From the NCBI GenBank assembly GCA_028284955.1, contig JANQQS010000157.1, positions 1 to 60,737 on the forward strand: a stretch of 60,737 nucleotides of DNA, given 5' to 3'. Each line of letters opens with the position of its first letter. The stretch's first letter is position 1. Position numbers and translations under genes: made by a program. The DNA is from Myxococcota bacterium (lineage in GTDB: Bacteria; Myxococcota_A; Polyangia; Polyangiales; Houyiibacteriaceae). Under the pieces are notes generated by a model that searched no databases, was not told the origin of the DNA, and saw nothing but the letters and a program-made list of their open reading frames with translations. Below are positions 1 through 60,737 of the stretch, piece after piece.

Positions 1-196
1 GCCGGACGCAAAGAAGCGGTTTCAACGATAAATCAGACTTCGAAACTTCCTCGGACTTCTTTGACAAATGGTAGGAAGTCCAAACTCCCCCGCCAGGACG
101 CACGTGGCCTGGTTGCGTCGGGGTGAACTGCCGTAGCGGACTCAAGGTGTGGCCTTCGATCCCAGTCTTGTCCCACCGCCGAAGCCCAACGTAACC
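1..196. other. intergenic, no gene seen
   Basis: No reading frame here looks like a protein. With the repeat that follows, this makes a 370-base stretch without a gene at the left edge. It lies downstream of the leftward MscS gene. The only recognisable structure is the GC-rich repeat beginning near 197. Confidence 0.5.
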
Positions 197-363
197 GGGG
201 CCCCGTCGCAAAGCGATGGGGCGGCCGCAGAGCGGCCGGCGGCGGGTGGGGGGCCCCGCGGAATCGTATTCCGCGGGGGGAGGGGCTGCGGCCAGCCCCC
301 TCCAACAACACAGCGGCTGCGGCCAGCCCCTCCAACAACACAGCGGCTGCGGCCAGCCCCTCC
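197..363 (+). repeat. GC-rich dispersed repeat, copy 1
   Basis: The sequence starts with a GGGGCCCCGTCGC block and a short hairpin (GCGGCCGC...GCGGCCGG), then has a perfect palindrome-like insert built on CCGCGGAATC and its complement. It ends with a 30-bp unit, consensus GGCTGCGGCCAGCCCCTCC plus AACAACACAGC, present three times. A second copy lies in the opposite orientation at 13165-13275, without the palindromic insert and with one fewer unit. Both copies lie just downstream of a leftward gene, so they may act as terminators or RNA-stabilising structures. No coding function is supported. Confidence 0.85.
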
Positions 364-370
364 GAAAAAT

Positions 371-1300
371 TTAGCGCCCGGTACGCGCGGGCTGGGTGCG
401 GTGCAGAATGGCCGGGGGCTGAATGCGTTGCTCCCGGAACGCTTTCATTACCCGCAGATTCACATCCGTTTCGAATGCCTTTTCGTAACGAGTATCGAGT
501 ACATACGCCTTCAACCGAAGACGAACCGCCACATACTGGTCCTGGATAACTTGGTTGACCAGCACGCCGACCGGTTTGGGCAGATGCACGTAGCGGCTGG
601 TCAACGCCGCTTCGGTCACAATGTTTCGGGCAAGCGAAACGTCCTGATCAAGCCCCACGAAAAAGTCCATCACCACTTGCATATCGAGCGCGCCGTAGTT
701 GCCGCACGATGTAATCTCGGTGATGAATTTGTTGTTCGGAATGGTGACGGTGTTGTCGTCAAGCGTCTGCATGCGGACCGACCGAAGCCCGATGGCCTGC
801 ACATCTCCGTATTGGCCTCCGAAGGCAACGCGATCTCCAACTTGAAAAGGACGATCGATCATGATGATGACGCCAGCGACGAACGATGCGACCACATCAC
901 GAATGGCGAACCCCACCGAGATCGCAAGGGTGCCGCCAATGAGCGCGAGCACCGTTTGGTCGATGCGCACGCTGAGAAACACCACCACCACACCCGTGCC
1001 GATGTAGGCAAAAAACTGGAAAAACGTCGCGAATTTTTGAAGCGTGAGCCTTCGCCCTGGAAAACGGTCGCTGAGTCGCGAGATAAAATCGCGCAGCACG
1101 CGAAGCACGAACCAAACCCCCGCCACCACGAATGCCGACGTGACGACGCCGCTCCATCGAATGAGCTGGGCGAGTTGCCCGATGGACTCCGGATTGGGTT
1201 CAGATTGAGCGTGCGCGGTCACCGCCTGAAACAACAGCATCGTCGAAACGATGATTGAAAAGGTACGACATATTTCGTTCGCGGAGCGCATGGCCGTCAT
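371..1300 (-). CDS. MscS-family mechanosensitive channel
   Basis: A 309-residue membrane protein. It starts with a probable signal peptide or first helix (about residues 10-32), has two further membrane spans, and then the MscS pore helix and beta domain (ISVGFAIRDVVASFVAGVII, then RPFQVGDRV and the IPNNKF motif of the family). MscS proteins release solutes on osmotic downshock. The ATG overlaps the TGA of the upstream gene as ATGA, so the two are probably translationally coupled. A longer frame extends upstream, but it lies inside that gene and does not look like protein. The partner's ATPase domain suggests the pair may work together; that is inference. Confidence 0.85.
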   Translation of the reverse strand: MTAMRSANEICRTFSIIVSTMLLFQAVTAHAQSEPNPESIGQLAQLIRWSGVVTSAFVVAGVWFVLRVLRDFISRLSDRFPGRRLTLQKFATFFQFFAYIGTGVVVVFLSVRIDQTVLALIGGTLAISVGFAIRDVVASFVAGVIIMIDRPFQVGDRVAFGGQYGDVQAIGLRSVRMQTLDDNTVTIPNNKFITEITSCGNYGALDMQVVMDFFVGLDQDVSLARNIVTEAALTSRYVHLPKPVGVLVNQVIQDQYVAVRLRLKAYVLDTRYEKAFETDVNLRVMKAFREQRIQPPAILHRTQPARTGR

Positions 1301-4300
1301 AGCGTCAACAGATGCCTGCGTTGCAGCACTTGAGTGACCGCGCGGTACCACGGAAGGGTAACTCGCTGCCGATTGCCCGCTTTTTCGACGTAGCGTCGGC
1401 TTCGGGCGAGACGGAGCGCATCGGCAACATCGGTAGGATCCAGATGAGTACACTCGACGATATCCGACTCGAGCGCCAAGCCGAGCTGCACCATCGCGCG
1501 GAGCACGAAGTAAACAGAACTCGGAAGGTCTTCCAATCCGGAAACGGACGGCGGCCGAAACAACCGAACGTAGGGCTCCCCGTCTCGCATGCCGAGCGAC
1601 TCTCGCCAAAAATGCAGCGCCACCGCGGGATTTCCTTTGGCATAGTCCCAAAGGATGCGGCAATAGTCACGTTCGGTGTGGTCGGTCCCTGTGCCGTAGC
1701 TCGACACGTCGATCTGACGAGGGACCACCAGATCGTCGAAACGCGGCGCGAGCTCGGAAGCCGTAGCCCGGCTCCGAACCAGCTCCGAAATCTGCGTCTC
1801 GGTCCACTTTTTTAGACGAATAACCTCCCCAAACACCGCGCGTTCGCCGCGCGCGCGCCGAAGATACTGCCATGCCGGGGCATCGATAGAAACCACCCAC
1901 GCGGAGGTCCCTCCGACCAATCGCGCCAAATTGGTCAACTGGTCAATGTCGCGTAAGCCTCCAATGAGCGGACGAATCAAGCGCTGCGCATCATCGACGC
2001 AAACCACCTTCGGTGCCTTCGCTCGCAAGGCATCGGCAACTTCTTCCACCGAGCTTGCTGTTTCGAGCCCCAGCGTTTCGGCAATCGTCTTACGAAATCG
2101 CGCAAACCCACCGGGACGGCAGCTGACATGAACAACTTCGTGAGGTTCTGCTTCAGCCGCAACGCGCTTGAGAAACATCGTTTTTCCGAGGCCTCGTTCA
2201 CCCACGACCGCTACCACAGCATTGGCTTCATCGTTCACCAACTCGCCTACAAACGCGACTTCGTCTTTGGCTATCGAATCGATGATTTTGGGGCAGGGAG
2301 AATCGGGCCCGAGCCGTCGGTAGGCCTCTTCTGAGAGCTCTCCGTATACGCGTTCAACACGCCCTGCCTCCGCCGTCTTCTCCACTTCCCGCCGAAATAG
2401 GTACGCGAGAAATCGCTGAGTGATGGTCAAATGGGAAGCCTGTCGCAATGCGAAGCGATACAGCCCATCACCCAGCAAATAGAGCCCGCCGACTCCCGTT
2501 GCGAGGTAGCTCATGAGGCCTCGGTCATGTGCCGCAACCCAAGATACGATGGCCGCTGGGTTGTGGCGTTCCTTGGCTCTCTGAAGAACCACCGGCCGCC
2601 ACCACGACACCAACAACACAAAGATCGGCACCGCGATCATCCAGCACGTGCTGAGCACCCAATGGTACAGCGCGCCGCGGCCTACGCTCGCATCGGTAAG
2701 CGCAAGCACCAACCCTACCGCGACCACACTGATTCCGATGAGGCGCAGCGAGCGAAAACGAAGATTCGCAGTTTCGTCGCGAGCGCTTTGCCGCGCTGCG
2801 ATCGAATCGACAAAGCGTACCATCAGGCCGCCGACCAACGTCCACAGCAATACGATCCAAAGGTAGCGAATCTCAGGCCGCTCGCTGAGCGAAGATACCG
2901 CGCGACTCAGCACCCAAAAGAACACCAGCCACTCCGCTGGTCGCCGGATGCGCTTGACGTACCATACGGATATCGCGATGCCGCGCGTCCAAGGCGTTTG
3001 GGGGCGACGTCGCAGCCACGCTTTGCGTATCCCATCAAGCACGGAGTCGGCTCTTCGGCGCCATCCGCGAAATAGAAAAAAGAGAAGGCCGAGTTTGAAC
3101 AACGCTCCCAGCAAAGGCACCGGCGAAGTCTTGAGGTCGATCACCATCGCTCGCACGTGCCTCGGAAACGCCAGCAAATGAAATCGCGCCTCGAGCGTGA
3201 TCTGTTCCACTTCGCGCTTTGCTTGCCGCACGCCTTCGGCCCCAAAACCGCGCAGCGCGCTGCGTTGTCCTTCGCTTAGGTGCTCAAGCAACGTCAATCG
3301 TGCGTGGTTCGTCGACACCACTCCGTCGCGTAGTTCCGTGGCGGTATCCCACCGAATTTTGTCTAGATCGGTCGCGAGTTCGCGAAACGATCGCAAAAGC
3401 TCCTGACGTAAATCACGCACGCGTCTTGCGTCTACATGATCCGGCAACTTCGCATCTGCTTCATCGCCTGGATCGATCCCCGGCGGAGATCCCGCGACAA
3501 CCTCCGAAAGCGCGTCTTTCAACTGGGATCGAAGACTCCGAAGGCCAGGCACCAACTCCCCATAAAGGCGATCCGCGTCGAACTCGCGATCTTCATCCAG
3601 GAGCGACCGCTGGGTGATTTCTCGAACCTTTCTTTTCCATGAAAGCGCCGTCTCGCGGTACTCGTGGACATCTTGCTTCCGCGACGCAAGCTCGGCTCCA
3701 AAATGGGCTTGGCGCTCACGGATGCCGAGCAGTCGCGCATACTCCTGTGCCACCAGGCGTCGTGCTTCGCTCTGCGCGCGACGCGCCACTTCAAGCGCCC
3801 GCTCTCTCTCTGCGGCCGCTTGCGCCGCCTGAGCTTCGGCCTCAGAGCGTTCGCGCTGAACCGCTCGTTCCGAGTCCAACGGTTCGGGATCTTTCGACGT
3901 AGCGGAAGGTTTTCCGAGTGCCGCACGCCTCTCCGGCGAGAGCGCTAAATACGTTCGCCGAAGCGCGTCGAGGACTCCTTCGGCTTCTGCTATGCGGCGT
4001 TTCAGATCCTCCGCGGTTTCGCCTTCCGACAGGCGTGAAGTGCCGTCGTTGAGCAGGTCATGCGCGTTTGTGTTGGGCACAGTTGGAGTTTCATCATCGC
4101 CATCTACGCGCTTCGGTGTCTCAGACAGAATAGAGTTCAAACGACGCAGCTGTTGCGGTAGGCCTCTGTCGAGGAGATTTACCCGGAGCGCACTGCGTTG
4201 ATTTTCAGGTGATCCTTCGCCCGACAAAAGATCGCGAAGAGCTTGCGCCCGCGTGCGTTCTTGGAGGAGTCGAGCTTTCAGCTCTTTGCGCTCGGCGTTT

Positions 4301-4761
4301 GCTCTTTGTGCAGTTTCTCTCCGCTTCGCATGACGCGCCAAAATCGCACGGCGACGTGACTCCGAAAGCCTCAAAAACTGCGCCTGAGTCCGAGCCAACT
4401 CCTCAAATTCCGCCGCGACCGGCTGGTCTGTGGAAGCCACCACGCGACGCGGCAACAAGACGTGAACGAGCGCTGCCGCGGCTGGAGAAGCAAGATCGAC
4501 GACGAATAGGGATTCGACATCGATATTCGGATCCAGTGTTCCCGCGATCAGCGCTTTGATTTGAGTGGCTCGGCGATCCGCGTCGATGCGTCCATTCAAA
4601 ACGTTGATCTCGGACGAAGGTCCGTCAGAACCCGCATCGGCCTCGACCTGAGGTTGTGCGCAAACGGACCCTGCCCACACGGTGGGTGTCGATACGACGA
4701 CCCACCACACCATGGACCTTTGCATGAATTTCCACGTGCTGGTCGTTTGGTTTCCCCTCAT
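1297..4761 (-). CDS. giant coiled-coil, multi-membrane protein with C-terminal AAA ATPase
   Basis: About 1154 residues, not recognised as a named family. In order: a signal peptide (hydrophobic MVWWVVVSTPTVWA, ending near AGSVCAQ); a long, highly charged periplasmic coiled coil rich in E, R, A and Q (about 100-540); four to six membrane spans (about 555-790); and a cytoplasmic P-loop ATPase with Walker A GERGLGKT near residue 850 and Walker B KVVCVDDAQ. The coiled-coil plus membrane layout recalls the N-terminal half of KefA/MscK channels, and an MscS pore protein is encoded immediately downstream with an ATGA overlap. It may be a split large-channel system with an added ATPase. An alternative start at 4725 has a weak GGAA upstream. 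Confidence 0.7.
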   Translation of the reverse strand: MRGNQTTSTWKFMQRSMVWWVVVSTPTVWAGSVCAQPQVEADAGSDGPSSEINVLNGRIDADRRATQIKALIAGTLDPNIDVESLFVVDLASPAAAALVHVLLPRRVVASTDQPVAAEFEELARTQAQFLRLSESRRRAILARHAKRRETAQRANAERKELKARLLQERTRAQALRDLLSGEGSPENQRSALRVNLLDRGLPQQLRRLNSILSETPKRVDGDDETPTVPNTNAHDLLNDGTSRLSEGETAEDLKRRIAEAEGVLDALRRTYLALSPERRAALGKPSATSKDPEPLDSERAVQRERSEAEAQAAQAAAERERALEVARRAQSEARRLVAQEYARLLGIRERQAHFGAELASRKQDVHEYRETALSWKRKVREITQRSLLDEDREFDADRLYGELVPGLRSLRSQLKDALSEVVAGSPPGIDPGDEADAKLPDHVDARRVRDLRQELLRSFRELATDLDKIRWDTATELRDGVVSTNHARLTLLEHLSEGQRSALRGFGAEGVRQAKREVEQITLEARFHLLAFPRHVRAMVIDLKTSPVPLLGALFKLGLLFFLFRGWRRRADSVLDGIRKAWLRRRPQTPWTRGIAISVWYVKRIRRPAEWLVFFWVLSRAVSSLSERPEIRYLWIVLLWTLVGGLMVRFVDSIAARQSARDETANLRFRSLRLIGISVVAVGLVLALTDASVGRGALYHWVLSTCWMIAVPIFVLLVSWWRPVVLQRAKERHNPAAIVSWVAAHDRGLMSYLATGVGGLYLLGDGLYRFALRQASHLTITQRFLAYLFRREVEKTAEAGRVERVYGELSEEAYRRLGPDSPCPKIIDSIAKDEVAFVGELVNDEANAVVAVVGERGLGKTMFLKRVAAEAEPHEVVHVSCRPGGFARFRKTIAETLGLETASSVEEVADALRAKAPKVVCVDDAQRLIRPLIGGLRDIDQLTNLARLVGGTSAWVVSIDAPAWQYLRRARGERAVFGEVIRLKKWTETQISELVRSRATASELAPRFDDLVVPRQIDVSSYGTGTDHTERDYCRILWDYAKGNPAVALHFWRESLGMRDGEPYVRLFRPPSVSGLEDLPSSVYFVLRAMVQLGLALESDIVECTHLDPTDVADALRLARSRRYVEKAGNRQRVTLPWYRAVTQVLQRRHLLTL

Positions 4762-4773
4762 GGTGTTCGCGGG

Positions 4774-5529
4774 ATGAACGCAACCAACGATGTTACCGGA
4801 AACTTCGCTCGAGCCATAGTTCATCGCGATCGGCACCTCATGGTCGTCTGCAAACCTAGCGGAATCCCAACCACGGCTCCCCATCAGCAAAGTTGTTTGG
4901 TGCGCCAAGCCGAACGTTTTGACAAAGCGGCGAGAGATTTCGCCCCTGCGGCACGTCTTCATCCGACATCGCGTCTCGATGCTCCGGTGAGCGGTTTGGT
5001 AATTTTTGCCCGAACGAAAATGGCCATCGCAACATTGCTTGAAGCGAGAACAGAAAGAACCTACCGACGTCGGTACGTCGGCTTATGCGCGCACTCGCCC
5101 GAACCAAACGCAGGCCAGTGGACCGATGTGATCTCTATCGATCCTCGCGACCCCCGTCGTCGTCGCGTAGGGATGGGACGCGGAGCTCGCGACGCGTGTA
5201 CCCGCTACGAAGTGAACGCAGCGAGCACGGTTGCATGCTTGCTGTCGCTGTGGCCGGAAACCGGGCGCACCCATCAGCTGCGCGTACATGCAGCCGCAGC
5301 GGCGTGCCCTTTGCTCGGCGATGTCCAGTACGGCGGCTCGAAGCGCATCACCCTACCGAACGGACAAGTGATTCCTGTCAACCGAGTGATGCTCCATTGC
5401 CGAGAAGTTCAGATACCTCGAGTCGACGCACCTGGCCATTTCCGATTTGAAGCCCCCTTGCCACAAGACATGCGCGCTGTGATCGATGGCGGCTTCAGCT
5501 CGATGAACATCGATTCCGATGAGCTCTAA
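4774..5529 (+). CDS. RluA-family RNA pseudouridine synthase
   Basis: A 251-residue enzyme that isomerises uridine to pseudouridine in rRNA or tRNA. The catalytic block HPTSRLDAPVSGL (Asp about residue 69) and the ETGRTHQLRVH block near residue 165 are diagnostic of the RluA/RluC/RluD family. No S4 domain is present, so it resembles the short RluA type, but the target site cannot be told from sequence. The frame is open upstream into the divergent gene; the ATG at 4774 fits the family's N-terminus (VHRDRHLMVVCKPSG). It is divergent from the giant ATPase gene, with starts only 12 bases apart. Confidence 0.88.
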   Translation: MNATNDVTGNFARAIVHRDRHLMVVCKPSGIPTTAPHQQSCLVRQAERFDKAARDFAPAARLHPTSRLDAPVSGLVIFARTKMAIATLLEARTERTYRRRYVGLCAHSPEPNAGQWTDVISIDPRDPRRRRVGMGRGARDACTRYEVNAASTVACLLSLWPETGRTHQLRVHAAAAACPLLGDVQYGGSKRITLPNGQVIPVNRVMLHCREVQIPRVDAPGHFRFEAPLPQDMRAVIDGGFSSMNIDSDEL

Positions 5530-5546
5530 CCCGGACAAAGTAAAGT

Positions 5547-6797
5547 TCAGGTGAGCGTATTGGCCAGAAGAATGAGGACGACAGCAAGGAGTGCCGTAAA
5601 CGGCACGGTGATAAACCAGCTTGCGAAGATGCCTTTAAGCACGTGCAGATTGATAGCGCCGATACTGCGCGCGAAGCCTACGCCGATCACCGCGCCGACT
5701 AGCGTATGGGTCGTGCTCACGGGCAAGCCAAGTTTGCTGGCCATCACGATGGTGCTCGCAGCCGCGAACTCGGCACAAAATCCCCGCGACGGTGTCAGCT
5801 TGGTAATTTTTTCGCCGATAGTGGCCATGATCTTGTAGCCGTAGGTGGCCAAACCTCCGACGATTCCTATGGCGCCGATCAACAACACGTTGATGGGCAC
5901 CTCTACTTTGCTCCCCATTTGCCCGCTCACCGCGCCAAACACCGCCGCGGCAGGGCCCACTGCGTTGGCCACGTCGTTGCTCCCGTGCGCGAATGCGACA
6001 AAGCACGCCGTCAAAATCTGCAAGGCGCGAAATACGCGTTCGGTGCGATGCAACTGGTGTTCGAAATTTTCTTCGGGAATCGGCTCTCCGGCAATGCGAT
6101 GGAGCACCGGGCGCGCGATCAGACTTCCGGTCAGCCCGATCGCAACCGCGATAGGAAGCGCGGTCGTCAATGGGAGGTCAAGCTTGAGAGGCTTGAGACC
6201 TTTGAACATCATAGCAAGGGAGAGAATCCCGAAAATCGGGAACACCATGAGCGGCCCCCAACGGGATAGTGCTTCGGTCGGTGCCTCTGCATCGAGCACT
6301 CGTGTGCGAATCACGTTGAACAACAGAAAACCGACGATTGCTCCACAAAGCGGTGAGACGATCCAGCTCGCGGCAACTCGGGCCACAACGCTCCAGTTCA
6401 CCGCGTCGAGACCGCCGGTAACCACGCCAAAACCCACCACCGCACCCACGATGCTGTGCGTGGTGGAAACAGGCCAGCCCAAGTATGTCGCAAGATGAAG
6501 CCAAAGCGCGGCGGCGAGCAGGCAACACGTCATGCCCACAGCCACGACCATGGGGTCGGACCCCAAAGCCGAGACGTCGACGATTCCCTTGCGGATGGTG
6601 TTGGTGACGGTACCGCCGACCAGCATCGCGCCGCCGAACTCGAAAATCGCGGCGATGACGATGGCCGCCTTGAGCGTAAGCGCGCCGGAGCCCACCGAAG
6701 TCCCCATCGCGTTGGCGACATCGTTGGCGCCGATATTCCACGCCATATAGAGGCTTGCGACGGCCGCGACACCCAGCAACACGGTAATGAAGTCCAT
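5547..6797 (-). CDS. PiT-family inorganic phosphate transporter
   Basis: A 416-residue inner-membrane proton- or sodium-phosphate symporter. The duplicated PiT signatures are visible: GANDVANAMGTSVG near residue 23 and HGSNDVANAVGP near residue 268, each followed by the STTHS/STTHT signature of the family. About ten membrane spans are apparent. It lies 39 bases downstream of a DUF47 gene, the standard partner order for low-affinity phosphate uptake. It converges on the pseudouridine synthase gene, with a 17-base gap. Confidence 0.95.
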   Translation of the reverse strand: MDFITVLLGVAAVASLYMAWNIGANDVANAMGTSVGSGALTLKAAIVIAAIFEFGGAMLVGGTVTNTIRKGIVDVSALGSDPMVVAVGMTCCLLAAALWLHLATYLGWPVSTTHSIVGAVVGFGVVTGGLDAVNWSVVARVAASWIVSPLCGAIVGFLLFNVIRTRVLDAEAPTEALSRWGPLMVFPIFGILSLAMMFKGLKPLKLDLPLTTALPIAVAIGLTGSLIARPVLHRIAGEPIPEENFEHQLHRTERVFRALQILTACFVAFAHGSNDVANAVGPAAAVFGAVSGQMGSKVEVPINVLLIGAIGIVGGLATYGYKIMATIGEKITKLTPSRGFCAEFAAASTIVMASKLGLPVSTTHTLVGAVIGVGFARSIGAINLHVLKGIFASWFITVPFTALLAVVLILLANTLT

Positions 6798-6836
6798 GAT
6801 TCGTGACTCTGGGCGATGGTCTGCGAGCGAAAATGG

Positions 6837-7511
6837 TCAGCGCGCTAAAAAGAGCCGGAACTGATCGCCGACGTTCTCCGCGTGATTGGCCATATCGCCA
6901 ATTTTGTTTAGGACTTTGGTCCACATGAAGACGGCCATCGGCGCCATGCGGTCTTCCGCTTTGAACAGTGTTTTGGCGCACTGGTCTTGAAGCTTGTCTG
7001 CCTCGTGCTCTTTCTGGCCGAGTTCCTGAATGAGCGACTCCGCTCGGCGCGCGACGCTTCCGGCGAAACTCGCTTGCACCAGAGAATCCATCAATCCGGT
7101 AAGCTCCCCGGCGGTACGCACTGTGTCCATGACGCGTTCCACGAAGAGGTGGAGCACCGTTGCCATCTCCTCCGGAACCTCGAGCGTCCGCAGCGTGAGT
7201 AGCACCCCGACATCTTCTGCGCAATCGGCCACCGCGTCGATCTCAGACACCAAACGGAGCGCGTCACGACGATCAACGGGCAGAAACAAACGCACCGGCA
7301 TGTGGCCGCGAACTTTGTTTTTTACCTCGTCGGCGTGACCCTCAAGCGTGCTCACTTCTCGAGCTAGGCGGAGAATCGCGGCCTGATCGTTTTCAATCAA
7401 AGCCTCTATCATCACGGGCACTTGCTCGCAGCACACGATCACGCTCTGCATCAATTCTTCGATACGCGGAAGAGGGCTACGGACGAGAAGGTTGGCGAGC
7501 GGGATGCGCAT
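6837..7511 (-). CDS. DUF47 / PhoU-like regulator of PiT transporter
   Basis: A 224-residue, all-helical, soluble protein of the PhoU-like DUF47 family. Its helices carry the family's acidic metal-binding pattern, such as STLEGHADEVKNKVR near the N-terminus and QKEHEADKLQDQ near residue 170. Proteins of this family are almost always encoded next to PiT transporters and are thought to control them. The start is the ATG at 7511, giving MRIPLANLLVRSPL; a plausible N-terminus. It is the first gene of a two-gene operon with the transporter. Confidence 0.92.
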   Translation of the reverse strand: MRIPLANLLVRSPLPRIEELMQSVIVCCEQVPVMIEALIENDQAAILRLAREVSTLEGHADEVKNKVRGHMPVRLFLPVDRRDALRLVSEIDAVADCAEDVGVLLTLRTLEVPEEMATVLHLFVERVMDTVRTAGELTGLMDSLVQASFAGSVARRAESLIQELGQKEHEADKLQDQCAKTLFKAEDRMAPMAVFMWTKVLNKIGDMANHAENVGDQFRLFLAR

Positions 7512-7622
7512 GCCCGGGGCGTATATCAGCTTCGGTAAAACCCCGCCACCGGTCGATGGTGGGCCCCACGAAATCTTCTATTCTTCCGTTCAAAGCGCAC
7601 GATTCAGACCGACGCGCGAAGG

Positions 7623-8345
7623 CTACGGCTTCGCCAAACCACAAGCCGCCGCGACATCGTCTCGATACCGTTGCCAATGGTTTGCGGCCTCGCGAACAGC
7701 GTCTACGCAAGGCTCCCGAGAGCCCTCGGCAACGTGGCTGAGCATGAGTCGCCACGCGGCTTGGCGATGGTCTCCCTCAACCGACCGGTGCGCCTTGGTG
7801 AGCGCAAGCGCCTCCAATGGAAGATCGTAGTGGACGACAAGCGGATGCTCCTCGAGTGGTGGCGCCGGGCGCTTCGGCGCATTCGGGTCGAGCTCCCCGC
7901 GTTCATGAGCAGTGCCTTCGAGAAATATGGTGGACACCGCCGCGGCGACCTCCCAACCTCGATGCTGCGTGGCTTCGTCGAGAAACGCTCGGTACGTCGC
8001 TGCGGCAGGCAAAAGCTGGACGTACCGAAAACGGTCGAGGTCCATGTTCATGCCGCGGGGGTACTCCAAAAATAGTTCAGGATGAGGCTTGCCCGCGACC
8101 AGTCCGCCGGTTTCTTCTTCATAGATATTCTCCGCGAGGTCGCGACGAACTTCGGCAATGGGACATTGCACGTACGCACGAGCTACGAAGATAGGAAAGT
8201 CTCGCACATATACTTCGTATTCTTGCTCCAGGTGGATGTGGAGGCGCGCTTTGGGAACCGCACCGGATGTAAACAGGGGCCACGCCCAATGAGTTTTTGA
8301 TTCCATCGCGCAAAGGAGTGCTTCTCGAAACTCGTCACGGGTCAT
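7623..8345 (-). CDS. haem-oxygenase-like (TenA/CADD/PqqC fold) iron-containing protein
   Basis: A 240-residue helical protein. Likely metal ligands follow the pattern of haem-oxygenase-like di-iron oxidases: ENIYEEETGG (Glu near 72-78), FLEGTAHER (E143, H147), and AHRSVEGDHR (H186, E190, H193). Family members fragment or oxidise small molecules, but the substrate cannot be inferred here. The ATG at 8345 begins MTRDEFREAL and matches the usual beginning of the fold. An upstream GTG at 8384 is also possible; neither has a clear Shine-Dalgarno. It stands alone and is not in an obvious pathway cluster. Confidence 0.7.
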   Translation of the reverse strand: MTRDEFREALLCAMESKTHWAWPLFTSGAVPKARLHIHLEQEYEVYVRDFPIFVARAYVQCPIAEVRRDLAENIYEEETGGLVAGKPHPELFLEYPRGMNMDLDRFRYVQLLPAAATYRAFLDEATQHRGWEVAAAVSTIFLEGTAHERGELDPNAPKRPAPPLEEHPLVVHYDLPLEALALTKAHRSVEGDHRQAAWRLMLSHVAEGSREPCVDAVREAANHWQRYRDDVAAACGLAKP

Positions 8346-8479
8346 TGCAAAATGATCGTCAATGGATCGCGCCCTGTCCACCACGCGCTGAGTTCACCAT
8401 GCCGGGTTCATCGACCTGGGTTCATCGACTCATATGTCCAGGAACTTGACCCCGTGTCCGGAAATGCCATGGTCCGGGG
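8346..8479. promoter_or_regulatory. divergent intergenic region with 2x14-bp tandem repeat
   Basis: This gap separates two divergent genes and must hold both promoters. Near 8402-8430 the string TGGGTTCATCGAC occurs twice in tandem. No convincing -35/-10 pair was identified. Confidence 0.35.
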
Positions 8480-9859
8480 GTGGTGCGGAAACTGAGCAGC
8501 TCGCCCCTTGCGGTCATGGCGATGGGCTTGGGATCTGGCTTCCTCTGGACCTGCGCGTACGAATCGGCGACGGGACAGCCTCGCGAATCGCACAGCGGCA
8601 GGATCGCGGCGGCAATGAACACGTCCGGGACCGAGTCGCCCGTAGTGTCGTCATCACGCTCCGGCCAGCGCACGACCACCCGAATAGGGCCTCGGTTGAT
8701 CTCAGATGCGGATCCCGAGCACCCATACGGCTGGGGCATTGCCATCGAAGATCGCGACCGACGGTCCATGCGCGCATTTCATCACGCGCTGCGCCGTGCC
8801 GAACAAGGCAAGGGGCAGGCCCGATTGGTATTCTACGGCGCATCACACGTGGCGAGCGATTCGTTTACGGGACCCATTCGCGAAAAGCTTCAACAGCGTT
8901 TCGGCGACGCAGGGCACGGCTTCGTACTTCCCGTTCACCCCTGGCCCTCCTACCGTCATCGCGGGGTCAAAATCGACAGCAACCACCGCAGATGGAACGC
9001 CACGCGCGTCCGGGCCGTCTCCTCAGCGACCGACTTTTTCGGATTGGCGGGCGTGTTCGTCGAAACTTCAAAATCAGGAGCACGTGGCGCACTCCGAACA
9101 GCGGAAAAAGGTCCCGTCGGCCAACACGTAGAACTCTTCGACGTGTTCTATCTAAAGCAACCCAAAGGGGGCGATTTCAGCGTGGTAATCGACGGGGAAC
9201 GTCGCGCAACGATTCCCACGCGCGCCAACGATAGCCAACCCGGATACGCCACGTTTCGCGTACCCGATGGCCCACATGAGCTTGAAGTACGCACATCGGG
9301 CAACGGCAAAGTTCGGCTCTTTGGTGTCGCAATGGAGCGTGACCGGCCAGGAGTGATTCTGGATACCCTGGGCATCAACGGATCGCGGGTTCGATACCAT
9401 CTGTTGTGGGAAGAGCGTCTGTACGTAGAGCATCTCCGGCGCCGTTCGCCGGACCTTGTCGTGCTGGCGTATGGAACGAACGAAAGCGGTGATGACACTC
9501 CGATTTCTCTCTACGAGTCGCGCCTGCGTGAAGTTGTTGCTCGCGTAAAAAACGCCGCACCGCGCGCATCCTGCCTGCTCATCGGGCCTTCCGACCGGCC
9601 CATGAAAATGGGCCCGCGGGAATATCAGGACCGCCCCCGGACGGGACAACTCATCAGTGTGCAGCATCGCGTTGCCCTCGACACGGGCTGCGGTTTTTTC
9701 GATCTCGTGGCCTTTCAAGGAGGCCCGCTTTCGATGGTAGAATGGGCCGCCGCGGATCCTGCCTATGGCTCGCGAGACCATATTCATTTTACGAGGCGTG
9801 GCTATCGACGACTCGCTGACGTGTTGTACGATGCTTTACTCGAAGGCTACTCCGACTAG
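8480..9859 (+). CDS. secreted SGNH/GDSL-like hydrolase
   Basis: A 459-residue exported protein. The N-terminus has a hydrophobic stretch ending LWTCAYES, a possible lipoprotein or signal-peptide site. The SGNH blocks are visible: FYGASHVASD (Ser about 122), LAYGTNES (block III Asn) and SRDHIHFTRRGY (Asp/His pair) near the end. Block I reads GAS instead of GDS; the serine is kept. Its core is paralogous to the protein at 10017-11609 (shared GDxGHGF and YRHR segments). With the neighbouring MBOAT protein this suggests acetyl transfer or removal on a surface polymer, as AlgX/AlgJ proteins do. The GTG start is uncertain, with a tandem GTG at 8483. Confidence 0.75.
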   Translation: MVRKLSSSPLAVMAMGLGSGFLWTCAYESATGQPRESHSGRIAAAMNTSGTESPVVSSSRSGQRTTTRIGPRLISDADPEHPYGWGIAIEDRDRRSMRAFHHALRRAEQGKGQARLVFYGASHVASDSFTGPIREKLQQRFGDAGHGFVLPVHPWPSYRHRGVKIDSNHRRWNATRVRAVSSATDFFGLAGVFVETSKSGARGALRTAEKGPVGQHVELFDVFYLKQPKGGDFSVVIDGERRATIPTRANDSQPGYATFRVPDGPHELEVRTSGNGKVRLFGVAMERDRPGVILDTLGINGSRVRYHLLWEERLYVEHLRRRSPDLVVLAYGTNESGDDTPISLYESRLREVVARVKNAAPRASCLLIGPSDRPMKMGPREYQDRPRTGQLISVQHRVALDTGCGFFDLVAFQGGPLSMVEWAAADPAYGSRDHIHFTRRGYRRLADVLYDALLEGYSD

Positions 9860-10020
9860 TGTCGCGTCCGAAAAGTTTTGCGCGCCCTCGCTTGTCTTCG
9901 CCACCACCGGCTGCGTTGCTCGTCGTCGAAATAGCTTCGGCTATTCCTCCTCCTCCCGCATTGCCGCTGGCACCGAATCCAGCGCGAGCTTCGCTGAAAA
10001 CTTTTCGGACGCAACACTAG
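9856..10020. repeat. CTAG-bounded palindromic element, copy A
   Basis: A 165-bp intergenic element. Its two 24-base ends are complementary at 23 positions, so it can fold into one long stem. The interior carries a perfect AATAGC-TTCG-GCTATT hairpin. The first CTAG contains the TAG stop of the rightward SGNH gene, and the last CTAG contains the TAG stop of the leftward SGNH gene. A second copy with a conserved core but different arms lies at 19408-19570 in the other orientation. It may act as a bidirectional terminator, a structured RNA, or a small non-autonomous mobile element. Confidence 0.9.
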
Positions 10021-11609
10021 TTGTCGCGATCATGGTCGGCGCTGCTCAGCCATTCGGCGAACCCTTTGAGGAGCGCTTTGTACAGCATGTTGCCGAGCAC
10101 TTCGTAGCCGGCAGGTGTCGCGTGGCGAAAGTCGTCGAGCGCGAGGCGGGGTCGCGATTTATACCATCGCGCCATTCCTCCTTCGCCCCCCATGGCCGCC
10201 CACGTGTCGTAGAACGCGCAGCCCTCGTGTTCGGCGGCTGAGCGCTGTGCTTCTACAATATCAGGAACCGATTCGAAGGTGACGATACGCCCGCGCTCAT
10301 CACGCTCCGCCTGGTCCAAAGGAGCAAACACCAAGCAGCCGAGTTCCTCTCGCCCCGCGCGCATGCGGCGGATCACCTGCACGTAGTCGCTTTCATAGGT
10401 TTCCCGCTTTATTTTGTCGCTCGCTTCGTTGCCACCAAACCCGAGAATCAGCAGATCGGTTTCACGGCGGCGAAGCTGTCCCGCGATATGGGTCGCGTCA
10501 TAGTTGAGCAACCGCGCAGCTCGAGCGCCGACCAGCCCAATCGAATCGTACACGACGCCGGGCCCGTTGCGTTCGAGGACTACGCCATACACCCGTGGCT
10601 GACCGCGTCCGCCAAAGCGCAACTCCAATCGATGAGGCCCATCGGGCACTTCGATTCGCTCGACGGCATCTTCCATGGCTTCCGATCTTGTTTCAAGGGT
10701 ACGCGGGTCGTCATCGTCCACCCTGATCAACAGGTCACCACCGCGCTCGTGGCGCTGGAAGTACACGTCAAACCGTGAAACTGCATTGCCGACTGGCGCC
10801 TCTTCGTCGGTTCCAAACCTTGCCCAGGCGCCGGGACGCCCGCGGAACTGAATACCGCCGAGTCCATAAAAGCCTGTGCGATCGTGGCGGCGAAGAAGCT
10901 CGCGGAGCACCCAACCGTCGCTCGCACGATGGTATACGTCGCGATGACGGTATGGGAGATAACCCTTGGCGACCAAGATAAAGCCATGGCCTCCGTCGCC
11001 AAAACGCACCTGCAACTGCCGCCGAGCGGTATGCGTAATCAAGTCGGTGGCGATACTGGAATCCCCGTAGTGGGTGATCCGCGTCATCGCCCGCGGTTTT
11101 CCCAACGCAGTCCGCAGCAGCGCTTTGTAAAACGGACGCATGCCGCGACCGGTGGGATCAGAAATGAAGATATCGATACCCGCGTACTCTTCTGGATCGA
11201 CATAAACCGGTGGAAGGTTGCTCGGGCGCGCGGAGCGTTTTGAGTTCGAGGTTTTTGAGCGCGAGGTTTTTGAATGTGAGGCTTCTGAGCGCGAAGGCTT
11301 CGCAACTCCCGACGCGTCGCCGAGATTGGCCTCGACCGCGGCACCCAACTCTTCTCGCACGCGCGCGCGAGTTCGCTGGGTGGACCGATATCCTCCCCCC
11401 GCTCCCGCAAACGTCGGCAGCTCTTCCCATTTTGTGAACAACGAAGATAGCGGCGGCGGTTCACCAGGAACCCAAGGGCGAAAGCGATGGAGATTGGGCA
11501 CTTGATACGTAAGCAGCATCAAACATGCCAGCGTCATCGCGACGACACCCAAGCGCCCGAGCGCTTCCCGAGTTTCTGCTGACAACGAGCTTTCGTTGGT
11601 CCGAGTCAT
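10017..11609 (-). CDS. membrane-anchored SGNH hydrolase-like protein
   Basis: A 530-residue protein. One N-terminal membrane anchor (VVAMTLACLMLLTY) is followed by a low-complexity Ser/Lys linker with repeats (SKTSRSKTSNSK), then an SGNH-like domain: HYGDSSIATD (block I with the canonical GDS), LGFGGNEASD, and DDFRHATPAGY with the Asp/His pair. It starts 11 bases after the MBOAT gene, so they form an operon. AlgI-type MBOAT proteins usually pair with a periplasmic SGNH protein that transfers acetyl groups to polysaccharide; that role is inferred. The frame continues upstream inside the MBOAT gene, but the ATG at 11609 marks the real start. Confidence 0.8.
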   Translation of the reverse strand: MTRTNESSLSAETREALGRLGVVAMTLACLMLLTYQVPNLHRFRPWVPGEPPPLSSLFTKWEELPTFAGAGGGYRSTQRTRARVREELGAAVEANLGDASGVAKPSRSEASHSKTSRSKTSNSKRSARPSNLPPVYVDPEEYAGIDIFISDPTGRGMRPFYKALLRTALGKPRAMTRITHYGDSSIATDLITHTARRQLQVRFGDGGHGFILVAKGYLPYRHRDVYHRASDGWVLRELLRRHDRTGFYGLGGIQFRGRPGAWARFGTDEEAPVGNAVSRFDVYFQRHERGGDLLIRVDDDDPRTLETRSEAMEDAVERIEVPDGPHRLELRFGGRGQPRVYGVVLERNGPGVVYDSIGLVGARAARLLNYDATHIAGQLRRRETDLLILGFGGNEASDKIKRETYESDYVQVIRRMRAGREELGCLVFAPLDQAERDERGRIVTFESVPDIVEAQRSAAEHEGCAFYDTWAAMGGEGGMARWYKSRPRLALDDFRHATPAGYEVLGNMLYKALLKGFAEWLSSADHDRDN

Positions 11610-11620
11610 TGATATGGATT

Positions 11621-13042
11621 TCAGAACTGAAAGTAGATGTAGGGAACCGCAGCCGAGGTCGCAATCATCGACAAGATCGCCGCACCGGTTGCGAGCGTAG
11701 CCGCCTGCAGAGGCGCAGGAAGCCGCACGAAGCTCGTCTCCATACTTCCGATGACTTGCCGCGGAACATAATGAGCGATGAACGAAACCGCGAGCAGTGC
11801 CCACACTCCAGCAGACACCTGCGCCACAGACGACGTCCCGCTGAATATGCGAGACGTTACGTCGACAGCGTTGTCTACGCTCGTGGCGCGAAACAGGATG
11901 CGCGAAAAGACAACGAATTGGAGGCAGAAAAACACTTTCGACACGCGCACCGACCATGGGTCGACGGCATCCTTCGTCCGTTTGGACGCACGATACGCCG
12001 CCCGATGAAGAACCATCGCGCCTGCTTGAAGCAGGCCGTACCAAACGAATGTCCACGACGCGCCGTGCCACAGGCCAATCAGGAACATCGTGAGCCACAG
12101 GTTGAAGTAGGCACGTATCGGCCCGCGTCGTGAACCGCCGAGCGGGAAATATAGGTAGTCGCGAAGCCACGAAGAGAGCGTCATATGCCAGCGTCGCCAA
12201 AACTCTGCCGGATTGGTCGCCTGATAAGGTCGGTCGAAGTTCTCTGGCAAGCGAATCCCCATGAGGAGCGCCGAGCCTCGTGCTACGTCGGTGTACCCCG
12301 AAAAGTCGCAATAGATTTGCATAGTGAACGCGTACAGCGCGACGACGACCTCCGACGAGGTGAAAAGTTCGGGATTGTCAAATACGCGGTCGACTAGATT
12401 CACCGACAAGTAGTCTGCGACAGCAACCTTCTTGACGAGTCCGACTAGAATCCAAAACAGTCCGCGACTGATCTGCTCGCTCGATACCGACAGGCGACAC
12501 GAAAGCTGAGGAAGAAACTCCGATGCGCGCACGATCGGGCCGGCAACGAGCTGCGGAAAGTAGGTCACGAACACCGCAAAGCGAAAAAAATTTCGAGTCG
12601 GTTCGATTTTCCGACGATAGATATCGATGCTGTAGCTGAGCGTCTGGAACGTGTAGAACGAAATGCCCACCGGCAGCAGCACGTTCAACAACGGCAGGCG
12701 AACATCCATGCCGAGCAGCCCGGCAGTATCTCCAGCCGCTTGAACGAAGAAGTTGTAGTACTTAAATACGCCAAGCAGGCCAAGGTTTCCGCACAAGCTT
12801 GCGATCAACCATGCTTTGCGCACCCTTGGGTTGTTGCTGCGGTGAATGCGGAGGCCGGCTGTGTAGTCGAGGACGGCCGAACCGAGAATCAATACGATAT
12901 ACGCTGGATGCCACGCCATGTAGAACGCGCACGATGCTCCAAATAGGAACACCAAACGCGACATGGGTTGGCTGTGCAGCAGCCAGTAGCCAAGCACGGC
13001 GATCGCAAGAAAAATGAAGTAATCGAGGCTGTGAAACAGCAT
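11621..13042 (-). CDS. MBOAT O-acyltransferase (AlgI-like)
   Basis: A 473-residue polytopic membrane protein of the AlgI/DltB group. Diagnostic segments are FKYYNFF near residue 115, PVGISFYTFQ near 150, RRWHMTLSSWLRDYLYFPLGG near 290, and LIGLWHGASWTF with the catalytic His near 330. These proteins pass acyl groups across the membrane to periplasmic transferases that modify exopolysaccharide, teichoic acid or peptidoglycan. The downstream SGNH gene is the probable transferase. The polymer acted on is not shown, because no polysaccharide biosynthesis genes are nearby. Confidence 0.93.
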   Translation of the reverse strand: MLFHSLDYFIFLAIAVLGYWLLHSQPMSRLVFLFGASCAFYMAWHPAYIVLILGSAVLDYTAGLRIHRSNNPRVRKAWLIASLCGNLGLLGVFKYYNFFVQAAGDTAGLLGMDVRLPLLNVLLPVGISFYTFQTLSYSIDIYRRKIEPTRNFFRFAVFVTYFPQLVAGPIVRASEFLPQLSCRLSVSSEQISRGLFWILVGLVKKVAVADYLSVNLVDRVFDNPELFTSSEVVVALYAFTMQIYCDFSGYTDVARGSALLMGIRLPENFDRPYQATNPAEFWRRWHMTLSSWLRDYLYFPLGGSRRGPIRAYFNLWLTMFLIGLWHGASWTFVWYGLLQAGAMVLHRAAYRASKRTKDAVDPWSVRVSKVFFCLQFVVFSRILFRATSVDNAVDVTSRIFSGTSSVAQVSAGVWALLAVSFIAHYVPRQVIGSMETSFVRLPAPLQAATLATGAAILSMIATSAAVPYIYFQF

Positions 13043-13164
13043 GATAACGCCCGCGTCTGGGCTCGGGCACCCTGGCAGCAGCCAGGCTAGTGGGTTGGAT
13101 GGATGGGCCCGATCTCTAGCGCGTCGGATAGCAGCTGAACACCTGCCGCACCAGTTCTATCCCT

Positions 13165-13275
13165 GGAGGGGCTGGCCGCAGCCGCTGTGTAGTTGGGAGG
13201 GGCTGGCCGCAGCCCCTCCCCCCACCCGCCGCCGGCCGCTTCTGCGGCCGCCCCATCGCTTCGCGACGGGGCCCC
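13165..13275 (-). repeat. GC-rich dispersed repeat, copy 2
   Basis: Reverse-oriented copy of the element at 197-363: the GGGGCCCCGTCGC block, the GCGGCCGC hairpin, then two units of GGCTGCGGCCAGCCCCTCC. It lacks the 26-base palindromic insert of copy 1 and has one repeat unit fewer. It fills the gap between the 3' end of the leftward kinase gene and the MBOAT start. Termination or messenger stabilisation is a possible role. Confidence 0.85.
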
Positions 13276-13318
13276 GGCAGACTACCCTCACGAAACCTGG
13301 TGACGTGCATCCTGGCGC

Positions 13319-14533
13319 TCAAGAAGCAAGGTGCCACGCCCAGGCAAGCGCGGACAACACCAGAGCAAACAGCAACCCGATCGTCACCACTCTCGCCGTG
13401 CGCGCTCGTCGTTCGGCGGGTGGAGCCAGCGTGGCCGCGGTGTCGTCATGCCGGACTCGATGCCCGAACTCAGGTTGACCATATTGCACGACACCGCTCG
13501 CGTCGGCGGATGGTGGCACGCTGGCTCGCCGGATTCCGCTCAATCGTTCGATTGTCGAGTCGCCAGCGTCATAGGCGTAGGAGGAGCGTATTCGTCGTGG
13601 GTCACAAGCTGGCTGGCCTGCTTGAACGAAGAATGAGTTCCACATGATCGCGTCGTCACGGTCCAGGAAATACAGTAACTCGCAAGCCATCGTCGCCACA
13701 TTCGGAAAACGGTCGCTGGTCTCGTACGCCATCGCGCGCAGGATCACCGCTTCCATCTCGGGCGGGAGATGATGTGCGAGTTCTGTGGGCTTCGGGAAAG
13801 GATCGCCACGCCCCACACGCTGCAATAAGTCGACTACGGTGTCCGCATTCCGCGGCAAGAGTCCGGTCAAGCACTCATAAAGAATCACCCCGAGCGCATA
13901 CTGATCGGTGGCGGCAGCCTGACGGAGCTCACCGCGCGCTTGTTCCGGCGACATGTACTCTGCGGTACCCAAAATGCGGGCTCGTGCATCAAGTTCCTGC
14001 GTGTCGTCGCAATCGAGCTGCGATACCCCGAAGTCCAGCAGTTTGGGAACCGAGCGCCCCATAGCGTCGATCGACAGAAAGATATTGTCTGGTTTGAGAT
14101 CTCGGTGAACGACGCCGGCTCGATGGGACGCTTGGACCGCTGCGAAGATCGGCAGCAGCAACTTGAGCGTTTGCCCAATCGACAACGAAAACTCGGCGCG
14201 CAAGAGCTCTTCCAGCGAGTTGCCCTGAAGGTATTCCATCACCAGGTACGGTGAGGTACCGTGTACGCCATTGTCGGTGATGTCGATGATATGAGGGTGC
14301 TGGACCCGCGCACAGGCTTCACCTTCGCGCATCAATCGTGCCTGCGACTCTGGAATCGCTGCCATTTCCGGGCGGAGAATTTTCAGAGCGACGCGTTTGC
14401 GCAGGCCCACATGGATCGCTTCGTAGATGTCAGCGCTACCGCCCGAACCCATGAGGCGAACGATTCGGTAGCCGTCCACAACCTCGCCGGTCCATGCGGG
14501 GGATGGTGTCTCCCTATCGTCAGCCGCACCCAA
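13319..14533 (-). CDS. Hanks-type Ser/Thr protein kinase with C-terminal membrane anchor
   Basis: A 404-residue kinase. A complete catalytic domain is present (about residues 18-280): glycine loop GSGGSADIY, VALKIL lysine, HRDLKPDN catalytic loop, DFG as LDFGVS, and the MSPEQ activation-segment end. A disordered linker follows, with a single hydrophobic helix at the extreme C-terminus (VTIGLLFALVLSALAWAW) and almost nothing outside it. There is thus no sensory domain, and the signal must come through partners. The start codon appears to be TTG, with AGGGG five bases upstream. The downstream gap holds GC-rich repeat copy 2. Confidence 0.9.
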   Translation of the reverse strand: MGAADDRETPSPAWTGEVVDGYRIVRLMGSGGSADIYEAIHVGLRKRVALKILRPEMAAIPESQARLMREGEACARVQHPHIIDITDNGVHGTSPYLVMEYLQGNSLEELLRAEFSLSIGQTLKLLLPIFAAVQASHRAGVVHRDLKPDNIFLSIDAMGRSVPKLLDFGVSQLDCDDTQELDARARILGTAEYMSPEQARGELRQAAATDQYALGVILYECLTGLLPRNADTVVDLLQRVGRGDPFPKPTELAHHLPPEMEAVILRAMAYETSDRFPNVATMACELLYFLDRDDAIMWNSFFVQAGQPACDPRRIRSSYAYDAGDSTIERLSGIRRASVPPSADASGVVQYGQPEFGHRVRHDDTAATLAPPAERRARTARVVTIGLLFALVLSALAWAWHLAS

Positions 14534-14620
14534 CTCGCCCCTATCATCAAAGTACGGAAAAAAGTTTTCTGTCGCAAGCTCGGCGCTCCATCAAAAAGGC
14601 GCGCTCGTGCGGTCTTAGGG

Positions 14621-15556
14621 CTACCTTGATTTCGCTGCTGCAGGGTCTTCTGCAAACGTAACGTCCAGCCGGATATTGCCCTGCGCGGATGGTTCGAACT
14701 GGGTGCGTCGGAGCGCGCGGGTAATGCAGGGCGGTCCGAGAGGGCTTTCCATCGTGGTGTTCACAAGTTTCGGAGTCGCTTTACCTGTGCGCGTGATTCT
14801 CAACTTAACCTCCGCGGTCCCCTTGGCGGAGTGTCCGCGGCGAGTAGCTTTTCGTCGGCAGTCGAGCAAAAGTGGAATCGCCCCGCGTACCGCGGCATGA
14901 ACACCTTGTACGGCGTTGGAGGAGCTTGTAGGCGGCGCGGTCACCAAAAAACGAACTTCGCGGCCGGGAGTTCCTCCTGCGGCCACGAGCGAACCGTCCG
15001 GACGCTTGTTCACGCGCACGTTTCGTTCCCTTGCGCTTCGTCGCTCGGTGCGCGCGACACCCGATGCGGCTGCGTTTTGAAAGGTCAGTACGGCGATGGC
15101 TGACGCGGGTGGCGAGATATCGCGATAGGACGCGTTCTTCACCGCCTTGACCGCGCACGCAGTGAGCGCCGCATCGCCTAGGCTATCGGAGCGAGCGGAG
15201 ACGCTCGCGCCTCTCGGTTTCACCTCCACGAATAACCTCAGGGTGCCTTCGATGGTCGGTCTTTCTTCCACCGTTTTCGCGTAGCAAGCGCGTACCCCCG
15301 CAATCGAACCACCGATCGCACCCCCCAGGCGCCCAAGCTTCCCCCGGCTCGTGCCCGGACCGCTCTCGATGCGCAGCCGAACGTCGGCTCGCGACGTGAT
15401 CGATGCTTCCCCCGATCGCATCGATTGCGCGGAGAGCGTTCCTACCGGCAGCGCGAGCATGGCTGCGGCGAGCACAGTGAGCCGTAGCGAGGCTCGAGCA
15501 AGAGGGGCTGACGTGTTAATTGACCTTGGAGAGAAACGTCGCATTCTGCGCATCAT
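14621..15556 (-). CDS. secreted protein with two AgmX/PglI-like C-terminal domains
   Basis: A 311-residue protein with a signal peptide (LRLTVLAAAMLALPVGTLSAQ). Two related modules follow, each with a Cys near the start and another near the end of a beta-rich stretch: RACYAKT...GTLRLFVEV...ALTACAVKAV (about 90-150) and LLDCRRKA...GTAEVKLRITRTG...PPCITRAL (about 225-285). This matches the AgmX/PglI C-terminal fold, common in Myxococcota and related to TonB C-termini. Its job is unknown; surface or envelope function is likely. It lies 88 bases upstream of the kinase and may be cotranscribed with it. Confidence 0.65.
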   Translation of the reverse strand: MMRRMRRFSPRSINTSAPLARASLRLTVLAAAMLALPVGTLSAQSMRSGEASITSRADVRLRIESGPGTSRGKLGRLGGAIGGSIAGVRACYAKTVEERPTIEGTLRLFVEVKPRGASVSARSDSLGDAALTACAVKAVKNASYRDISPPASAIAVLTFQNAAASGVARTERRSARERNVRVNKRPDGSLVAAGGTPGREVRFLVTAPPTSSSNAVQGVHAAVRGAIPLLLDCRRKATRRGHSAKGTAEVKLRITRTGKATPKLVNTTMESPLGPPCITRALRRTQFEPSAQGNIRLDVTFAEDPAAAKSR

Positions 15557-15676
15557 GCCGAAGAAGACGCATAAGCGAAATAGATCTTCACCTGATGGAT
15601 GGTCTCCGAGGGCATGGACTTCGAAATCTGAACAAAAAGCCAGTCATGAGGAACGCTCGGGAAACCGGCTCCGCGC

Positions 15677-17002
15677 ATGACCCAAGCGCAACGCCGTCAA
15701 CGTATTTTGAAACTCGCCCTGCCGATCATTGGCGGCATGACATCTCAGAATGTGCTGAATCTGGTGGATACGGCCATGGTTGGGGTACTGGGCGACACGT
15801 CTCTCGCAGGGGTTGGACTGGGAGGCTTCGCCAACTTCTTGTTGTCGGCGTTCGTGCTCGGATTGGGCGCAGGCGTTCAAGCCATGGCGGCCCGCCGGGT
15901 CGGTCAAGGCGACATACACATCGCCGCGGTGCCTCTCAACGGCGGTCTGTTGCTTGCTTTGGGCGCAGCCGTGCCGTGGTCGATATGTCTGGTTGCGCTT
16001 GCTCCCCACTATTTCCCGTGGCTCACGTCCGATCCCCAAGTACTGGCGGAAGGAGTCCCGTATCTGCAAGCACGCCTCGTAGCAATGACCGCGCTTAGCA
16101 TGAACTATGCATTCCGGGGGTTCTGGAACGCCGTCGACAAATCGATGCTCTACATGCGCACGCTGATCGTCATGCACGCGTCCAACATCGTGCTCAACTG
16201 GGTATTTATTTTCGGCAACCTTGGTGCGCCAGAACTCGGCTCGCTAGGAGCGGGAATTGCGTCCTCTGTCTCTACATTCGTCGGCGTCGGGTCCTATTTC
16301 TTGCTCGGCATGCGCCACGCTCGTTCGTCTGGTTTCCTGCGCGGCATCCCCGACCGTCGCACGATTCGCACCATGGTGCGGTTGGCGGTTCCCGCTGGCG
16401 CCCAGCAGTTTTTTTTCGCAGCCGGAATGACGGTATTCATGGGAATCGTAGCCCGCGTCGGCACACGGGAGCTCGCCGCCGCAAAGGTACTTGTGGACCT
16501 GATTCTCGTGGGTGTGCTTCCGGGTCTCGGATTTGGTCTGGCAGCCGCTTCGCTTGTCGGCCAAGCGCTCGGACGAGGCGAACCCGAGGATGCAAAAAGG
16601 TGGGGCTACGACGTCGTCCGGATCGCGATCGCAACTGTATTTATTCTTGCGCTTCCTGCTGCCATCGGGCCGCAATGGATCTTGAGGGTGTTCTTGCACG
16701 ATCCAGCCACGCTAGAACTCGCGCGCTTGCCTATGCGCCTCGTCGCCATATTCCTCGCATTCGATGTCGCTGGTGTCGTGCTCATGAATGCGCTCATCGG
16801 CGCAGGTGACACACGGCGGGCCATGCTGGTGGGCACTTCGCTGCAATGGCTGCTGTTTTTGCCCGTGGCCTACGTCGTGGGCCCACTATTCCAACTCGGG
16901 CTGACTGCCATCTTCATCGCCAATATTGTCTACCGACAACTGCAATCCATCGTGTTTTTAGGGATTTGGAAACGAGGCGCGTGGACCCAGGTGAAAGTCT
17001 AG
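15677..17002 (+). CDS. MATE-family multidrug/metabolite efflux protein
   Basis: A 441-residue membrane protein with twelve predicted spans in two homologous halves. N-terminal LPIIGGMTSQNVLNLVDTAM and the internal VRLAVPAGAQQFFFAAGMTV block match the paired MATE starts. Family members export cationic drugs or metabolites using sodium or proton gradients. The substrate is not inferable. It is divergent from the AgmX-like gene with a 120-base gap and is followed by the HDOD gene 81 bases on. Confidence 0.92.
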   Translation: MTQAQRRQRILKLALPIIGGMTSQNVLNLVDTAMVGVLGDTSLAGVGLGGFANFLLSAFVLGLGAGVQAMAARRVGQGDIHIAAVPLNGGLLLALGAAVPWSICLVALAPHYFPWLTSDPQVLAEGVPYLQARLVAMTALSMNYAFRGFWNAVDKSMLYMRTLIVMHASNIVLNWVFIFGNLGAPELGSLGAGIASSVSTFVGVGSYFLLGMRHARSSGFLRGIPDRRTIRTMVRLAVPAGAQQFFFAAGMTVFMGIVARVGTRELAAAKVLVDLILVGVLPGLGFGLAAASLVGQALGRGEPEDAKRWGYDVVRIAIATVFILALPAAIGPQWILRVFLHDPATLELARLPMRLVAIFLAFDVAGVVLMNALIGAGDTRRAMLVGTSLQWLLFLPVAYVVGPLFQLGLTAIFIANIVYRQLQSIVFLGIWKRGAWTQVKV

Positions 17003-17083
17003 CCCGCAACGGTCTCGGAGTCGTATCGGCACCCGGCGGGTGCACCCCGTTCAGACTTCTGAAGACGCGTCGTGTTTGTGTAG

Positions 17084-17962
17084 GTGACCTTGGGCCACGC
17101 GAATTGTGATCTCCATGACGCCGACGTAGCTGAGTCTGTCGCGCGTATGCTCGACAAAAGGATTGGGGCGGGGGATCTGGATATGCCGATGTTGCCCGCA
17201 GCTGCAACAAAGCTTCTCGCGTTACCGGAAGATGCCGATGCTCGAGCGTTGTGCGGCGCGCTGGAAACCGATCAGGTGATCGCTGCGCACGTGCTTCGAC
17301 TCGCCAATTCTGCGGCGTATCGGGGTGCCACTGAGATTGTTTCACTTTCCCAAGCTGTGGCTCGTCTCGGTGGGCGTGTGATTCGCCAGCTCGTCATGCT
17401 GATTGTCAGCGATACGCAGGTGTTTCATTCAGTCCGTTTTGCAGAGCCCGTTCGCTTGGCTCGGGAGAGATCGGTCGCGGCAGCGGTTTTCTCGGGAGAA
17501 ACCGCCCGTCAAAAACGCTTGAGCGTAGAGCATTCGTTCCTGGGGGGCTTACTCCACAACGTAGGTCAACCGATCTTGTGGAGATTGCTGGAGCAGCACG
17601 TCAAGGGAGAAGCGTCACAATCCACCTTGGAAGACATCGTCATCAAACGGCACTCGGTCGTCGGAGCGACGCTGGCGGCCGCGTGGGAACTGCCCGCGAC
17701 GCTCATCGACTTATTGAACAACGTAGAGGATTCCCCGCAACCCGCCGAAGAGGTCGATGATTTTGTATGGGTGGTTCGATTCGGGTGCGCATGCGCGACT
17801 CAAATCACAAACGCTGGCGAGTCGACCAATGACAACGACGTACCGCACGAACTTCAAGATCACCCTTCTGTTGACTGGCTCGAGCTCTACCCCGATGACG
17901 TAGAGCACATTTGGGCGCACCGCGACCGCGCGTTGGCACTCCTATCGTCCAAAGAAACATAG
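17084..17962 (+). CDS. HDOD-domain signalling protein
   Basis: A 292-residue protein whose main part (about 30-235) is an HDOD domain: LPAAATKLLALPEDADA, then VLRLANSAAYRG and the SLSQAVARLGGRVIRQLVM segment. HDOD domains are degenerate relatives of HD phosphohydrolases and usually act in regulatory complexes, not as enzymes. The GTG start gives a poorly conserved leader; an ATG at 17150 is an alternative. It lies 21 bases upstream of sthA and is probably cotranscribed. Confidence 0.82.
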   Translation: MTLGHANCDLHDADVAESVARMLDKRIGAGDLDMPMLPAAATKLLALPEDADARALCGALETDQVIAAHVLRLANSAAYRGATEIVSLSQAVARLGGRVIRQLVMLIVSDTQVFHSVRFAEPVRLARERSVAAAVFSGETARQKRLSVEHSFLGGLLHNVGQPILWRLLEQHVKGEASQSTLEDIVIKRHSVVGATLAAAWELPATLIDLLNNVEDSPQPAEEVDDFVWVVRFGCACATQITNAGESTNDNDVPHELQDHPSVDWLELYPDDVEHIWAHRDRALALLSSKET

Positions 17963-17983
17963 CGTCTTCATCGGAGGAACATC

Positions 17984-19411
17984 GTGCCTCAGAACACCGA
18001 CCAGCAGAGCAGACTCAACTTCGACTTCATCGTCATCGGCGGAGGGCCGGCTGGTCATCAAGGCGCAATCGTGGCTGCGAAATCAGGCGCGTCGGTTTTG
18101 CTCATTGATGCGTCGCGAGCCATGGGAGGCGCTTGTGTTCATCGGGGCACGATTCCGAGCAAAACCTTGCGCGAAACTGCTATGGCTATGCGCCAGCTCG
18201 AAGCAAAGAGCGGTGGTGTCGTTGTCGCGCCGGTCGATGACCAGGTGCGCATCGAAAGCCTGATGAAACGGAAAGGTCAGGTGCTCAATGCGCACGCAAG
18301 CTATTTGAACGCTCAGCTGGAGCGCAACGGCGTTCATCGGTTGCGAGGTCGCGCACGCTTTGTCAACGCGCACGAGCTCTGCGTGCGCGGAGTGCGGGGA
18401 GAAGAGACTCGCGTCCACGGTCGGCGAATTCTTATCGCTACCGGGTCCAGGCCACGCAAGCCGCCGGAAATCCCCGTAGACCACCAGCACATTCTCGACA
18501 GCGATTCTGTCTTGTCGCTCACGTATCTTCCGCGGTCGCTCATCGTTCTGGGAGGCGGCGTCATCGCCAGCGAGTACGCCTCGATATTCGCAGCTCTCGG
18601 CGTAGAAGTGACCATGGTCGACCGTGGCGAGCGGCCGCTCGCATTTCTCGATTCCGAGCTCACAAGCCGTTTCGTCAGCCACTTTGAACGTCTCGGAGGG
18701 CGCTTTTTGCCCCGGGCAACCGCAGCACAGGTTGCGTGGGATGGTGCGTCTTCGGTCCGAGTGCAGCTCGGAAGCGGGGAAGAGTTGGTGGCGGATAAGT
18801 TGCTTAGCGCGATCGGCCGCGTGCCCAACGTCGAGTGGTTGGCGCTCGATCACATCGGCATCGAATGTTCGAAACGGGGGCACATTCAGGTCGACAACAA
18901 CTTTCGAACGTCGACGCCGCATATCTATGCCGCGGGAGATGTCATCGGGTTTCCCGCGCTGGCTTCGACCTCGACCGAGCAAGGGCGGCGCGCCGCCTGT
19001 GATGCGCTGGACGTCGCGGTGAACGTTCCAATCGAGGCCATGCCGGTCGGAGTCTATACCATTCCAGAAATCGCGAGCGTCGGGCTTGATGAGGCAGCGG
19101 CGCGCGCGCTGGGCCCCGTCGTCGTTGGGCGCGCGCGGCTCAGCGAAATCGCTCGCGGCCACATTGCGGCTACGGAATATGGCCTCTTGAAGTTGGTCGT
19201 CGACGCGCAAACGCAGCGCGTTCTGGGAGCGCAAGCGATCTGCGAGGGGGCGGCTGAGCTAGTTCACATTGGGCAAATGGCGTTGATCGGCAACTTTGAA
19301 TGCCGCACCTTTGTCGACGCCACATTCAATTTCCCGACACTCGCGGAAAGCTATCGAGTTGCTGCGCTCGACATCATGGAACAGCTCACGGAACGTCGAG
19401 CTGTCGCCTAG
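17984..19411 (+). CDS. sthA: soluble pyridine nucleotide transhydrogenase (SthA)
   Basis: A 475-residue FAD enzyme that moves hydride between NADPH and NAD. The FAD site is GGGPAGHQGA near residue 20. The key block reads GGACVHRGTIPSKTLRE, with one Cys instead of the redox pair of lipoamide dehydrogenase, the mark of SthA. The second Rossmann motif is LGGGVIASEYA near 190, and the C-terminal dimer domain ends with TLAESYRVAALD. The GTG start follows a strong GGAGGAAC. The stop TAG is part of palindromic element copy B. An enzyme balancing NADPH fits the neighbouring large NAD-glutamate dehydrogenase. Confidence 0.88.
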   Translation: MPQNTDQQSRLNFDFIVIGGGPAGHQGAIVAAKSGASVLLIDASRAMGGACVHRGTIPSKTLRETAMAMRQLEAKSGGVVVAPVDDQVRIESLMKRKGQVLNAHASYLNAQLERNGVHRLRGRARFVNAHELCVRGVRGEETRVHGRRILIATGSRPRKPPEIPVDHQHILDSDSVLSLTYLPRSLIVLGGGVIASEYASIFAALGVEVTMVDRGERPLAFLDSELTSRFVSHFERLGGRFLPRATAAQVAWDGASSVRVQLGSGEELVADKLLSAIGRVPNVEWLALDHIGIECSKRGHIQVDNNFRTSTPHIYAAGDVIGFPALASTSTEQGRRAACDALDVAVNVPIEAMPVGVYTIPEIASVGLDEAAARALGPVVVGRARLSEIARGHIAATEYGLLKLVVDAQTQRVLGAQAICEGAAELVHIGQMALIGNFECRTFVDATFNFPTLAESYRVAALDIMEQLTERRAVA

Positions 19412-19570
19412 TGCTCAGTCCCAACTGCTTTGAGCGATGCTCGCGCCGGATTCGGCGACAACGGCAAGGCGGGAGGAGGAGGAATAGCCCAGCTATTTCG
19501 ACGACGAGCAACGCAGCCGGTGGCGACGAAGACAAGCGAGAACGATCAAACAGTTGGGACTGAGCACTAG
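19408..19570. repeat. CTAG-bounded palindromic element, copy B
   Basis: A 163-bp element between convergent genes, the reverse-oriented relative of 9856-10020. The roughly 100-base core is very similar, including the hairpin (here AATAGC-CCA-GCTATT on the plus strand). The outer arms start CTAGTGCTCAGTCCCAACTG and pair perfectly with the right end over 20 bases. The arms differ from those of copy A, so both sides of the stem have changed together. Its end CTAGs provide the TAG stops of sthA and of the CusF-like gene. Confidence 0.9.
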
Positions 19571-19926
19571 TCTTCTATACGCTCGATCGATGTGATCATC
19601 ACGCGGCCCTGTGGACCGACCGAAAACGAAAATCTTACAGCGTCCCCCGGTTTCAGACCCGAGGCCTGTTGTGGCTCTCCAAAATTGAAAGGCATGGTCA
19701 TCGCCTCCATGAACCCTTCGATGCGCTCGTGCGCAATCGTTGCATATTCGCGATCGGGGTCGAGCGACTGAATCGTGCCCTGAGTAGTCCATTCCTGAAC
19801 TGGCTCGTCGCGCTTCGTTTGCGCGTTCCACCAAAAAAGAGTCGCGAAGCTGATTCCTCCCGCGATCAACGCCGCCGCGAGGGCCATAGCCCAGGTACGT
19901 GGGTTGCGACTCGATTTCTCGCTCAT
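19567..19926 (-). CDS. CusF-like copper-binding protein, membrane anchored
   Basis: A 119-residue protein. After a positive N-terminus it has one hydrophobic helix (WAMALAAALIAGGISFATLF), then a small OB-like beta domain: TQGTIQSLDPDRE, then HERIEGFMEAMTMPFNF, then GLKPGDAVRFSF. The MTMPF motif with preceding His is the CusF/copper-binding-domain hallmark. It probably binds copper or silver in the periplasm. No copper efflux genes lie beside it. The start is ATG 19926, since the upstream extension does not resemble protein. Confidence 0.8.
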   Translation of the reverse strand: MSEKSSRNPRTWAMALAAALIAGGISFATLFWWNAQTKRDEPVQEWTTQGTIQSLDPDREYATIAHERIEGFMEAMTMPFNFGEPQQASGLKPGDAVRFSFSVGPQGRVMITSIERIED

Positions 19927-19960
19927 TGGATATGCGCTCCGTTCATAGTATGCCTGCCCA

Positions 19961-22873
19961 GTGTCTTCTGAGCTTGATGTACCGCCTCCTCGTTCCACGA
20001 TCCAGCCCTCCGCACTGGTTCGCTCTCTCGCCGAGACTGCCGAAACGGTTGTTCCCTGGTTCTATGAGCAGATGCCAAAGGAATATCTGCTGGATACGGA
20101 CGTGGAAAATCAGCGCAAACACTTGAGCGCGATCATCGGCGCCCGAGCTTCCGGCGCGCCTCCTCGCATGACCCTGAAGAACCACGATGGTTCCGTGTGG
20201 ACGTTTATCCACGAAGAGAGCCGCCCCGGGATACTGGCTCAGTTTCTGGGTCAACTGCCGCGCAATCGCACGCTCGGATCCGCGAAGGTGCATACCGGTC
20301 GTGACGGAACGGTGGTGCTTGATGTGTTTCGTTTCGAAGAAGCGCTTCGTCGTTTTGAGACGAACAACGACGCGCACCAAAACAAGTTGGCGCAAGTGTT
20401 GTCGGCCGCTGGCGCAAGCACCGAAACCGAGCAAAACACTGTGCGTTCGTTCGTCATGGGTTGTTCAGATTCCTACCTTCTCTCTGTATCCGCAGAACGA
20501 ATCATCGACCATATTCGCCTCTACGAAGCACTAGAGCGCTCGGGAAACACACAGCTATCCGTTCGGAACGAGCCCGACGCGAAATTTATCCGATTTAGTT
20601 TGGCCATGCGGCACGTCGAGCCTCGTCGAGTACTCGAGCGACTGGCGACACATATTGGACAACGCGGGGTGGACATTCACCGCGCGTACCTGGACACGGT
20701 ATTCGGAGTGAACGATCGAGTGAACATCGTATCACTCGTACTCGGACCAACGAACGGCCTCCCCGCCAGCCTCGAAGACGAAGTGCGCCGCATGCCCTGG
20801 ATGGACGCCCGAGTGCTCGAGATGCACAAATCGAACCCACAGCTATCGCTCAACCGGACGGAGCTCACGGTCGCGCTGGTCGATTTGGCCCACGCTCTGC
20901 TCGGTGCAGACAATCCGCATGCGCATTCAACTTCTCGAATGCTCTTTTTGGTGCAGCGGCACTCAGAAATCGCCGCGCGCATCCTCAAGGCGATCGAAGC
21001 GCGCTTTGTGACTAACCCCGAAACAGACGATGTGAAGTTTGAGTCCAGCCTTCGCGACGCCGAATCGGAGATCGCGCAGCTCGACGACCCGATGACTCGT
21101 TCGTTCTTTCTCGCGCTGTGCAAAATCTCGCGCGCTATGTTGAAAGTGAACCTCCGCAACAAGAATCGGTTCGGCGTAGCCATGCGTCTCGATCCGTCGG
21201 TACTGAGCCGCTCGAATCATCAGGACGTGCCTCACGGCGTGTTCTTCGTGCACGGACCCTCCTTTGTTGGTTTCCACGTCCGCTTCCGGGACGTTGCGCG
21301 TGGCGGAGTGCGTGTCGTGCGAACGCGCGACGCGGAGTCTCACGTCGTGGAATCACGTCGCGTGTACGACGAGGTCTATCATCTCGCGTTCGCGCAACAG
21401 CTCAAGAATAAAGACATTCCGGAAGGTGGCAGCAAAGCAGTCATTCTTACCGCTCCCGGAGCATCCGTGACGAAAGCGGTGCACGGATTCGTCGATGGTT
21501 TGCTCGATTTGATTTCGCCCGCAGAAGAAGACTCCTTAGTGGATCGTCACGGCGCAAAAGAAATGCTCTATCTCGGCCCCGACGAAAATATTACTCCGGA
21601 GCTCATTGAATGGATTGTCGAGCGAGCCGAAATCCGAGGGTTGCGCACTCCTTCGGCGTTTATGAGCAGCAAGCCGAGTGCAGGCGTGAACCACAAGGAA
21701 TTCGGCGTCACCAGCGAAGGCGTGATCGTTTTTTTGGAGGAAGCGCTATTGGAAACGGGCATCAATCCGCGAGCGCGACCGTTTACCATCAAGATGACCG
21801 GGGGCCCGGATGGAGATGTCGCTGGCAACTGCATTCGAATCGCGCGCCGAGAGTTTGGAGAGCACGCCCGTTTTGTAGGGATCGCGGACGGGAGCGGTAC
21901 CGCGATCGATCCGAACGGGCTCGATCAAAATGAGCTGATGCGCTTGGTAGACGAATCACTTCCTATTGCCTCGTTCGCGCCAGAAAAGCTCTCAAATCGA
22001 GGCCAAGTGATTTCTGTCGATGCAGAAGGCGGAGTCCCTACACGAAATCAGATGCACAATCGTATCCGCTCTGACGTATTTATCCCCGCCGGAGGTCGTC
22101 CAGAAACCATTCATTCGGGCAACTGGCAGAAGTTCGTGCAGGATGGGCACGCGTCGAGCCACGTCATCGTGGAAGGTGCAAACCTTTTCCTTACCGCGGA
22201 AGCGCGAGAACGCTTAAGCAGCCAAGGGGTGCTCATCGTAAAAGACAGTTCGGCCAACAAATGTGGTGTCATCTGTTCGAGCTTCGAAATCTTGGCATGT
22301 CTGCTGCTCGACGAAGAAGAGTTTCTCGGCATCAAGGGCGAGTTTGTGGAGGAAGTGCTCGAGCGGCTTCGAAAGCTTGCGCGCCGGGAAGCAAGGGCGC
22401 TTTTTCGCGAGCGCATGCAGTTCCCCAACCAATCGATCCCGGCGCTCAGCGTGCGACTGAGCCGAGGAATTTCTGCCGTCACCGACGCGGTAGAGAACGT
22501 GATCGATGAGCTCCCCGACGTCGCCCTCTATGAATCGGTGTTTCAAAACTATATCCCCGATTCGGTTCGTAGTATCGCCGCCGACCGATTTCGCTACCGA
22601 ATTCCAGCCGCCTATCGCCGCAGCGTGATCTCGAGCTGCCTAGCCACGACCATCGCATACAACGAAGGCCTGTCGTACGTGGAGGGGCGCACGCGGGAGC
22701 AACTCTCCGCGCTCGCCCTACGCTACGTTCAGGGAGAACAGCGTGTGATTCAACTCGCGCAAGAGCTCGAACGTGGCGACCTCGTTCATCGGGAGGAAAT
22801 CATCGACATACTGCAGCAAGGCGGCGCGCGAGTGCTCGAGCAGCGCGCGGCCCGCTGCTCAGCCGAACACTAG
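19961..22873 (+). CDS. large NAD-dependent glutamate dehydrogenase
   Basis: A 970-residue enzyme of the large-subunit NAD-GDH class (about 115 kDa type), converting glutamate to 2-oxoglutarate and ammonia. The N-terminal half has ACT-like regulatory segments (HEESRPGILAQFLGQLP near residue 90). The catalytic part carries RDVARGGVRVV, LKNKDIPEGGSKAVI (substrate-lysine region) and KMTGGPDGDVAGN (NAD-binding turn), followed by EGANLFLT and SSANKCGVICSS. The start codon is GTG. It is divergent from the CusF-like gene with a 34-base gap between starts, so the promoters must overlap. Confidence 0.9.
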   Translation: MSSELDVPPPRSTIQPSALVRSLAETAETVVPWFYEQMPKEYLLDTDVENQRKHLSAIIGARASGAPPRMTLKNHDGSVWTFIHEESRPGILAQFLGQLPRNRTLGSAKVHTGRDGTVVLDVFRFEEALRRFETNNDAHQNKLAQVLSAAGASTETEQNTVRSFVMGCSDSYLLSVSAERIIDHIRLYEALERSGNTQLSVRNEPDAKFIRFSLAMRHVEPRRVLERLATHIGQRGVDIHRAYLDTVFGVNDRVNIVSLVLGPTNGLPASLEDEVRRMPWMDARVLEMHKSNPQLSLNRTELTVALVDLAHALLGADNPHAHSTSRMLFLVQRHSEIAARILKAIEARFVTNPETDDVKFESSLRDAESEIAQLDDPMTRSFFLALCKISRAMLKVNLRNKNRFGVAMRLDPSVLSRSNHQDVPHGVFFVHGPSFVGFHVRFRDVARGGVRVVRTRDAESHVVESRRVYDEVYHLAFAQQLKNKDIPEGGSKAVILTAPGASVTKAVHGFVDGLLDLISPAEEDSLVDRHGAKEMLYLGPDENITPELIEWIVERAEIRGLRTPSAFMSSKPSAGVNHKEFGVTSEGVIVFLEEALLETGINPRARPFTIKMTGGPDGDVAGNCIRIARREFGEHARFVGIADGSGTAIDPNGLDQNELMRLVDESLPIASFAPEKLSNRGQVISVDAEGGVPTRNQMHNRIRSDVFIPAGGRPETIHSGNWQKFVQDGHASSHVIVEGANLFLTAEARERLSSQGVLIVKDSSANKCGVICSSFEILACLLLDEEEFLGIKGEFVEEVLERLRKLARREARALFRERMQFPNQSIPALSVRLSRGISAVTDAVENVIDELPDVALYESVFQNYIPDSVRSIAADRFRYRIPAAYRRSVISSCLATTIAYNEGLSYVEGRTREQLSALALRYVQGEQRVIQLAQELERGDLVHREEIIDILQQGGARVLEQRAARCSAEH

Positions 22874-22942
22874 AGGCGCCTCACTCCGTTGGTGGAAAGA
22901 CCAAGGTCCGATGAAGGCCGAGGTTCGATGAGACACCCAGGG

Positions 22943-25837
22943 CTACTGAGTGACGGGCGCTTTCGTGCGAGACTCGCTTTTTTCGGAGGATCGGGCTTTC
23001 CCTTGAGAGGGCTGCACGTTCTCGGACGGTTGTGCTTTCCCGGATGGCTGCGCCGCTGTTCGAGCAAGGTTTTTGAGAACGTCGCCGAGCTCTTCAAGAG
23101 CTTCGCCATACGCGGCCCAATCGCCTTTTCGTTGCGCAGCCACCGCGTCGTCGTAGAGCTGCTTCGCGCGAGCGCCAAGATTCTGGGACATCCGCTCTTT
23201 CTGGGCAGCGACTGGCGCCGAGGCGGGCTGCGACGAATCCGCAGAGGCTCGTTCCGCCTCGGTCTCGACTCGTTCCGCTGCCGATTTTCCAAATATCGTG
23301 GCCACTGCTTCATCGAGCGTCTTCTCCATCGCGATCCGGTTTTCGTAGACCACGATCACGCGCTTGAGCTCGGGAATCTGACCGCCTTCCGAACGAAGAT
23401 AGAGCGGAGAGACATAGATCAGCGACTTCTCGATGGGAATAACGAGCAGCGTACCGAAAATCGCCTGCGAACCGCGCTGATCCCACAGGGATATTTGACG
23501 CGAAATCTCCGCGTCTTGATTGATTCGGTTCATGACCTGCTGAGGACCGAACACCAGCCGATCTTTGGGAAAACGATAAACCACCAGCTCCCCGCGATGC
23601 TTCCCATCGTTTCGCGCAACCATCCAAGCCGCGAGGTTCGCTTTCCGTTTTGGCGTAAACGGAATCATCAAAATGAACTCCGCCGACTTTTCTTCCGGCA
23701 GCCGCATGACCGTGTAGTAGGGCTCCATGCGGGTGGCGTTGTCGCCCTGCGTGATCGCGGGCACCTCCCACTGGTCTTCTCGGTTGTAGACGAGCTCCGC
23801 CTGATTCATGTGGTAAACGGAAAATATCTCGGTTTGTACACGAAAGAGATCATCCGGATACCGTAGGTGCCGCTGGATATCCGCCGGCATGGTACGCATC
23901 GGCCGAAACAATTTCGGAAACGCGCGCCGCCAGGTCTTGAGAATCGGGTCTTTGGCGTCCGCGATGTAGAAATCGACGGTTCCGTCGTACGCGTCGATGA
24001 CGATTTTGACCGAGTTGCGAATATAGTTGAGCCCTGTTCCCGAAGGCTCGGAATACGGGTACCGATGACTGGTGGTGTACGCGTCTTGAATCCAAATCAA
24101 TGTTCCGTCGTCGCGAACAACCATATACGGGTCGCGATCGAAGGTGAGAAACGGCGCGATTTGCCGCGTGCGCTCCTGAATATTTCGGTACAAGAGCACG
24201 CGGCTTTCTGACGATATGTCTTCGGACAACATCAGCTTCAACGTGCCGAGCCGAATGGCCATCAACGCTCGGTTGAGGGCGGAGTTGAGTCGCACACCTG
24301 CTTTGCCTTCGTAGGCGCGGTACACGTTTTTGTCGCCCGAGGGGTGATCGAATTCCTTGGTATCCGTTGAAACGAATACGTAATCGCTCGAGAGCTCGCC
24401 GAAGTAGATTCCCGGACGGGTAATCTTCACTTCGCTGATGCTCGAAACAGGTGGAATGTCTTGGGTGTAGAGAACAGGAAGGCCTGTCCTCGTCGCCTCG
24501 TTGACAGGACCAAGCGTCGCGCCGTAGCCGTGGGTGAATGTGAAGTGTTCGTTGATCCAGGTACGATTGGGCAAGCTCTCTGATGCGAGTTCGCGCGGCG
24601 AGAGCATGGTCTGTCGAAGCTCTCCATCAATAACGTACCGATCGTTGTCAACCGAGGCGAACTCGTAATACGTGCGAATTTCCTGAATCTGGGCAAACGT
24701 ATCGAGCAACGGCTGATGATCCCAAAGACGCACGTTGTCGAGCGTCGCGCGATTTGAATCCATGTCGGCTCGCGAAAGCGACAACTCGCCGCTGAGGTCT
24801 CGCTCCACGACGTGCTCGAGCCCGTAGGCTTCGCGGGTCGCGGCAATGTTGTGGGTAATGAACTCCTCCTCTTTGACTGCCTCATTCGGAAGAACGCTGA
24901 ATCGATGCACTGCTTCGGAGTAGAGACGAACGCCCAGGAACTCGGTGCCGAAATAAAGCAGCGCTGCGAGTGACACCAAAACCAAGCGTCGACGCGTGAT
25001 GCTGATTGCGACAAGCGCCGCTGCGACCGTAGCAATCGCGACTTTGACGCGCAGAGCAGGCAACCGCGCGTGCACATCCGCATAGCTCGCGCCGCTTACT
25101 GGGCCCAGTTTGGAGTAGAGCAGCCCCGGCATTTCGAGCCATGCGTCAAACGCAAAGACCAAAAATAGCAATGCGCCGAGAACTCCTAGATGCGTGCGCG
25201 CGCGCGAATGGATCGACAGCCGACCCAAATCAAAACCGATCGCGCCGCGCAAAACATACACCGCAACGCTTGCGATCAACGAAAGCCCGACCAGCCATAG
25301 CGCGAGGGTGGCTGCTGCTTCGAGCGCAGGGAGCGCGAAGACATAGAACCCAACATCGCGTCCGAAAATCGGATCCACCACCCCAAAACGCGAAGCGTGC
25401 ACCCACTGAAGCCACGTTTCCCATCCGGAGGAGGCCGCCGCCCCACTCATTACGCCGACGACTAAAGCAACCGGCCCGGCTGCACGAGCGAGCAAACCGG
25501 ACAAGTCGATACGGGGCATCGCATTGAGCTCTCGAACCTGTTGAAAGCTTACTAACCCCTCGGATGCGCGAAGAGCGAGCCGCGCGTTTCCGTAAAGCGC
25601 GATCCCGAGCACGCTGCCGACCGCAACGCCTAGGGCGAGCCGCGCGGTGAGCATCGTGGTGAATACGGAACCCAAACCCAAGGACAGGAACCATCGGTAG
25701 TCGACGTGCAGCCCGGCAAGAATCGGCAGTCCGATGAGCAGGAGCGCGCCCACGCCCAAGACCAACGCCATCCCACCCACTCGACGGCGCGGCGGCTCGC
25801 CCCCGTTCGGCTTCGCTACTCTATTTGACTGTGGCAC
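22943..25837 (-). CDS. UPF0182-family membrane protein
   Basis: A 964-residue protein. The first third has seven to eight membrane spans; the rest is a large soluble domain with the family's hallmarks (FTHGYGATLGPVNEATRTGLPVL split over one block near residue 430, and the EYRYPYSEPSG-like region near 600). The last 80 residues are a low-complexity tail of QPSGKA/QPSENV-type repeats. The family's function is unknown. The start is GTG at 25837. It converges on the glutamate dehydrogenase gene and is divergent from panD. Confidence 0.9.
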   Translation of the reverse strand: MPQSNRVAKPNGGEPPRRRVGGMALVLGVGALLLIGLPILAGLHVDYRWFLSLGLGSVFTTMLTARLALGVAVGSVLGIALYGNARLALRASEGLVSFQQVRELNAMPRIDLSGLLARAAGPVALVVGVMSGAAASSGWETWLQWVHASRFGVVDPIFGRDVGFYVFALPALEAAATLALWLVGLSLIASVAVYVLRGAIGFDLGRLSIHSRARTHLGVLGALLFLVFAFDAWLEMPGLLYSKLGPVSGASYADVHARLPALRVKVAIATVAAALVAISITRRRLVLVSLAALLYFGTEFLGVRLYSEAVHRFSVLPNEAVKEEEFITHNIAATREAYGLEHVVERDLSGELSLSRADMDSNRATLDNVRLWDHQPLLDTFAQIQEIRTYYEFASVDNDRYVIDGELRQTMLSPRELASESLPNRTWINEHFTFTHGYGATLGPVNEATRTGLPVLYTQDIPPVSSISEVKITRPGIYFGELSSDYVFVSTDTKEFDHPSGDKNVYRAYEGKAGVRLNSALNRALMAIRLGTLKLMLSEDISSESRVLLYRNIQERTRQIAPFLTFDRDPYMVVRDDGTLIWIQDAYTTSHRYPYSEPSGTGLNYIRNSVKIVIDAYDGTVDFYIADAKDPILKTWRRAFPKLFRPMRTMPADIQRHLRYPDDLFRVQTEIFSVYHMNQAELVYNREDQWEVPAITQGDNATRMEPYYTVMRLPEEKSAEFILMIPFTPKRKANLAAWMVARNDGKHRGELVVYRFPKDRLVFGPQQVMNRINQDAEISRQISLWDQRGSQAIFGTLLVIPIEKSLIYVSPLYLRSEGGQIPELKRVIVVYENRIAMEKTLDEAVATIFGKSAAERVETEAERASADSSQPASAPVAAQKERMSQNLGARAKQLYDDAVAAQRKGDWAAYGEALEELGDVLKNLARTAAQPSGKAQPSENVQPSQGKARSSEKSESRTKAPVTQ

Positions 25838-26042
25838 GTCGCTCCCCCGCTAGATTCTTCATTGCTGCTGAGGCGCTACCACGAGGAGTGGGCGACATCA
25901 ATCAGGAAGCCTTGCCTGAATCGTCCAGAGGCACTACGTTATTATTATTCGGGCGCACCGAATGTGGGCGTCACGAGAGCCATAAAGAAGCTGTTCGACC
26001 GGCCGTATTCTCGGCAGTAACAAGGCGGAAAGCGGGGTAAGG
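25838..26042. promoter_or_regulatory. divergent UPF0182/panD intergenic region
   Basis: A 205-base gap with no gene. It holds an AT-rich patch (TTATTATTATT, 25940s) and a small inverted repeat ATTCGG-gcgca-CCGAAT at 25947-25963, which could be a promoter-proximal operator. GGGGTAAGG precedes the panD ATG. Confidence 0.35.
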
Positions 26043-26465
26043 ATGCGTCGTCGCATGTTTCTCGGCAAGTTGCATCGCGTTCGGGTTACGCACGCGGATC
26101 CAGACTATGAGGGCAGCGTCACAATCGACGAAGAACTCATGGAGGCGGCAAACATCTGCGAATACGAGCAGGTTCACATTTGGAACGTAACCCGCGGCAC
26201 CCGTCTTGTAACCTACGCCCTTCGTGGCCCGCGAGGTTCGCGAACGATTTCGATCAACGGGGCGGCGGCCCACCGTTTCTCCATCGGGGATCGCGCCATT
26301 ATCGCAACGTTCGCCGACTTAGATGGCGACGAGGTGCGCAATCACAAACCATCGGTGGTTCTGTGCGACGAAAACAACGAAATCATTGAGCTCGGCCCGG
26401 AGCGTGCAGGGCCTCAAATGCCGCGCTATCTCGGAAACGTGGATGCATCCTCCGCGGCGATGTAG
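26043..26465 (+). CDS. panD: aspartate 1-decarboxylase proenzyme
   Basis: A 140-residue pyruvoyl enzyme that makes beta-alanine for pantothenate and CoA. The self-cleavage site is in DYEGSVTID; the chain is cut between Gly24 and Ser25, which becomes the pyruvoyl group. [15 protein letters not shown] and the active-site region [21 protein letters not shown] match the family throughout. Length and start agree with E. coli PanD, with a short C-terminal extension. It is not clustered with other pantothenate genes. A tRNA-Leu gene follows after 19 bases. Confidence 0.96.
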
Positions 26466-26484
26466 ATAGCCAAAGAGGAACCAC

Positions 26485-26565
26485 GCCGGGGTGGCGGAAT
26501 GGTAGACGCAGGCGACTTAAAATCGCTGGTGGCAACACATGCGGGTTCGAGTCCCGCCCTCGGTA
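26485..26565 (+). tRNA. tRNA-Leu (UAA)
   Basis: Cloverleaf read by eye. The acceptor stem GCCGGGG pairs with CCTCGGT, with one G-U at the end. The anticodon loop CTTAAAA gives anticodon UAA; a class II variable arm follows. The T arm is GCGGG-TTCGAGT-CCCGC and the discriminator is A. CCA is not encoded (CTC follows). The length of about 81 fits a leucine tRNA. It decodes UUA/UUG. Confidence 0.92.
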
Positions 26566-26577
26566 CTCTATTGTATA

Positions 26578-26600
26578 AGGGGTCTGTGTCGCAGACCCCT
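26578..26600 (+). terminator. hairpin downstream of tRNA-Leu
   Basis: A perfect 9-bp stem, AGGGGTCTG and CAGACCCCT, around a TGTCG loop, 12 bases past the tRNA. No T run follows, so it may be a processing or weak termination signal. Confidence 0.55.
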
Positions 26601-26676
26601 CTGCCCCGGAAGTCAATCCCGGGACATTCACCCCAACGTTCGCTCAACGAGACGTCATCAGCGTCATGGTGACAGA

Positions 26677-28041
26677 GTGAAACCTGCGCGACATGTGCGA
26701 CCTCCTGGTCCGCCGCCGCTCGGCAAGAATCCCATCAAGATCTATCGGTTCGTTCGCGATTTCAGCCGAGATCCGCTCGCATTTGTGTCGGGGCGATTTC
26801 GCGCCTACGGAGACCTTTATTTCACGAACAGTCGCGGCTCTGACCTCTATGTGCTGCGTCATCCAGATCACATCCATCAAGTGCTCGTGGAACGCGCTGG
26901 GTCGTTCGCCAAACGTTCTGAAGACCTCGAGCCCATCCTGGGGCAAGGGTTGCTCACCAGCAACGGCGCGCTGTGGCGGCGACAGCGTCGTCTGATTCAG
27001 CCTTCGTTTCAGAAGCAGCGCATTGAATCGTATGCTGACATCATGCTCGACGCCGTAGAACGGATGTTCGAGCGGTGGAACACATGCCGGTCGTTCGACC
27101 TGGCCGCCGAAATGACCACCCTCACCCTAGACATTGTGTGCAAGACGCTTTTTGATTTCGATGTAAGCCACAAGACGCAGCTTGTGGCCGAAGCTATGTC
27201 CACACTTCAAGACGCGGCCACGAACCTGGCGCTCCTCCCGCCGTGGCTGCCGACGCCGTTTCACCTTCGGGCTCGCCGAGCTCTTGCGCGCCTCGACGAT
27301 ATCGTATTCGAAATGATCGATGAGGCCCGTAGCGACCTTCAGCAAGCTCGCGCACGAGATGATCTTCTGGCGCGCCTCGCTCGCGCGACCGACGAAGAGG
27401 GGCAGATGTCCCGCCAGCAGCTTCGCGATGAACTTCTTACCATGTTCCTCGCTGGCCACGAAACCACATCGCTAGCGCTTAGCTGGACGTTCTATCTGCT
27501 TTCTCGCAACCCAAACCAGCGGACGCGACTCCATCGCGAAATCGACGAAGTGCTCGGCGACCGACGGCCCGAGCCAGCGGACTTAGACCAGCTGCCATTG
27601 GTTCACCGAGTCATCGCGGAGGCGCTTCGCCTCTACCCTCCTGCGTATGTGATTCCGCGAAACTGCATCGAAGACGTAGAGATTGGCCAGTATACGATTC
27701 CCGCCGGATCCGAGCTTGTGCTGTGGGTCTGGCACTGCCATCACGACCCGCGATGGTTCGACCAGCCCGAGCGCTTCGACCCGGATCGGTTTCTTCGCGA
27801 TTCAGGGCGCATCACTCATCCCAAAGCCTATCTGCCTTTCGGATCTGGCGCGCGCACCTGCATTGGCAAACACTTCGCTACGATGGAGGCGGGCTTGCTG
27901 CTCACGCGGATCGCCCAGCGAGCCACCATTGATGTGGATCGTCGCTGGCAACCCGCGTTGCGTCCAAGGGTCACGCTCGGCCCACGAGATAAAATTCCTG
28001 CCGCTTGGCAGCTTCGCTCGCCAACGTTTGCCAGAGCGTGA
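26677..28041 (+). CDS. cytochrome P450
   Basis: A 454-residue soluble haem monooxygenase. The proline-rich start is RPPGPPPLGKNP. The oxygen-binding I-helix motif is AGHETTS near residue 265; ExxR is EALRLYP near 325; the haem ligand loop FGSGARTCIGKHFA has its Cys near 400. It resembles bacterial P450s of the CYP102-haem-domain/CYP4-like type that hydroxylate fatty acids or terpenoids; the substrate is unknown and no redox partner is nearby. The GTG at 26677 is the first start matching the family; the longer open frame crosses the tRNA and is not translated. Confidence 0.93.
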   Translation: MKPARHVRPPGPPPLGKNPIKIYRFVRDFSRDPLAFVSGRFRAYGDLYFTNSRGSDLYVLRHPDHIHQVLVERAGSFAKRSEDLEPILGQGLLTSNGALWRRQRRLIQPSFQKQRIESYADIMLDAVERMFERWNTCRSFDLAAEMTTLTLDIVCKTLFDFDVSHKTQLVAEAMSTLQDAATNLALLPPWLPTPFHLRARRALARLDDIVFEMIDEARSDLQQARARDDLLARLARATDEEGQMSRQQLRDELLTMFLAGHETTSLALSWTFYLLSRNPNQRTRLHREIDEVLGDRRPEPADLDQLPLVHRVIAEALRLYPPAYVIPRNCIEDVEIGQYTIPAGSELVLWVWHCHHDPRWFDQPERFDPDRFLRDSGRITHPKAYLPFGSGARTCIGKHFATMEAGLLLTRIAQRATIDVDRRWQPALRPRVTLGPRDKIPAAWQLRSPTFARA

Positions 28042-28067
28042 ACGAGGTGTTTGCATTCGCTGAGAGA

Positions 28068-29108
28068 CTAAGACCAGGGATTAAGAAACGGCAGGTATCG
28101 CTGGAAGAGTCGCCAGCACATGGCGTTCGCAGGATTGATGAGATGTGGAAAGTGCAACTCGTAAAGCGAATCTGCGAATGCAGAATGCACTTTCCCGAGG
28201 GCTCGAAAAAAAACCGAAGGTTGCATGCGAACATGATCTGGAAACCGAACGCAGAACCTTTGCCACACGTGTTCCTGCAACCAGTGGGTCAACGCGCCGT
28301 GAGGATGGCCTTCAAATTCCCGACAGATGTAGGGCTGATCTTTGCGCCGAATCCGCTGCATAAAATCAATTGGGATTCCGGTAGGCATGATGATCGGCTT
28401 CTTGCGCCGATGACCGCCCGGGTCGCACCACGACATCATGACGTAAATCAGCGATTTCTCGGGAGACAACGCCAAGGTGTTCGCGTAGCGAAAGCGAAGC
28501 CGCGCACCGTCTCGTTCGATGTCTTGAAGAATCGAAAAATAGAATGACGGATGGTTTTCCAGCGCAACGAACGCGCGCAGGTCATTCGTGAGATCTGACC
28601 CAAGCTCCTCGGTATGAAGTTGCGGGTCGAAGGGATTTGCATTCATCCGAGGCGCGAGCTCTTCGTGAAACCTCTTGGCGCACTGCGCTTGAATGGCTTG
28701 CAATTGGCGCTTGAAGTCCTCTCGGCACTGGGCATTTAGCGCCGACTCCACGTCAGCAACATCATTCGTTTCCGCTCGTTTCACGATTGCTAGCGCCGGA
28801 AAAAGTTTCCATGCGTCATCTTCTTCGTCGGCACTGTCTTTCAACGCGCTGTCTCGAAAACGAAGCGCAGATAGAGCGTAGGCGTTTCGGATTACCCGTG
28901 GCTCGGCCTCGGGAGAAAGTCGAGCAACCTCACAGGGTTGATCGCCAAAAGGGAGCTGGTGCTGCCTAGCGACATCCGAACACAGCGAGCGAGATATCGA
29001 AAAATAGTTATCAAAAACAGGTGCGCCGCCGACATCCGTCACCATCGACCAGCGAAAGCGAGGAAGCGAATCTCCGCGGGCGACAGGCTCATGACCCACC
29101 GTATTCAT
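28068..29108 (-). CDS. conserved-looking protein of unknown function
   Basis: A 346-residue cytoplasmic protein not recognised. There is no signal peptide or membrane span. Visible pieces include a Cys/His-containing stretch (SWCDPGGHRRKKPI near residue 232) and a C-terminal tail HFPHLINPANAMCW. Codon use is ordinary. It starts 46 bases after the MFS gene stop and is probably cotranscribed with it. It converges on the P450 gene with a 26-base gap. Confidence 0.6.
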   Translation of the reverse strand: MNTVGHEPVARGDSLPRFRWSMVTDVGGAPVFDNYFSISRSLCSDVARQHQLPFGDQPCEVARLSPEAEPRVIRNAYALSALRFRDSALKDSADEEDDAWKLFPALAIVKRAETNDVADVESALNAQCREDFKRQLQAIQAQCAKRFHEELAPRMNANPFDPQLHTEELGSDLTNDLRAFVALENHPSFYFSILQDIERDGARLRFRYANTLALSPEKSLIYVMMSWCDPGGHRRKKPIIMPTGIPIDFMQRIRRKDQPYICREFEGHPHGALTHWLQEHVWQRFCVRFPDHVRMQPSVFFRALGKVHSAFADSLYELHFPHLINPANAMCWRLFQRYLPFLNPWS

Positions 29109-29154
29109 ACCGCGTATCGTGACGACCCGTGAATGGGGAGTCGATATTTGGCTT

Positions 29155-30462
29155 CTAATAGTCAGATGAGGATTTTCTAATCGTTGGCGTATCGAATGCC
29201 GCCAAACTTGGCTTCGCAGGTAAACTTGGCTTCTCAGGCAAACTTGGCTTCTCAGGCAACGTGGATTGGTGTTTTTCCGCGCTGGCGCGTACCCACATGC
29301 AGAGCGCAAACATCATCACCGGGTAGAGCGCACACGCCCCGTACGTGGCGTCGAAGGAGGTTGCGTTTCGAAGCACGCCGAATGCATAGGAACCGAAGCC
29401 GATGCCCAGCATCAACATGGCCGTCAAGATCGAAGAAACCCGAGCTACGTCGCCATGTTCGTAATCGGAAGCCATCGCGACGGTCAGCGGAAAAAAAGCC
29501 GAACAGGCCAAACCGGCGAACAGAAATAGGAGCATGCCGCTCTTCGCGCCGACAACCGCCGGGAGGGTTAGAAATGCAAGTGCGAGCGCGAGCGGAAGCG
29601 CGAGCCACAGTCGTTCCGAGACAAACCGACGTTCAGAGACAAACCGACGTTCAGAGGCAAGCCGTCGAAGCCCAGTCGCGGCAACGATTCGCCCTCCCAC
29701 AAGCGCACACCAAAATACAGACACCGTAGAAAGAGCGGCACCTCGTTCAACCTCCCGTGCCTCGGTTAGGTATATGGCCGCCCAGTTGCTCAAGCTGGCT
29801 TCGCTTGCCGCGTAGAGAAACGCAACCATCGAACACAGCGCGAGAGGCAACGAGACACGATTCAGCGGGCGTTTTTCGAATCGAGGCTGGCTCGCCGGCT
29901 CGGCCATCGCGCCCAAGCGCAGCGCCACCGACAGCACTGCCAAAAGTGCTCCCATGGTCGTGGTGGCCGCTGGATACAACGTCCACGACGAAGCTGTTAC
30001 CAACGTACCCGCAGCGAGCGGACCGGTGATGCCTCCCGACGCAATAGACGCGTGCATGATGAGAATCGCGGTCTCCGATCTCGCGCGGAGAACCGGAGCT
30101 GGAAGCGCGTTGAGCGGGGCTGCGGAAAGGCCAAACCCCAAACCGGCGAGGCCACCCGCCACGGCAAGCATCGCCGAGGAGTAAGGAACATACTCGAGCA
30201 TCAGGAGCGCAATTTGCGAAGCGGCCGAAATGCCCGAAGCGGCCGCCAACACGCGGCCAAGCGTCCAGCGCCGACTCAGCCATCCCCCGAGCAAAGAACC
30301 GAGCACAGTGGCAACCGCTTGAGGCAAAAAGAGGCCGCCATAAGCTTCATCCGAAACACCGAATAGCGATCGGAACGACGGGGCGCATGCGGCAAACGAA
30401 GCGACCACCAGGCCCTGATGAAGCCCTGCCGCGAGCAGCGCCGCTTGCTTGAAACGAATCAT
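29155..30462 (-). CDS. MFS transporter
   Basis: A 435-residue major facilitator protein with twelve spans. The loop 2-3 signature is GGWLSRRWTLGR near residue 60. The central loop holds a repeated ERRFVSERRFVSE, and the C-terminus has four tandem six-residue units of the LPEKPS type, encoded by 18-bp DNA repeats at 29180-29265. Substrate unknown. It is divergent from a LysR regulator, the usual arrangement for an inducible exporter or importer. The ATG at 30462 sits just before span 1; an upstream ATG at 30525 is possible. Confidence 0.85.
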   Translation of the reverse strand: MIRFKQAALLAAGLHQGLVVASFAACAPSFRSLFGVSDEAYGGLFLPQAVATVLGSLLGGWLSRRWTLGRVLAAASGISAASQIALLMLEYVPYSSAMLAVAGGLAGLGFGLSAAPLNALPAPVLRARSETAILIMHASIASGGITGPLAAGTLVTASSWTLYPAATTTMGALLAVLSVALRLGAMAEPASQPRFEKRPLNRVSLPLALCSMVAFLYAASEASLSNWAAIYLTEAREVERGAALSTVSVFWCALVGGRIVAATGLRRLASERRFVSERRFVSERLWLALPLALALAFLTLPAVVGAKSGMLLFLFAGLACSAFFPLTVAMASDYEHGDVARVSSILTAMLMLGIGFGSYAFGVLRNATSFDATYGACALYPVMMFALCMWVRASAEKHQSTLPEKPSLPEKPSLPAKPSLAAFDTPTIRKSSSDY

Positions 30463-30525
30463 CCGTCGCGTCTCGGAGGCTGTCGAGCAGTCATGTGCGG
30501 GATGGTAGAGCGGTTCCCCCACCAT

Positions 30526-30646
30526 TGCGACGGGGTGGAACTAATCCACTGATTTCAATGTCTTATAACCATTAGCCGATGTAATCGTGATATTCGCATA
30601 GCTAATGCACTTCGCTCGAGCGGCGACTAAATTGGTTGGCGACCGA
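30526..30646. promoter_or_regulatory. LysR/MFS divergent control region
   Basis: AT-rich by local standards. It contains an inverted repeat ATTAGC...GCTAAT spanning about 30572-30606, and a LysR-type T-N11-A candidate in the TTATAACC region. Autoregulation plus control of the divergent transporter is the family's usual scheme. Confidence 0.45.
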
Positions 30647-31516
30647 ATGAAAGAGAAAAACCGCGAACGGATCGATATCGCTGCGATTCGCACATATCTG
30701 GAAGTCTGCGAACACGGCAGCTTCACGCACGCGGCAAGGAGTCTTGGCAAAACGCAATCCGCCGTAAGCCAGCAGCTTCATCGATTGGAAGCCGATCTGG
30801 GACAAGATCTTTTCCGTTGGGACCGAAGACGTTTCGCCCTGACTCCCGCCGGCGAGATTCTCCGCGACTACGGCGCGCAGATCGTTGCGCTCGTGGACGA
30901 GGCCACGCGCCGCATCGAGGATTCGGGCCAACCGGTGACCGTTCGACTCGGAACGAACCAGTCCCGAGCGTCGCAACAATGCGGGCGCCTGCTCAGGCGG
31001 CTACAGGAGTGCAGCCCGCCGATTCGGTTTACGCTCAAAGTGGCCCCGAGCCGCGAGCTGTTCACTGCACTCCAAAGCGGTCACCTCGATGTCGTGGTGG
31101 CTCTGCCTCATCCCGAGTTTCCCCGCGGAGAACTCCTGCGGCGAGACCAGCTGCACTGGGTACGAGGGCCAGATTTTTCATGGAGTGGAGACGAACCGCT
31201 GCCCCTCGTGTTGACCACTGAAGGAAGCCCGTTCCGGCCCATCGTGCTGGACGAACTCACGCGGCGCGGGTTTCGCTGGAATGTGACCATGTCCAACAAC
31301 AACTTGTTGGCTCGGCAAGGCGCGGTGGTTTCCGGAGTGGGCATCGCACCGATGCTGCCCTCAGAAATCGTCCCCCCTATGGTACCTTGCGCCGATGAAT
31401 ACAGCCTCCCCCCGCTTCCTGAACCAGAGCTCTGTTTGTATTTTCGACCGTCCGCGAATGTCCGTCGCGACGACTTGCGAGAGGTCATTCACGACGTCTT
31501 CGCCGATCAGTCGTAG
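30647..31516 (+). CDS. LysR-family transcriptional regulator
   Basis: A 289-residue regulator. The winged helix-turn-helix is at residues 10-70 (IRTYLEVCEHGSFTHAARSL, then KTQSAVSQQLHRLE), followed by a LysR effector-binding domain. It is divergent from the MFS gene, its likely target. The ATG at 30605 would add 14 residues; the internal ATG gives the usual family N-terminus. Its last 59 bases overlap the next gene in another frame. Confidence 0.9.
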   Translation: MKEKNRERIDIAAIRTYLEVCEHGSFTHAARSLGKTQSAVSQQLHRLEADLGQDLFRWDRRRFALTPAGEILRDYGAQIVALVDEATRRIEDSGQPVTVRLGTNQSRASQQCGRLLRRLQECSPPIRFTLKVAPSRELFTALQSGHLDVVVALPHPEFPRGELLRRDQLHWVRGPDFSWSGDEPLPLVLTTEGSPFRPIVLDELTRRGFRWNVTMSNNNLLARQGAVVSGVGIAPMLPSEIVPPMVPCADEYSLPPLPEPELCLYFRPSANVRRDDLREVIHDVFADQS

Positions 31517-32906
31517 TTTCGTTTTTTTGCTCGTGAGCGCGTGTATTTTGGCATGCAGCGGCGAGAAGCGAGACGAGGCGTCTCCGAATCGAGAACCGCT
31601 TGAGGCGCCTGCAGCATCCGCAACGCGGTCGACGGGAACCTCGTCGACTGCCAAGGTGCGCACCCCTTCCTCCCCACCAAACGACCAGGTGTCCGGCGAG
31701 GGCTCGTCGAGCGACCGACCCCCTAGCGAAGAGGCCGCTGCGAAGCGCGCGACGCATCCTCCCTGCAACCAACCAGAGTTATGGCTTGCCGAGCACGCCC
31801 GAACCGACGTTGCGCGCGCGTTTTGTACGCATTGCGAATCGAATGCCGCGTCGTGCGACAAACGAACGACGCGAACAAACTCACCGTCGTTGCTTTTCGC
31901 TCCAGGGCGAAGCGACCAAGTTGGTTGCAAAGACTTGGAGTACGCCACCGTCGCGGTGCCCGCCTACCTCGGCGTAGAGGTTACGGACGCGTATTGGAAA
32001 CCCTATTTTTCCCGTCAGGGATGGTATCGATGGTTTCCGCCGATTCCCGAAATGAGCGCCAAACGTCTCCCTGAGGTCGCCCGACGCAACTTGGCCTGGT
32101 TGAACCGCGAGCTACTCAAGTGCAAGAAGGATCGTTCTCGTCACGTATCGCGTTCGCATCGCACCGCCATCACGGACTGGTTTCGAAACCTCAAAGAAGG
32201 AAATATCAAACTACCGCAATCGCTCTATGCCGATTGCCGACCCACGCAGCGCGAAGAAGCAACGCGTTGGCTCCGCAACCGTCATCTCTTTCGATTCAAC
32301 GAGCGGACGCGGGCCTACTACGACGAGGACCATCTCTGCGGTCCAGAGCAACTTGAACCAGGAGCCAGTTTCGTCACCGTACATACAAGCTCACCGGACA
32401 TTAGCTGCGTCGACTGGGATGCTGACGAGGATAACCCAGACGCAGAGTGTGGACCGTTTGAATGGATCAGCTTCGTGTTTGACAAAGCAGGAAAGATGTC
32501 CGGCCTCAGTGTCGTCGCTGCCGCGTGTCCGTTCGTCTATGTGCGCGATGCGTCCGGCGAGACGCATCGTGTTGGCGAGATCTTGCGAAACCTTCCCACC
32601 AAGCGGCATGAGCGCGAGCAATCGTTGACGTTGCCAGAAATCGCCGATGCCCAGGAATCGCTGCGGGTGACCATCGCGGAAGAAAAATCAGAAACAACGT
32701 ATTTGAACTTCGTGGCCCTTGAGGTGCGGGGCCAGCAGATTCTGCCGGACCAATGCCTAGGCGATCGAGCGCCCAGTTATTGTGTGGCAGACGAGCGTTA
32801 CAAGGTTCTCGAGAAGGGTGAACACCTAGATCTCAGTTTTTCAATGCCGCGTCCGAATGGCCCCCTGCGATTGATCGCGAAGGGCTACTACGAAGCGCGA
32901 CGCTAG
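31458..32906 (+). CDS. large lipoprotein of unknown function
   Basis: A 482-residue protein. Its signal sequence SFVFLLVSAC fits a lipobox, followed by a long Ser/Pro/Glu-rich linker (about 40-105) and a Cys-rich globular part (NQPELWLAEHA, FCTHCES, CGPEQLEPG, CVDWDADEDN, CGPFEW). No known domain was recognised. It overlaps the LysR gene by 59 bases. An ATG at 31395 gives a longer version. It is followed by a 197-base gap. Confidence 0.65.
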   Translation: MSVATTCERSFTTSSPISRSFVFLLVSACILACSGEKRDEASPNREPLEAPAASATRSTGTSSTAKVRTPSSPPNDQVSGEGSSSDRPPSEEAAAKRATHPPCNQPELWLAEHARTDVARAFCTHCESNAASCDKRTTRTNSPSLLFAPGRSDQVGCKDLEYATVAVPAYLGVEVTDAYWKPYFSRQGWYRWFPPIPEMSAKRLPEVARRNLAWLNRELLKCKKDRSRHVSRSHRTAITDWFRNLKEGNIKLPQSLYADCRPTQREEATRWLRNRHLFRFNERTRAYYDEDHLCGPEQLEPGASFVTVHTSSPDISCVDWDADEDNPDAECGPFEWISFVFDKAGKMSGLSVVAAACPFVYVRDASGETHRVGEILRNLPTKRHEREQSLTLPEIADAQESLRVTIAEEKSETTYLNFVALEVRGQQILPDQCLGDRAPSYCVADERYKVLEKGEHLDLSFSMPRPNGPLRLIAKGYYEARR

Positions 32907-33103
32907 ACTGGGTCCGTCGGCGTAGCTGCTCGCCAACCGTCGGCGCGCGCCCTCGCATCAAGGCTGCGAGGTCAAAAACCGCCAATATTTTCGCGGCATA
33001 GAGCCCGGCACGTATCCTGCTGAACAACCGTCGGGCATCGAGTGAACTCGATCGCGAGACTTATGTTTTCAAGAATTTTCTGCAAGAGGGGATAGGGGAC
33101 GAC

Positions 33104-33943
33104 ATGAACGTCGAGGCCTTAATGAACAAGCTTACCGAAGAAGGGATCAACATCGGGCTAAAGCTGCTCGGAGCGATCGCACTTTGGATTCTCGGTCGCT
33201 GGCTAATTCGGCTTGCGCTCCGACTGATCGACCGCTCGATGCGCCGAGCGAGTATGGACGCCACGCTCCAAACCTACGTGGTCAGCTCTCTCGGCGTCGT
33301 GCTCAACATCGCGTTAGTCGTCGCGATACTCGGCTTCTTCGGCGTCGAGACGACGTCCTTCGCGGCGATGCTCGCCGCGGCCGGCGTAGCCATCGGCATG
33401 GCGTGGTCCGGGTTGCTTGCAAACTTCGCCGCGGGCGTTTTTCTGGTAGTTTTACGACCATTCCGCGTTGGAGATTTCGTTTCTGCGGGCGGAGTAACAG
33501 GAACCGTAGTGGAAGTGGGTCTGTTCGTTACCGCGATCAACACCATGGACAATGTGCGCACGCTGATCGGCAACAACAAAGTATTCTCCGAAAACATTCA
33601 GAACTTCAGCACGAACGCGTACCGGCGAGTCGATCTCGTCGCCCAACTGAGCCACGGAACAGATCACGACCGAGCGATCGACGCGCTTCGCGGCCGGATT
33701 TCAACCATCGCAAACGTTCTTGGCGATCCGGGGCCCGATTTTGAGATTCTGGAGTTCAACTTGGCGGGCCCAGTGCTCGCAGTACGCCCCTATTGCCACA
33801 CCGACCACTACTGGCAGGTCTACTTCGATACCAATCGGGCCATCCGCGAAGAGTTCGGGAAGGCTGGATTCTCGACTCCAGAAACGCATCACATGGTTCG
33901 TGGCGCTGGTGGCATGGCTGTGAACACCAACGCTTCCCGCTGA
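33104..33943 (+). CDS. small-conductance mechanosensitive channel (MscS)
   Basis: A 279-residue channel of nearly the canonical E. coli size. Three membrane helices lead to the pore helix with glycine/alanine packing (AMLAAAGVAIGMAWSGLL, NFAAGVFLV), then the beta domain with RPFRVGDFV and LIGNNKVFS. It protects cells from osmotic downshock. AGGGGATAGGGGACGAC precedes the ATG. It differs from the split, ATPase-linked MscS at 371-1300. Confidence 0.93.
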   Translation: MNVEALMNKLTEEGINIGLKLLGAIALWILGRWLIRLALRLIDRSMRRASMDATLQTYVVSSLGVVLNIALVVAILGFFGVETTSFAAMLAAAGVAIGMAWSGLLANFAAGVFLVVLRPFRVGDFVSAGGVTGTVVEVGLFVTAINTMDNVRTLIGNNKVFSENIQNFSTNAYRRVDLVAQLSHGTDHDRAIDALRGRISTIANVLGDPGPDFEILEFNLAGPVLAVRPYCHTDHYWQVYFDTNRAIREEFGKAGFSTPETHHMVRGAGGMAVNTNASR

Positions 33944-34073
33944 GGTTGGATGGAGATCGTGCCACGCGCCGGCCCAAAGCACGGTGCCGGCCTCGGTGCG
34001 GAATGGCTGCCGCAGAGCGCAGTACAACTTTGCCCATCATCGATGTCGGTGGGCCAATATTAAGGAGAACAAA

Positions 34074-34487
34074 ATGAAAACCCAGTACCTACTTATCTTA
34101 ACTGTGCTCGCGGCTACTCTTAGTTTCGGCTGCGGGGGTCCGACGAAGTATGTCCTCGCAGGAACGGAGAAAAGCCTGGGAACCGACGGTGAGCTTGTGG
34201 TGGAAAAGACCGAGACCAACTACACGGTCAACTTGGAGCTCGAGCACCTTCCGCCTCCGAATCGCGTGATGAACAACGCAACCGCCTATGTCACGTGGAT
34301 GACGGTCGAAGGCCAACCAGCACGCCAACTCGGGCAGCTCGACTACGACGAAGGGGACCGCAAGGGCGAGTTGCACGCGACCACCGTGGAGCGAAAATAC
34401 CGCGTATTGGTGACCGCCGAAGAAAACCCGGGAACGACCTCGCCCAGCGACGTCGTTGTGGCCCGACACTTTGTAGACGTTGAATAG
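34074..34487 (+). CDS. small lipoprotein
   Basis: A 137-residue lipoprotein with lipobox LSFGC at residues 16-20 and a strong AAGGAGAACAAA before the ATG. The mature part looks like one beta sandwich (TNYTVNLELEHLPPPNRV, AYVTWMTVEGQPARQLG). No family recognised. It ends VDVE-stop; these last codons are repeated in tandem (34473-34544), leading into the cyclase gene. It may belong to the same transcript as the cyclase. Confidence 0.75.
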   Translation: MKTQYLLILTVLAATLSFGCGGPTKYVLAGTEKSLGTDGELVVEKTETNYTVNLELEHLPPPNRVMNNATAYVTWMTVEGQPARQLGQLDYDEGDRKGELHATTVERKYRVLVTAEENPGTTSPSDVVVARHFVDVE

Positions 34488-34544
34488 AGCGTAGACGTCG
34501 AATAGAGCGTGGACGTCGAATAGAGCGTAGACGTCGAATAGGGA
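34473..34544 (+). repeat. 4 x 18-bp tandem repeat spanning a stop codon
   Basis: Units of GTAGACGTCGAATAGAGC with few changes. The first contains the VDVE-TAG end of the upstream lipoprotein; the others repeat the same codons and TAG in frame. The last unit merges into the GGGAG Shine-Dalgarno of the cyclase gene. Confidence 0.92.
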
Positions 34545-34548
34545 GTAG

Positions 34549-36360
34549 ATGATGCAAGCCAACGCTGCGTCGACAGACAGGCATTCGTCGGCGCAGCTTG
34601 GCTCGCAACCCCTTGCTCGCGTGCCGATTTCGTTCCGCACCAAGCTCGTCGTGCTCGGAACAACCCTTTCGGTCGCCCCTCTTCTCGTCGCTGGCCCGCT
34701 GATCGTGCGAGAAACCGAGGCGCATATGCAACGCGCGACGCGCGAGCTCCAGATTGCTATCGCGTCAGACGTGGTCCGAACCATCGAAGTCGAGCTCACA
34801 AACGCGCAAGACGACTTGGATGGGGTCGGCCGGACATTGGTAAGCCCCGAGCTCAGTGAAAAGCAAGCCTTGAGCCTCGCCATTCGTTTCGTCGAGTCGA
34901 GCGAGACGCTCGACCATGCGGCCGTGTACTCCGAACACGGGTCGCTGATCGATACGATTCGAGAGCGCGATGTAGACGTTGTGATGGATCAGAATCTGAG
35001 CGGACAAACCATGAGGCGCTCCGCGAAACTCGGTTCCGTTCTGGGACAAGTTCGGCAAAAAAACGGAATGCGCGTGCCCTTGGTCGTGCCCTTTCGAATC
35101 GACGATCGAATACGCGGATACGTTGCAAGCTGGCTGAGGTTGTCGCCGATTCAGCAGCGGGTGGTGGAGCTCGCCGGAGCCCACCTCGAATCGGCAGATG
35201 AAGTCTCGGACCACATCTTCGTCATCGATGAGTCCTTTCGCGTGCTCGCTCACGCCGATCCGGAACAAGTCGGCAGCACATATGCTAAGCGAGGCATCCT
35301 GCGAAACATCGGTCGCAGCCATATCTCAGGCGGCGCGCTACCTCCGTTGTCCGCAGAATATCGTTGGCAGGGCCGGAAGATGGTCGGCACGCTGATCAGT
35401 CTGCAGGGACGCCCCTGGGCCGCCGTGGTGCAGATTCCGAGAAGAGTGGCTTACGGCTCGGTGCGTACGGTCAAGACGTACATCTACTCGACCATCGGCA
35501 TCGCGGTACTGCTCGCAATGATCGCAGCGTTCGTCTTTGCGCGACGGATCGCGCGCCCAATCCGGATACTGTCCGCATACGCGAAAGAGCTGGCCGAACG
35601 AAAGTTCGACAAACGCGTCACCGTAAATACTCGGGATGAGCTTTCGCTCCTCGGCGACGCGATGAGTGCCGCAGCGGAAGAGCTCGAGCACAGCGAGCAG
35701 GCGATGCAGCAAGAAATCGCCATTCGAAATGACCTCGGCCGATACTTACCAGGAGACCTGGTAGACAAAGTGGTTCGTCGCGAGCAAGACATGGCGCTCG
35801 GAGGAAACCGACGAGAGATCACGATTCTTTTTGCTGATGTAGTGTCGTTTACTCCGCTTACCGCGAAGCTTTCCGCGGAACAGGTTGTGTCGCTACTAAA
35901 CGATCTGTTTACGATTCTCACTGAAATCGTCTTCCGGCACCGCGGAACTGTCGACAAATTCATCGGGGACTGCGTGATGGCGCTATGGGGCGCTCCGCAA
36001 ACCGATCCGAACCATGCTTCCTCGGCGCTTTCCGCGGCGGAAGAAATGATGCGATGGCTCGAAGCCGGCAACGAACGCTGGCTGGATCAGCACGGAGTCA
36101 CGATCCAGCTTGCGATCGGGGTTCACAGCGGCGAAGCGATCGTAGGGAACGTCGGTTCGGAAACGCGCATGGAATACACCGCCATCGGCGATACGGTGAA
36201 CGTTGCGGCGCGCCTGGAGAGCATCGCGCGCCCCGGGCAAATCCTGACCACGCGTGACACCTATGAACTCGCGGGCTCCCAGTTCGAGTTTGCAGACATT
36301 GGCAATCGAACGCTGAGCGGCCGAGCCTCGCCGATCTATCTGTTCGAGCTCCGCGTATGA
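34549..36360 (+). CDS. sensor-linked class III adenylate/guanylate cyclase
   Basis: A 603-residue membrane receptor cyclase. Order: membrane span near 30-50; periplasmic Cache-like sensor (about 55-300); second span (YIYSTIGIAVLLAMIAAFVF near 310); HAMP (RRIARPIRILSAYAKELAE); then a cyclase domain (about 420-600) with ILFADVVSFTPLTAK and its metal-binding Asp, VDKFIGDCVMALWG with the second Asp, and YTAIGDTVNVAARLE. It makes cAMP or cGMP in response to an external signal. The TGA overlaps the ATG of the kinase gene. Confidence 0.92.
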   Translation: MMQANAASTDRHSSAQLGSQPLARVPISFRTKLVVLGTTLSVAPLLVAGPLIVRETEAHMQRATRELQIAIASDVVRTIEVELTNAQDDLDGVGRTLVSPELSEKQALSLAIRFVESSETLDHAAVYSEHGSLIDTIRERDVDVVMDQNLSGQTMRRSAKLGSVLGQVRQKNGMRVPLVVPFRIDDRIRGYVASWLRLSPIQQRVVELAGAHLESADEVSDHIFVIDESFRVLAHADPEQVGSTYAKRGILRNIGRSHISGGALPPLSAEYRWQGRKMVGTLISLQGRPWAAVVQIPRRVAYGSVRTVKTYIYSTIGIAVLLAMIAAFVFARRIARPIRILSAYAKELAERKFDKRVTVNTRDELSLLGDAMSAAAEELEHSEQAMQQEIAIRNDLGRYLPGDLVDKVVRREQDMALGGNRREITILFADVVSFTPLTAKLSAEQVVSLLNDLFTILTEIVFRHRGTVDKFIGDCVMALWGAPQTDPNHASSALSAAEEMMRWLEAGNERWLDQHGVTIQLAIGVHSGEAIVGNVGSETRMEYTAIGDTVNVAARLESIARPGQILTTRDTYELAGSQFEFADIGNRTLSGRASPIYLFELRV

Positions 36361-37766
36361 GTTCTCGCCCCCTCAAGACAGGCGACGTCGTCGCAGGCCG
36401 ATATCGAATCGATTCATTTCTCGCGGATGGAGGAATGGGATCAGTATTTCGGGCAACCCAACTCAAGCTCAACCGACCCGTGGCACTAAAAGTCATGATG
36501 CCCCCTCCAAGCCGAGTCGAACAGGCTCGAGCGCGATTCGCGCGCGAAGCTCAGGTCGCTTCGAAGTTGCGACATCCCGGAGCGGTCGAAATATACGACT
36601 TCGGCGAGCACCAGGAGTCGTTGTTTTTATGCATGCGTTTGATCGAGGGGGTTCTGCTCAGCGAACTGATCGAGGCAAGCCTTCCGGCGATGGAACTCCA
36701 TCGAGCGGTAGGCATCGCGATTCAGCTCGCGGAGGTATTGCAGGCGGCGCACGCGATCGCGCTGACTCATCGAGACGTCAAACCAGACAATATCGTTCTC
36801 GAACCCACGCGTGATGCCAGCGAGCGCGCGGTGCTCTTAGATTTCGGTTTGGCGTTCATGATGAGCGCGGAAGACTCAACCGGACGCCTCACCCGCGATG
36901 GCTCGTTTGTAGGCACGCCAGAATACTCGTCGCCAGAGCAAGCGTGCGCCCGTCCTATCGGACCACCAAGCGACATCTATTCGCTCGGCTGCGTATTGTA
37001 CGAGTTGCTCACAGGCGCCCCACCCTTCGATGGAGATGCAGCGATCGTTCTAGCAAGACACCTCTACATGGAGCCTCGCACGCTGCGAGAGCTTTGGCCG
37101 GACCGCAACTTCCCTGCCGTTCTCGACGAATTGGTCCTGCGTATGCTCAGCAAAGAACCGAGCGCGCGCCCAACCGCGGCGTCGGTGTGCGCAGCGCTCC
37201 AGGCAATGGACTTGGGCGCCCCAGTGCGTTCCCGATTGTCGCGAGCCGGACTTCGCTTGGGGCGCTCTGCCCGAATGCTTTCTGAGCGCCCTACGCGCTC
37301 TTCCGCCCCGGCCAAACCGGAGACGAACGTCGAAACCGAGACCGATCCTTCGTCTCCGGATGCCGTAGATGGCGCGATTCGGCATGACGAGGGTGACATC
37401 GGCGAGATTTGCATCATCGGAACGGTTGACGATGATCTCGCCACGGGACTCGTCGCACATGGTTTTCGCGTGATCCACGCCGCTTCAAAATCCTCGTCGC
37501 GTGAACACAACAAGAACCAGATGGGCCAAGTACTTCCTCAATGCGACGCCATCGTCGCGCTCGATGCATCGCTCGAGACGCTCGAGATTTTGGTTCAGTA
37601 CGGAGCGCCCGTGCTTGCTGATGGAGAACGCGGTGACATGCGCCGTATCCGCGACTTGCTTCGGATCGGAATCGCCGAAGTCGTTTCTAAACCCGTGTCG
37701 TCTGCCCAGCTAGGGCGAAAGCTGCTGCGCGTGCTGCGTCTCAAACCACCAGCAGGCGAGTCATGA
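36357..37766 (+). CDS. Ser/Thr kinase fused to a degenerate receiver-like domain
   Basis: A 469-residue protein. The kinase domain (about 15-275) has LADGGMGSVF, VALKVM, HRDVKPDN, LLDFGLAF and SSPEQ. After a linker, residues about 345-462 look like a CheY-type fold (ICIIGTVDDDLATGLVAHGF, CDAIVALDAS, VSKPVSSAQL), but the phospho-acceptor region is poorly conserved, so it may be a protein-interaction module. ATGA overlaps on both sides couple it to the cyclase and the LysM/FecR gene. This implies one operon in which cyclic nucleotide and phosphorylation signals meet. Confidence 0.88.
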   Translation: MSSRPLKTGDVVAGRYRIDSFLADGGMGSVFRATQLKLNRPVALKVMMPPPSRVEQARARFAREAQVASKLRHPGAVEIYDFGEHQESLFLCMRLIEGVLLSELIEASLPAMELHRAVGIAIQLAEVLQAAHAIALTHRDVKPDNIVLEPTRDASERAVLLDFGLAFMMSAEDSTGRLTRDGSFVGTPEYSSPEQACARPIGPPSDIYSLGCVLYELLTGAPPFDGDAAIVLARHLYMEPRTLRELWPDRNFPAVLDELVLRMLSKEPSARPTAASVCAALQAMDLGAPVRSRLSRAGLRLGRSARMLSERPTRSSAPAKPETNVETETDPSSPDAVDGAIRHDEGDIGEICIIGTVDDDLATGLVAHGFRVIHAASKSSSREHNKNQMGQVLPQCDAIVALDASLETLEILVQYGAPVLADGERGDMRRIRDLLRIGIAEVVSKPVSSAQLGRKLLRVLRLKPPAGES

Positions 37767-39982
37767 AGTTTGTTTTCTCAATACGGGTTGGCATCATCTT
37801 CGCCGCGGCCTTCACCTCGCTATGCACGCACCCGACTGCTCTGTCGGCTCAAGCTCACCCCCAAACGCCTTCCGAATCTCGTTCGACCAACGTGGAGCTT
37901 TTCAACTACCGCACCCAACCCGGCGATACTTGTTCGGGAATCGCACGGCGCATGTTCGGAAATCGCCAGCGTTACGACGTGATTCATCGATACAACGAAC
38001 TGGGCCCACTGCCTCATCGGCTTCATCCAGGCACAATCTTGCGGCTTCCTCGAAACGCCCTATCCGAATCTCAAGATCCCGAAGCGGAGGTCGCCTCGGT
38101 CCGCAGGCGGGTACAAGCGCGAGCACCGGTCGATTCAACATGGCAGAAAGCAAAAAGAGGGCTCGATCTGTTTCGAGGGTGGCGAGTCAACACGCTCGCC
38201 GACTCATCTGCGCAGCTCGATTTTCGCGACCGTTCCCAGCTTCATCTGCGACAACATACGCTCGTGATCATCTACGGTGGAACGAGCGCTTCGATCCGCC
38301 GGCCGACCCGCGAAGCCCGGCTGGACCGAGGAACATTGCGTACACGCCTCGGCGAACTTCGGCTCGCGCTATCAACTCCGTCTGCCAATGCGAAGCTCCG
38401 AGGAGGCAGCGCGGTCATGTCGGTCGACGACGAAGGCGCGAGCCGCGTATCCAACCATAGTGGAGGGGCGGCCGATCTACGGGCATCTTCGAGCACCAAT
38501 GGGCGCTCCCGCTCAACGCGTGCGTCCCTGGTCCGACCTGGCTTCGGATCCAAGGTGGAGCAGGGGGGGCGCCCGACGCCGCCTCAGCCGCTACCCGACG
38601 CACCACAATGGATATCGAAAGAACGGGCCTTTCCGGGGCTGGCTGGACGAGGCGCAACGGCTTCTGGATCGTGGAGCGCGGTGCCCAAAGCTGCGCGATA
38701 TCGAGTCGAACTAGCCCGCGGCCAGAACGGAGAAGACCTTGTCGCGGCGGTCGAAGTCGAAAAAAGCGTCACCCAATACGAGATCCACGGGCTCCCCGAA
38801 GGAGACTACTTTGTGTCGCTGTCCACGATCGACCTGGACGGATTTGAAAGCCGACCGAATCGCGACCAACCGATTCATATCGTGAACCTCCAGCTCATCG
38901 GGCCTGACGCTGAAGAACCTCTTCTGTTTTCGCCTCTCGATCCTTCCGCTCACGATGTGCCGGTCGAACGCGTATCTCCCGGCACTACGATCCTTCCTCC
39001 CAAAGGCGTTCATTGCCACGCAGACCGCCCAGAGCATCGTCGTCGAAAAACTGTGTTGAGGCGCGCAGGACGAAATCAAATCGTATGCGAATCGGACGCG
39101 CACGGTCGCTTCGCGGCGGTTTCGCTCGACGTGATCGCAGCGCCACCAACACTCGATGATCAGAGCGCTCCCTCGCAAACGGAGGAGACAGCACCGACTA
39201 TCGAACCGCCACCCCCCTCGCTCGCGCTTCACGAATCATTTGGACTTGTGGCATCTCCGCATCTCGTAGGCTTGCGACACGAACGACGGCGCGGGAGCGG
39301 AGCATGGTTGTCATTGGCGCTCTTGGGTCGCCCCCGGACCTCCACGACTCGAGAGATCCGTCAAAGCGCAGGCGCAGAAGCGGGCTTCATCGACGACCGG
39401 CTGCGAATCGGACTCGGGTCCAGTTTCAGCGCCGTTCGCACAGATGACGCCGGGAGCGGCGGAGGATCTGGCGACCTGTCCGCATCGGCTGGTTGGCTGA
39501 TTCATCGCTCCACAGCTGCGGGCGTGTACGCGGAGATCGGCGCTTGGTTTCCCATTGGACCGAGCGGCACTACGCTCGATGCCTACCGGCTCGCGCCTTC
39601 GGTTGAAGCGTCGGGGCAACCGCTATCCTGGCTCTCTTTGCGCACGCGGCAGGCCGCGCTGTTGGACGCGGAAGCGAACGGAACGTACCTTTGGTCGTCA
39701 GCCTACGGGGTCGACATTCGGCTTGCACCGTGGCTTAGTTTGGGGACTGAAGTTGATCTTTCCCTCGGAGAGCTGGATGGCTCGATCGCTGCAGTGGGCA
39801 TTGGAGGCGGTATGGCCGCAGCATGGAACACAATCTCTCTCAACGCTGGGTTTCGCTACTCGGCGACCAACGATCTTGAAGATCTGCTCGGGCGTTTTTC
39901 CCTCGTGGGCGCGCTGCGTGTCGCGTTCGACGCATCCGATTTCGAAAGAAGCAACCCGGCTCCTCAGAGCTCGCCCCGCTAA
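37763..39982 (+). CDS. secreted LysM/FecR protein with C-terminal beta-barrel-like region
   Basis: A 739-residue exported protein with a signal peptide (FAAAFTSLCTHPTALSAQA). LysM at about 48-95 (YRTQPGDTCSGIARRMFG, LHPGTILRLP) would bind peptidoglycan. A FecR-type domain follows at about 130-230 (RVNTLADSSAQLDFRDRS). Next come a fibronectin-like segment (YRVELARGQNGEDL) and a Pro-rich linker. The last 220 residues are alternating amphipathic strands ending FDASDF, suggesting an outer-membrane barrel. This tethered sensor layout is frequent in Myxococcota kinase operons. The start overlaps the kinase stop as ATGA. Confidence 0.85.
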   Translation: MKFVFSIRVGIIFAAAFTSLCTHPTALSAQAHPQTPSESRSTNVELFNYRTQPGDTCSGIARRMFGNRQRYDVIHRYNELGPLPHRLHPGTILRLPRNALSESQDPEAEVASVRRRVQARAPVDSTWQKAKRGLDLFRGWRVNTLADSSAQLDFRDRSQLHLRQHTLVIIYGGTSASIRRPTREARLDRGTLRTRLGELRLALSTPSANAKLRGGSAVMSVDDEGASRVSNHSGGAADLRASSSTNGRSRSTRASLVRPGFGSKVEQGGRPTPPQPLPDAPQWISKERAFPGLAGRGATASGSWSAVPKAARYRVELARGQNGEDLVAAVEVEKSVTQYEIHGLPEGDYFVSLSTIDLDGFESRPNRDQPIHIVNLQLIGPDAEEPLLFSPLDPSAHDVPVERVSPGTTILPPKGVHCHADRPEHRRRKTVLRRAGRNQIVCESDAHGRFAAVSLDVIAAPPTLDDQSAPSQTEETAPTIEPPPPSLALHESFGLVASPHLVGLRHERRRGSGAWLSLALLGRPRTSTTREIRQSAGAEAGFIDDRLRIGLGSSFSAVRTDDAGSGGGSGDLSASAGWLIHRSTAAGVYAEIGAWFPIGPSGTTLDAYRLAPSVEASGQPLSWLSLRTRQAALLDAEANGTYLWSSAYGVDIRLAPWLSLGTEVDLSLGELDGSIAAVGIGGGMAAAWNTISLNAGFRYSATNDLEDLLGRFSLVGALRVAFDASDFERSNPAPQSSPR

Positions 39983-40005
39983 AGGCGTGTGCTATCGTCC
40001 GCGCC

Positions 40006-41310
40006 GTGAAGCAAACCACGGAGAGCGAGGAGCTTCCCGAGTGGTCGGTGGAGCTTTTGGCCGCCGAGGTGGTCGATGGTCCGTCGGAAGGCCTTAGCGT
40101 TACAGCAAAGAGCGAAACCCTCAGCGTCGGCACAGCTCAAGGAAACGACCTCGTCGTCAAAGACGAAACCGCATCTCGTTTTCATCTCGAACTCGAGCGG
40201 TGCGCAGAGGGTGTTCTCGTACGCGACGCAGGTTCGACGAACGGCACGTTCGCGGGAACCATACGCATCAAAGAAGCCATCGTGGCTCCGGGAACCGTGC
40301 TCCGCGCAGGAAATACTTCGATTCGCGTAGAAGATGCGGGGCGCAGCCGGCTCAGCGTCCACCCCGGAAGCACGCTCGGTCTGCTTCGCGGCGAAAGCGC
40401 CCAAATGCGCAGGCTCATGGCTCGGGTCGAGCGCGCGGCGAAATCGGAAGCGCCAGTATTGATCACCGGAGAATCCGGAACGGGTAAGGAAATCGCCGCC
40501 CGCTCGCTACACGAGCTCGGGCCGCGGACCGGCGCGCCGTTCGTCACGGTAGATTGTGGCGCGCTCGCGCCCAACCTAATCGCGAGCGAACTCTTCGGTC
40601 ACGAACGAGGAGCATTTACCGGAGCCGACCGCCAACACGTGGGCGCATTCGAGCAAGCCAACGGGGGCACGCTATTTCTCGACGAGGTCGGCGAACTTCC
40701 CGCCGAGCTCCAGCCAACATTGCTCGGAGCGCTAGAGCGGAAACGGTTTCGCCGCGTCGGCGGTCGACAGGAAATCTCGACCAACGTACGCATTATCGCC
40801 GCCACCAACCGCGACCTGCGAGCCGAAGTCAACGCAGGCGTGTTTCGCCTCGACCTCTACTACCGAATCGCAGTGGTCGTGCTCAAAATGCCCGCACTGC
40901 GGGATCGCCCGGAAGATATTCCTGTTCTGATTCGGCATTTCCTAGACGAATTCGGCTCATCGGATGCGCTCGCGATCTTCTCCTCGGAAACAATAGGGCA
41001 GCTGTCGCATCACGCATGGCCCGGCAATGCTCGCGAGCTAAGAAATTTAGTCGAAGCAACACTGGCGATGGGAGAGCCTCCCGAACCCGAGCTCAGCGCG
41101 AACATGGAGCAAAATTCGTCGCACGCCTTTGAGCCTTTTTTCCCGCTGCCCTATCGCGAAGCCCGAGCCGGAATTCTGAGCAGCTTCGAGCGAGCATACG
41201 CTTCGCATTGGTTGTCAGAATCCGAAGGCAACGTGGCCAGCGCTGCGCGCCAAGCGCGCATGGATCGCTCCACGCTGTTTGAGCTCATTCGCAAACACAA
41301 ACTCCGATAG
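40006..41310 (+). CDS. FHA-domain sigma-54 enhancer-binding activator
   Basis: A 434-residue regulator. The FHA phosphothreonine-binding domain (about 20-105) has SRFHLELE and DAGSTNGTFA; the AAA+ domain (about 125-345) has Walker A GESGTGKE, the sigma-54 contact loop GAFTGA, Walker B GGTLFLDEVGE, and the arginine-finger region. A Fis-type helix-turn-helix ends the protein (GNVASAARQARMDRSTLFELI). FHA in place of a receiver implies activation by a Ser/Thr kinase, and the kinase gene two places upstream is a natural candidate. The start is GTG, 24 bases after the LysM/FecR gene. Confidence 0.93.
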   Translation: MKQTTESEELPEWSVELLAAEVVDGPSEGLSVTAKSETLSVGTAQGNDLVVKDETASRFHLELERCAEGVLVRDAGSTNGTFAGTIRIKEAIVAPGTVLRAGNTSIRVEDAGRSRLSVHPGSTLGLLRGESAQMRRLMARVERAAKSEAPVLITGESGTGKEIAARSLHELGPRTGAPFVTVDCGALAPNLIASELFGHERGAFTGADRQHVGAFEQANGGTLFLDEVGELPAELQPTLLGALERKRFRRVGGRQEISTNVRIIAATNRDLRAEVNAGVFRLDLYYRIAVVVLKMPALRDRPEDIPVLIRHFLDEFGSSDALAIFSSETIGQLSHHAWPGNARELRNLVEATLAMGEPPEPELSANMEQNSSHAFEPFFPLPYREARAGILSSFERAYASHWLSESEGNVASAARQARMDRSTLFELIRKHKLR

Positions 41311-41331
41311 AGCGGAACGCGAACCCAACTG

Positions 41332-41416
41332 TGTAGACCTCTGCGCTATGTAGACCTCCGCGCTGTGTAAACCTCTGCGCTGTGTAGATCACTGAGCTAT
41401 GTAGATCCCTGCGCAA
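41332..41416 (-). repeat. 5 x 17-bp tandem repeat spanning a stop codon
   Basis: Units of TGTAGACCTCTGCGCTA (plus strand) fill the gap between the activator and the leftward GAF gene. The unit at its right end encodes the last residues of the GAF protein, and the TAG stop (41397-41399) lies at the junction of two units. Unit length is 17, so the frame shifts between copies. Confidence 0.88.
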
Positions 41417-41927
41417 TGGCGCGCTCGATGGCCACCGCAGTGCAACCCATGGCCGACAAGGCAGCGAGCTCGAAATCTCTCGGCGCGTAGTCGCACACGC
41501 TGGCGATTCCCAACACTTCTTGTCGCGGCCGAACTGGTACGCCGATGAGCGAACGAACGTTTTGCTCGTTCATCCATTTGCGTACCGACGCATCGACTGG
41601 TTCAGAAGCCTCCGTCACGTCACGAACCCGAACCGGTGTTGATGCATTCGAATCCGCGACAGAATCCAACAGCGGATCGCTCCACGCCACGCGGACGCTC
41701 GAGGCTCCCGCGCCCCGCACCGCGACGCGCACCCGCACCACAAGCGCCCCGGCTGAACGCAGAGAAAGCTCCGCCAGTGGCATGCGCGTAGCTCGAGCCG
41801 CTTGGGTCAGGTGACCGACGAGCTGATTGTGGATTCCGATCTGGATCGGCGACGCGACAGACACATAGCTGGTTTGTGCAAAACCGATGCCGTCGAAAAA
41901 TGCCTGAGTTTTCGCCAATGCCCACAA
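41397..41927 (-). CDS. GAF-like domain protein
   Basis: A 176-residue soluble protein whose second half fits a GAF domain end (NEQNVRSLIGVPVRPRQEVLGIASVCDYAPRDF, seen as consecutive short motifs, then ALSAMGCTAVAIERAI). The first half contains a variable Val/Arg-rich beta region. Ligand unknown. The start is uncertain: TTG at 41927 is the first available in frame. It sits beside the FHA activator, in the opposite direction, with a repeat array at its 3' end. Confidence 0.6.
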   Translation of the reverse strand: MWALAKTQAFFDGIGFAQTSYVSVASPIQIGIHNQLVGHLTQAARATRMPLAELSLRSAGALVVRVRVAVRGAGASSVRVAWSDPLLDSVADSNASTPVRVRDVTEASEPVDASVRKWMNEQNVRSLIGVPVRPRQEVLGIASVCDYAPRDFELAALSAMGCTAVAIERAIAQGST

Positions 41928-42053
41928 GATTCGCCGTCGGTGGCCACCGTCGGGCGACGCTTGTCAGCCTCGGGCGATGCCTCCACCCGTGCTGCAACGC
42001 GTGTATTTCAGCGATTCCCCACCGCAAACGTTCGTATTTCCCGGAGCTTGAGT

Positions 42054-42995
42054 ATGCGATGCCAAGCCGTGTATGATCGGCGTAACAAGAGAGCAAATCG
42101 AGACCTTTGGATGCCCAAGCAATGGTTCGTGTTGATATCGGTGGTCGCGCTGGTTTCGGCCTCCGAAGGTTCACTAAACACTTCTCAGGTTCGCGCGCAG
42201 GCCGAACGAGAGGTGACCCAAACGGAAGCGGCCCCAACCGAAACGGCCCCAACCGAAACGGCGCAGCCTGCCAAACCCTCGCCCGTCAAAAAAGAAACTG
42301 AGTCATCAGCTGACGAAGAGGCGCGCGCGCTCAGTCAAGCTGGGCTGACCGCGTATCGGTCGGGACGGTACGAGAGCGCCCTAACCTACTTCGAACAGAG
42401 CTACGCGCTTTCCCAACGAGCCGCGCTTCTCTTCAACATTGGCTCTTGCGCAGAACGGCTTCGGCGCGACCAACGCGCAATCGAGGCTTACGAAGCGTAT
42501 CTTCGTGCTCGACCCAACGCAGACAATAGAGAAGCCGTCGAGGCTCGCATCGAAATTCTCCGCCATCATGTGGCCAATCGCCAAGCAAAGAACGACGTCG
42601 CGCCAGTGACTTCTCCGCCACCTCCTCCGACGCCCAGTTCTACAGGCGACGACGCGAATCCATCATCGCGCAGAAAAACGACCGGGTTCGCATTGCTGGG
42701 TGTCGCCGGAGGCGCGTTGGCGCTTGCCGCCAGCGCGATCCCGTGGTGGCTGGACCGGCGAGACGCGACAGAGATGTGCGGTCTTCCAGACCGCGTGTGC
42801 GACAACCAAAACAAACTGGAAACGCGTCGCAACGCAGCGCTCGGCACCTGGATCGGCGGCAGTGCAATTGCGGTCGGCAGTGCCGTCGCCGGCCTATTTC
42901 TGTTGCTGCGCAAGAACAAAAAGCACACCGCGACAGAAGCGCGTTGGCGGTGCGCTCCAGGCGCGCTTTCTCTATCTTGCCAGGGGCTGCTGTGA
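42054..42995 (+). CDS. exported TPR protein with C-terminal membrane helices
   Basis: A 313-residue protein. The ATG at 42054 has GGAG seven bases upstream; the ATG at 42111 is an alternative that shortens the charged n-region before the hydrophobic signal (FVLISVVALVSA). A low-complexity PTETA repeat follows, then two TPR-like helical pairs (GLTAYRSGRYESALTYFEQSY and LLFNIGSCAERLRRDQRAIEAYEAYL regions, about 105-185), a Pro-rich linker and two hydrophobic helices (GFALLGVAGGALALAASAI; GTWIGGSAIAVGSAVAGLFL). The layout is typical of myxobacterial envelope proteins. The stop overlaps the next gene's GTG. Confidence 0.75.
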   Translation: MRCQAVYDRRNKRANRDLWMPKQWFVLISVVALVSASEGSLNTSQVRAQAEREVTQTEAAPTETAPTETAQPAKPSPVKKETESSADEEARALSQAGLTAYRSGRYESALTYFEQSYALSQRAALLFNIGSCAERLRRDQRAIEAYEAYLRARPNADNREAVEARIEILRHHVANRQAKNDVAPVTSPPPPPTPSSTGDDANPSSRRKTTGFALLGVAGGALALAASAIPWWLDRRDATEMCGLPDRVCDNQNKLETRRNAALGTWIGGSAIAVGSAVAGLFLLLRKNKKHTATEARWRCAPGALSLSCQGLL

Positions 42996-44581
42996 TCGCT
43001 CGCGTATTTCTGCGCGCGGCGCTACTGATGGCCGTCGGCTGCCTCGATCCCGAGGTTCGTTTTCTTGATGCAACCGCTGACGCGGGGGCCAACCGGGACG
43101 ATGCAGGCGAACGCCGCGACGGGGGCTCCACCGTCGCTTGTCGTTCAGGTCTCGGCGACTGCGATGGCAACCCCACCAATGGATGCGAGGCTTCGTTCAC
43201 CGATGATGCGATGAACTGCGGCGGTTGCGGCGTGCAATGCGAAAAAGGTTCTTGCGAAGAAGGTCGATGCCGAAGCGGCGAATGGGTCGATATTTGGCCT
43301 TGCGAGACCGATTTCGTGCAAGTGCGTGACATCGTCGTGGACGACGCAGACCGTTTGATCGCGCTGGGCTTCCTCGGCGAAGAATGCGCGCCCTTAGGAG
43401 AATCTCCGCGCGGGAGTTCAGACTGGGGCATCGCGCGATACCGCGCGCAGGAAGGCGCACGAGATTCGGATTGGGTCGCGCGGTACGGTTCGCCTCTTGC
43501 CGACCAACCATTCGCAATAGACCTCAGCGGCGACCGCGTGCTGGCCGGAGGAGATTGCCGTAACGGAATGGAATTTGGTGACGGAGAGCTCGAATCTCTG
43601 GACGGGGCGTCTGGCTGCGCCGCTACGTTTAACTTGAACGGCGAGGTCGACACCAAAGTATTTGTACGCGGAGACGCGTTTGAACCCCTTCAGGCTGTCG
43701 CGCTAGCAGACGAGGGGAGTTTCGCATTGGCAGGCGTATCGGCATCTCAAACGCTCACGCTCGGAGGTGATTGTCCTCCACTCGAGGGCTCGCCCGGGAC
43801 GGAGAAGGATCCGTTCATTGCCCGGTACGAAGAAGACGGCGACTGCTCGTGGGCGCTACGCGTGGGAGGCGGAGTAGACAGCGACTCGGTAGCGGGGCTT
43901 GCGTTCGATTCCGAATCAAACGTCTACTTAGCAGGAACGTTCGACGGATCGGTCAGCTTCGCCGACGCGCCAGCGGTCTCTCAACGGCAAGACGTATTTG
44001 TCTCATGCCTGTCGACAAATGGCACACCACAATGGATCTCGATCTTATCGGGATTGGGTGAGGACGTCGGCACGGCCTTCGTCTACGGTGGGGAAAGCAT
44101 TTTCGTCGCGCTAACCTTCACCGACTCCATCACCATCGGAGACGAAGTGTTCGCCGCCTCGGGCTCCTCGGATGCCCTCATCGTGCGCATGGACGCAGAC
44201 AACGGAGATGTGGGGTGGGTCGCGCACCTTCGTGGCGATGGTTTCGAAGAGGTCGGCGACCTGGCGTATGACCCCATTCGGTCGCAAGTAATTGCCGTAG
44301 GCGCGTTCAGCGAAGAAATCGCCGGCTCCAGTTTTCAAGCCAACGGCACTGGGTTCGAAGCATGGGCCGCGATTTTCGACGCCGAAACCGGAGCAGGAAG
44401 CAATCTGCTCACGTTCGGAGGCAACGGCACCGACGATGTCGACGCGGTCGCCGTCGATTCCAGAGGCGGTGTGTACCTCGGCGGACGCTTTCAGCGCGAA
44501 ACGATCTTTCCGAATGGCGAGGAGCACGTCGGCCCTGGCGCCGGCGCCACCGCGGGTTTTGTGTTTCGCTGGGAGCCTTAG
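42992..44581 (+). CDS. lipoprotein with Cys tag and beta-propeller-like repeats
   Basis: A 529-residue lipoprotein. Start GTG at 42992 overlaps the upstream TGA (GTGA); CAGGGGCT lies just before it. The lipobox is LLMAVGC. A compact Cys module (CDGNPTNGCE...NCGGCGVQC...CEEGRC) is the tag seen on many Myxococcota surface proteins. The rest contains SBBP-type repeats of about 55 residues such as GLAFDSESNVYLAGTFDGSV and VAVDSRGGVYLGGRF, probably a propeller. Binding partner unknown. It forms a translationally coupled pair with the TPR protein. Confidence 0.8.
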   Translation: MIARVFLRAALLMAVGCLDPEVRFLDATADAGANRDDAGERRDGGSTVACRSGLGDCDGNPTNGCEASFTDDAMNCGGCGVQCEKGSCEEGRCRSGEWVDIWPCETDFVQVRDIVVDDADRLIALGFLGEECAPLGESPRGSSDWGIARYRAQEGARDSDWVARYGSPLADQPFAIDLSGDRVLAGGDCRNGMEFGDGELESLDGASGCAATFNLNGEVDTKVFVRGDAFEPLQAVALADEGSFALAGVSASQTLTLGGDCPPLEGSPGTEKDPFIARYEEDGDCSWALRVGGGVDSDSVAGLAFDSESNVYLAGTFDGSVSFADAPAVSQRQDVFVSCLSTNGTPQWISILSGLGEDVGTAFVYGGESIFVALTFTDSITIGDEVFAASGSSDALIVRMDADNGDVGWVAHLRGDGFEEVGDLAYDPIRSQVIAVGAFSEEIAGSSFQANGTGFEAWAAIFDAETGAGSNLLTFGGNGTDDVDAVAVDSRGGVYLGGRFQRETIFPNGEEHVGPGAGATAGFVFRWEP

Positions 44582-44587
44582 CCGCGA

Positions 44588-46003
44588 TCAGGGCTGAGGC
44601 AACACATGATAGCGAACTACTTTGTGTTCAGGAGCAGGCAACCACTCGGTGGCTTCAACCACGAACGGCACGTCGGGAAAGCGCTCGCGAAGCGCGGCGT
44701 GAATATCCATCTTGAGAGCCTGCTCGTTGCCCGAAGCGTGCTTGGGTTCAAACCGCAAACGGAGCTCATCACCCGCTGCAATCACTTGATGCGCCTTGAT
44801 CGGAAATGCGGCGATCGCCTGTGACACCGCGGATGGGCTGAGTTCCATGCCGCGCACGGAAAACGACTGTGCCTCCTTTCCGCGCAGATCAAAAATGGAA
44901 ATACCTTCGTAGCCGCAGGGGCACTTTGCGCGCCGAAGTGTGGCCCAGTCGCCCGTGCGGTACTTGAGAAGGGGCGTCGCCCAGTTGACGAGATTCGTCA
45001 GGACGAGCTCTCCCGAGCCTTCTTCTTTGAGAGCTCCCTCTTCCCCGAGAACCGCAGCGCTGGGGACATCGTCGCGGCCGTCGGGAATCACATGAAGTTG
45101 CACAAACATCGACGAGAGATGCAGTCCACGATGATGATCGCACTCTCGCGCGATGACCCCACCTTCAGTGGATGCATAGGTATTGTAGATCGGGCAAGCA
45201 AAGGCTTGCTCGATCGTCAGTCGCTGGTCGGGATGGAGACATTCCGCCGACGACATGATCGCTTTTGGACGAATGCGTCTACCGCTGAGCTGCGCGTCAA
45301 GTTCGGCAAGCCTCAAGAAACAGCTTGGCTTGCTCGCGATAAGCGCCGGCTGCGTTTCGCGGAGCTCTTCTACCAGCGCGAAATCTCGAGTTTCGCCGCG
45401 CGCAAGCTGCCGGGTTCGTGAAAACGCAAGCCCGAGGTTGGGAAGAATGTACGTCGTGTCGGCTCGCGTGGGGTAGTTCATAATGTTGACGATGGCCGCT
45501 TCCCCCGATCGTATCGCGCGACGCAAGGAGAACGCCGACGAACACAACGACTCGTAGGCGTAGGGGCCACAGTCGAACCACGCTGGAAGATCGTACCTGA
45601 GACGCGCTTTGGTACCCAGTGTCCCGCTGGTTTCTCGTTCGAAAATCTCTGAGGAAAGGGTTTGTTCGCTCAGGAACCGATGGAAATCACCAACGACAGT
45701 GGTCTTGTCAATGAGCGGCAGCGCCTGCCACATCTGCTCTGCGTCTTTGCCGCGATGTTCCCGAAGTGCGCTTCGGTAGAACGGAACATGGGTTCGGACG
45801 TGATTCAGTGTGGCTCCTAAAAGCGATCCGCGGTCAACCAAACGTCGCCGCTCTCGCCATTCTTTTTGCGCCGCCAGCGCACGCCGTAAGTTGCCCACGA
45901 GCTCAGCTCGCGGCACCGATTCCTGCTCCGCGCGCGCTATCAGTTGGTCGAACACGTTTGCCGCTCTTTTCGCGATCGAGAAGCAGGGCGGCGGGCCGGT
46001 CAT
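44588..46003 (-). CDS. CapK/PaaK-like adenylate-forming enzyme
   Basis: A 471-residue member of the phenylacetate-CoA-ligase/CapK branch of AMP-binding enzymes. Visible motifs are the HVPFYRSAL N-terminal signature, the phosphate loop ETSGTLGTKA near 125, YASTEGG near 275, and TGDWATL with the AMP-ribose Asp near 365. Members activate carboxylates as acyl-AMP and load CoA, an acceptor protein or a peptide. No CoA-pathway gene is near. Thirty bases upstream is a 49-codon gene for a double-glycine leader peptide, which may be its substrate. It converges on the propeller lipoprotein gene with a six-base gap. Confidence 0.82.
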   Translation of the reverse strand: MTGPPPCFSIAKRAANVFDQLIARAEQESVPRAELVGNLRRALAAQKEWRERRRLVDRGSLLGATLNHVRTHVPFYRSALREHRGKDAEQMWQALPLIDKTTVVGDFHRFLSEQTLSSEIFERETSGTLGTKARLRYDLPAWFDCGPYAYESLCSSAFSLRRAIRSGEAAIVNIMNYPTRADTTYILPNLGLAFSRTRQLARGETRDFALVEELRETQPALIASKPSCFLRLAELDAQLSGRRIRPKAIMSSAECLHPDQRLTIEQAFACPIYNTYASTEGGVIARECDHHRGLHLSSMFVQLHVIPDGRDDVPSAAVLGEEGALKEEGSGELVLTNLVNWATPLLKYRTGDWATLRRAKCPCGYEGISIFDLRGKEAQSFSVRGMELSPSAVSQAIAAFPIKAHQVIAAGDELRLRFEPKHASGNEQALKMDIHAALRERFPDVPFVVEATEWLPAPEHKVVRYHVLPQP

Positions 46004-46032
46004 AGCTCGTCGCGGCCCGCCACCACCCGCCG

Positions 46033-46182
46033 CTAGAGTGGGGCTCCCATCTGGGACTGTCCACCGGTCACTTTGGCGGCTTCCTCACGGGTAAGCTTGC
46101 CCTCGAATGCAGCCAGCAGGCTCTCTGCTTTTTGGAGCTCGTTCTGTTCTTTCTTGGTATTTTTCTTCGTTCGACCAAACAT
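46033..46182 (-). CDS. 49-residue double-glycine leader peptide (putative RiPP precursor)
   Basis: An unannotated small gene. AGGAGG lies four bases before the ATG, among the strongest Shine-Dalgarno sites in the window. The peptide starts MFGRTKKNTKKEQ, has an amphipathic helix (LQKAESLLAAFEG), then KLTREEAAKVTGG, which matches the double-glycine leader pattern recognised by peptidase-containing exporters. The putative core after GG is only QSQMGAPL. It lies 30 bases upstream of the CapK/PaaK-like gene on the same strand. Leader type and linkage are seen; modification and export are inferred. No transporter or protease gene is in the window. Confidence 0.7.
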   Translation of the reverse strand: MFGRTKKNTKKEQNELQKAESLLAAFEGKLTREEAAKVTGGQSQMGAPL

Positions 46183-46343
46183 GATTCCTCCTGTTTTTCA
46201 TCGCGCCTGCCAACCGACAAAGCCTGCCGACACGCACCTCTGGACGCTAGTCAAAAGCAAGGCTCCGGGTCCAATGCACAACGTGCATGACACCATACCC
46301 ATCTGCGTCCCTCTGCTTCGATGACACCGCACTATCGGACCCG

Positions 46344-46388
46344 CATCGACCAAAACCGGATCGACCAAAACCGGGTCGACCAAAGGAC
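46344..46388 (-). repeat. 3-4 x 15-bp tandem repeat next to a stop codon
   Basis: Units CATCGACCAAAACCG, GATCGACCAAAACCG and GGTCGACCAAAG lead into CGACTAAAATCGCGG, which holds the TAG stop of the leftward LysR gene. The units look like copies of the gene's final codons. Confidence 0.85.
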
Positions 46389-46395
46389 GTGCCGA

Positions 46396-47391
46396 CTAAA
46401 ATCGCGGAGGTCGATCGCGGTCAGAATGGTCCTCGATCCACGCGAGCAGCTCGTCGAGAACCGTCGCAGGGGCAGCGGACAGGGTATCTCGGCCTAGGTG
46501 AATCACGCACGCGTGGCGCTCTAAATCCAAATCGCGAAGCGCATAGACCGCTGCGTTCCAATCTAAGTTGTTCGACGCCACCTCGGGGATGAGCGAAATC
46601 GCTTCTCCCCGCTCCACCATGTTTCGAATGGTGCCGAAGTTTTCGGTGGTCACCACGACATTGGGCTGCGCGTCGTGACGCGCCATCGCACGGGCAAGCG
46701 CCGGAATCGCATTGGGCGCGTCGAACGTGGCGATGGGTCGACCGATGAGATCCTGCACGCTGACCGACCCGTCTATCGCACCAGAAAACGAAGTACTGGC
46801 TGATGCGACTACGAAATAGGTCTCCGACCAAATCTTCTTGAATGTCAGCTCGGGAGACGCGGGTCTGGTGGTCATCATCGCGATATCCAAATGGCCGCGC
46901 AGCACGTCCCGCTCGAGCTGGGGCGAAAGGTTTTCGTCTAGGCTCACCTGAATCTCGGGAAACGACTTTCGAAACCAACGCAAAAACGCAGGAATCAGAT
47001 AGGCGCAGGTCGTGGCCGATCCGCCCATGCGAACGGTTCCGCGAGGCGCGAGCGCGGATTGCTTGAGCCCGTTCATGGCGTGTTCCGCGGCCGACACCAC
47101 CCGACGCGCACCACTCACGAACGATTTACCCGCTTCGCTCATGCGCAGCGCTTGCCCTTCACGGACGAAAAGCTTCGCCCCAACCCGCTCCTCGAGTTGG
47201 GCAAGTCGACGGCTCAACGCAGGCTGGGAAATCCCCAGCTGCCGTGCCGCCCGGGTCACGTGGCCCGATTCCGCAAAGGTCAAAAAAGCCTGAAGGGATT
47301 CAATGCTCGGAAACCGCACCGCGACAGAAGTAGCACGATCCTCTCGGCGCGCGACAGTGCGACCATTGGATGTTTCCCGAGACAACCTCAT
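46396..47391 (-). CDS. LysR-family transcriptional regulator
   Basis: A 331-residue regulator with an N-terminal helix-turn-helix (FAESGHVTRAARQLGISQ, then PALSRRLAQLEERV, about 38-80) and an effector domain of the LysR family. The ATG at 47391 is within a 20-bp repeat array and follows AGGAAAC; an in-frame GTG at 47319 would begin at the HTH. It is divergent from nei. Its target is unknown; the repeat array is a candidate binding region. Confidence 0.88.
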   Translation of the reverse strand: MRLSRETSNGRTVARREDRATSVAVRFPSIESLQAFLTFAESGHVTRAARQLGISQPALSRRLAQLEERVGAKLFVREGQALRMSEAGKSFVSGARRVVSAAEHAMNGLKQSALAPRGTVRMGGSATTCAYLIPAFLRWFRKSFPEIQVSLDENLSPQLERDVLRGHLDIAMMTTRPASPELTFKKIWSETYFVVASASTSFSGAIDGSVSVQDLIGRPIATFDAPNAIPALARAMARHDAQPNVVVTTENFGTIRNMVERGEAISLIPEVASNNLDWNAAVYALRDLDLERHACVIHLGRDTLSAAPATVLDELLAWIEDHSDRDRPPRF

Positions 47392-47487
47392 GTTTCCTGA
47401 GACAACGTGACGTTTCCCGAGGAAACGTCATGTTTTCCGAGGCAACCTTATGTTTCCCAAGACGACCCTTATGTTTCCCGAGACGAC
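47370..47487. repeat. 6 x 20-bp array between LysR and nei
   Basis: Six units of about 20 bp, consensus ATGTTTCCCGAGACAACCTT on the plus strand. The third to fourth unit forms a perfect inverted repeat, TGACGTTTCC-cga-GGAAACGTCA. A spacing of 20-21 bp puts each unit two helical turns apart, as in an operator array. It covers the LysR start and lies upstream of nei. Confidence 0.85.
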
Positions 47488-47525
47488 ATCGTCGAGTAGG
47501 GTCCCGGCGAACCACGGAGCGAATA

Positions 47526-48344
47526 TTGCCCGAAGGACCCGAAATTCGGCGTGCGGCCGACAAAATCGAATCGGTGGTGCGCGGCGCCGCGGCGACCGAA
47601 ATCTATTTTGCGTTTGACCGCCTCGCGGGATTCGCCGCTGACCTCATGAACCGCACCATCACCCGCGTCGAAACACGCGGCAAAGCCATGCTCATGTGGT
47701 TCGAAGACGAACTGGCGGTGTATTCGCATAACCAGCTCTACGGACGTTGGATGACCCGCAAACGCGCGGGAACCCCTCAAACGCGCCGCTCGCTGCGGTT
47801 TTCGGTGCGCACGGAACGTGGCGCCGCGTTTTTATTCAGCGCATCGGACATCCATGTCTTGTTCGCCGACGGAGTAAACGACCACCCCTATCTCAACAAG
47901 CTCGGGCCCGACCCTCTCCACCCGAACACCACACTCCGCACAAACCTCAAACAACTTCGCGACCCCCGCTTCGCCGGCCGCCAGCTCGGCATCACCCTTC
48001 TCGACCAATCCCTCTTCGCAGGAATCGGAAACTACCTGCGATCAGAAATCCTCTTCGTGGCAAACATCCACCCCACCCTTCGGCCCAAAGATCTCTCCGC
48101 CGAATCGCTTCGAGCGCTCGCCAAAGCAGTCAACGACATCAGCCGAAGATCGTATCGCACCGGTGGCCTCACAAACGACGCCGCGCGCATCAAAGAACTC
48201 AAACGCGCTGGGGAAAAGCGGCGCTACTACCGCCACTACGTCTTCGGACGCGACGGCCGCCCCTGCTTCACCTGCGGAGACCGCGTGACCAAAACCACGG
48301 TTGCGGGGCGTAGGCTGTACCTATGCCCCACCTGCCAAAGCTAG
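47526..48344 (+). CDS. nei: endonuclease VIII-type DNA glycosylase (Nei)
   Basis: A 272-residue base-excision repair enzyme for oxidised pyrimidines. The start is TTG, with GGAG six bases upstream, because processing must expose Pro at position 2 of MPEGPEIRRAAD, the catalytic nucleophile with Glu3. The helix-two-turn-helix DQSLFAGIGNYLRSEILF is near 165, and the zinc finger CFTCGD...CPTCQS ends the chain. The sequence EIRRAADKIE is typical of Nei, not Fpg. Longer open sequence upstream is inside the repeat array and is not translated. Its TAG stop is part of a CTAG at the start of a palindromic element. Confidence 0.93.
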   Translation: MPEGPEIRRAADKIESVVRGAAATEIYFAFDRLAGFAADLMNRTITRVETRGKAMLMWFEDELAVYSHNQLYGRWMTRKRAGTPQTRRSLRFSVRTERGAAFLFSASDIHVLFADGVNDHPYLNKLGPDPLHPNTTLRTNLKQLRDPRFAGRQLGITLLDQSLFAGIGNYLRSEILFVANIHPTLRPKDLSAESLRALAKAVNDISRRSYRTGGLTNDAARIKELKRAGEKRRYYRHYVFGRDGRPCFTCGDRVTKTTVAGRRLYLCPTCQS

Positions 48345-48470
48345 TGTAGAGCAGTGGCCTTTTGGCCTGATCGCGGCTTTCCTCCCCTGCTCGGCCCGAC
48401 GAAGCACTGCACGTGCGTCATCGGGCCTGCGCTGCCGGGGCACTCGCGCTCAGACCAAAATTCCACTGCT
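48341..48470. repeat. palindromic intergenic element, possibly related to the CTAG elements
   Basis: It begins CTAGTG at the nei stop codon, like the two CTAG elements. Arms AGCAGTGGCCTTTTGG (48350-48365) and 48455-48470 pair with two mismatches, and an inner hairpin GGCCCGA...TCGGGCC (48393-48427) encloses GCAC-GTGC pairing. The core differs from those of the other elements, and no right-hand CTAG is seen. There is no protein-like frame to 48696. Confidence 0.7.
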
Positions 48471-48696
48471 TTATGGGATGCAACTTGGAAATCTATCGGA
48501 TGCGACTTGCGCTGCAATCAGGCTCAATATCTCAGCATTCTGTGGTACGTAAGTTCGTCTTTCGGTCGACCAACTGACCGCCGCAAGCTCTGCTTGGTCT
48601 AGTCGATGGCGGTTGTCAGATGGGTTGATGAACGGTACGCGTCGCGCCTACGAGCTGCATTTCGGGAGAAGCTGCATTTCGGGAGAAGAAGTGAAG
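48471..48696 (+). promoter_or_regulatory. 5' region of lipoprotein gene, with duplicated Shine-Dalgarno
   Basis: Non-coding leader. GCTGCATTTCGGGAGAA occurs twice in tandem (17 bp, about 48654-48688), so that the GGGAGAAG ribosome-binding sequence before the gene at 48697 is present twice. Confidence 0.5.
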
Positions 48697-49497
48697 ATGT
48701 TTTCAATGATGCGAGTACTTGGTGATTGGAAAAGGCATCGAAGCGCACTCGCGCTGTGCGTGCTGTCCGCTTTCGGGTTGGGATGCGCCGCAGAGGTCAC
48801 ACCTGACCACTCGAGTGTCGATCAACAGAACAAAGCTTATTCGCTCGCCGTGCCGGTGGTGCGGGAAGCCGTTGGTGCATACATCCTGTTCTTGGCTTGC
48901 GACCACGATGAGAGTTGCCACGATCAACACATCAAAAACTCGCCGCTTGCTCCATTTAGTTTGCACACTTTGCAAAAACACACGCCTGCGATCGTGCAAC
49001 AATTTTTTGTGGGACTTTCTTCGCAGGCCACCACTTGGATACCGGCGCTGGACAAGATGCGAGCCGACCTTGATGTGCCGACGGAAATCCCGGAGGACAT
49101 CAGCGATTGGCTCGAAGACTTGATCGGCAGCGGGAAGGTAGACCCCTTCCTCAAAAAACTGCGAGAGAAGCTGGCGAACCTCAAAGGGGCCGAAAAGCGG
49201 GAGTTGTGCGGCGTGGTCGCGCTGCTCCACGGATTCATCCTCGAAGAGGTAGACAAGATGGCGGGATGCGATGCAGACAAAACACTATGGCAGCAGGGGG
49301 CGGAGTTCGTCGCGAGCTTGCTTGGGGCTCTACTATTCGGTGACGGTCCCTTCACGCGCTACGAGTCGGTGCCGATCGCAACATCAATGATCGACCGAAT
49401 CAGCGAGGCAGGTCGGGAGCGATCGATATCGTGTGACACAATCCAGAAACTGGAGAACGGTCTAAGTAAGCTCTGGCTCGATAAGTGCGTCAAGTGA
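48697..49497 (+). CDS. lipoprotein of unknown function
   Basis: A 266-residue lipoprotein; the signal LALCVLSAFGLGC fits a lipobox. The mature part is mostly helical, with Cys-containing ACDHDESCHDQH near 60. No family recognised. GGGAGAAGAAGTGAAG precedes the ATG. It is the first of three exported-protein genes around the metallopeptidase (48.7-53.2 kb). Confidence 0.65.
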   Translation: MFSMMRVLGDWKRHRSALALCVLSAFGLGCAAEVTPDHSSVDQQNKAYSLAVPVVREAVGAYILFLACDHDESCHDQHIKNSPLAPFSLHTLQKHTPAIVQQFFVGLSSQATTWIPALDKMRADLDVPTEIPEDISDWLEDLIGSGKVDPFLKKLREKLANLKGAEKRELCGVVALLHGFILEEVDKMAGCDADKTLWQQGAEFVASLLGALLFGDGPFTRYESVPIATSMIDRISEAGRERSISCDTIQKLENGLSKLWLDKCVK

Positions 49498-49853
49498 TGG
49501 GCTGATCCTTTCTCGGGCGCTTCAGCTGCAGTAGATTCGACTTGATCTGACACCCGGTACGCTTTCGCCTGAGTCGCTTCGCTCGATACCGTCGTTTTCT
49601 ATGCTCCTCGAAGCCCCCGAATCACTCAAGCCATGTGTTCGAAGGAGCTCGCGGACACGTTTGCCAGGAACTTGCTGGGTCACGTCGACAACATTCGTTT
49701 GCTCCGCGTTCGCCATTTACGTTGAAATAATACTATATACGTAACGTCATGCAGGGAATCGATCCGGAATATTTCGAGAAGCTCCGCGTTGGTTTCGAAA
49801 CACTGGATTTTTCAAACCGGGCTCTCGAAACGAGCTTGCCGGAAGAGGAACTC
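49498..49853. other. intergenic, AT-rich promoter-like region
   Basis: A 356-base gap. At 49720-49746 there is the most AT-rich patch of the area (TTGAAATAATACTATATACG) with flanking ACGTT/AACGT, probably the promoter of the metallopeptidase gene. A leftward 64-codon open frame (49522-49716) begins right next to it, but it has no Shine-Dalgarno or recognisable similarity, so it was not called. Confidence 0.45.
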
Positions 49854-51704
49854 GTGACGAAACGACGGTGCGTTCTAGCGCTTCTTCTATGCGGAGCAGA
49901 TGTCGGTTGCCATGAGGCGAATGAAGCGGCAGCGGTGGACTTTGATCTCGCAGATGGCATCTGTACGGGCGGCGCCGCGATCGCAGATTCGGCGTTTAGC
50001 TGCTCGTTTCCGCTGATCAGCAGCGCGAAAGCCTTCTCCGAACAGCGCATCGGCGAAGGCCGGCTGCCTCTTTCCCCGATTCAGACGCTCGTGGTCGATG
50101 CACAAGGCGACGAAGTGTCGGCTTCTGGTTCAGCGAATCATTCCGACTGCCTGCTGCACGGCTCCGAACTTGTTTGCCACGGCATCGTAAGAAACGAAGC
50201 ATCGGTAGCCGTCCGGATCCAGCAAGGCACAAGGCGACTCGCCGCGACGGCCCTTTTGCCGCCGCTGCGGCCCGCAGAGTCGGGCGTCGACCCCTCGAAA
50301 ATCTTCATCTTCGTCGAATCGCCCACCACAAGAAGAGGGTCCCGAGAGCCAACGCCTACCGTGGCGCGAGGAGAGAGCCTTTCGGTAATGGTTGGGGCCC
50401 CACCCGCCGGGCGCTACAAACTGTGTCGCATTCCGCTGCGCGGAATGGCGCGAGAGCATGACCAAACTCGATGCGCGGATTTTTCACCGCGGCAAGATTT
50501 GCCGGGGTTTGAGCCTGAAGAACCCGAACTGGAAGTGCAGCAAGCGACGCTGCGCTTCGAGCAGCCCGGTTTTTTTGAGGTGCAGGTCTGCCCTGCATCC
50601 GCAGAGCGTTGCGCCGAGTCGAGCCCTGCCATGCACGTCCACGTCTTCGACCCCAAACTCGTTGAGCTGGTGGAAGGACACAATGACGCGGAGCGCAACC
50701 GAATCAATCTAGTGTTCGGCTGTTCGTTTTATCGGTCCTTCGACAGCTGCAAACAAGCCGCTTTCGAATCCCTCACGCTCAACGAACCGTTGCGCATTCG
50801 CGTGCCTCCATTCTCAGAAACAGGCGCCACCGATGAAGTTCGGCAAACCACGCTTTCCTTCGGACTGTTCGCAGTGGAGCCGCTGGCATCCCGAAAAACC
50901 GCCTTCAACTTTTGGATCATCCAGTCTCCTCTGGTGATTGAGCGCATGAAACGGAGAAGAGGAGGCCCCGCGGGCCGATACCGCTACGTCCATGCGCTGC
51001 GGCGCATGCGCGAACAAGGCTCGCGATTCGATGGGCTTGCGCCCAATCGTGTGGTGTTCATTCACGCATCGGGCTCACCCGACATCAACATCACCGCAAG
51101 CTTTCCCGAGACGACTCTCCCCGGCGCAGTCGGCATCCGCGGCTTGCCTCCCGGTGAAGTGAACGAAAGCGAGATTTTGCTAGGCGCCACCACTGTCTTT
51201 CTACCACCCACCCGAACCGCCTTGGAGCCTCGCCAGTGGTTCCGTTCGCTGCCCAGTGTGCTCGCACACGAACTGGGCCACGCCATCTTCTGGCTCGGCG
51301 ACGAGTACAACGAAGACGCCGCGGGCCGCCCCTTCGTCGAAGATGCACCGCCGAGCGACAATCAGATCCGCGCCCTGGAACACTACCCGCACGTCGCGAC
51401 ACCCGGAACCGCCCGCATGTGGTGGGACGATTTGCAAGGAGCCGTCGACCCATTTTTTGCGACTTGGCTCGCGCACTTTGACGGAACCGACGCGACACCG
51501 CTGAAGCCCATTTCCGAAGACGATGTCCGGGTTGGCTACATTCCTTTTGTTCGAAACCCAGACGGTGCCCCCGTCGTCGTCAAACCCACTCGGCACAGCC
51601 TCATGAACGACCACACCGTGCCAATCTTCGGCGCCGTGAATCGACGCCAAGTCGAACGAATACTCGACCTGTACGAAAGCGATCCGCGTTCAAGCAACGA
51701 TTGA
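49854..51704 (+). CDS. lipoprotein zinc metallopeptidase of the HExxH-DEY type (M64-like)
   Basis: A 616-residue exported protein. The GTG at 49854 follows GGAAGAGGAACTC; it gives a short signal peptide (CVLALLLCGADVGC) with a lipobox, and is preferred to the ATG at 49749. The first 330 residues are Cys-containing beta domains. The peptidase part has HELGHAIFWLGDEY near residue 475, with three ligands of the M64/IgA-peptidase type, followed by Trp-rich and HSLMNDH segments that resemble the family's substrate pocket and Met-turn. It is probably a surface protease; the substrate is unknown. Its stop codon is in a short tandem repeat. Confidence 0.8.
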   Translation: MTKRRCVLALLLCGADVGCHEANEAAAVDFDLADGICTGGAAIADSAFSCSFPLISSAKAFSEQRIGEGRLPLSPIQTLVVDAQGDEVSASGSANHSDCLLHGSELVCHGIVRNEASVAVRIQQGTRRLAATALLPPLRPAESGVDPSKIFIFVESPTTRRGSREPTPTVARGESLSVMVGAPPAGRYKLCRIPLRGMAREHDQTRCADFSPRQDLPGFEPEEPELEVQQATLRFEQPGFFEVQVCPASAERCAESSPAMHVHVFDPKLVELVEGHNDAERNRINLVFGCSFYRSFDSCKQAAFESLTLNEPLRIRVPPFSETGATDEVRQTTLSFGLFAVEPLASRKTAFNFWIIQSPLVIERMKRRRGGPAGRYRYVHALRRMREQGSRFDGLAPNRVVFIHASGSPDINITASFPETTLPGAVGIRGLPPGEVNESEILLGATTVFLPPTRTALEPRQWFRSLPSVLAHELGHAIFWLGDEYNEDAAGRPFVEDAPPSDNQIRALEHYPHVATPGTARMWWDDLQGAVDPFFATWLAHFDGTDATPLKPISEDDVRVGYIPFVRNPDGAPVVVKPTRHSLMNDHTVPIFGAVNRRQVERILDLYESDPRSSND

Positions 51705-51746
51705 CCGCCGAAAACGATTGACTGCCGAAAACAATTGACCCGTCGA
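51696..51746 (+). repeat. 3 x 17-bp tandem repeat spanning a stop codon
   Basis: Units AACGATTGACCGCCGAA, AACGATTGACTGCCGAA and AACAATTGACCCGTCGAA. The first holds the final Asn-Asp codons and TGA stop of the metallopeptidase gene. Confidence 0.88.
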
Positions 51747-51794
51747 AGAAGCCGACTACATCGGCAGGCTCACGCCGCGGAAGCGGTTCGCCTG

Positions 51795-51846
51795 ATGAAC
51801 GACCACACGGCGTCGTTTTCGGCGCGGGAGATCGACGCCAAAACGA
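51795..51846 (+). pseudogene. duplicated fragment of the metallopeptidase 3' end
   Basis: ATGAACGACCACAC, TCGGCGC and ATCGACGCCA recur in the same order as at 51603-51652, in the codons for LMNDHTV...RRQ. This looks like a decayed partial copy of the gene's tail, about 190 bases downstream. No start site or full frame is present. Confidence 0.45.
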
Positions 51847-51937
51847 ACAAACCGAGCAATACGCAACCTCGAATGTGCGGCTGGGAGCCAGTCGGGGCGA
51901 TTTCGATCTGCCTCAACCGCCCATCCCCCCAAACGAA

Positions 51938-53206
51938 TCACCGGCCCAATGTTTTTGCCAGTGCGCAGATCTTGGTCGCTGGGACGAACAACGCTTGTCC
52001 CAGCGTGTCCATAAGAGTTTGATATGCAAGATATTGAGCCTCCGTAATCGGGGTCCCATCATCGTTCTTCAGCGTGCCACGCAGCGCAGCTTGTCGCTGG
52101 CTTTCTTTGTCATCTTGGATGCGTGCTTGCATGTTTTTCAATGCGTTGCACGCCTGGTGGAGGGTAATCGTGCGATCTTGAATCAATTTCGCCAGAGCGT
52201 TGTTGATGGCCTCCGCGATCTCGTTCGGGTCAATAGCTTTTCCGCTGAGCGCGTCCTCGATTGTTTTCTTGAGGATGTCTTCAATCGCCTTCTCTGCTGC
52301 TTCGTCCCCAGGCGAGCTTTCACCCACCTCGCCCCATCCACCGTCAATAACGTTGATCGCCCCCGCACTCAGCCCTTGAATCCGAACAGTTTTCAGCGGA
52401 AGGAGTTGTTCTACGTAGTGGTCTCGTGATGTTTCCGGCAGGTCGATAAGCCAATCAATCAACGTCGGATACGGAGCAGAAGTGGTCACCCCAACTCCGT
52501 TCCCGTCTGATCTCCCAATACTGCCGCAATACCGCCGCCCTTCGGTATTGGTGATCGCGTTTCTGCAGATTCGCCACAACGCGTCCTCCGCCGACCGGGT
52601 GATCACGTCACCTTTGTTGATCCAGTCCTCCCTCGGTATTGCGTAATACAGCGAAGAGGAATCGAGCTGTCGTTCGCGTTTGCTTTCGTTCCACACGACG
52701 GTGGTGCGGAACAAGAGCATTTTCTTGCCGGGACTCTTTTCCAAGAACGCAATGCCGGTGTACGTATCGAGATTCTGAAGCGTTTGCCTGATCTGATGGT
52801 CATCGATCGCGTTGCCGATGAACAATGCAGCGGTTCCCCCGAGCACAATCGAGAAGGGGTTATTCAGCGCGATCGCGGTTCCAACTTGACACGCATTGGA
52901 TTGAAGGCAGCCGCCCACCAAAATGCTGGCTTCCGCGGCGGCTTGTTTGGCTTCGTCCGGCCCCTGCTCCGGAGCGCCAGCTACACAACCCGACGCCAAA
53001 CATGCGACCAACGCCCATAAAGTCGCTCGGGAACTCGCAGCTGAAGAGGCGACTAAGAGCGCGGCAGAAGCCCGCAAAGCGGTAAGGCTCGTCGATATTC
53101 TGGACGCTTTGCTCGATGAGGATGTGTGGGCACAGCGTTCGGTCGCAGAGGGTGTAACAGCAAATGCGCGCTCTGTGGCCCCACGCGCGGCCAACGACAA
53201 CGCCAC
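51938..53206 (-). CDS. lipoprotein of unknown function
   Basis: Up to 422 residues. The hydrophobic LWALVACLASGC is a clear lipobox, but it lies 75 residues from the first possible start (GTG at 53206) and the leader in front of it is Ser/Ala-rich without a good ribosome site. The true start may be a TTG near 53080. The mature part is soluble, with ACQVGTAIALNNPF, an acidic helix-rich C-terminal half and DDGTPITEAQYLAY. No family known. It follows the tRNA-Arg gene on the same strand. Confidence 0.65.
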   Translation of the reverse strand: MALSLAARGATERAFAVTPSATERCAHTSSSSKASRISTSLTALRASAALLVASSAASSRATLWALVACLASGCVAGAPEQGPDEAKQAAAEASILVGGCLQSNACQVGTAIALNNPFSIVLGGTAALFIGNAIDDHQIRQTLQNLDTYTGIAFLEKSPGKKMLLFRTTVVWNESKRERQLDSSSLYYAIPREDWINKGDVITRSAEDALWRICRNAITNTEGRRYCGSIGRSDGNGVGVTTSAPYPTLIDWLIDLPETSRDHYVEQLLPLKTVRIQGLSAGAINVIDGGWGEVGESSPGDEAAEKAIEDILKKTIEDALSGKAIDPNEIAEAINNALAKLIQDRTITLHQACNALKNMQARIQDDKESQRQAALRGTLKNDDGTPITEAQYLAYQTLMDTLGQALFVPATKICALAKTLGR

Positions 53207-53232
53207 ACCACCACAAAATAGCGAAGAACGGG

Positions 53233-53306
53233 CACGCCCGAGAGGATTCGAACCTCTGACCGTCGGCTTAGAAGGCCGCTGCTCTATCCAACTGAGCTAC
53301 GGGCGC
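53233..53306 (-). tRNA. tRNA-Arg (UCU)
   Basis: Cloverleaf read by eye on the minus strand. The acceptor stem GCGCCCG pairs with CGGGCGT (one G-U). The D arm is GCTC-AGTTGGATA-GAGC; the anticodon loop CTTCTAA gives UCU. The T arm is AGAGG-TTCGAAT-CCTCT. The discriminator is G and CCA is not encoded. It decodes AGA. Confidence 0.93.
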
Positions 53307-53392
53307 GTGCGGTAGATGCCTAGCTTTTCTCTGGATTCTTGGCCAGCCGAAGCGGAGGAACCGGGTCCGTCGCCGGGGCGGCTGATTTCTAG

Positions 53393-53429
53393 ATGCGTAT
53401 ACGCATAAGTTCGCATACACTGTGCGTAT
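53393..53429 (+). promoter_or_regulatory. vapBC operator palindromes
   Basis: A perfect 14-bp palindrome ATGCGTATACGCAT (53393-53406), and a second, wider inverted repeat pairing ATACGCA (53399-53405) with TGCGTAT (53423-53429), which covers the antitoxin start codon. Such sites bind antitoxin-toxin complexes for autoregulation. Confidence 0.7.
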
Positions 53430-53679
53430 GGGTGGCAATCGGCTTAGTTTGTCTATCGACGACGCGGTCGTGGCGCGGGCGAAGGCTTTTGCGCTTCGGA
53501 ATCGCACTTCGGTGTCCGAACTCGTCGAAGAGTTTTTGCGTTCTCTTGATCAGAGAAGCGGCGATCCGGTGATTCGGGGGCTCCACGAAGAGTTGCTCGC
53601 GATGGATCACGACGCCAATCAGGAGCTCGATATCGACGCTCTGAAAAGAGCCCATACCAGCGCGAAGTATGGGACGTGA
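53428..53679 (+). CDS. VapB-like antitoxin
   Basis: An 83-residue protein. It begins with a short beta-strand and helix (NRLSLSIDDAVVARAKAFAL), then a helical region typical of ribbon-helix-helix antitoxins, with an acidic C-terminal tail for toxin neutralisation. The GTG at 53422 is an alternative start. It overlaps the toxin gene as GTGA, which couples their translation. Confidence 0.75.
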   Translation: MGGNRLSLSIDDAVVARAKAFALRNRTSVSELVEEFLRSLDQRSGDPVIRGLHEELLAMDHDANQELDIDALKRAHTSAKYGT

Positions 53680-54095
53680 AAATCCTGCTCGATCTCAATG
53701 TGCTGATCGATGCGGCTTGCCGCTGGCAGCGCTATCCGGAGTCTCTTGCGCTCTATGAGTTTCTCGCGCAGGGAGCGACCGCTAAAGGGCTCATACCCGG
53801 ATGCGGTTACACGACCCTGTACTACGTTCTGACGAAGCAGATTGGGGAAAACATGGCGCGACGTTTTGTCGCGCGCTTCTCCGACACGCTTGAAGTCGCG
53901 CGCTTCGACGCCGAATGCGCAGCTCAAGCTCTGAAGCTGCAGTTTGACGACCTCGAAGACGCGTGCATTGCCGCAACCGCGCTAGCGTCGGGTTGCGATT
54001 TCTTAGCCACTCGAGATTCCGCAGGCTTTGCCGCATCGCCTATTCCTCCGCGGAGCCCCGAGCAACTTCTGAAGCGGCTGAATACGACGACGTGA
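53676..54095 (+). CDS. VapC-like PIN-domain toxin
   Basis: A 139-residue PIN-domain ribonuclease. Acidic active-site positions are visible in LLDLNVLIDA (Asp6), FDDLEDACIAATA (Asp/Glu near 93-97) and DFLATRD (Asp near 112-118). PIN toxins of this size usually cut tRNA or rRNA and are held inactive by the cognate antitoxin encoded upstream. The gene starts with GTG at the antitoxin stop. An apparently isolated pair, next to tRNA-Arg; tRNA genes are common insertion points for such modules. Confidence 0.88.
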   Translation: MKILLDLNVLIDAACRWQRYPESLALYEFLAQGATAKGLIPGCGYTTLYYVLTKQIGENMARRFVARFSDTLEVARFDAECAAQALKLQFDDLEDACIAATALASGCDFLATRDSAGFAASPIPPRSPEQLLKRLNTTT

Positions 54096-54178
54096 AATAG
54101 ACCACGTTTCACCGAGTCGGGCGTGATCGTGTCATCCCTCGCCCAACTCGCTGAACCAGCACGCGACGAAGCAGGGCT

Positions 54179-56839
54179 CTAACGCCGACGCAGTGGGCGC
54201 ACCGCGCCGCTGGTGAAGATCGGGTCACGGAGGTTGAGCTCGCCGTCCCGGTTGTGGATCACGATGCGTCCGACGCCTCCTCCTCCGCCACCACCACGAG
54301 AGCTTCCGCGCGTCACCGCTACGGATTCGCCTCTCACAGCCTGTCGCCCTGAAACGGAACCAATGCCGCCTGCCCCTCCGCTTCCTGCCGCCGCATCCTC
54401 GCCGCAGTCTCCTCCTGGAGCGCGCTCTTCGGCAAGAAGCCCGTCGCTTCCCCGAGCTGACCGACAGCCACCGCCACCGCCGCCCGCCATGATGGCGACG
54501 CCCGATCCCAACTCAACCTCCGGAGCTTCGATTAGGATTCCGCCGCCTGAGCCGCCGCCGCCTCCATTGACGCCGCCGCCGCCACCAGCATTGATCGCGC
54601 TACCAGGTTCGAGACGTATTGCGGTTCCGCTCACCAGCTGCAGAGCGCCGCCGCCACCGCCGCCTTGGCTGACAAACCCTCGTACGTCGCCGCCCGAGCA
54701 ACCGCCTCGGAGTGGCTGGAGAAATGAGGCGCGGCCGGGTGGAAGCCGCCCCGCGCGACCTCCCGAAGCGCGCTGGTCGACACTGCCGCCGCGATGACCT
54801 GATTCACCGTGGCTCCCACCGCCACCACCGCCGCCATGAGTTGGCCCCAAAAGATCGAACGCGAGACCACCTGCCGCGCCGGTGCACGAGGCGTCTGAAG
54901 GAAACGCTCCCGGGCCCGAAACCGAGCCTTCCGCGGCCACTGAAAGCTCTCCGCGAATCACAATGTCCGACGCGGCTACGAGCGCAATGCCCCGACTGCC
55001 TCGTACTCGCAAATTGGTGACATCTGCGCTCTGAACCGACAACACGATCATCGGAACTCCATCGACAGGAGCGTCAAGCAGAGCAAAAGGAACTTCGACC
55101 ACCGTTCCATCCTCTCGCGTCAACGTACCCGTATCTGTGTCGAGCGAGGCATCGGTCGCGAGCACCAAGTCGAGGCCCATCGTATCTTGCACCGCGTTCA
55201 ATATCGGGCCCAAGTTGTTCGAAGGCTCGAGTTCGTAGCACCGCGGAAGCAGCGGGTGACAGTCGAGCGAACACTCCGAGCGATCGGTATCGCCACAGGT
55301 CGCCGGCGCGCAGACATCGACGTTCTGATCGCAAGCCAGCGAGATCTGATTGACCCCTAGCACCACCGCCGAGCCGTCCGCGAGCGAACCATCCGCAAGC
55401 AAGGTGTGAACACGATTGGTGTCTTTGGCGATGGCAATCGCAGCGATGGATTCTCGTGCAAACCCCTCAGGTGGCTCGAACTCGATAGGCGGGTTGGCGG
55501 CAAGATCAATCGCGGTGCCGACCGCCAGCTGGCCGTCGACAAACCAGCTCGCAACTTGCCCCGTGCGGGAGATGGCGATGGCCAGCAGGTCGTCCCACTG
55601 CGTATCCGGTGGCAGCTGTATGTCAGCGATTTCTGTCGCGCCGGAAAACGTGCGTTCCGTTGCTTCGAGCCCAGTACCATCGTCAAACCACGCAAAGAAA
55701 TGGTGTTGCCCGTCTTGCTCAGGTGCTGCGGCGACCCCCGTCAGGGCAAAGAGTTGCTCACGCGAAAAGTCGAGGCGCGAAAGCTCATCGACACGCGTAG
55801 CAGGAGGTTCGGGACGGCCATCAAGCCGCGTCACGAGACCGGAGCGGTACCACAAGTAGGTGGCATCTTCGGTCATGGCCATGCCGGCCACCGCGCCCGG
55901 GCGAAATCTTTTCTTATCCAGCTGTTCCGCGGTGCCTTCGCTAAACGCCCCATCGTCGTATACGGCCCAAACAGATCTATGGAGGGCGGAGAGTCCAACG
56001 ATGCGGCTTGGTGACGTTTCCGGCTGTACGGCGAATGAACCACCATGATTCGAAAAACGCGTGGCGCTTCCTTCGGCCACGGTCCCGTCCGAAAAAAAAG
56101 CTCGATACCGGGTTTCTTGTGCCGCATTGTCGGTTTCTTGTGCCGCATTGTCGGTTTCTTGTGCCGCATTGTCGGTTTCGTGCGCCGCATTGTCGGTTCC
56201 GTCTGCGGCGATGCCGAGAATCTCCGCGGCTTGGCGCCCAGGCGGCAACACAAATCGCTCGAGCTCGGTCTCGTTCCGACCGCCCCCAAGGTCGGTCACC
56301 GTGCCTCGGCTGAGCTGGCCGGTATCGTACCAAACCAGCACTTCACCATTCGCGGCGATGGAGGCGCCAACGATATCCGCAGCGCTAAGCCCGGATGGCG
56401 TAGTAAAGGTGCCCCCGCGGATGATCTCTTTGCGATTCCAATGATTGGCTGGCGTGCCCGGCAGGATCAGCCATTGCCCATCATCAAACCAGTACACCGT
56501 ATTGCCATCGGCATTGAATGCGAAGTCACGTACCAAGTTGGGTTGCCCCACTGGCGTCGCCACCGGCTCCTCGGTCGCTCGCGAACCCGAAATACCGTCC
56601 GTGTTGGATGCTGCATTCGGTTCGAAGCAGCTCGAGTCTCCATCCGGCAGACAGCGGTCTTGGGTTTCACAGCAGAAAAATCCCGATTCACACGGACACG
56701 GCGCGGCATTCAAACTGAGCTGACACGACCCCAGCATCCAGGCCACGATTATCCAGGCCGCCGGTATCCAGGCTGCCAATATCCGCGCTGTGGGCGCAAC
56801 GCTCAGGTCCACCTTCACCATGATCGGCCCCTTCACCAT
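54179..56839 (-). CDS. large lipoprotein with repeat propeller and glycine-rich domain
   Basis: An 886-residue protein. The ATG at 56839 overlaps the caspase stop; a hydrophobic Trp/Ala segment (AAWIPAAWIIVAWMLGSC) ends in a lipobox. Cys-rich CPCESGFFCCETQDRC follows. Then come about eight repeats of roughly 60 residues, each with a W/Y/F-x-DDG-type turn and GTA/GSA (VWYDTGQLSRGT, AFFSDGTVAEGS, AVYDDGAFSEGT, SWFVDGQLAVGT), probably a propeller. The C-terminal 300 residues are a beta-helix-like stretch full of runs of glycine. It is last in the sigma/anti-sigma/caspase operon. Confidence 0.75.
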   Translation of the reverse strand: MVKGPIMVKVDLSVAPTARILAAWIPAAWIIVAWMLGSCQLSLNAAPCPCESGFFCCETQDRCLPDGDSSCFEPNAASNTDGISGSRATEEPVATPVGQPNLVRDFAFNADGNTVYWFDDGQWLILPGTPANHWNRKEIIRGGTFTTPSGLSAADIVGASIAANGEVLVWYDTGQLSRGTVTDLGGGRNETELERFVLPPGRQAAEILGIAADGTDNAAHETDNAAQETDNAAQETDNAAQETRYRAFFSDGTVAEGSATRFSNHGGSFAVQPETSPSRIVGLSALHRSVWAVYDDGAFSEGTAEQLDKKRFRPGAVAGMAMTEDATYLWYRSGLVTRLDGRPEPPATRVDELSRLDFSREQLFALTGVAAAPEQDGQHHFFAWFDDGTGLEATERTFSGATEIADIQLPPDTQWDDLLAIAISRTGQVASWFVDGQLAVGTAIDLAANPPIEFEPPEGFARESIAAIAIAKDTNRVHTLLADGSLADGSAVVLGVNQISLACDQNVDVCAPATCGDTDRSECSLDCHPLLPRCYELEPSNNLGPILNAVQDTMGLDLVLATDASLDTDTGTLTREDGTVVEVPFALLDAPVDGVPMIVLSVQSADVTNLRVRGSRGIALVAASDIVIRGELSVAAEGSVSGPGAFPSDASCTGAAGGLAFDLLGPTHGGGGGGGSHGESGHRGGSVDQRASGGRAGRLPPGRASFLQPLRGGCSGGDVRGFVSQGGGGGGALQLVSGTAIRLEPGSAINAGGGGGVNGGGGGSGGGILIEAPEVELGSGVAIMAGGGGGGCRSARGSDGLLAEERAPGGDCGEDAAAGSGGAGGIGSVSGRQAVRGESVAVTRGSSRGGGGGGGVGRIVIHNRDGELNLRDPIFTSGAVRPLRRR
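56111..56194 (-). repeat. 4 x 21-bp coding repeat
   Basis: Units of GGTTTCTTGTGCCGCATTGT plus C, encoding ETDNAAQ repeats inside a loop of the propeller lipoprotein. Length 21 keeps the reading frame. Confidence 0.92.
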
Positions 56840-56858
56840 GATCGGCCCAGGTGAATGC
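56821..56858 (-). repeat. 18-bp duplication at a translation start
   Basis: CACCATGATCGGCCC occurs twice, 18 bp apart (plus strand), duplicating the ATG-GTG start context (MVKGPI MVKVDL) of the lipoprotein and the adjacent stop of the caspase gene. Confidence 0.75.
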
Positions 56859-58359
56859 CTCCGCGACGGCTCGAAGCCGTCGGCGTGATGCGCAGCTTCG
56901 CGCGGTGCGGATCGGGCCACAAGCGCGCAGTCAGCCAACCAATCGCGCCCGCGACGCCAACTCCGGCGCCGGCAAACAGCAACGCGTTGCTTATCTTGAG
57001 CTTGTCGTTGGCTTCGGCGCGTTCAACTTGTGATCCTTCGCGCGCGCGACCGTGAAATACGAGAGACGCAGTTGCCGCCGCCAACGCGACGGCGGCGCCC
57101 GCGCCTGTGGTCGCAGCGAACGTTCGAACGGCGCGCTTGCGACGATTTCGACTCGCCAAAACGAACGAGCGTTCGACTTGCTTTTCCCCATAGTGTCGCG
57201 TGAACGCGGCAACGTCGGCGTTTCGAAACGGCACCGAAAAGAGGCGTCCAAACGCTAAGTGAAGCGCGCCTCGTCGCGCAACATGAACGGGCTCAGGGGA
57301 TAGCCGAGTCAAGATGTGACGCGGGTCCGCGCCGAGAGAGTACTCGACCGATTCATTGGCCTTCCGCAAGAAGAGGGGGCGCTTCGTAGGCAAATGAATC
57401 TCTCGCGCTTCGTCAGGTGCAACGTGCCAATCGGCGATTCGTTCCCCTTCTGCTCCTTCGAGATATACGTGACCGAGTTCGGGGCGGTCAAAACGGAGCT
57501 CGGCGCGTTTGGGCCAGCGCAACAGCTCGAGGCCGAGAGCGTCCCGCGGCGGGCGAACCACGAACTCGGGGCGATATCTCGCATTGGAAATGCTGCGGTT
57601 TGCGCTTCGCAAAAACGCCCCGAGCTCCGCGTAGGTCACCGACCCGTCCGTATTGGCGTCAGCCGCCCCGCGAAGCGCAGACCGCACTTCGTAGCTAAAT
57701 ATCCCCGCCTGATAGCGGCTCCACTCGTGGCTATCGCGATCTGACGCCGTCGAAAGCACATAGCCGGTGTTGTTGGGGGCAGAGTTCGTTTCGGGGGCCC
57801 ACGCGCCAACATAAGCGCGTCGACTTCCGCCCGGGCCTTTCTCAAAAGCTACGAAATAAGATTTGCACGCATCGATCACGACATGGTTTCTCGTGGCTCG
57901 CGTTTTCTCGATCACTTCTTCTCGAAGAAGGCTTCGCGTCAGTCTCAAATCTTCGAGCAGCACGTACCCTTCGCCGTGGTCCACGTCTCCGTGGCCGCTA
58001 TAGAAGAGCAAGAACTCGGTGGCTCCTCGGGTCCGGCCGATCGCCGCGCGCAATTCGGCCATCGCCCGGCGCAAGCTCGCGGCGCGAGGTGGTCCTGCGC
58101 GCCTTAGCTTGGGCACGAGACGCGCGGTGTTGGCATCGGGACGAACCAAGAGCCACGTGCGAACGCCGGCTTCCCGTAAAAGATCGCGAATCGCGATGGC
58201 GTCGTCGTCCGCGTACTGAAGCCGCGGGGTCGACGCGCGGTCCGAAGCGTTGTTTCCGATCACAATCGCGAATCGCTTCGGCATATCCGCTCTCGTCGCG
58301 GCCGGCGAAGCGAGCGCGACCAACCCCCAGATCAGAGCATTCACTACTGCTCGGTTCAT
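56833..58359 (-). CDS. secreted caspase-like (C14) protein with C-terminal membrane anchors
   Basis: A 508-residue protein. It has a signal peptide (LIWGLVALASPAATRA), then a caspase fold from about residue 28 (KRFAIVIGNN, YADDDAIAI), catalytic His123 in YSGHGD and Cys165 in IDACKSY; both residues are intact. After residue 300 comes a beta-rich domain, then two hydrophobic segments (AGAAVALAAATASLVF and LLFAGAGVGVAGAIGW). It is therefore a periplasmic, anchored protease candidate. The ATG at 58359 is preferred over the frame's earlier start. It follows the anti-sigma gene by about 140 bases, and its stop overlaps the next gene's ATG. Confidence 0.85.
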   Translation of the reverse strand: MNRAVVNALIWGLVALASPAATRADMPKRFAIVIGNNASDRASTPRLQYADDDAIAIRDLLREAGVRTWLLVRPDANTARLVPKLRRAGPPRAASLRRAMAELRAAIGRTRGATEFLLFYSGHGDVDHGEGYVLLEDLRLTRSLLREEVIEKTRATRNHVVIDACKSYFVAFEKGPGGSRRAYVGAWAPETNSAPNNTGYVLSTASDRDSHEWSRYQAGIFSYEVRSALRGAADANTDGSVTYAELGAFLRSANRSISNARYRPEFVVRPPRDALGLELLRWPKRAELRFDRPELGHVYLEGAEGERIADWHVAPDEAREIHLPTKRPLFLRKANESVEYSLGADPRHILTRLSPEPVHVARRGALHLAFGRLFSVPFRNADVAAFTRHYGEKQVERSFVLASRNRRKRAVRTFAATTGAGAAVALAAATASLVFHGRAREGSQVERAEANDKLKISNALLFAGAGVGVAGAIGWLTARLWPDPHRAKLRITPTASSRRGGIHLGRSW

Positions 58360-58387
58360 TGTATTTCCGAATCTACCTGTGCTTCCG

Positions 58388-58512
58388 ACACATCTGCGTT
58401 TCGCCATTCATCTGCGTGTTCGAGGTTCACTGGGTTTTCGAGATTCAACTGGGTATACGAGACTCATCTGGGTATACGAGACTCATCTGGGTTTTCTGAA
58501 TTCATTTGGGTT
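58388..58512 (-). repeat. 7 x 19-bp tandem repeat beginning at a stop codon
   Basis: On the minus strand, units of CCCAGATGAGTCTCGTATA (18-19 bp) follow the PK-TGA end of the anti-sigma protein. Almost every unit repeats the TGA. The array fills most of the gap to the caspase start. Confidence 0.9.
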
Positions 58513-59410
58513 GCGTGACCTCTGCGTCCACCACTCGCAGCTCGACGGCGTGCGTGGAAACATCCTCGAATGGAAACTTCAGCGCGTTCTCGCCCCGCAA
58601 GCCCCCCTCGGAAAGCAATCGCTTCACCGTTTGTTCCACATTCCGAATTCGCAACGGCCGTTGCGAAAAAAGACCGACAAGAGTGAGAGGCCCAGTAGCG
58701 AAATCATGACGCACCGCAGACGCCAGCTTTTCGTCCGCGACGTGTCGCTTGATCGTGATAGAGCGCGGATCATCGCTGGGTGTTTCGTAGGCGGGGTAGT
58801 ACCAGCGCACGTCTCCGCGCGCGTCAATCGCAAACACCATCAGAAACCCAAACTTGGTTTGCGAGCCGAGGTTTGTGTAGGAAAACACCAGTTCCGACGA
58901 TCGCGACATCTCGTCGCGTTCTCGGAGCCGACGAACGCCCGTCGGCGTCACGACATACGGAGCGATGCCGGCCCACTGCTCAGCGCTACTCCGCGCCACC
59001 CCCTTGGCTCGGACGTCTTCCTCAATGCGCGTATCCCCGGTCGAACGTGACCAAAATTTCGGAGCGACAAAAGCGATCGCAAGCACCGCCACGGCAGCCA
59101 ACCAGGGGCTGGTTCCTCCCCACCCTCGTGCTTTGCTCCACCACCGAGAACTCCATGCTCCAGCATGACTCGCCGTCTCTGATTGCTCGATTCGCTGCCA
59201 AACATCGGCCACGAGGTCGACATTCTCAAAATCCGGAGCGGTATTGAACAACTGCGCTCTCAAACGGCGCAGATCTTCAAGACGCCGCTGCGTGGCCGGC
59301 GAGCGCGCGAGTTCCATCTCGATGGCTTCTTGCTCGGAGTCGGTAGTCTCGCCTTCCAGGTACGCAACCATGAGTTTGTCGTCGAGCGTCGTGCGGTTGC
59401 GACTTTTCAT
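58502..59410 (-). CDS. anti-sigma factor-like membrane protein
   Basis: A 302-residue protein. The N-terminal 70 residues are an acidic helix bundle (DDKLMVAYLEGETTDSEQEA) as in anti-sigma domains, without the HxxxCxxC zinc motif. One membrane helix (WLAAVAVLAIAFVAPKFW, about 100-118) separates it from a periplasmic domain ending VTQPK. Its ATG overlaps the sigma factor stop (ATGA), the usual sigma/anti-sigma order. It probably sequesters the neighbouring sigma factor until a surface signal arrives. Confidence 0.82.
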   Translation of the reverse strand: MKSRNRTTLDDKLMVAYLEGETTDSEQEAIEMELARSPATQRRLEDLRRLRAQLFNTAPDFENVDLVADVWQRIEQSETASHAGAWSSRWWSKARGWGGTSPWLAAVAVLAIAFVAPKFWSRSTGDTRIEEDVRAKGVARSSAEQWAGIAPYVVTPTGVRRLRERDEMSRSSELVFSYTNLGSQTKFGFLMVFAIDARGDVRWYYPAYETPSDDPRSITIKRHVADEKLASAVRHDFATGPLTLVGLFSQRPLRIRNVEQTVKRLLSEGGLRGENALKFPFEDVSTHAVELRVVDAEVTQPK

Positions 59411-60111
59411 AGCGATCCCCCCAGCATCCGCTCGAGTTTTTCTGTCGCATCAAACACACGACGCTTCACCGTACCGGTCGGGATATCGAGTGCTTCGGCG
59501 ATTTCCCGGTAGCTGAGATCCGCGCCGTAGCGAAGCATGACCACCGAGCGCAGCTTCTCACTAAGCTTGCCAACCGCCGAGGCGATCTCTCGCTGACGCT
59601 CGCGTTCGAGTATCCGAGATTCGGCACGTGGAGACGCGTCGGGTGGCGGCTCGCTCGCTAGGCTCGCTCGCTTGCGTCGTTCATAGGCACGCGCACGTAC
59701 CGCCATGCGACATTGGTTGTGGACGATGCGATACAAAAAACCGGTAAACCGGCCGCGTGGCTGGTAGCGATCCCGCGCGCGGTACACCTCGACGAAGGCG
59801 TTCTGCGCGCAATCTGCCGCCCACGAAGCATCCCCCACGTATTTGTATGCCGCGGCAAGAACTCGGTGTTGATGTCGTCGTACAAGAACATCGAACGCGC
59901 GGCGCGAACCACCGCGGGTGAGCAACATGAGTTCGTCGTCGCTTCGCGCATCGAGCGGCGCAGCCTCTTCCGCCGCCGCCGGCGGCACCAAACGCAGCGC
60001 GTGCGAACCCGTTTGTGTCTCCGGCTTGCTCAAGCGCTCCCCCAAACCGCGACACGGCGAACGTGCCGCAAAACCGATGTTCTGTGGATCTCCCACAAAA
60101 ACCAGTGCCAT
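59407..60111 (-). CDS. ECF-type RNA polymerase sigma factor
   Basis: A 234-residue sigma factor. Region 2 is at about 68-140 (RAFDVLVRRHQHRVLAAAYKYVG, then RFTGFLYRIVHNQCR), region 4 at about 175-232 (LSEKLRSVVMLRYGADLSYREIAEAL, then TGTVKRRVFDATEKL). An unusual 60-residue Ala/Pro-rich extension precedes region 2; the true start may lie downstream of the ATG at 60111. It is first in an operon with its anti-sigma, the caspase and a lipoprotein. It probably autoregulates this operon. Confidence 0.9.
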   Translation of the reverse strand: MALVFVGDPQNIGFAARSPCRGLGERLSKPETQTGSHALRLVPPAAAEEAAPLDARSDDELMLLTRGGSRRAFDVLVRRHQHRVLAAAYKYVGDASWAADCAQNAFVEVYRARDRYQPRGRFTGFLYRIVHNQCRMAVRARAYERRKRASLASEPPPDASPRAESRILERERQREIASAVGKLSEKLRSVVMLRYGADLSYREIAEALDIPTGTVKRRVFDATEKLERMLGGSL

Positions 60112-60450
60112 GCTCCAGCAAAAGGTTCGCTACTTTGTCACCAATTTCTCATCGTCCCCGTTTGCGGTCAGCGGGTGAAGATTCCGCCACCCGTTCTCTG
60201 GCGAAACAGATCGCTGATCAGAATATCGACGATACGTTGATGGACATCGTCCCACCACAACGCCTTTTCGGCGATCGGTGCTGGCCAAGTGTTCTGGCCA
60301 ACCGAGCGAAAAACAAAGCGCTCTCAACGATGTGCGCCGGGTGAACCAAGCTGGATACAAACCCCTACCAAAATGGTTGCGCGATTTCTTTCGATCTCGA
60401 TCTTTGCATTTCAGATCGCGAAAATCGATAGCGTGGGTGATGAGCCACGG
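60112..60450. other. intergenic, with possible gene remnant
   Basis: A 339-base gap. A leftward frame without any start codon (60168-60323) reads like real protein: [16 protein letters not shown], then [14 protein letters not shown]. It could be the decayed end of a gene, because upstream sequence shifts frame. Not called as a gene. Promoters for the sigma operon must also lie here. Confidence 0.35.
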
Positions 60451-60639
60451 ATGGATTGGCGCAAGCTCTTGTGCCCATCGCGGTTCGAGGGAGACGGTCA
60501 CGAACAGTCCGACTACCGAACGCCGTTTGAGCGGGACGTTGATCGCATTATTTTTTCGCACGCCTTCAGACGCCTGCAGAACAAAACGCAGGTTCATTCG
60601 CTAGCCGAAAACGATCACGTGCGAAATCGCATGTCACAC
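60451..60639 (+). pseudogene. dgt: dGTPase (deoxyguanosinetriphosphate triphosphohydrolase) 5' fragment
   Basis: Sixty-three codons matching the start of Dgt enzymes: [21 protein letters not shown], then [19 protein letters not shown], including the first metal-binding His. In intact enzymes SxEV follows immediately; here the sequence switches at 60640 to transposon-like DNA. The gene appears cut in the middle of its HD motif. The enzyme would degrade dGTP, trimming nucleotide pools or limiting phage DNA synthesis. The start could also be the GTG at 60433. Confidence 0.78.
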
Positions 60640-60737
60640 TGGACTTGCCCGGAAAAAGTGGAGAGAGGATGTGAGTTATGCAGCCAGGGCCCCTATGGCG
60701 CTGGCGTAATCGCGTTCGGCTTGCTCGGGGCTGACAA
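60640..60737. mobile_element. end of an insertion sequence, running off the window
   Basis: The break falls at TGGACTTGCCCGGAAAAAG, a TG-starting end of the kind found in IS3-like elements. Thirty-six bases in, a leftward transposase-like C-terminus stops. The other end of the element lies outside the window. Direct repeats cannot be checked. Confidence 0.55.
60676..60737 (-). CDS. transposase C-terminal fragment (partial)
   Basis: The leftward frame ends [19 protein letters not shown]-stop (TAA at 60676-60678). The SPEQAE/DY ending resembles rve-type (IS3/IS481) transposases, a moderate-strength recognition. The remainder is beyond the window. Confidence 0.5.

Follow-up and report, generated by a model that had tools for sequence, protein, structure and literature searches.

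Eleven cassettes of a double-glycine peptide and a PaaK-type ligase dispersed in one Myxococcota genome

Eleven dispersed cassettes, each pairing a double-glycine peptide gene with a gene for a PaaK-type ligase, are present in a single genome (6.07 Mb on 223 contigs; estimated completeness 96.6%), and the family they form is real. One of them lies in the window, i.e., the whole stretch of 60,737 nt that was analysed. The best explanation that we can offer, to which we give an even chance of being correct, is that each double-glycine precursor is modified by a PaaK-type ligase dedicated to it and is then exported via an exporter shared by all eleven.

The peptide-ligase family

In the window the cassette is read from the (-) strand. 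An ATG-initiated gene at 46033..46182 encodes a 49-aa precursor (MFGRTKKNTKKEQNELQKAESLLAAFEGKLTREEAAKVTGGQSQMGAPL), whose 41-aa leader (46060-46182) is of the textbook double-glycine type (LTREEAAKVTGG) and ends in KLTREEAAKVTGG, leaving an eight-residue core, QSQMGAPL (46036-46059). The ribosome-binding site AGGAGG (46187..46192) stands 4 nt ahead of the ATG. This motif is common in the window (26 sites versus ~21 expected) and thus by itself proves little; purine-rich ribosome sites were found ahead of 11/11 peptide genes of the family. A gap of 29 bp separates the peptide stop from the ligase ORF downstream (44588..46003, (-) strand), and this spacer together with the ligase start (45974..46032, (-) strand) is predicted to fold into a hairpin that covers the start codon of the ligase (about -32 kcal/mol over 59 nt), which was not significant against shuffled sequences (z = -1.3 for 90 nt). 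A conserved hairpin between peptide and ligase was rejected as a family feature because its strength is uneven among copies (z of -4.7 and -4.3 in some versus -0.2 to -1.4 in others). Short tandem arrays with periods of 15-21 also occur in or near intergenic stretches of the window (41332-41418, 42217-42262, 46341-46384 and 47370-47487).

When the window ligase was used as a query against its own genome, many paralogues of about 29-35% identity were recovered, which score far better than anything in 145 relatives, and a profile search brought the ligase total to 12. Directly upstream of 11 of the 12, on the same strand and 0-170 bp away, lies a double-glycine peptide of 49-68 aa. The first ten peptides were recognised as short same-strand ORFs upstream of ligases that end in a double-glycine motif and a short tail; a profile of these ten, searched against the whole genome, returned the same ten plus an eleventh (E 9e-9, contig C26), located 41 bp before a ligase that had been missing from the first ligase search list. 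No other strong peptide match was found in this whole-genome search (next best E 0.8), and every confident peptide in the genome has a ligase. Such repetition, with 11 homologous peptides upstream of 11/12 paralogous ligases, is more than chance. The twelfth ligase, on contig C198, is without a peptide, adjoins another peptide-ligase pair and has an amino-acid permease beside it. An RpiR-type regulator (L033:7540-8643) lies between that divergent pair and the peptide-less ligase; its leader-like tail, AEKTLAHIEAQLRTAGG, was considered as a candidate leader and rejected (5.5 bits versus up to 10.7 for shuffles). Tandem GAACGATGTCGCT-like repeats were seen between the peptide and ligase of the C211 pair (L038, between 9975 and 10146).

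Pairwise codon-position identity over the last 21 leader codons was 0.46, 0.54 and 0.34 at positions 1, 2 and 3 respectively; the third position is thus the least conserved, indicating a translated frame under selection. The GC content of the fetched contigs is uniform (58-61%), and a binning artefact is therefore unlikely. The search for a shared promoter sequence in the 11 upstream regions gave only a single match, 17 bases long, in C165 and C188. Distances among ligases and among leaders showed no significant correlation (r 0.20, P 0.13), and co-divergence of ligases with cores was not shown (r -0.06). Thus partner-specific recognition is not demonstrated, and one-to-one specificity is suggested by the gene arrangement only.

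These results bear directly on the first-pass annotation, which had proposed a 49-codon gene with a double-glycine leader next to a CapK/PaaK-like enzyme. The gene is confirmed, with its ribosome site; the leader assignment is supported by the leader consensus (below) and the family of 11 paralogues, and the pairing by its recurrence at 11/12 paralogous ligases. Selection on the frame, which the annotation had named as a check, found support in the codon-position pattern. Its other test, conservation of the pair among relatives, gave a mixed outcome: no database relative has the pair, while within this genome the pair is conserved at 11 divergent paralogous loci.

The searches behind the first half of that outcome were broad. 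Neither 184 genomes of the order nor 379 sampled from the phylum gave a convincing match to the peptide profile; weak matches in relatives (best E 7e-5, in G008) were discarded, as they fall inside longer unrelated frames. When the ligase profile was run once over contigs from 84,980 species, it returned 80 loci of 23-40% identity. Upstream of 152 outside ligases (the 80 loci plus the ligases of relatives) there was no double-glycine ORF, and no confident match to the leader profile was found at the outside ligase loci. This genome seems to be the sole representative of its genus, and the peptide-ligase system may therefore be lineage-specific or merely under-sampled.

Leaders, the exporter and the ligases

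Among the 11 leaders, position -12 is Leu or Met and position -8 is Glu or Asp without exception; position -7 is hydrophobic in 9/11 and position -4 in 10/11, while position -1 is always Gly and position -2 is Gly in ten and Ala in one (AG). These positions match the recognition consensus of C39 peptidases, i.e., Leu(-12), Glu(-8), Leu(-7) and Val/Leu/Ile(-4) (PMC6363468). The genome encodes one C39 peptidase, as part of a 768-aa ABC exporter on contig C97 which adjoins HlyD and an outer-membrane efflux protein (OEP, TolC-type). Its C39 sequence has the Gln, the DCGPSC cysteine, the NHYVVV histidine and the ADPG aspartate expected of an active domain, and no double-glycine peptide lies beside it. 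It had been said of the window that no exporter was inside and that a trans-acting one might serve; the window indeed holds no C39 exporter, and the second point agrees with the genome, where the sole C39 peptidase lies on another contig, which together with the leader consensus points to export in trans. The eleven peptides are thus probably exported in trans by the shared C97 exporter, with cleavage and secretion inferred from sequence. The exporter is tied to the peptides by two things only: the leader consensus and the absence of any other C39 protein from a genome whose estimated completeness is 96.6%. C39 exporters with HlyD, 46% identical, occur in another family of the order (L200 in G043:C9 and L201 in G048:C211); these were rejected as sister systems, as no peptide is adjacent and no convincing one was found elsewhere in those two genomes.

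The window ligase is a PaaK/CapK-type adenylate-forming enzyme of 471 aa, as judged from alignments, NCBIfam profiles, a structural model and the nearest structures, with Y276, E280, YRTGD (348-352) and Lys461 invariant. Alignment found E280, YRTGD and K461 in 12/12 ligases, i.e., the adenylation motifs and the catalytic C-terminal lysine are kept, although adenylation itself was not observed; the glycine-rich P-loop region is variable among the ligases and degenerate in several copies. The best curated NCBIfam profiles for all 12 are DVU_1553, FlxY, PaaK and BagE/FevW ligases. For the window copy the score is far short of the curated cut-offs (105 versus 300 bits), and its Pfam AMP-binding score is also below cut-off. 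Its model (pLDDT 86.5) has its best PDB matches in the PaaK family (E 1e-23), the closest structures being BT_0428, PaaK1, AjiA1, ClxA and NatL2, and sequence search likewise gave PaaK-type ligases as the nearest solved structures. A tree that also included 40 near outsiders put all 12 ligases in a single clade of their own (SH-aLRT 97), with a long stem. A RiPP recognition element (PqqD-like) had no Pfam match in the two ligases scanned; such elements are frequent in modifying enzymes but not universal.

Several features vary among the copies. CPCG-like Cys motifs of PaaK relatives are kept in four (C72 and three of C198) and lost in seven of eleven aligned ligases (alignment A1, comprising window 44588-46003, L033 and L035-L041). 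A (GRPNT)n repeat-like insert lies inside the C112 ligase, the two insert-bearing ligases listed being L041:8170-9756 and L039:8543-10153. The C165 ligase has an acidic DADAEPD run at its N-terminus, possibly a start-site artefact.

What the ligases may do to the peptides

Adenylate-driven modification of the peptide before export is the most likely role of the ligase, though the chemistry is inferred. In this explanation: i) the ligase would spend ATP in the cytoplasm to form an acyl-adenylate, and from it an ester or amide on the precursor; ii) the preferred chemistry would be activation of the core's own C-terminal carboxylate, followed by attack by an amine, an alcohol or an internal nucleophile; iii) the shared ABC exporter (C39 peptidase, HlyD and TolC-type channel) would cut after GG and secrete the short modified core. 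What is secreted would be small peptides, most of them anionic, and closer in character to signals or conjugates than to pore-forming bacteriocins. Neither the modification nor the export has been observed. A PaaK-type relative, NatL2, forms an ester via an acyl-adenylate without CoA (PMC7204872).

The choice of carboxylate rests on the cores, which are 8-20 aa long and differ among copies: QSQMGAPL, LSNAGLSPISGTTA, EAMPARIDEISG, DGLAEVVELQAVEGPSPIGA, ATAINMMDDLK, AAVLTDSDMPNG, EGTLQKCDLLAVDA, MSQPAAGDGA, VAYGHETQPGLTDA, RHVHAAASQEDM and QSETNTGDTHA. The last core residue is Ala or Gly in 8/11, whereas these two residues make up 23% of internal core positions (P 6e-4) and 9% of the C-termini of 138 longer ORFs (a crude background). 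This pattern, noticed post hoc, hints at the C-terminal carboxylate as the target of the ligase and mildly favours C-terminal activation over loading of a carboxylate. C-terminal activation is also favoured because the C-terminal carboxylate is the only reactive group common to the eleven leader-bearing cores, in addition to the unusually uniform residue that carries it. On this basis we put forward, as a tentative possibility only, a new class of ribosomal product in which one ANL-fold (PaaK-type) ligase per precursor adenylates the C-terminal carboxylate and thereby caps or cyclises the peptide, with eleven cassettes served by a single unlinked exporter.

The genes beside the cassettes bear on the main rival, which we consider rather unlikely: that the substrate of the ligase is a small carboxylic acid, aryl or otherwise and perhaps the one sensed by a LysR regulator, which is activated and transferred to a Ser, Thr or Lys or to the N-terminus of the precursor, the acylated peptide then being exported. 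LysR genes immediately adjoin 6/11 pairs (window, C146, C108, C165, C188 and C211); that of the window is directly upstream of the peptide gene (46396..47391, (-) strand). With 31 LysR genes among an estimated 5,200 or so genes in the genome, chance would give only about 0.13 such neighbours, and the excess is thus large. Among the six, five are paralogous to one another (29-41% identity), the window LysR being more distant. The C211 LysR, directly upstream of its pair, is fused behind a HAD-type (S6PP-like) domain (L038:10643-12733). Sodium:solute symporters lie beside three of the 11 pairs, C146 (L035:11348-13045), C166 (L037:3151-4713) and C211 (L038:6829-8445). Both kinds of neighbour would fit a small-molecule substrate, PaaK relatives act on aryl acids, and none of the cores lacks a Ser or Thr that could receive an acyl group. 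However, the 11 cores have no conserved nucleophile at any fixed position, their Ser/Thr count is near that predicted from core composition, and the core has no free N-terminus before leader cleavage.

The same neighbours can be read in another manner. LysR, a CoA ligase and a symporter together are a common catabolic arrangement, and the peptide may be an unmodified secreted signal, with the ligase working separately in carboxylate metabolism as a CoA ligase of the same regulon, its activity being reported or coordinated by the signal. Short anionic cores without a conserved modification site would suit such a role, as would the lack of significant co-variation between ligase and leader distances. 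On the other hand, one peptide per ligase at 11/12 loci and none elsewhere exceeds usual regulon membership, the ligases are a private clade, and no recurring catabolic partner gene was found beside them in the neighbourhoods examined; we therefore regard the signal with an independent CoA ligase as improbable.

Still less credible are ordinary small bacteriocins of the class II microcin type, with the adjacent enzymes in accessory or immunity functions. Such peptides would come, as here, with classic double-glycine leaders and a type I exporter of the C39 kind, and single peptides are weakly similar to lantibiotic and bacteriocin family profiles. However, the cores are unlike known bacteriocins not only in length but also in being neutral to anionic (net charge 0 to -4), with one Cys in all and almost no aromatic residues, and the neighbourhoods examined showed no small membrane protein of immunity type that recurs next to the pairs. 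Chance ORFs with a GG motif beside a polysaccharide-type CapK gene are already refuted: chance could produce one 49-codon ORF behind so frequent a motif as AGGAGG, but not eleven homologous copies, each beside a ligase and with codon-position bias, nor would a motif search of all short ORFs in the ten stretches holding pairs then have returned the 11 peptides and only one other ORF.

Comparison with known systems

A RiPP-like arrangement, in which a leader-core precursor is linked to a candidate modifying enzyme, occurs at 11/12 loci, with the modification itself inferred. To our knowledge, ANL/PaaK-type ligases are not recognised as RiPP partners, and a search of the literature for a PaaK/CapK-RiPP pair returned nothing relevant. 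Since RiPP discovery depends on known partner enzymes, genome miners would miss such pairs. The eleven natural precursor-ligase pairs in one genome are a ready set for specificity tests and, if the ligase does activate carboxylates of ribosomal peptides, it would be useful for capping or cyclising peptides.

The C39-exported double-glycine peptides (AMS/PCAT systems; substrates of LahT and ComA) are similar in leader consensus with Val/Ile/Met(-4), Gly-Gly, short variable cores and a C39 exporter with HlyD and TolC-type partners, whereas here the exporter is encoded far from every precursor and each precursor has its own PaaK-type ligase. Prochlorosin-type systems resemble the family in having several divergent precursors with a common leader type and apparently one exporter. 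Their precursors share one promiscuous lanthipeptide synthetase, in contrast to the dedicated ligase per precursor and the near absence of Cys from the cores here. Prochlorococcus MIT9313 encodes 30 double-glycine RiPP substrates (PMC6363468).

Among enzymes, the ThiF-like RiPP enzymes (MccB, PaaA, GrcB and IndF) activate a ribosomal peptide by adenylation of one of its carboxylates, in many cases the C-terminal one, which is then attacked by a nucleophile (PMC12150305). The proposed logic of carboxylate adenylation is the same; the fold is ThiF/E1 there and PaaK-type ANL here, where Pfam found no ThiF domain in the window ligase. The DVU_1553/FlxY/CapK-like ligases, as the best curated profile matches for all 12, differ in gene neighbourhood, and the window copy falls far below their cut-offs. 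NatL2, ClxA and AjiA1, PaaK-type enzymes which join molecules without CoA, are the nearest solved structures by both sequence and fold, with the adenylation motifs kept; NatL2 and ClxA, however, act on small aromatic acids, and we know of none of the three that acts with a ribosomal peptide. The kind of product, a double-glycine exported peptide and probable RiPP, is already known, while the PaaK-type partner is new as far as the literature was searched; together they look like an undescribed route to secreted modified peptides.
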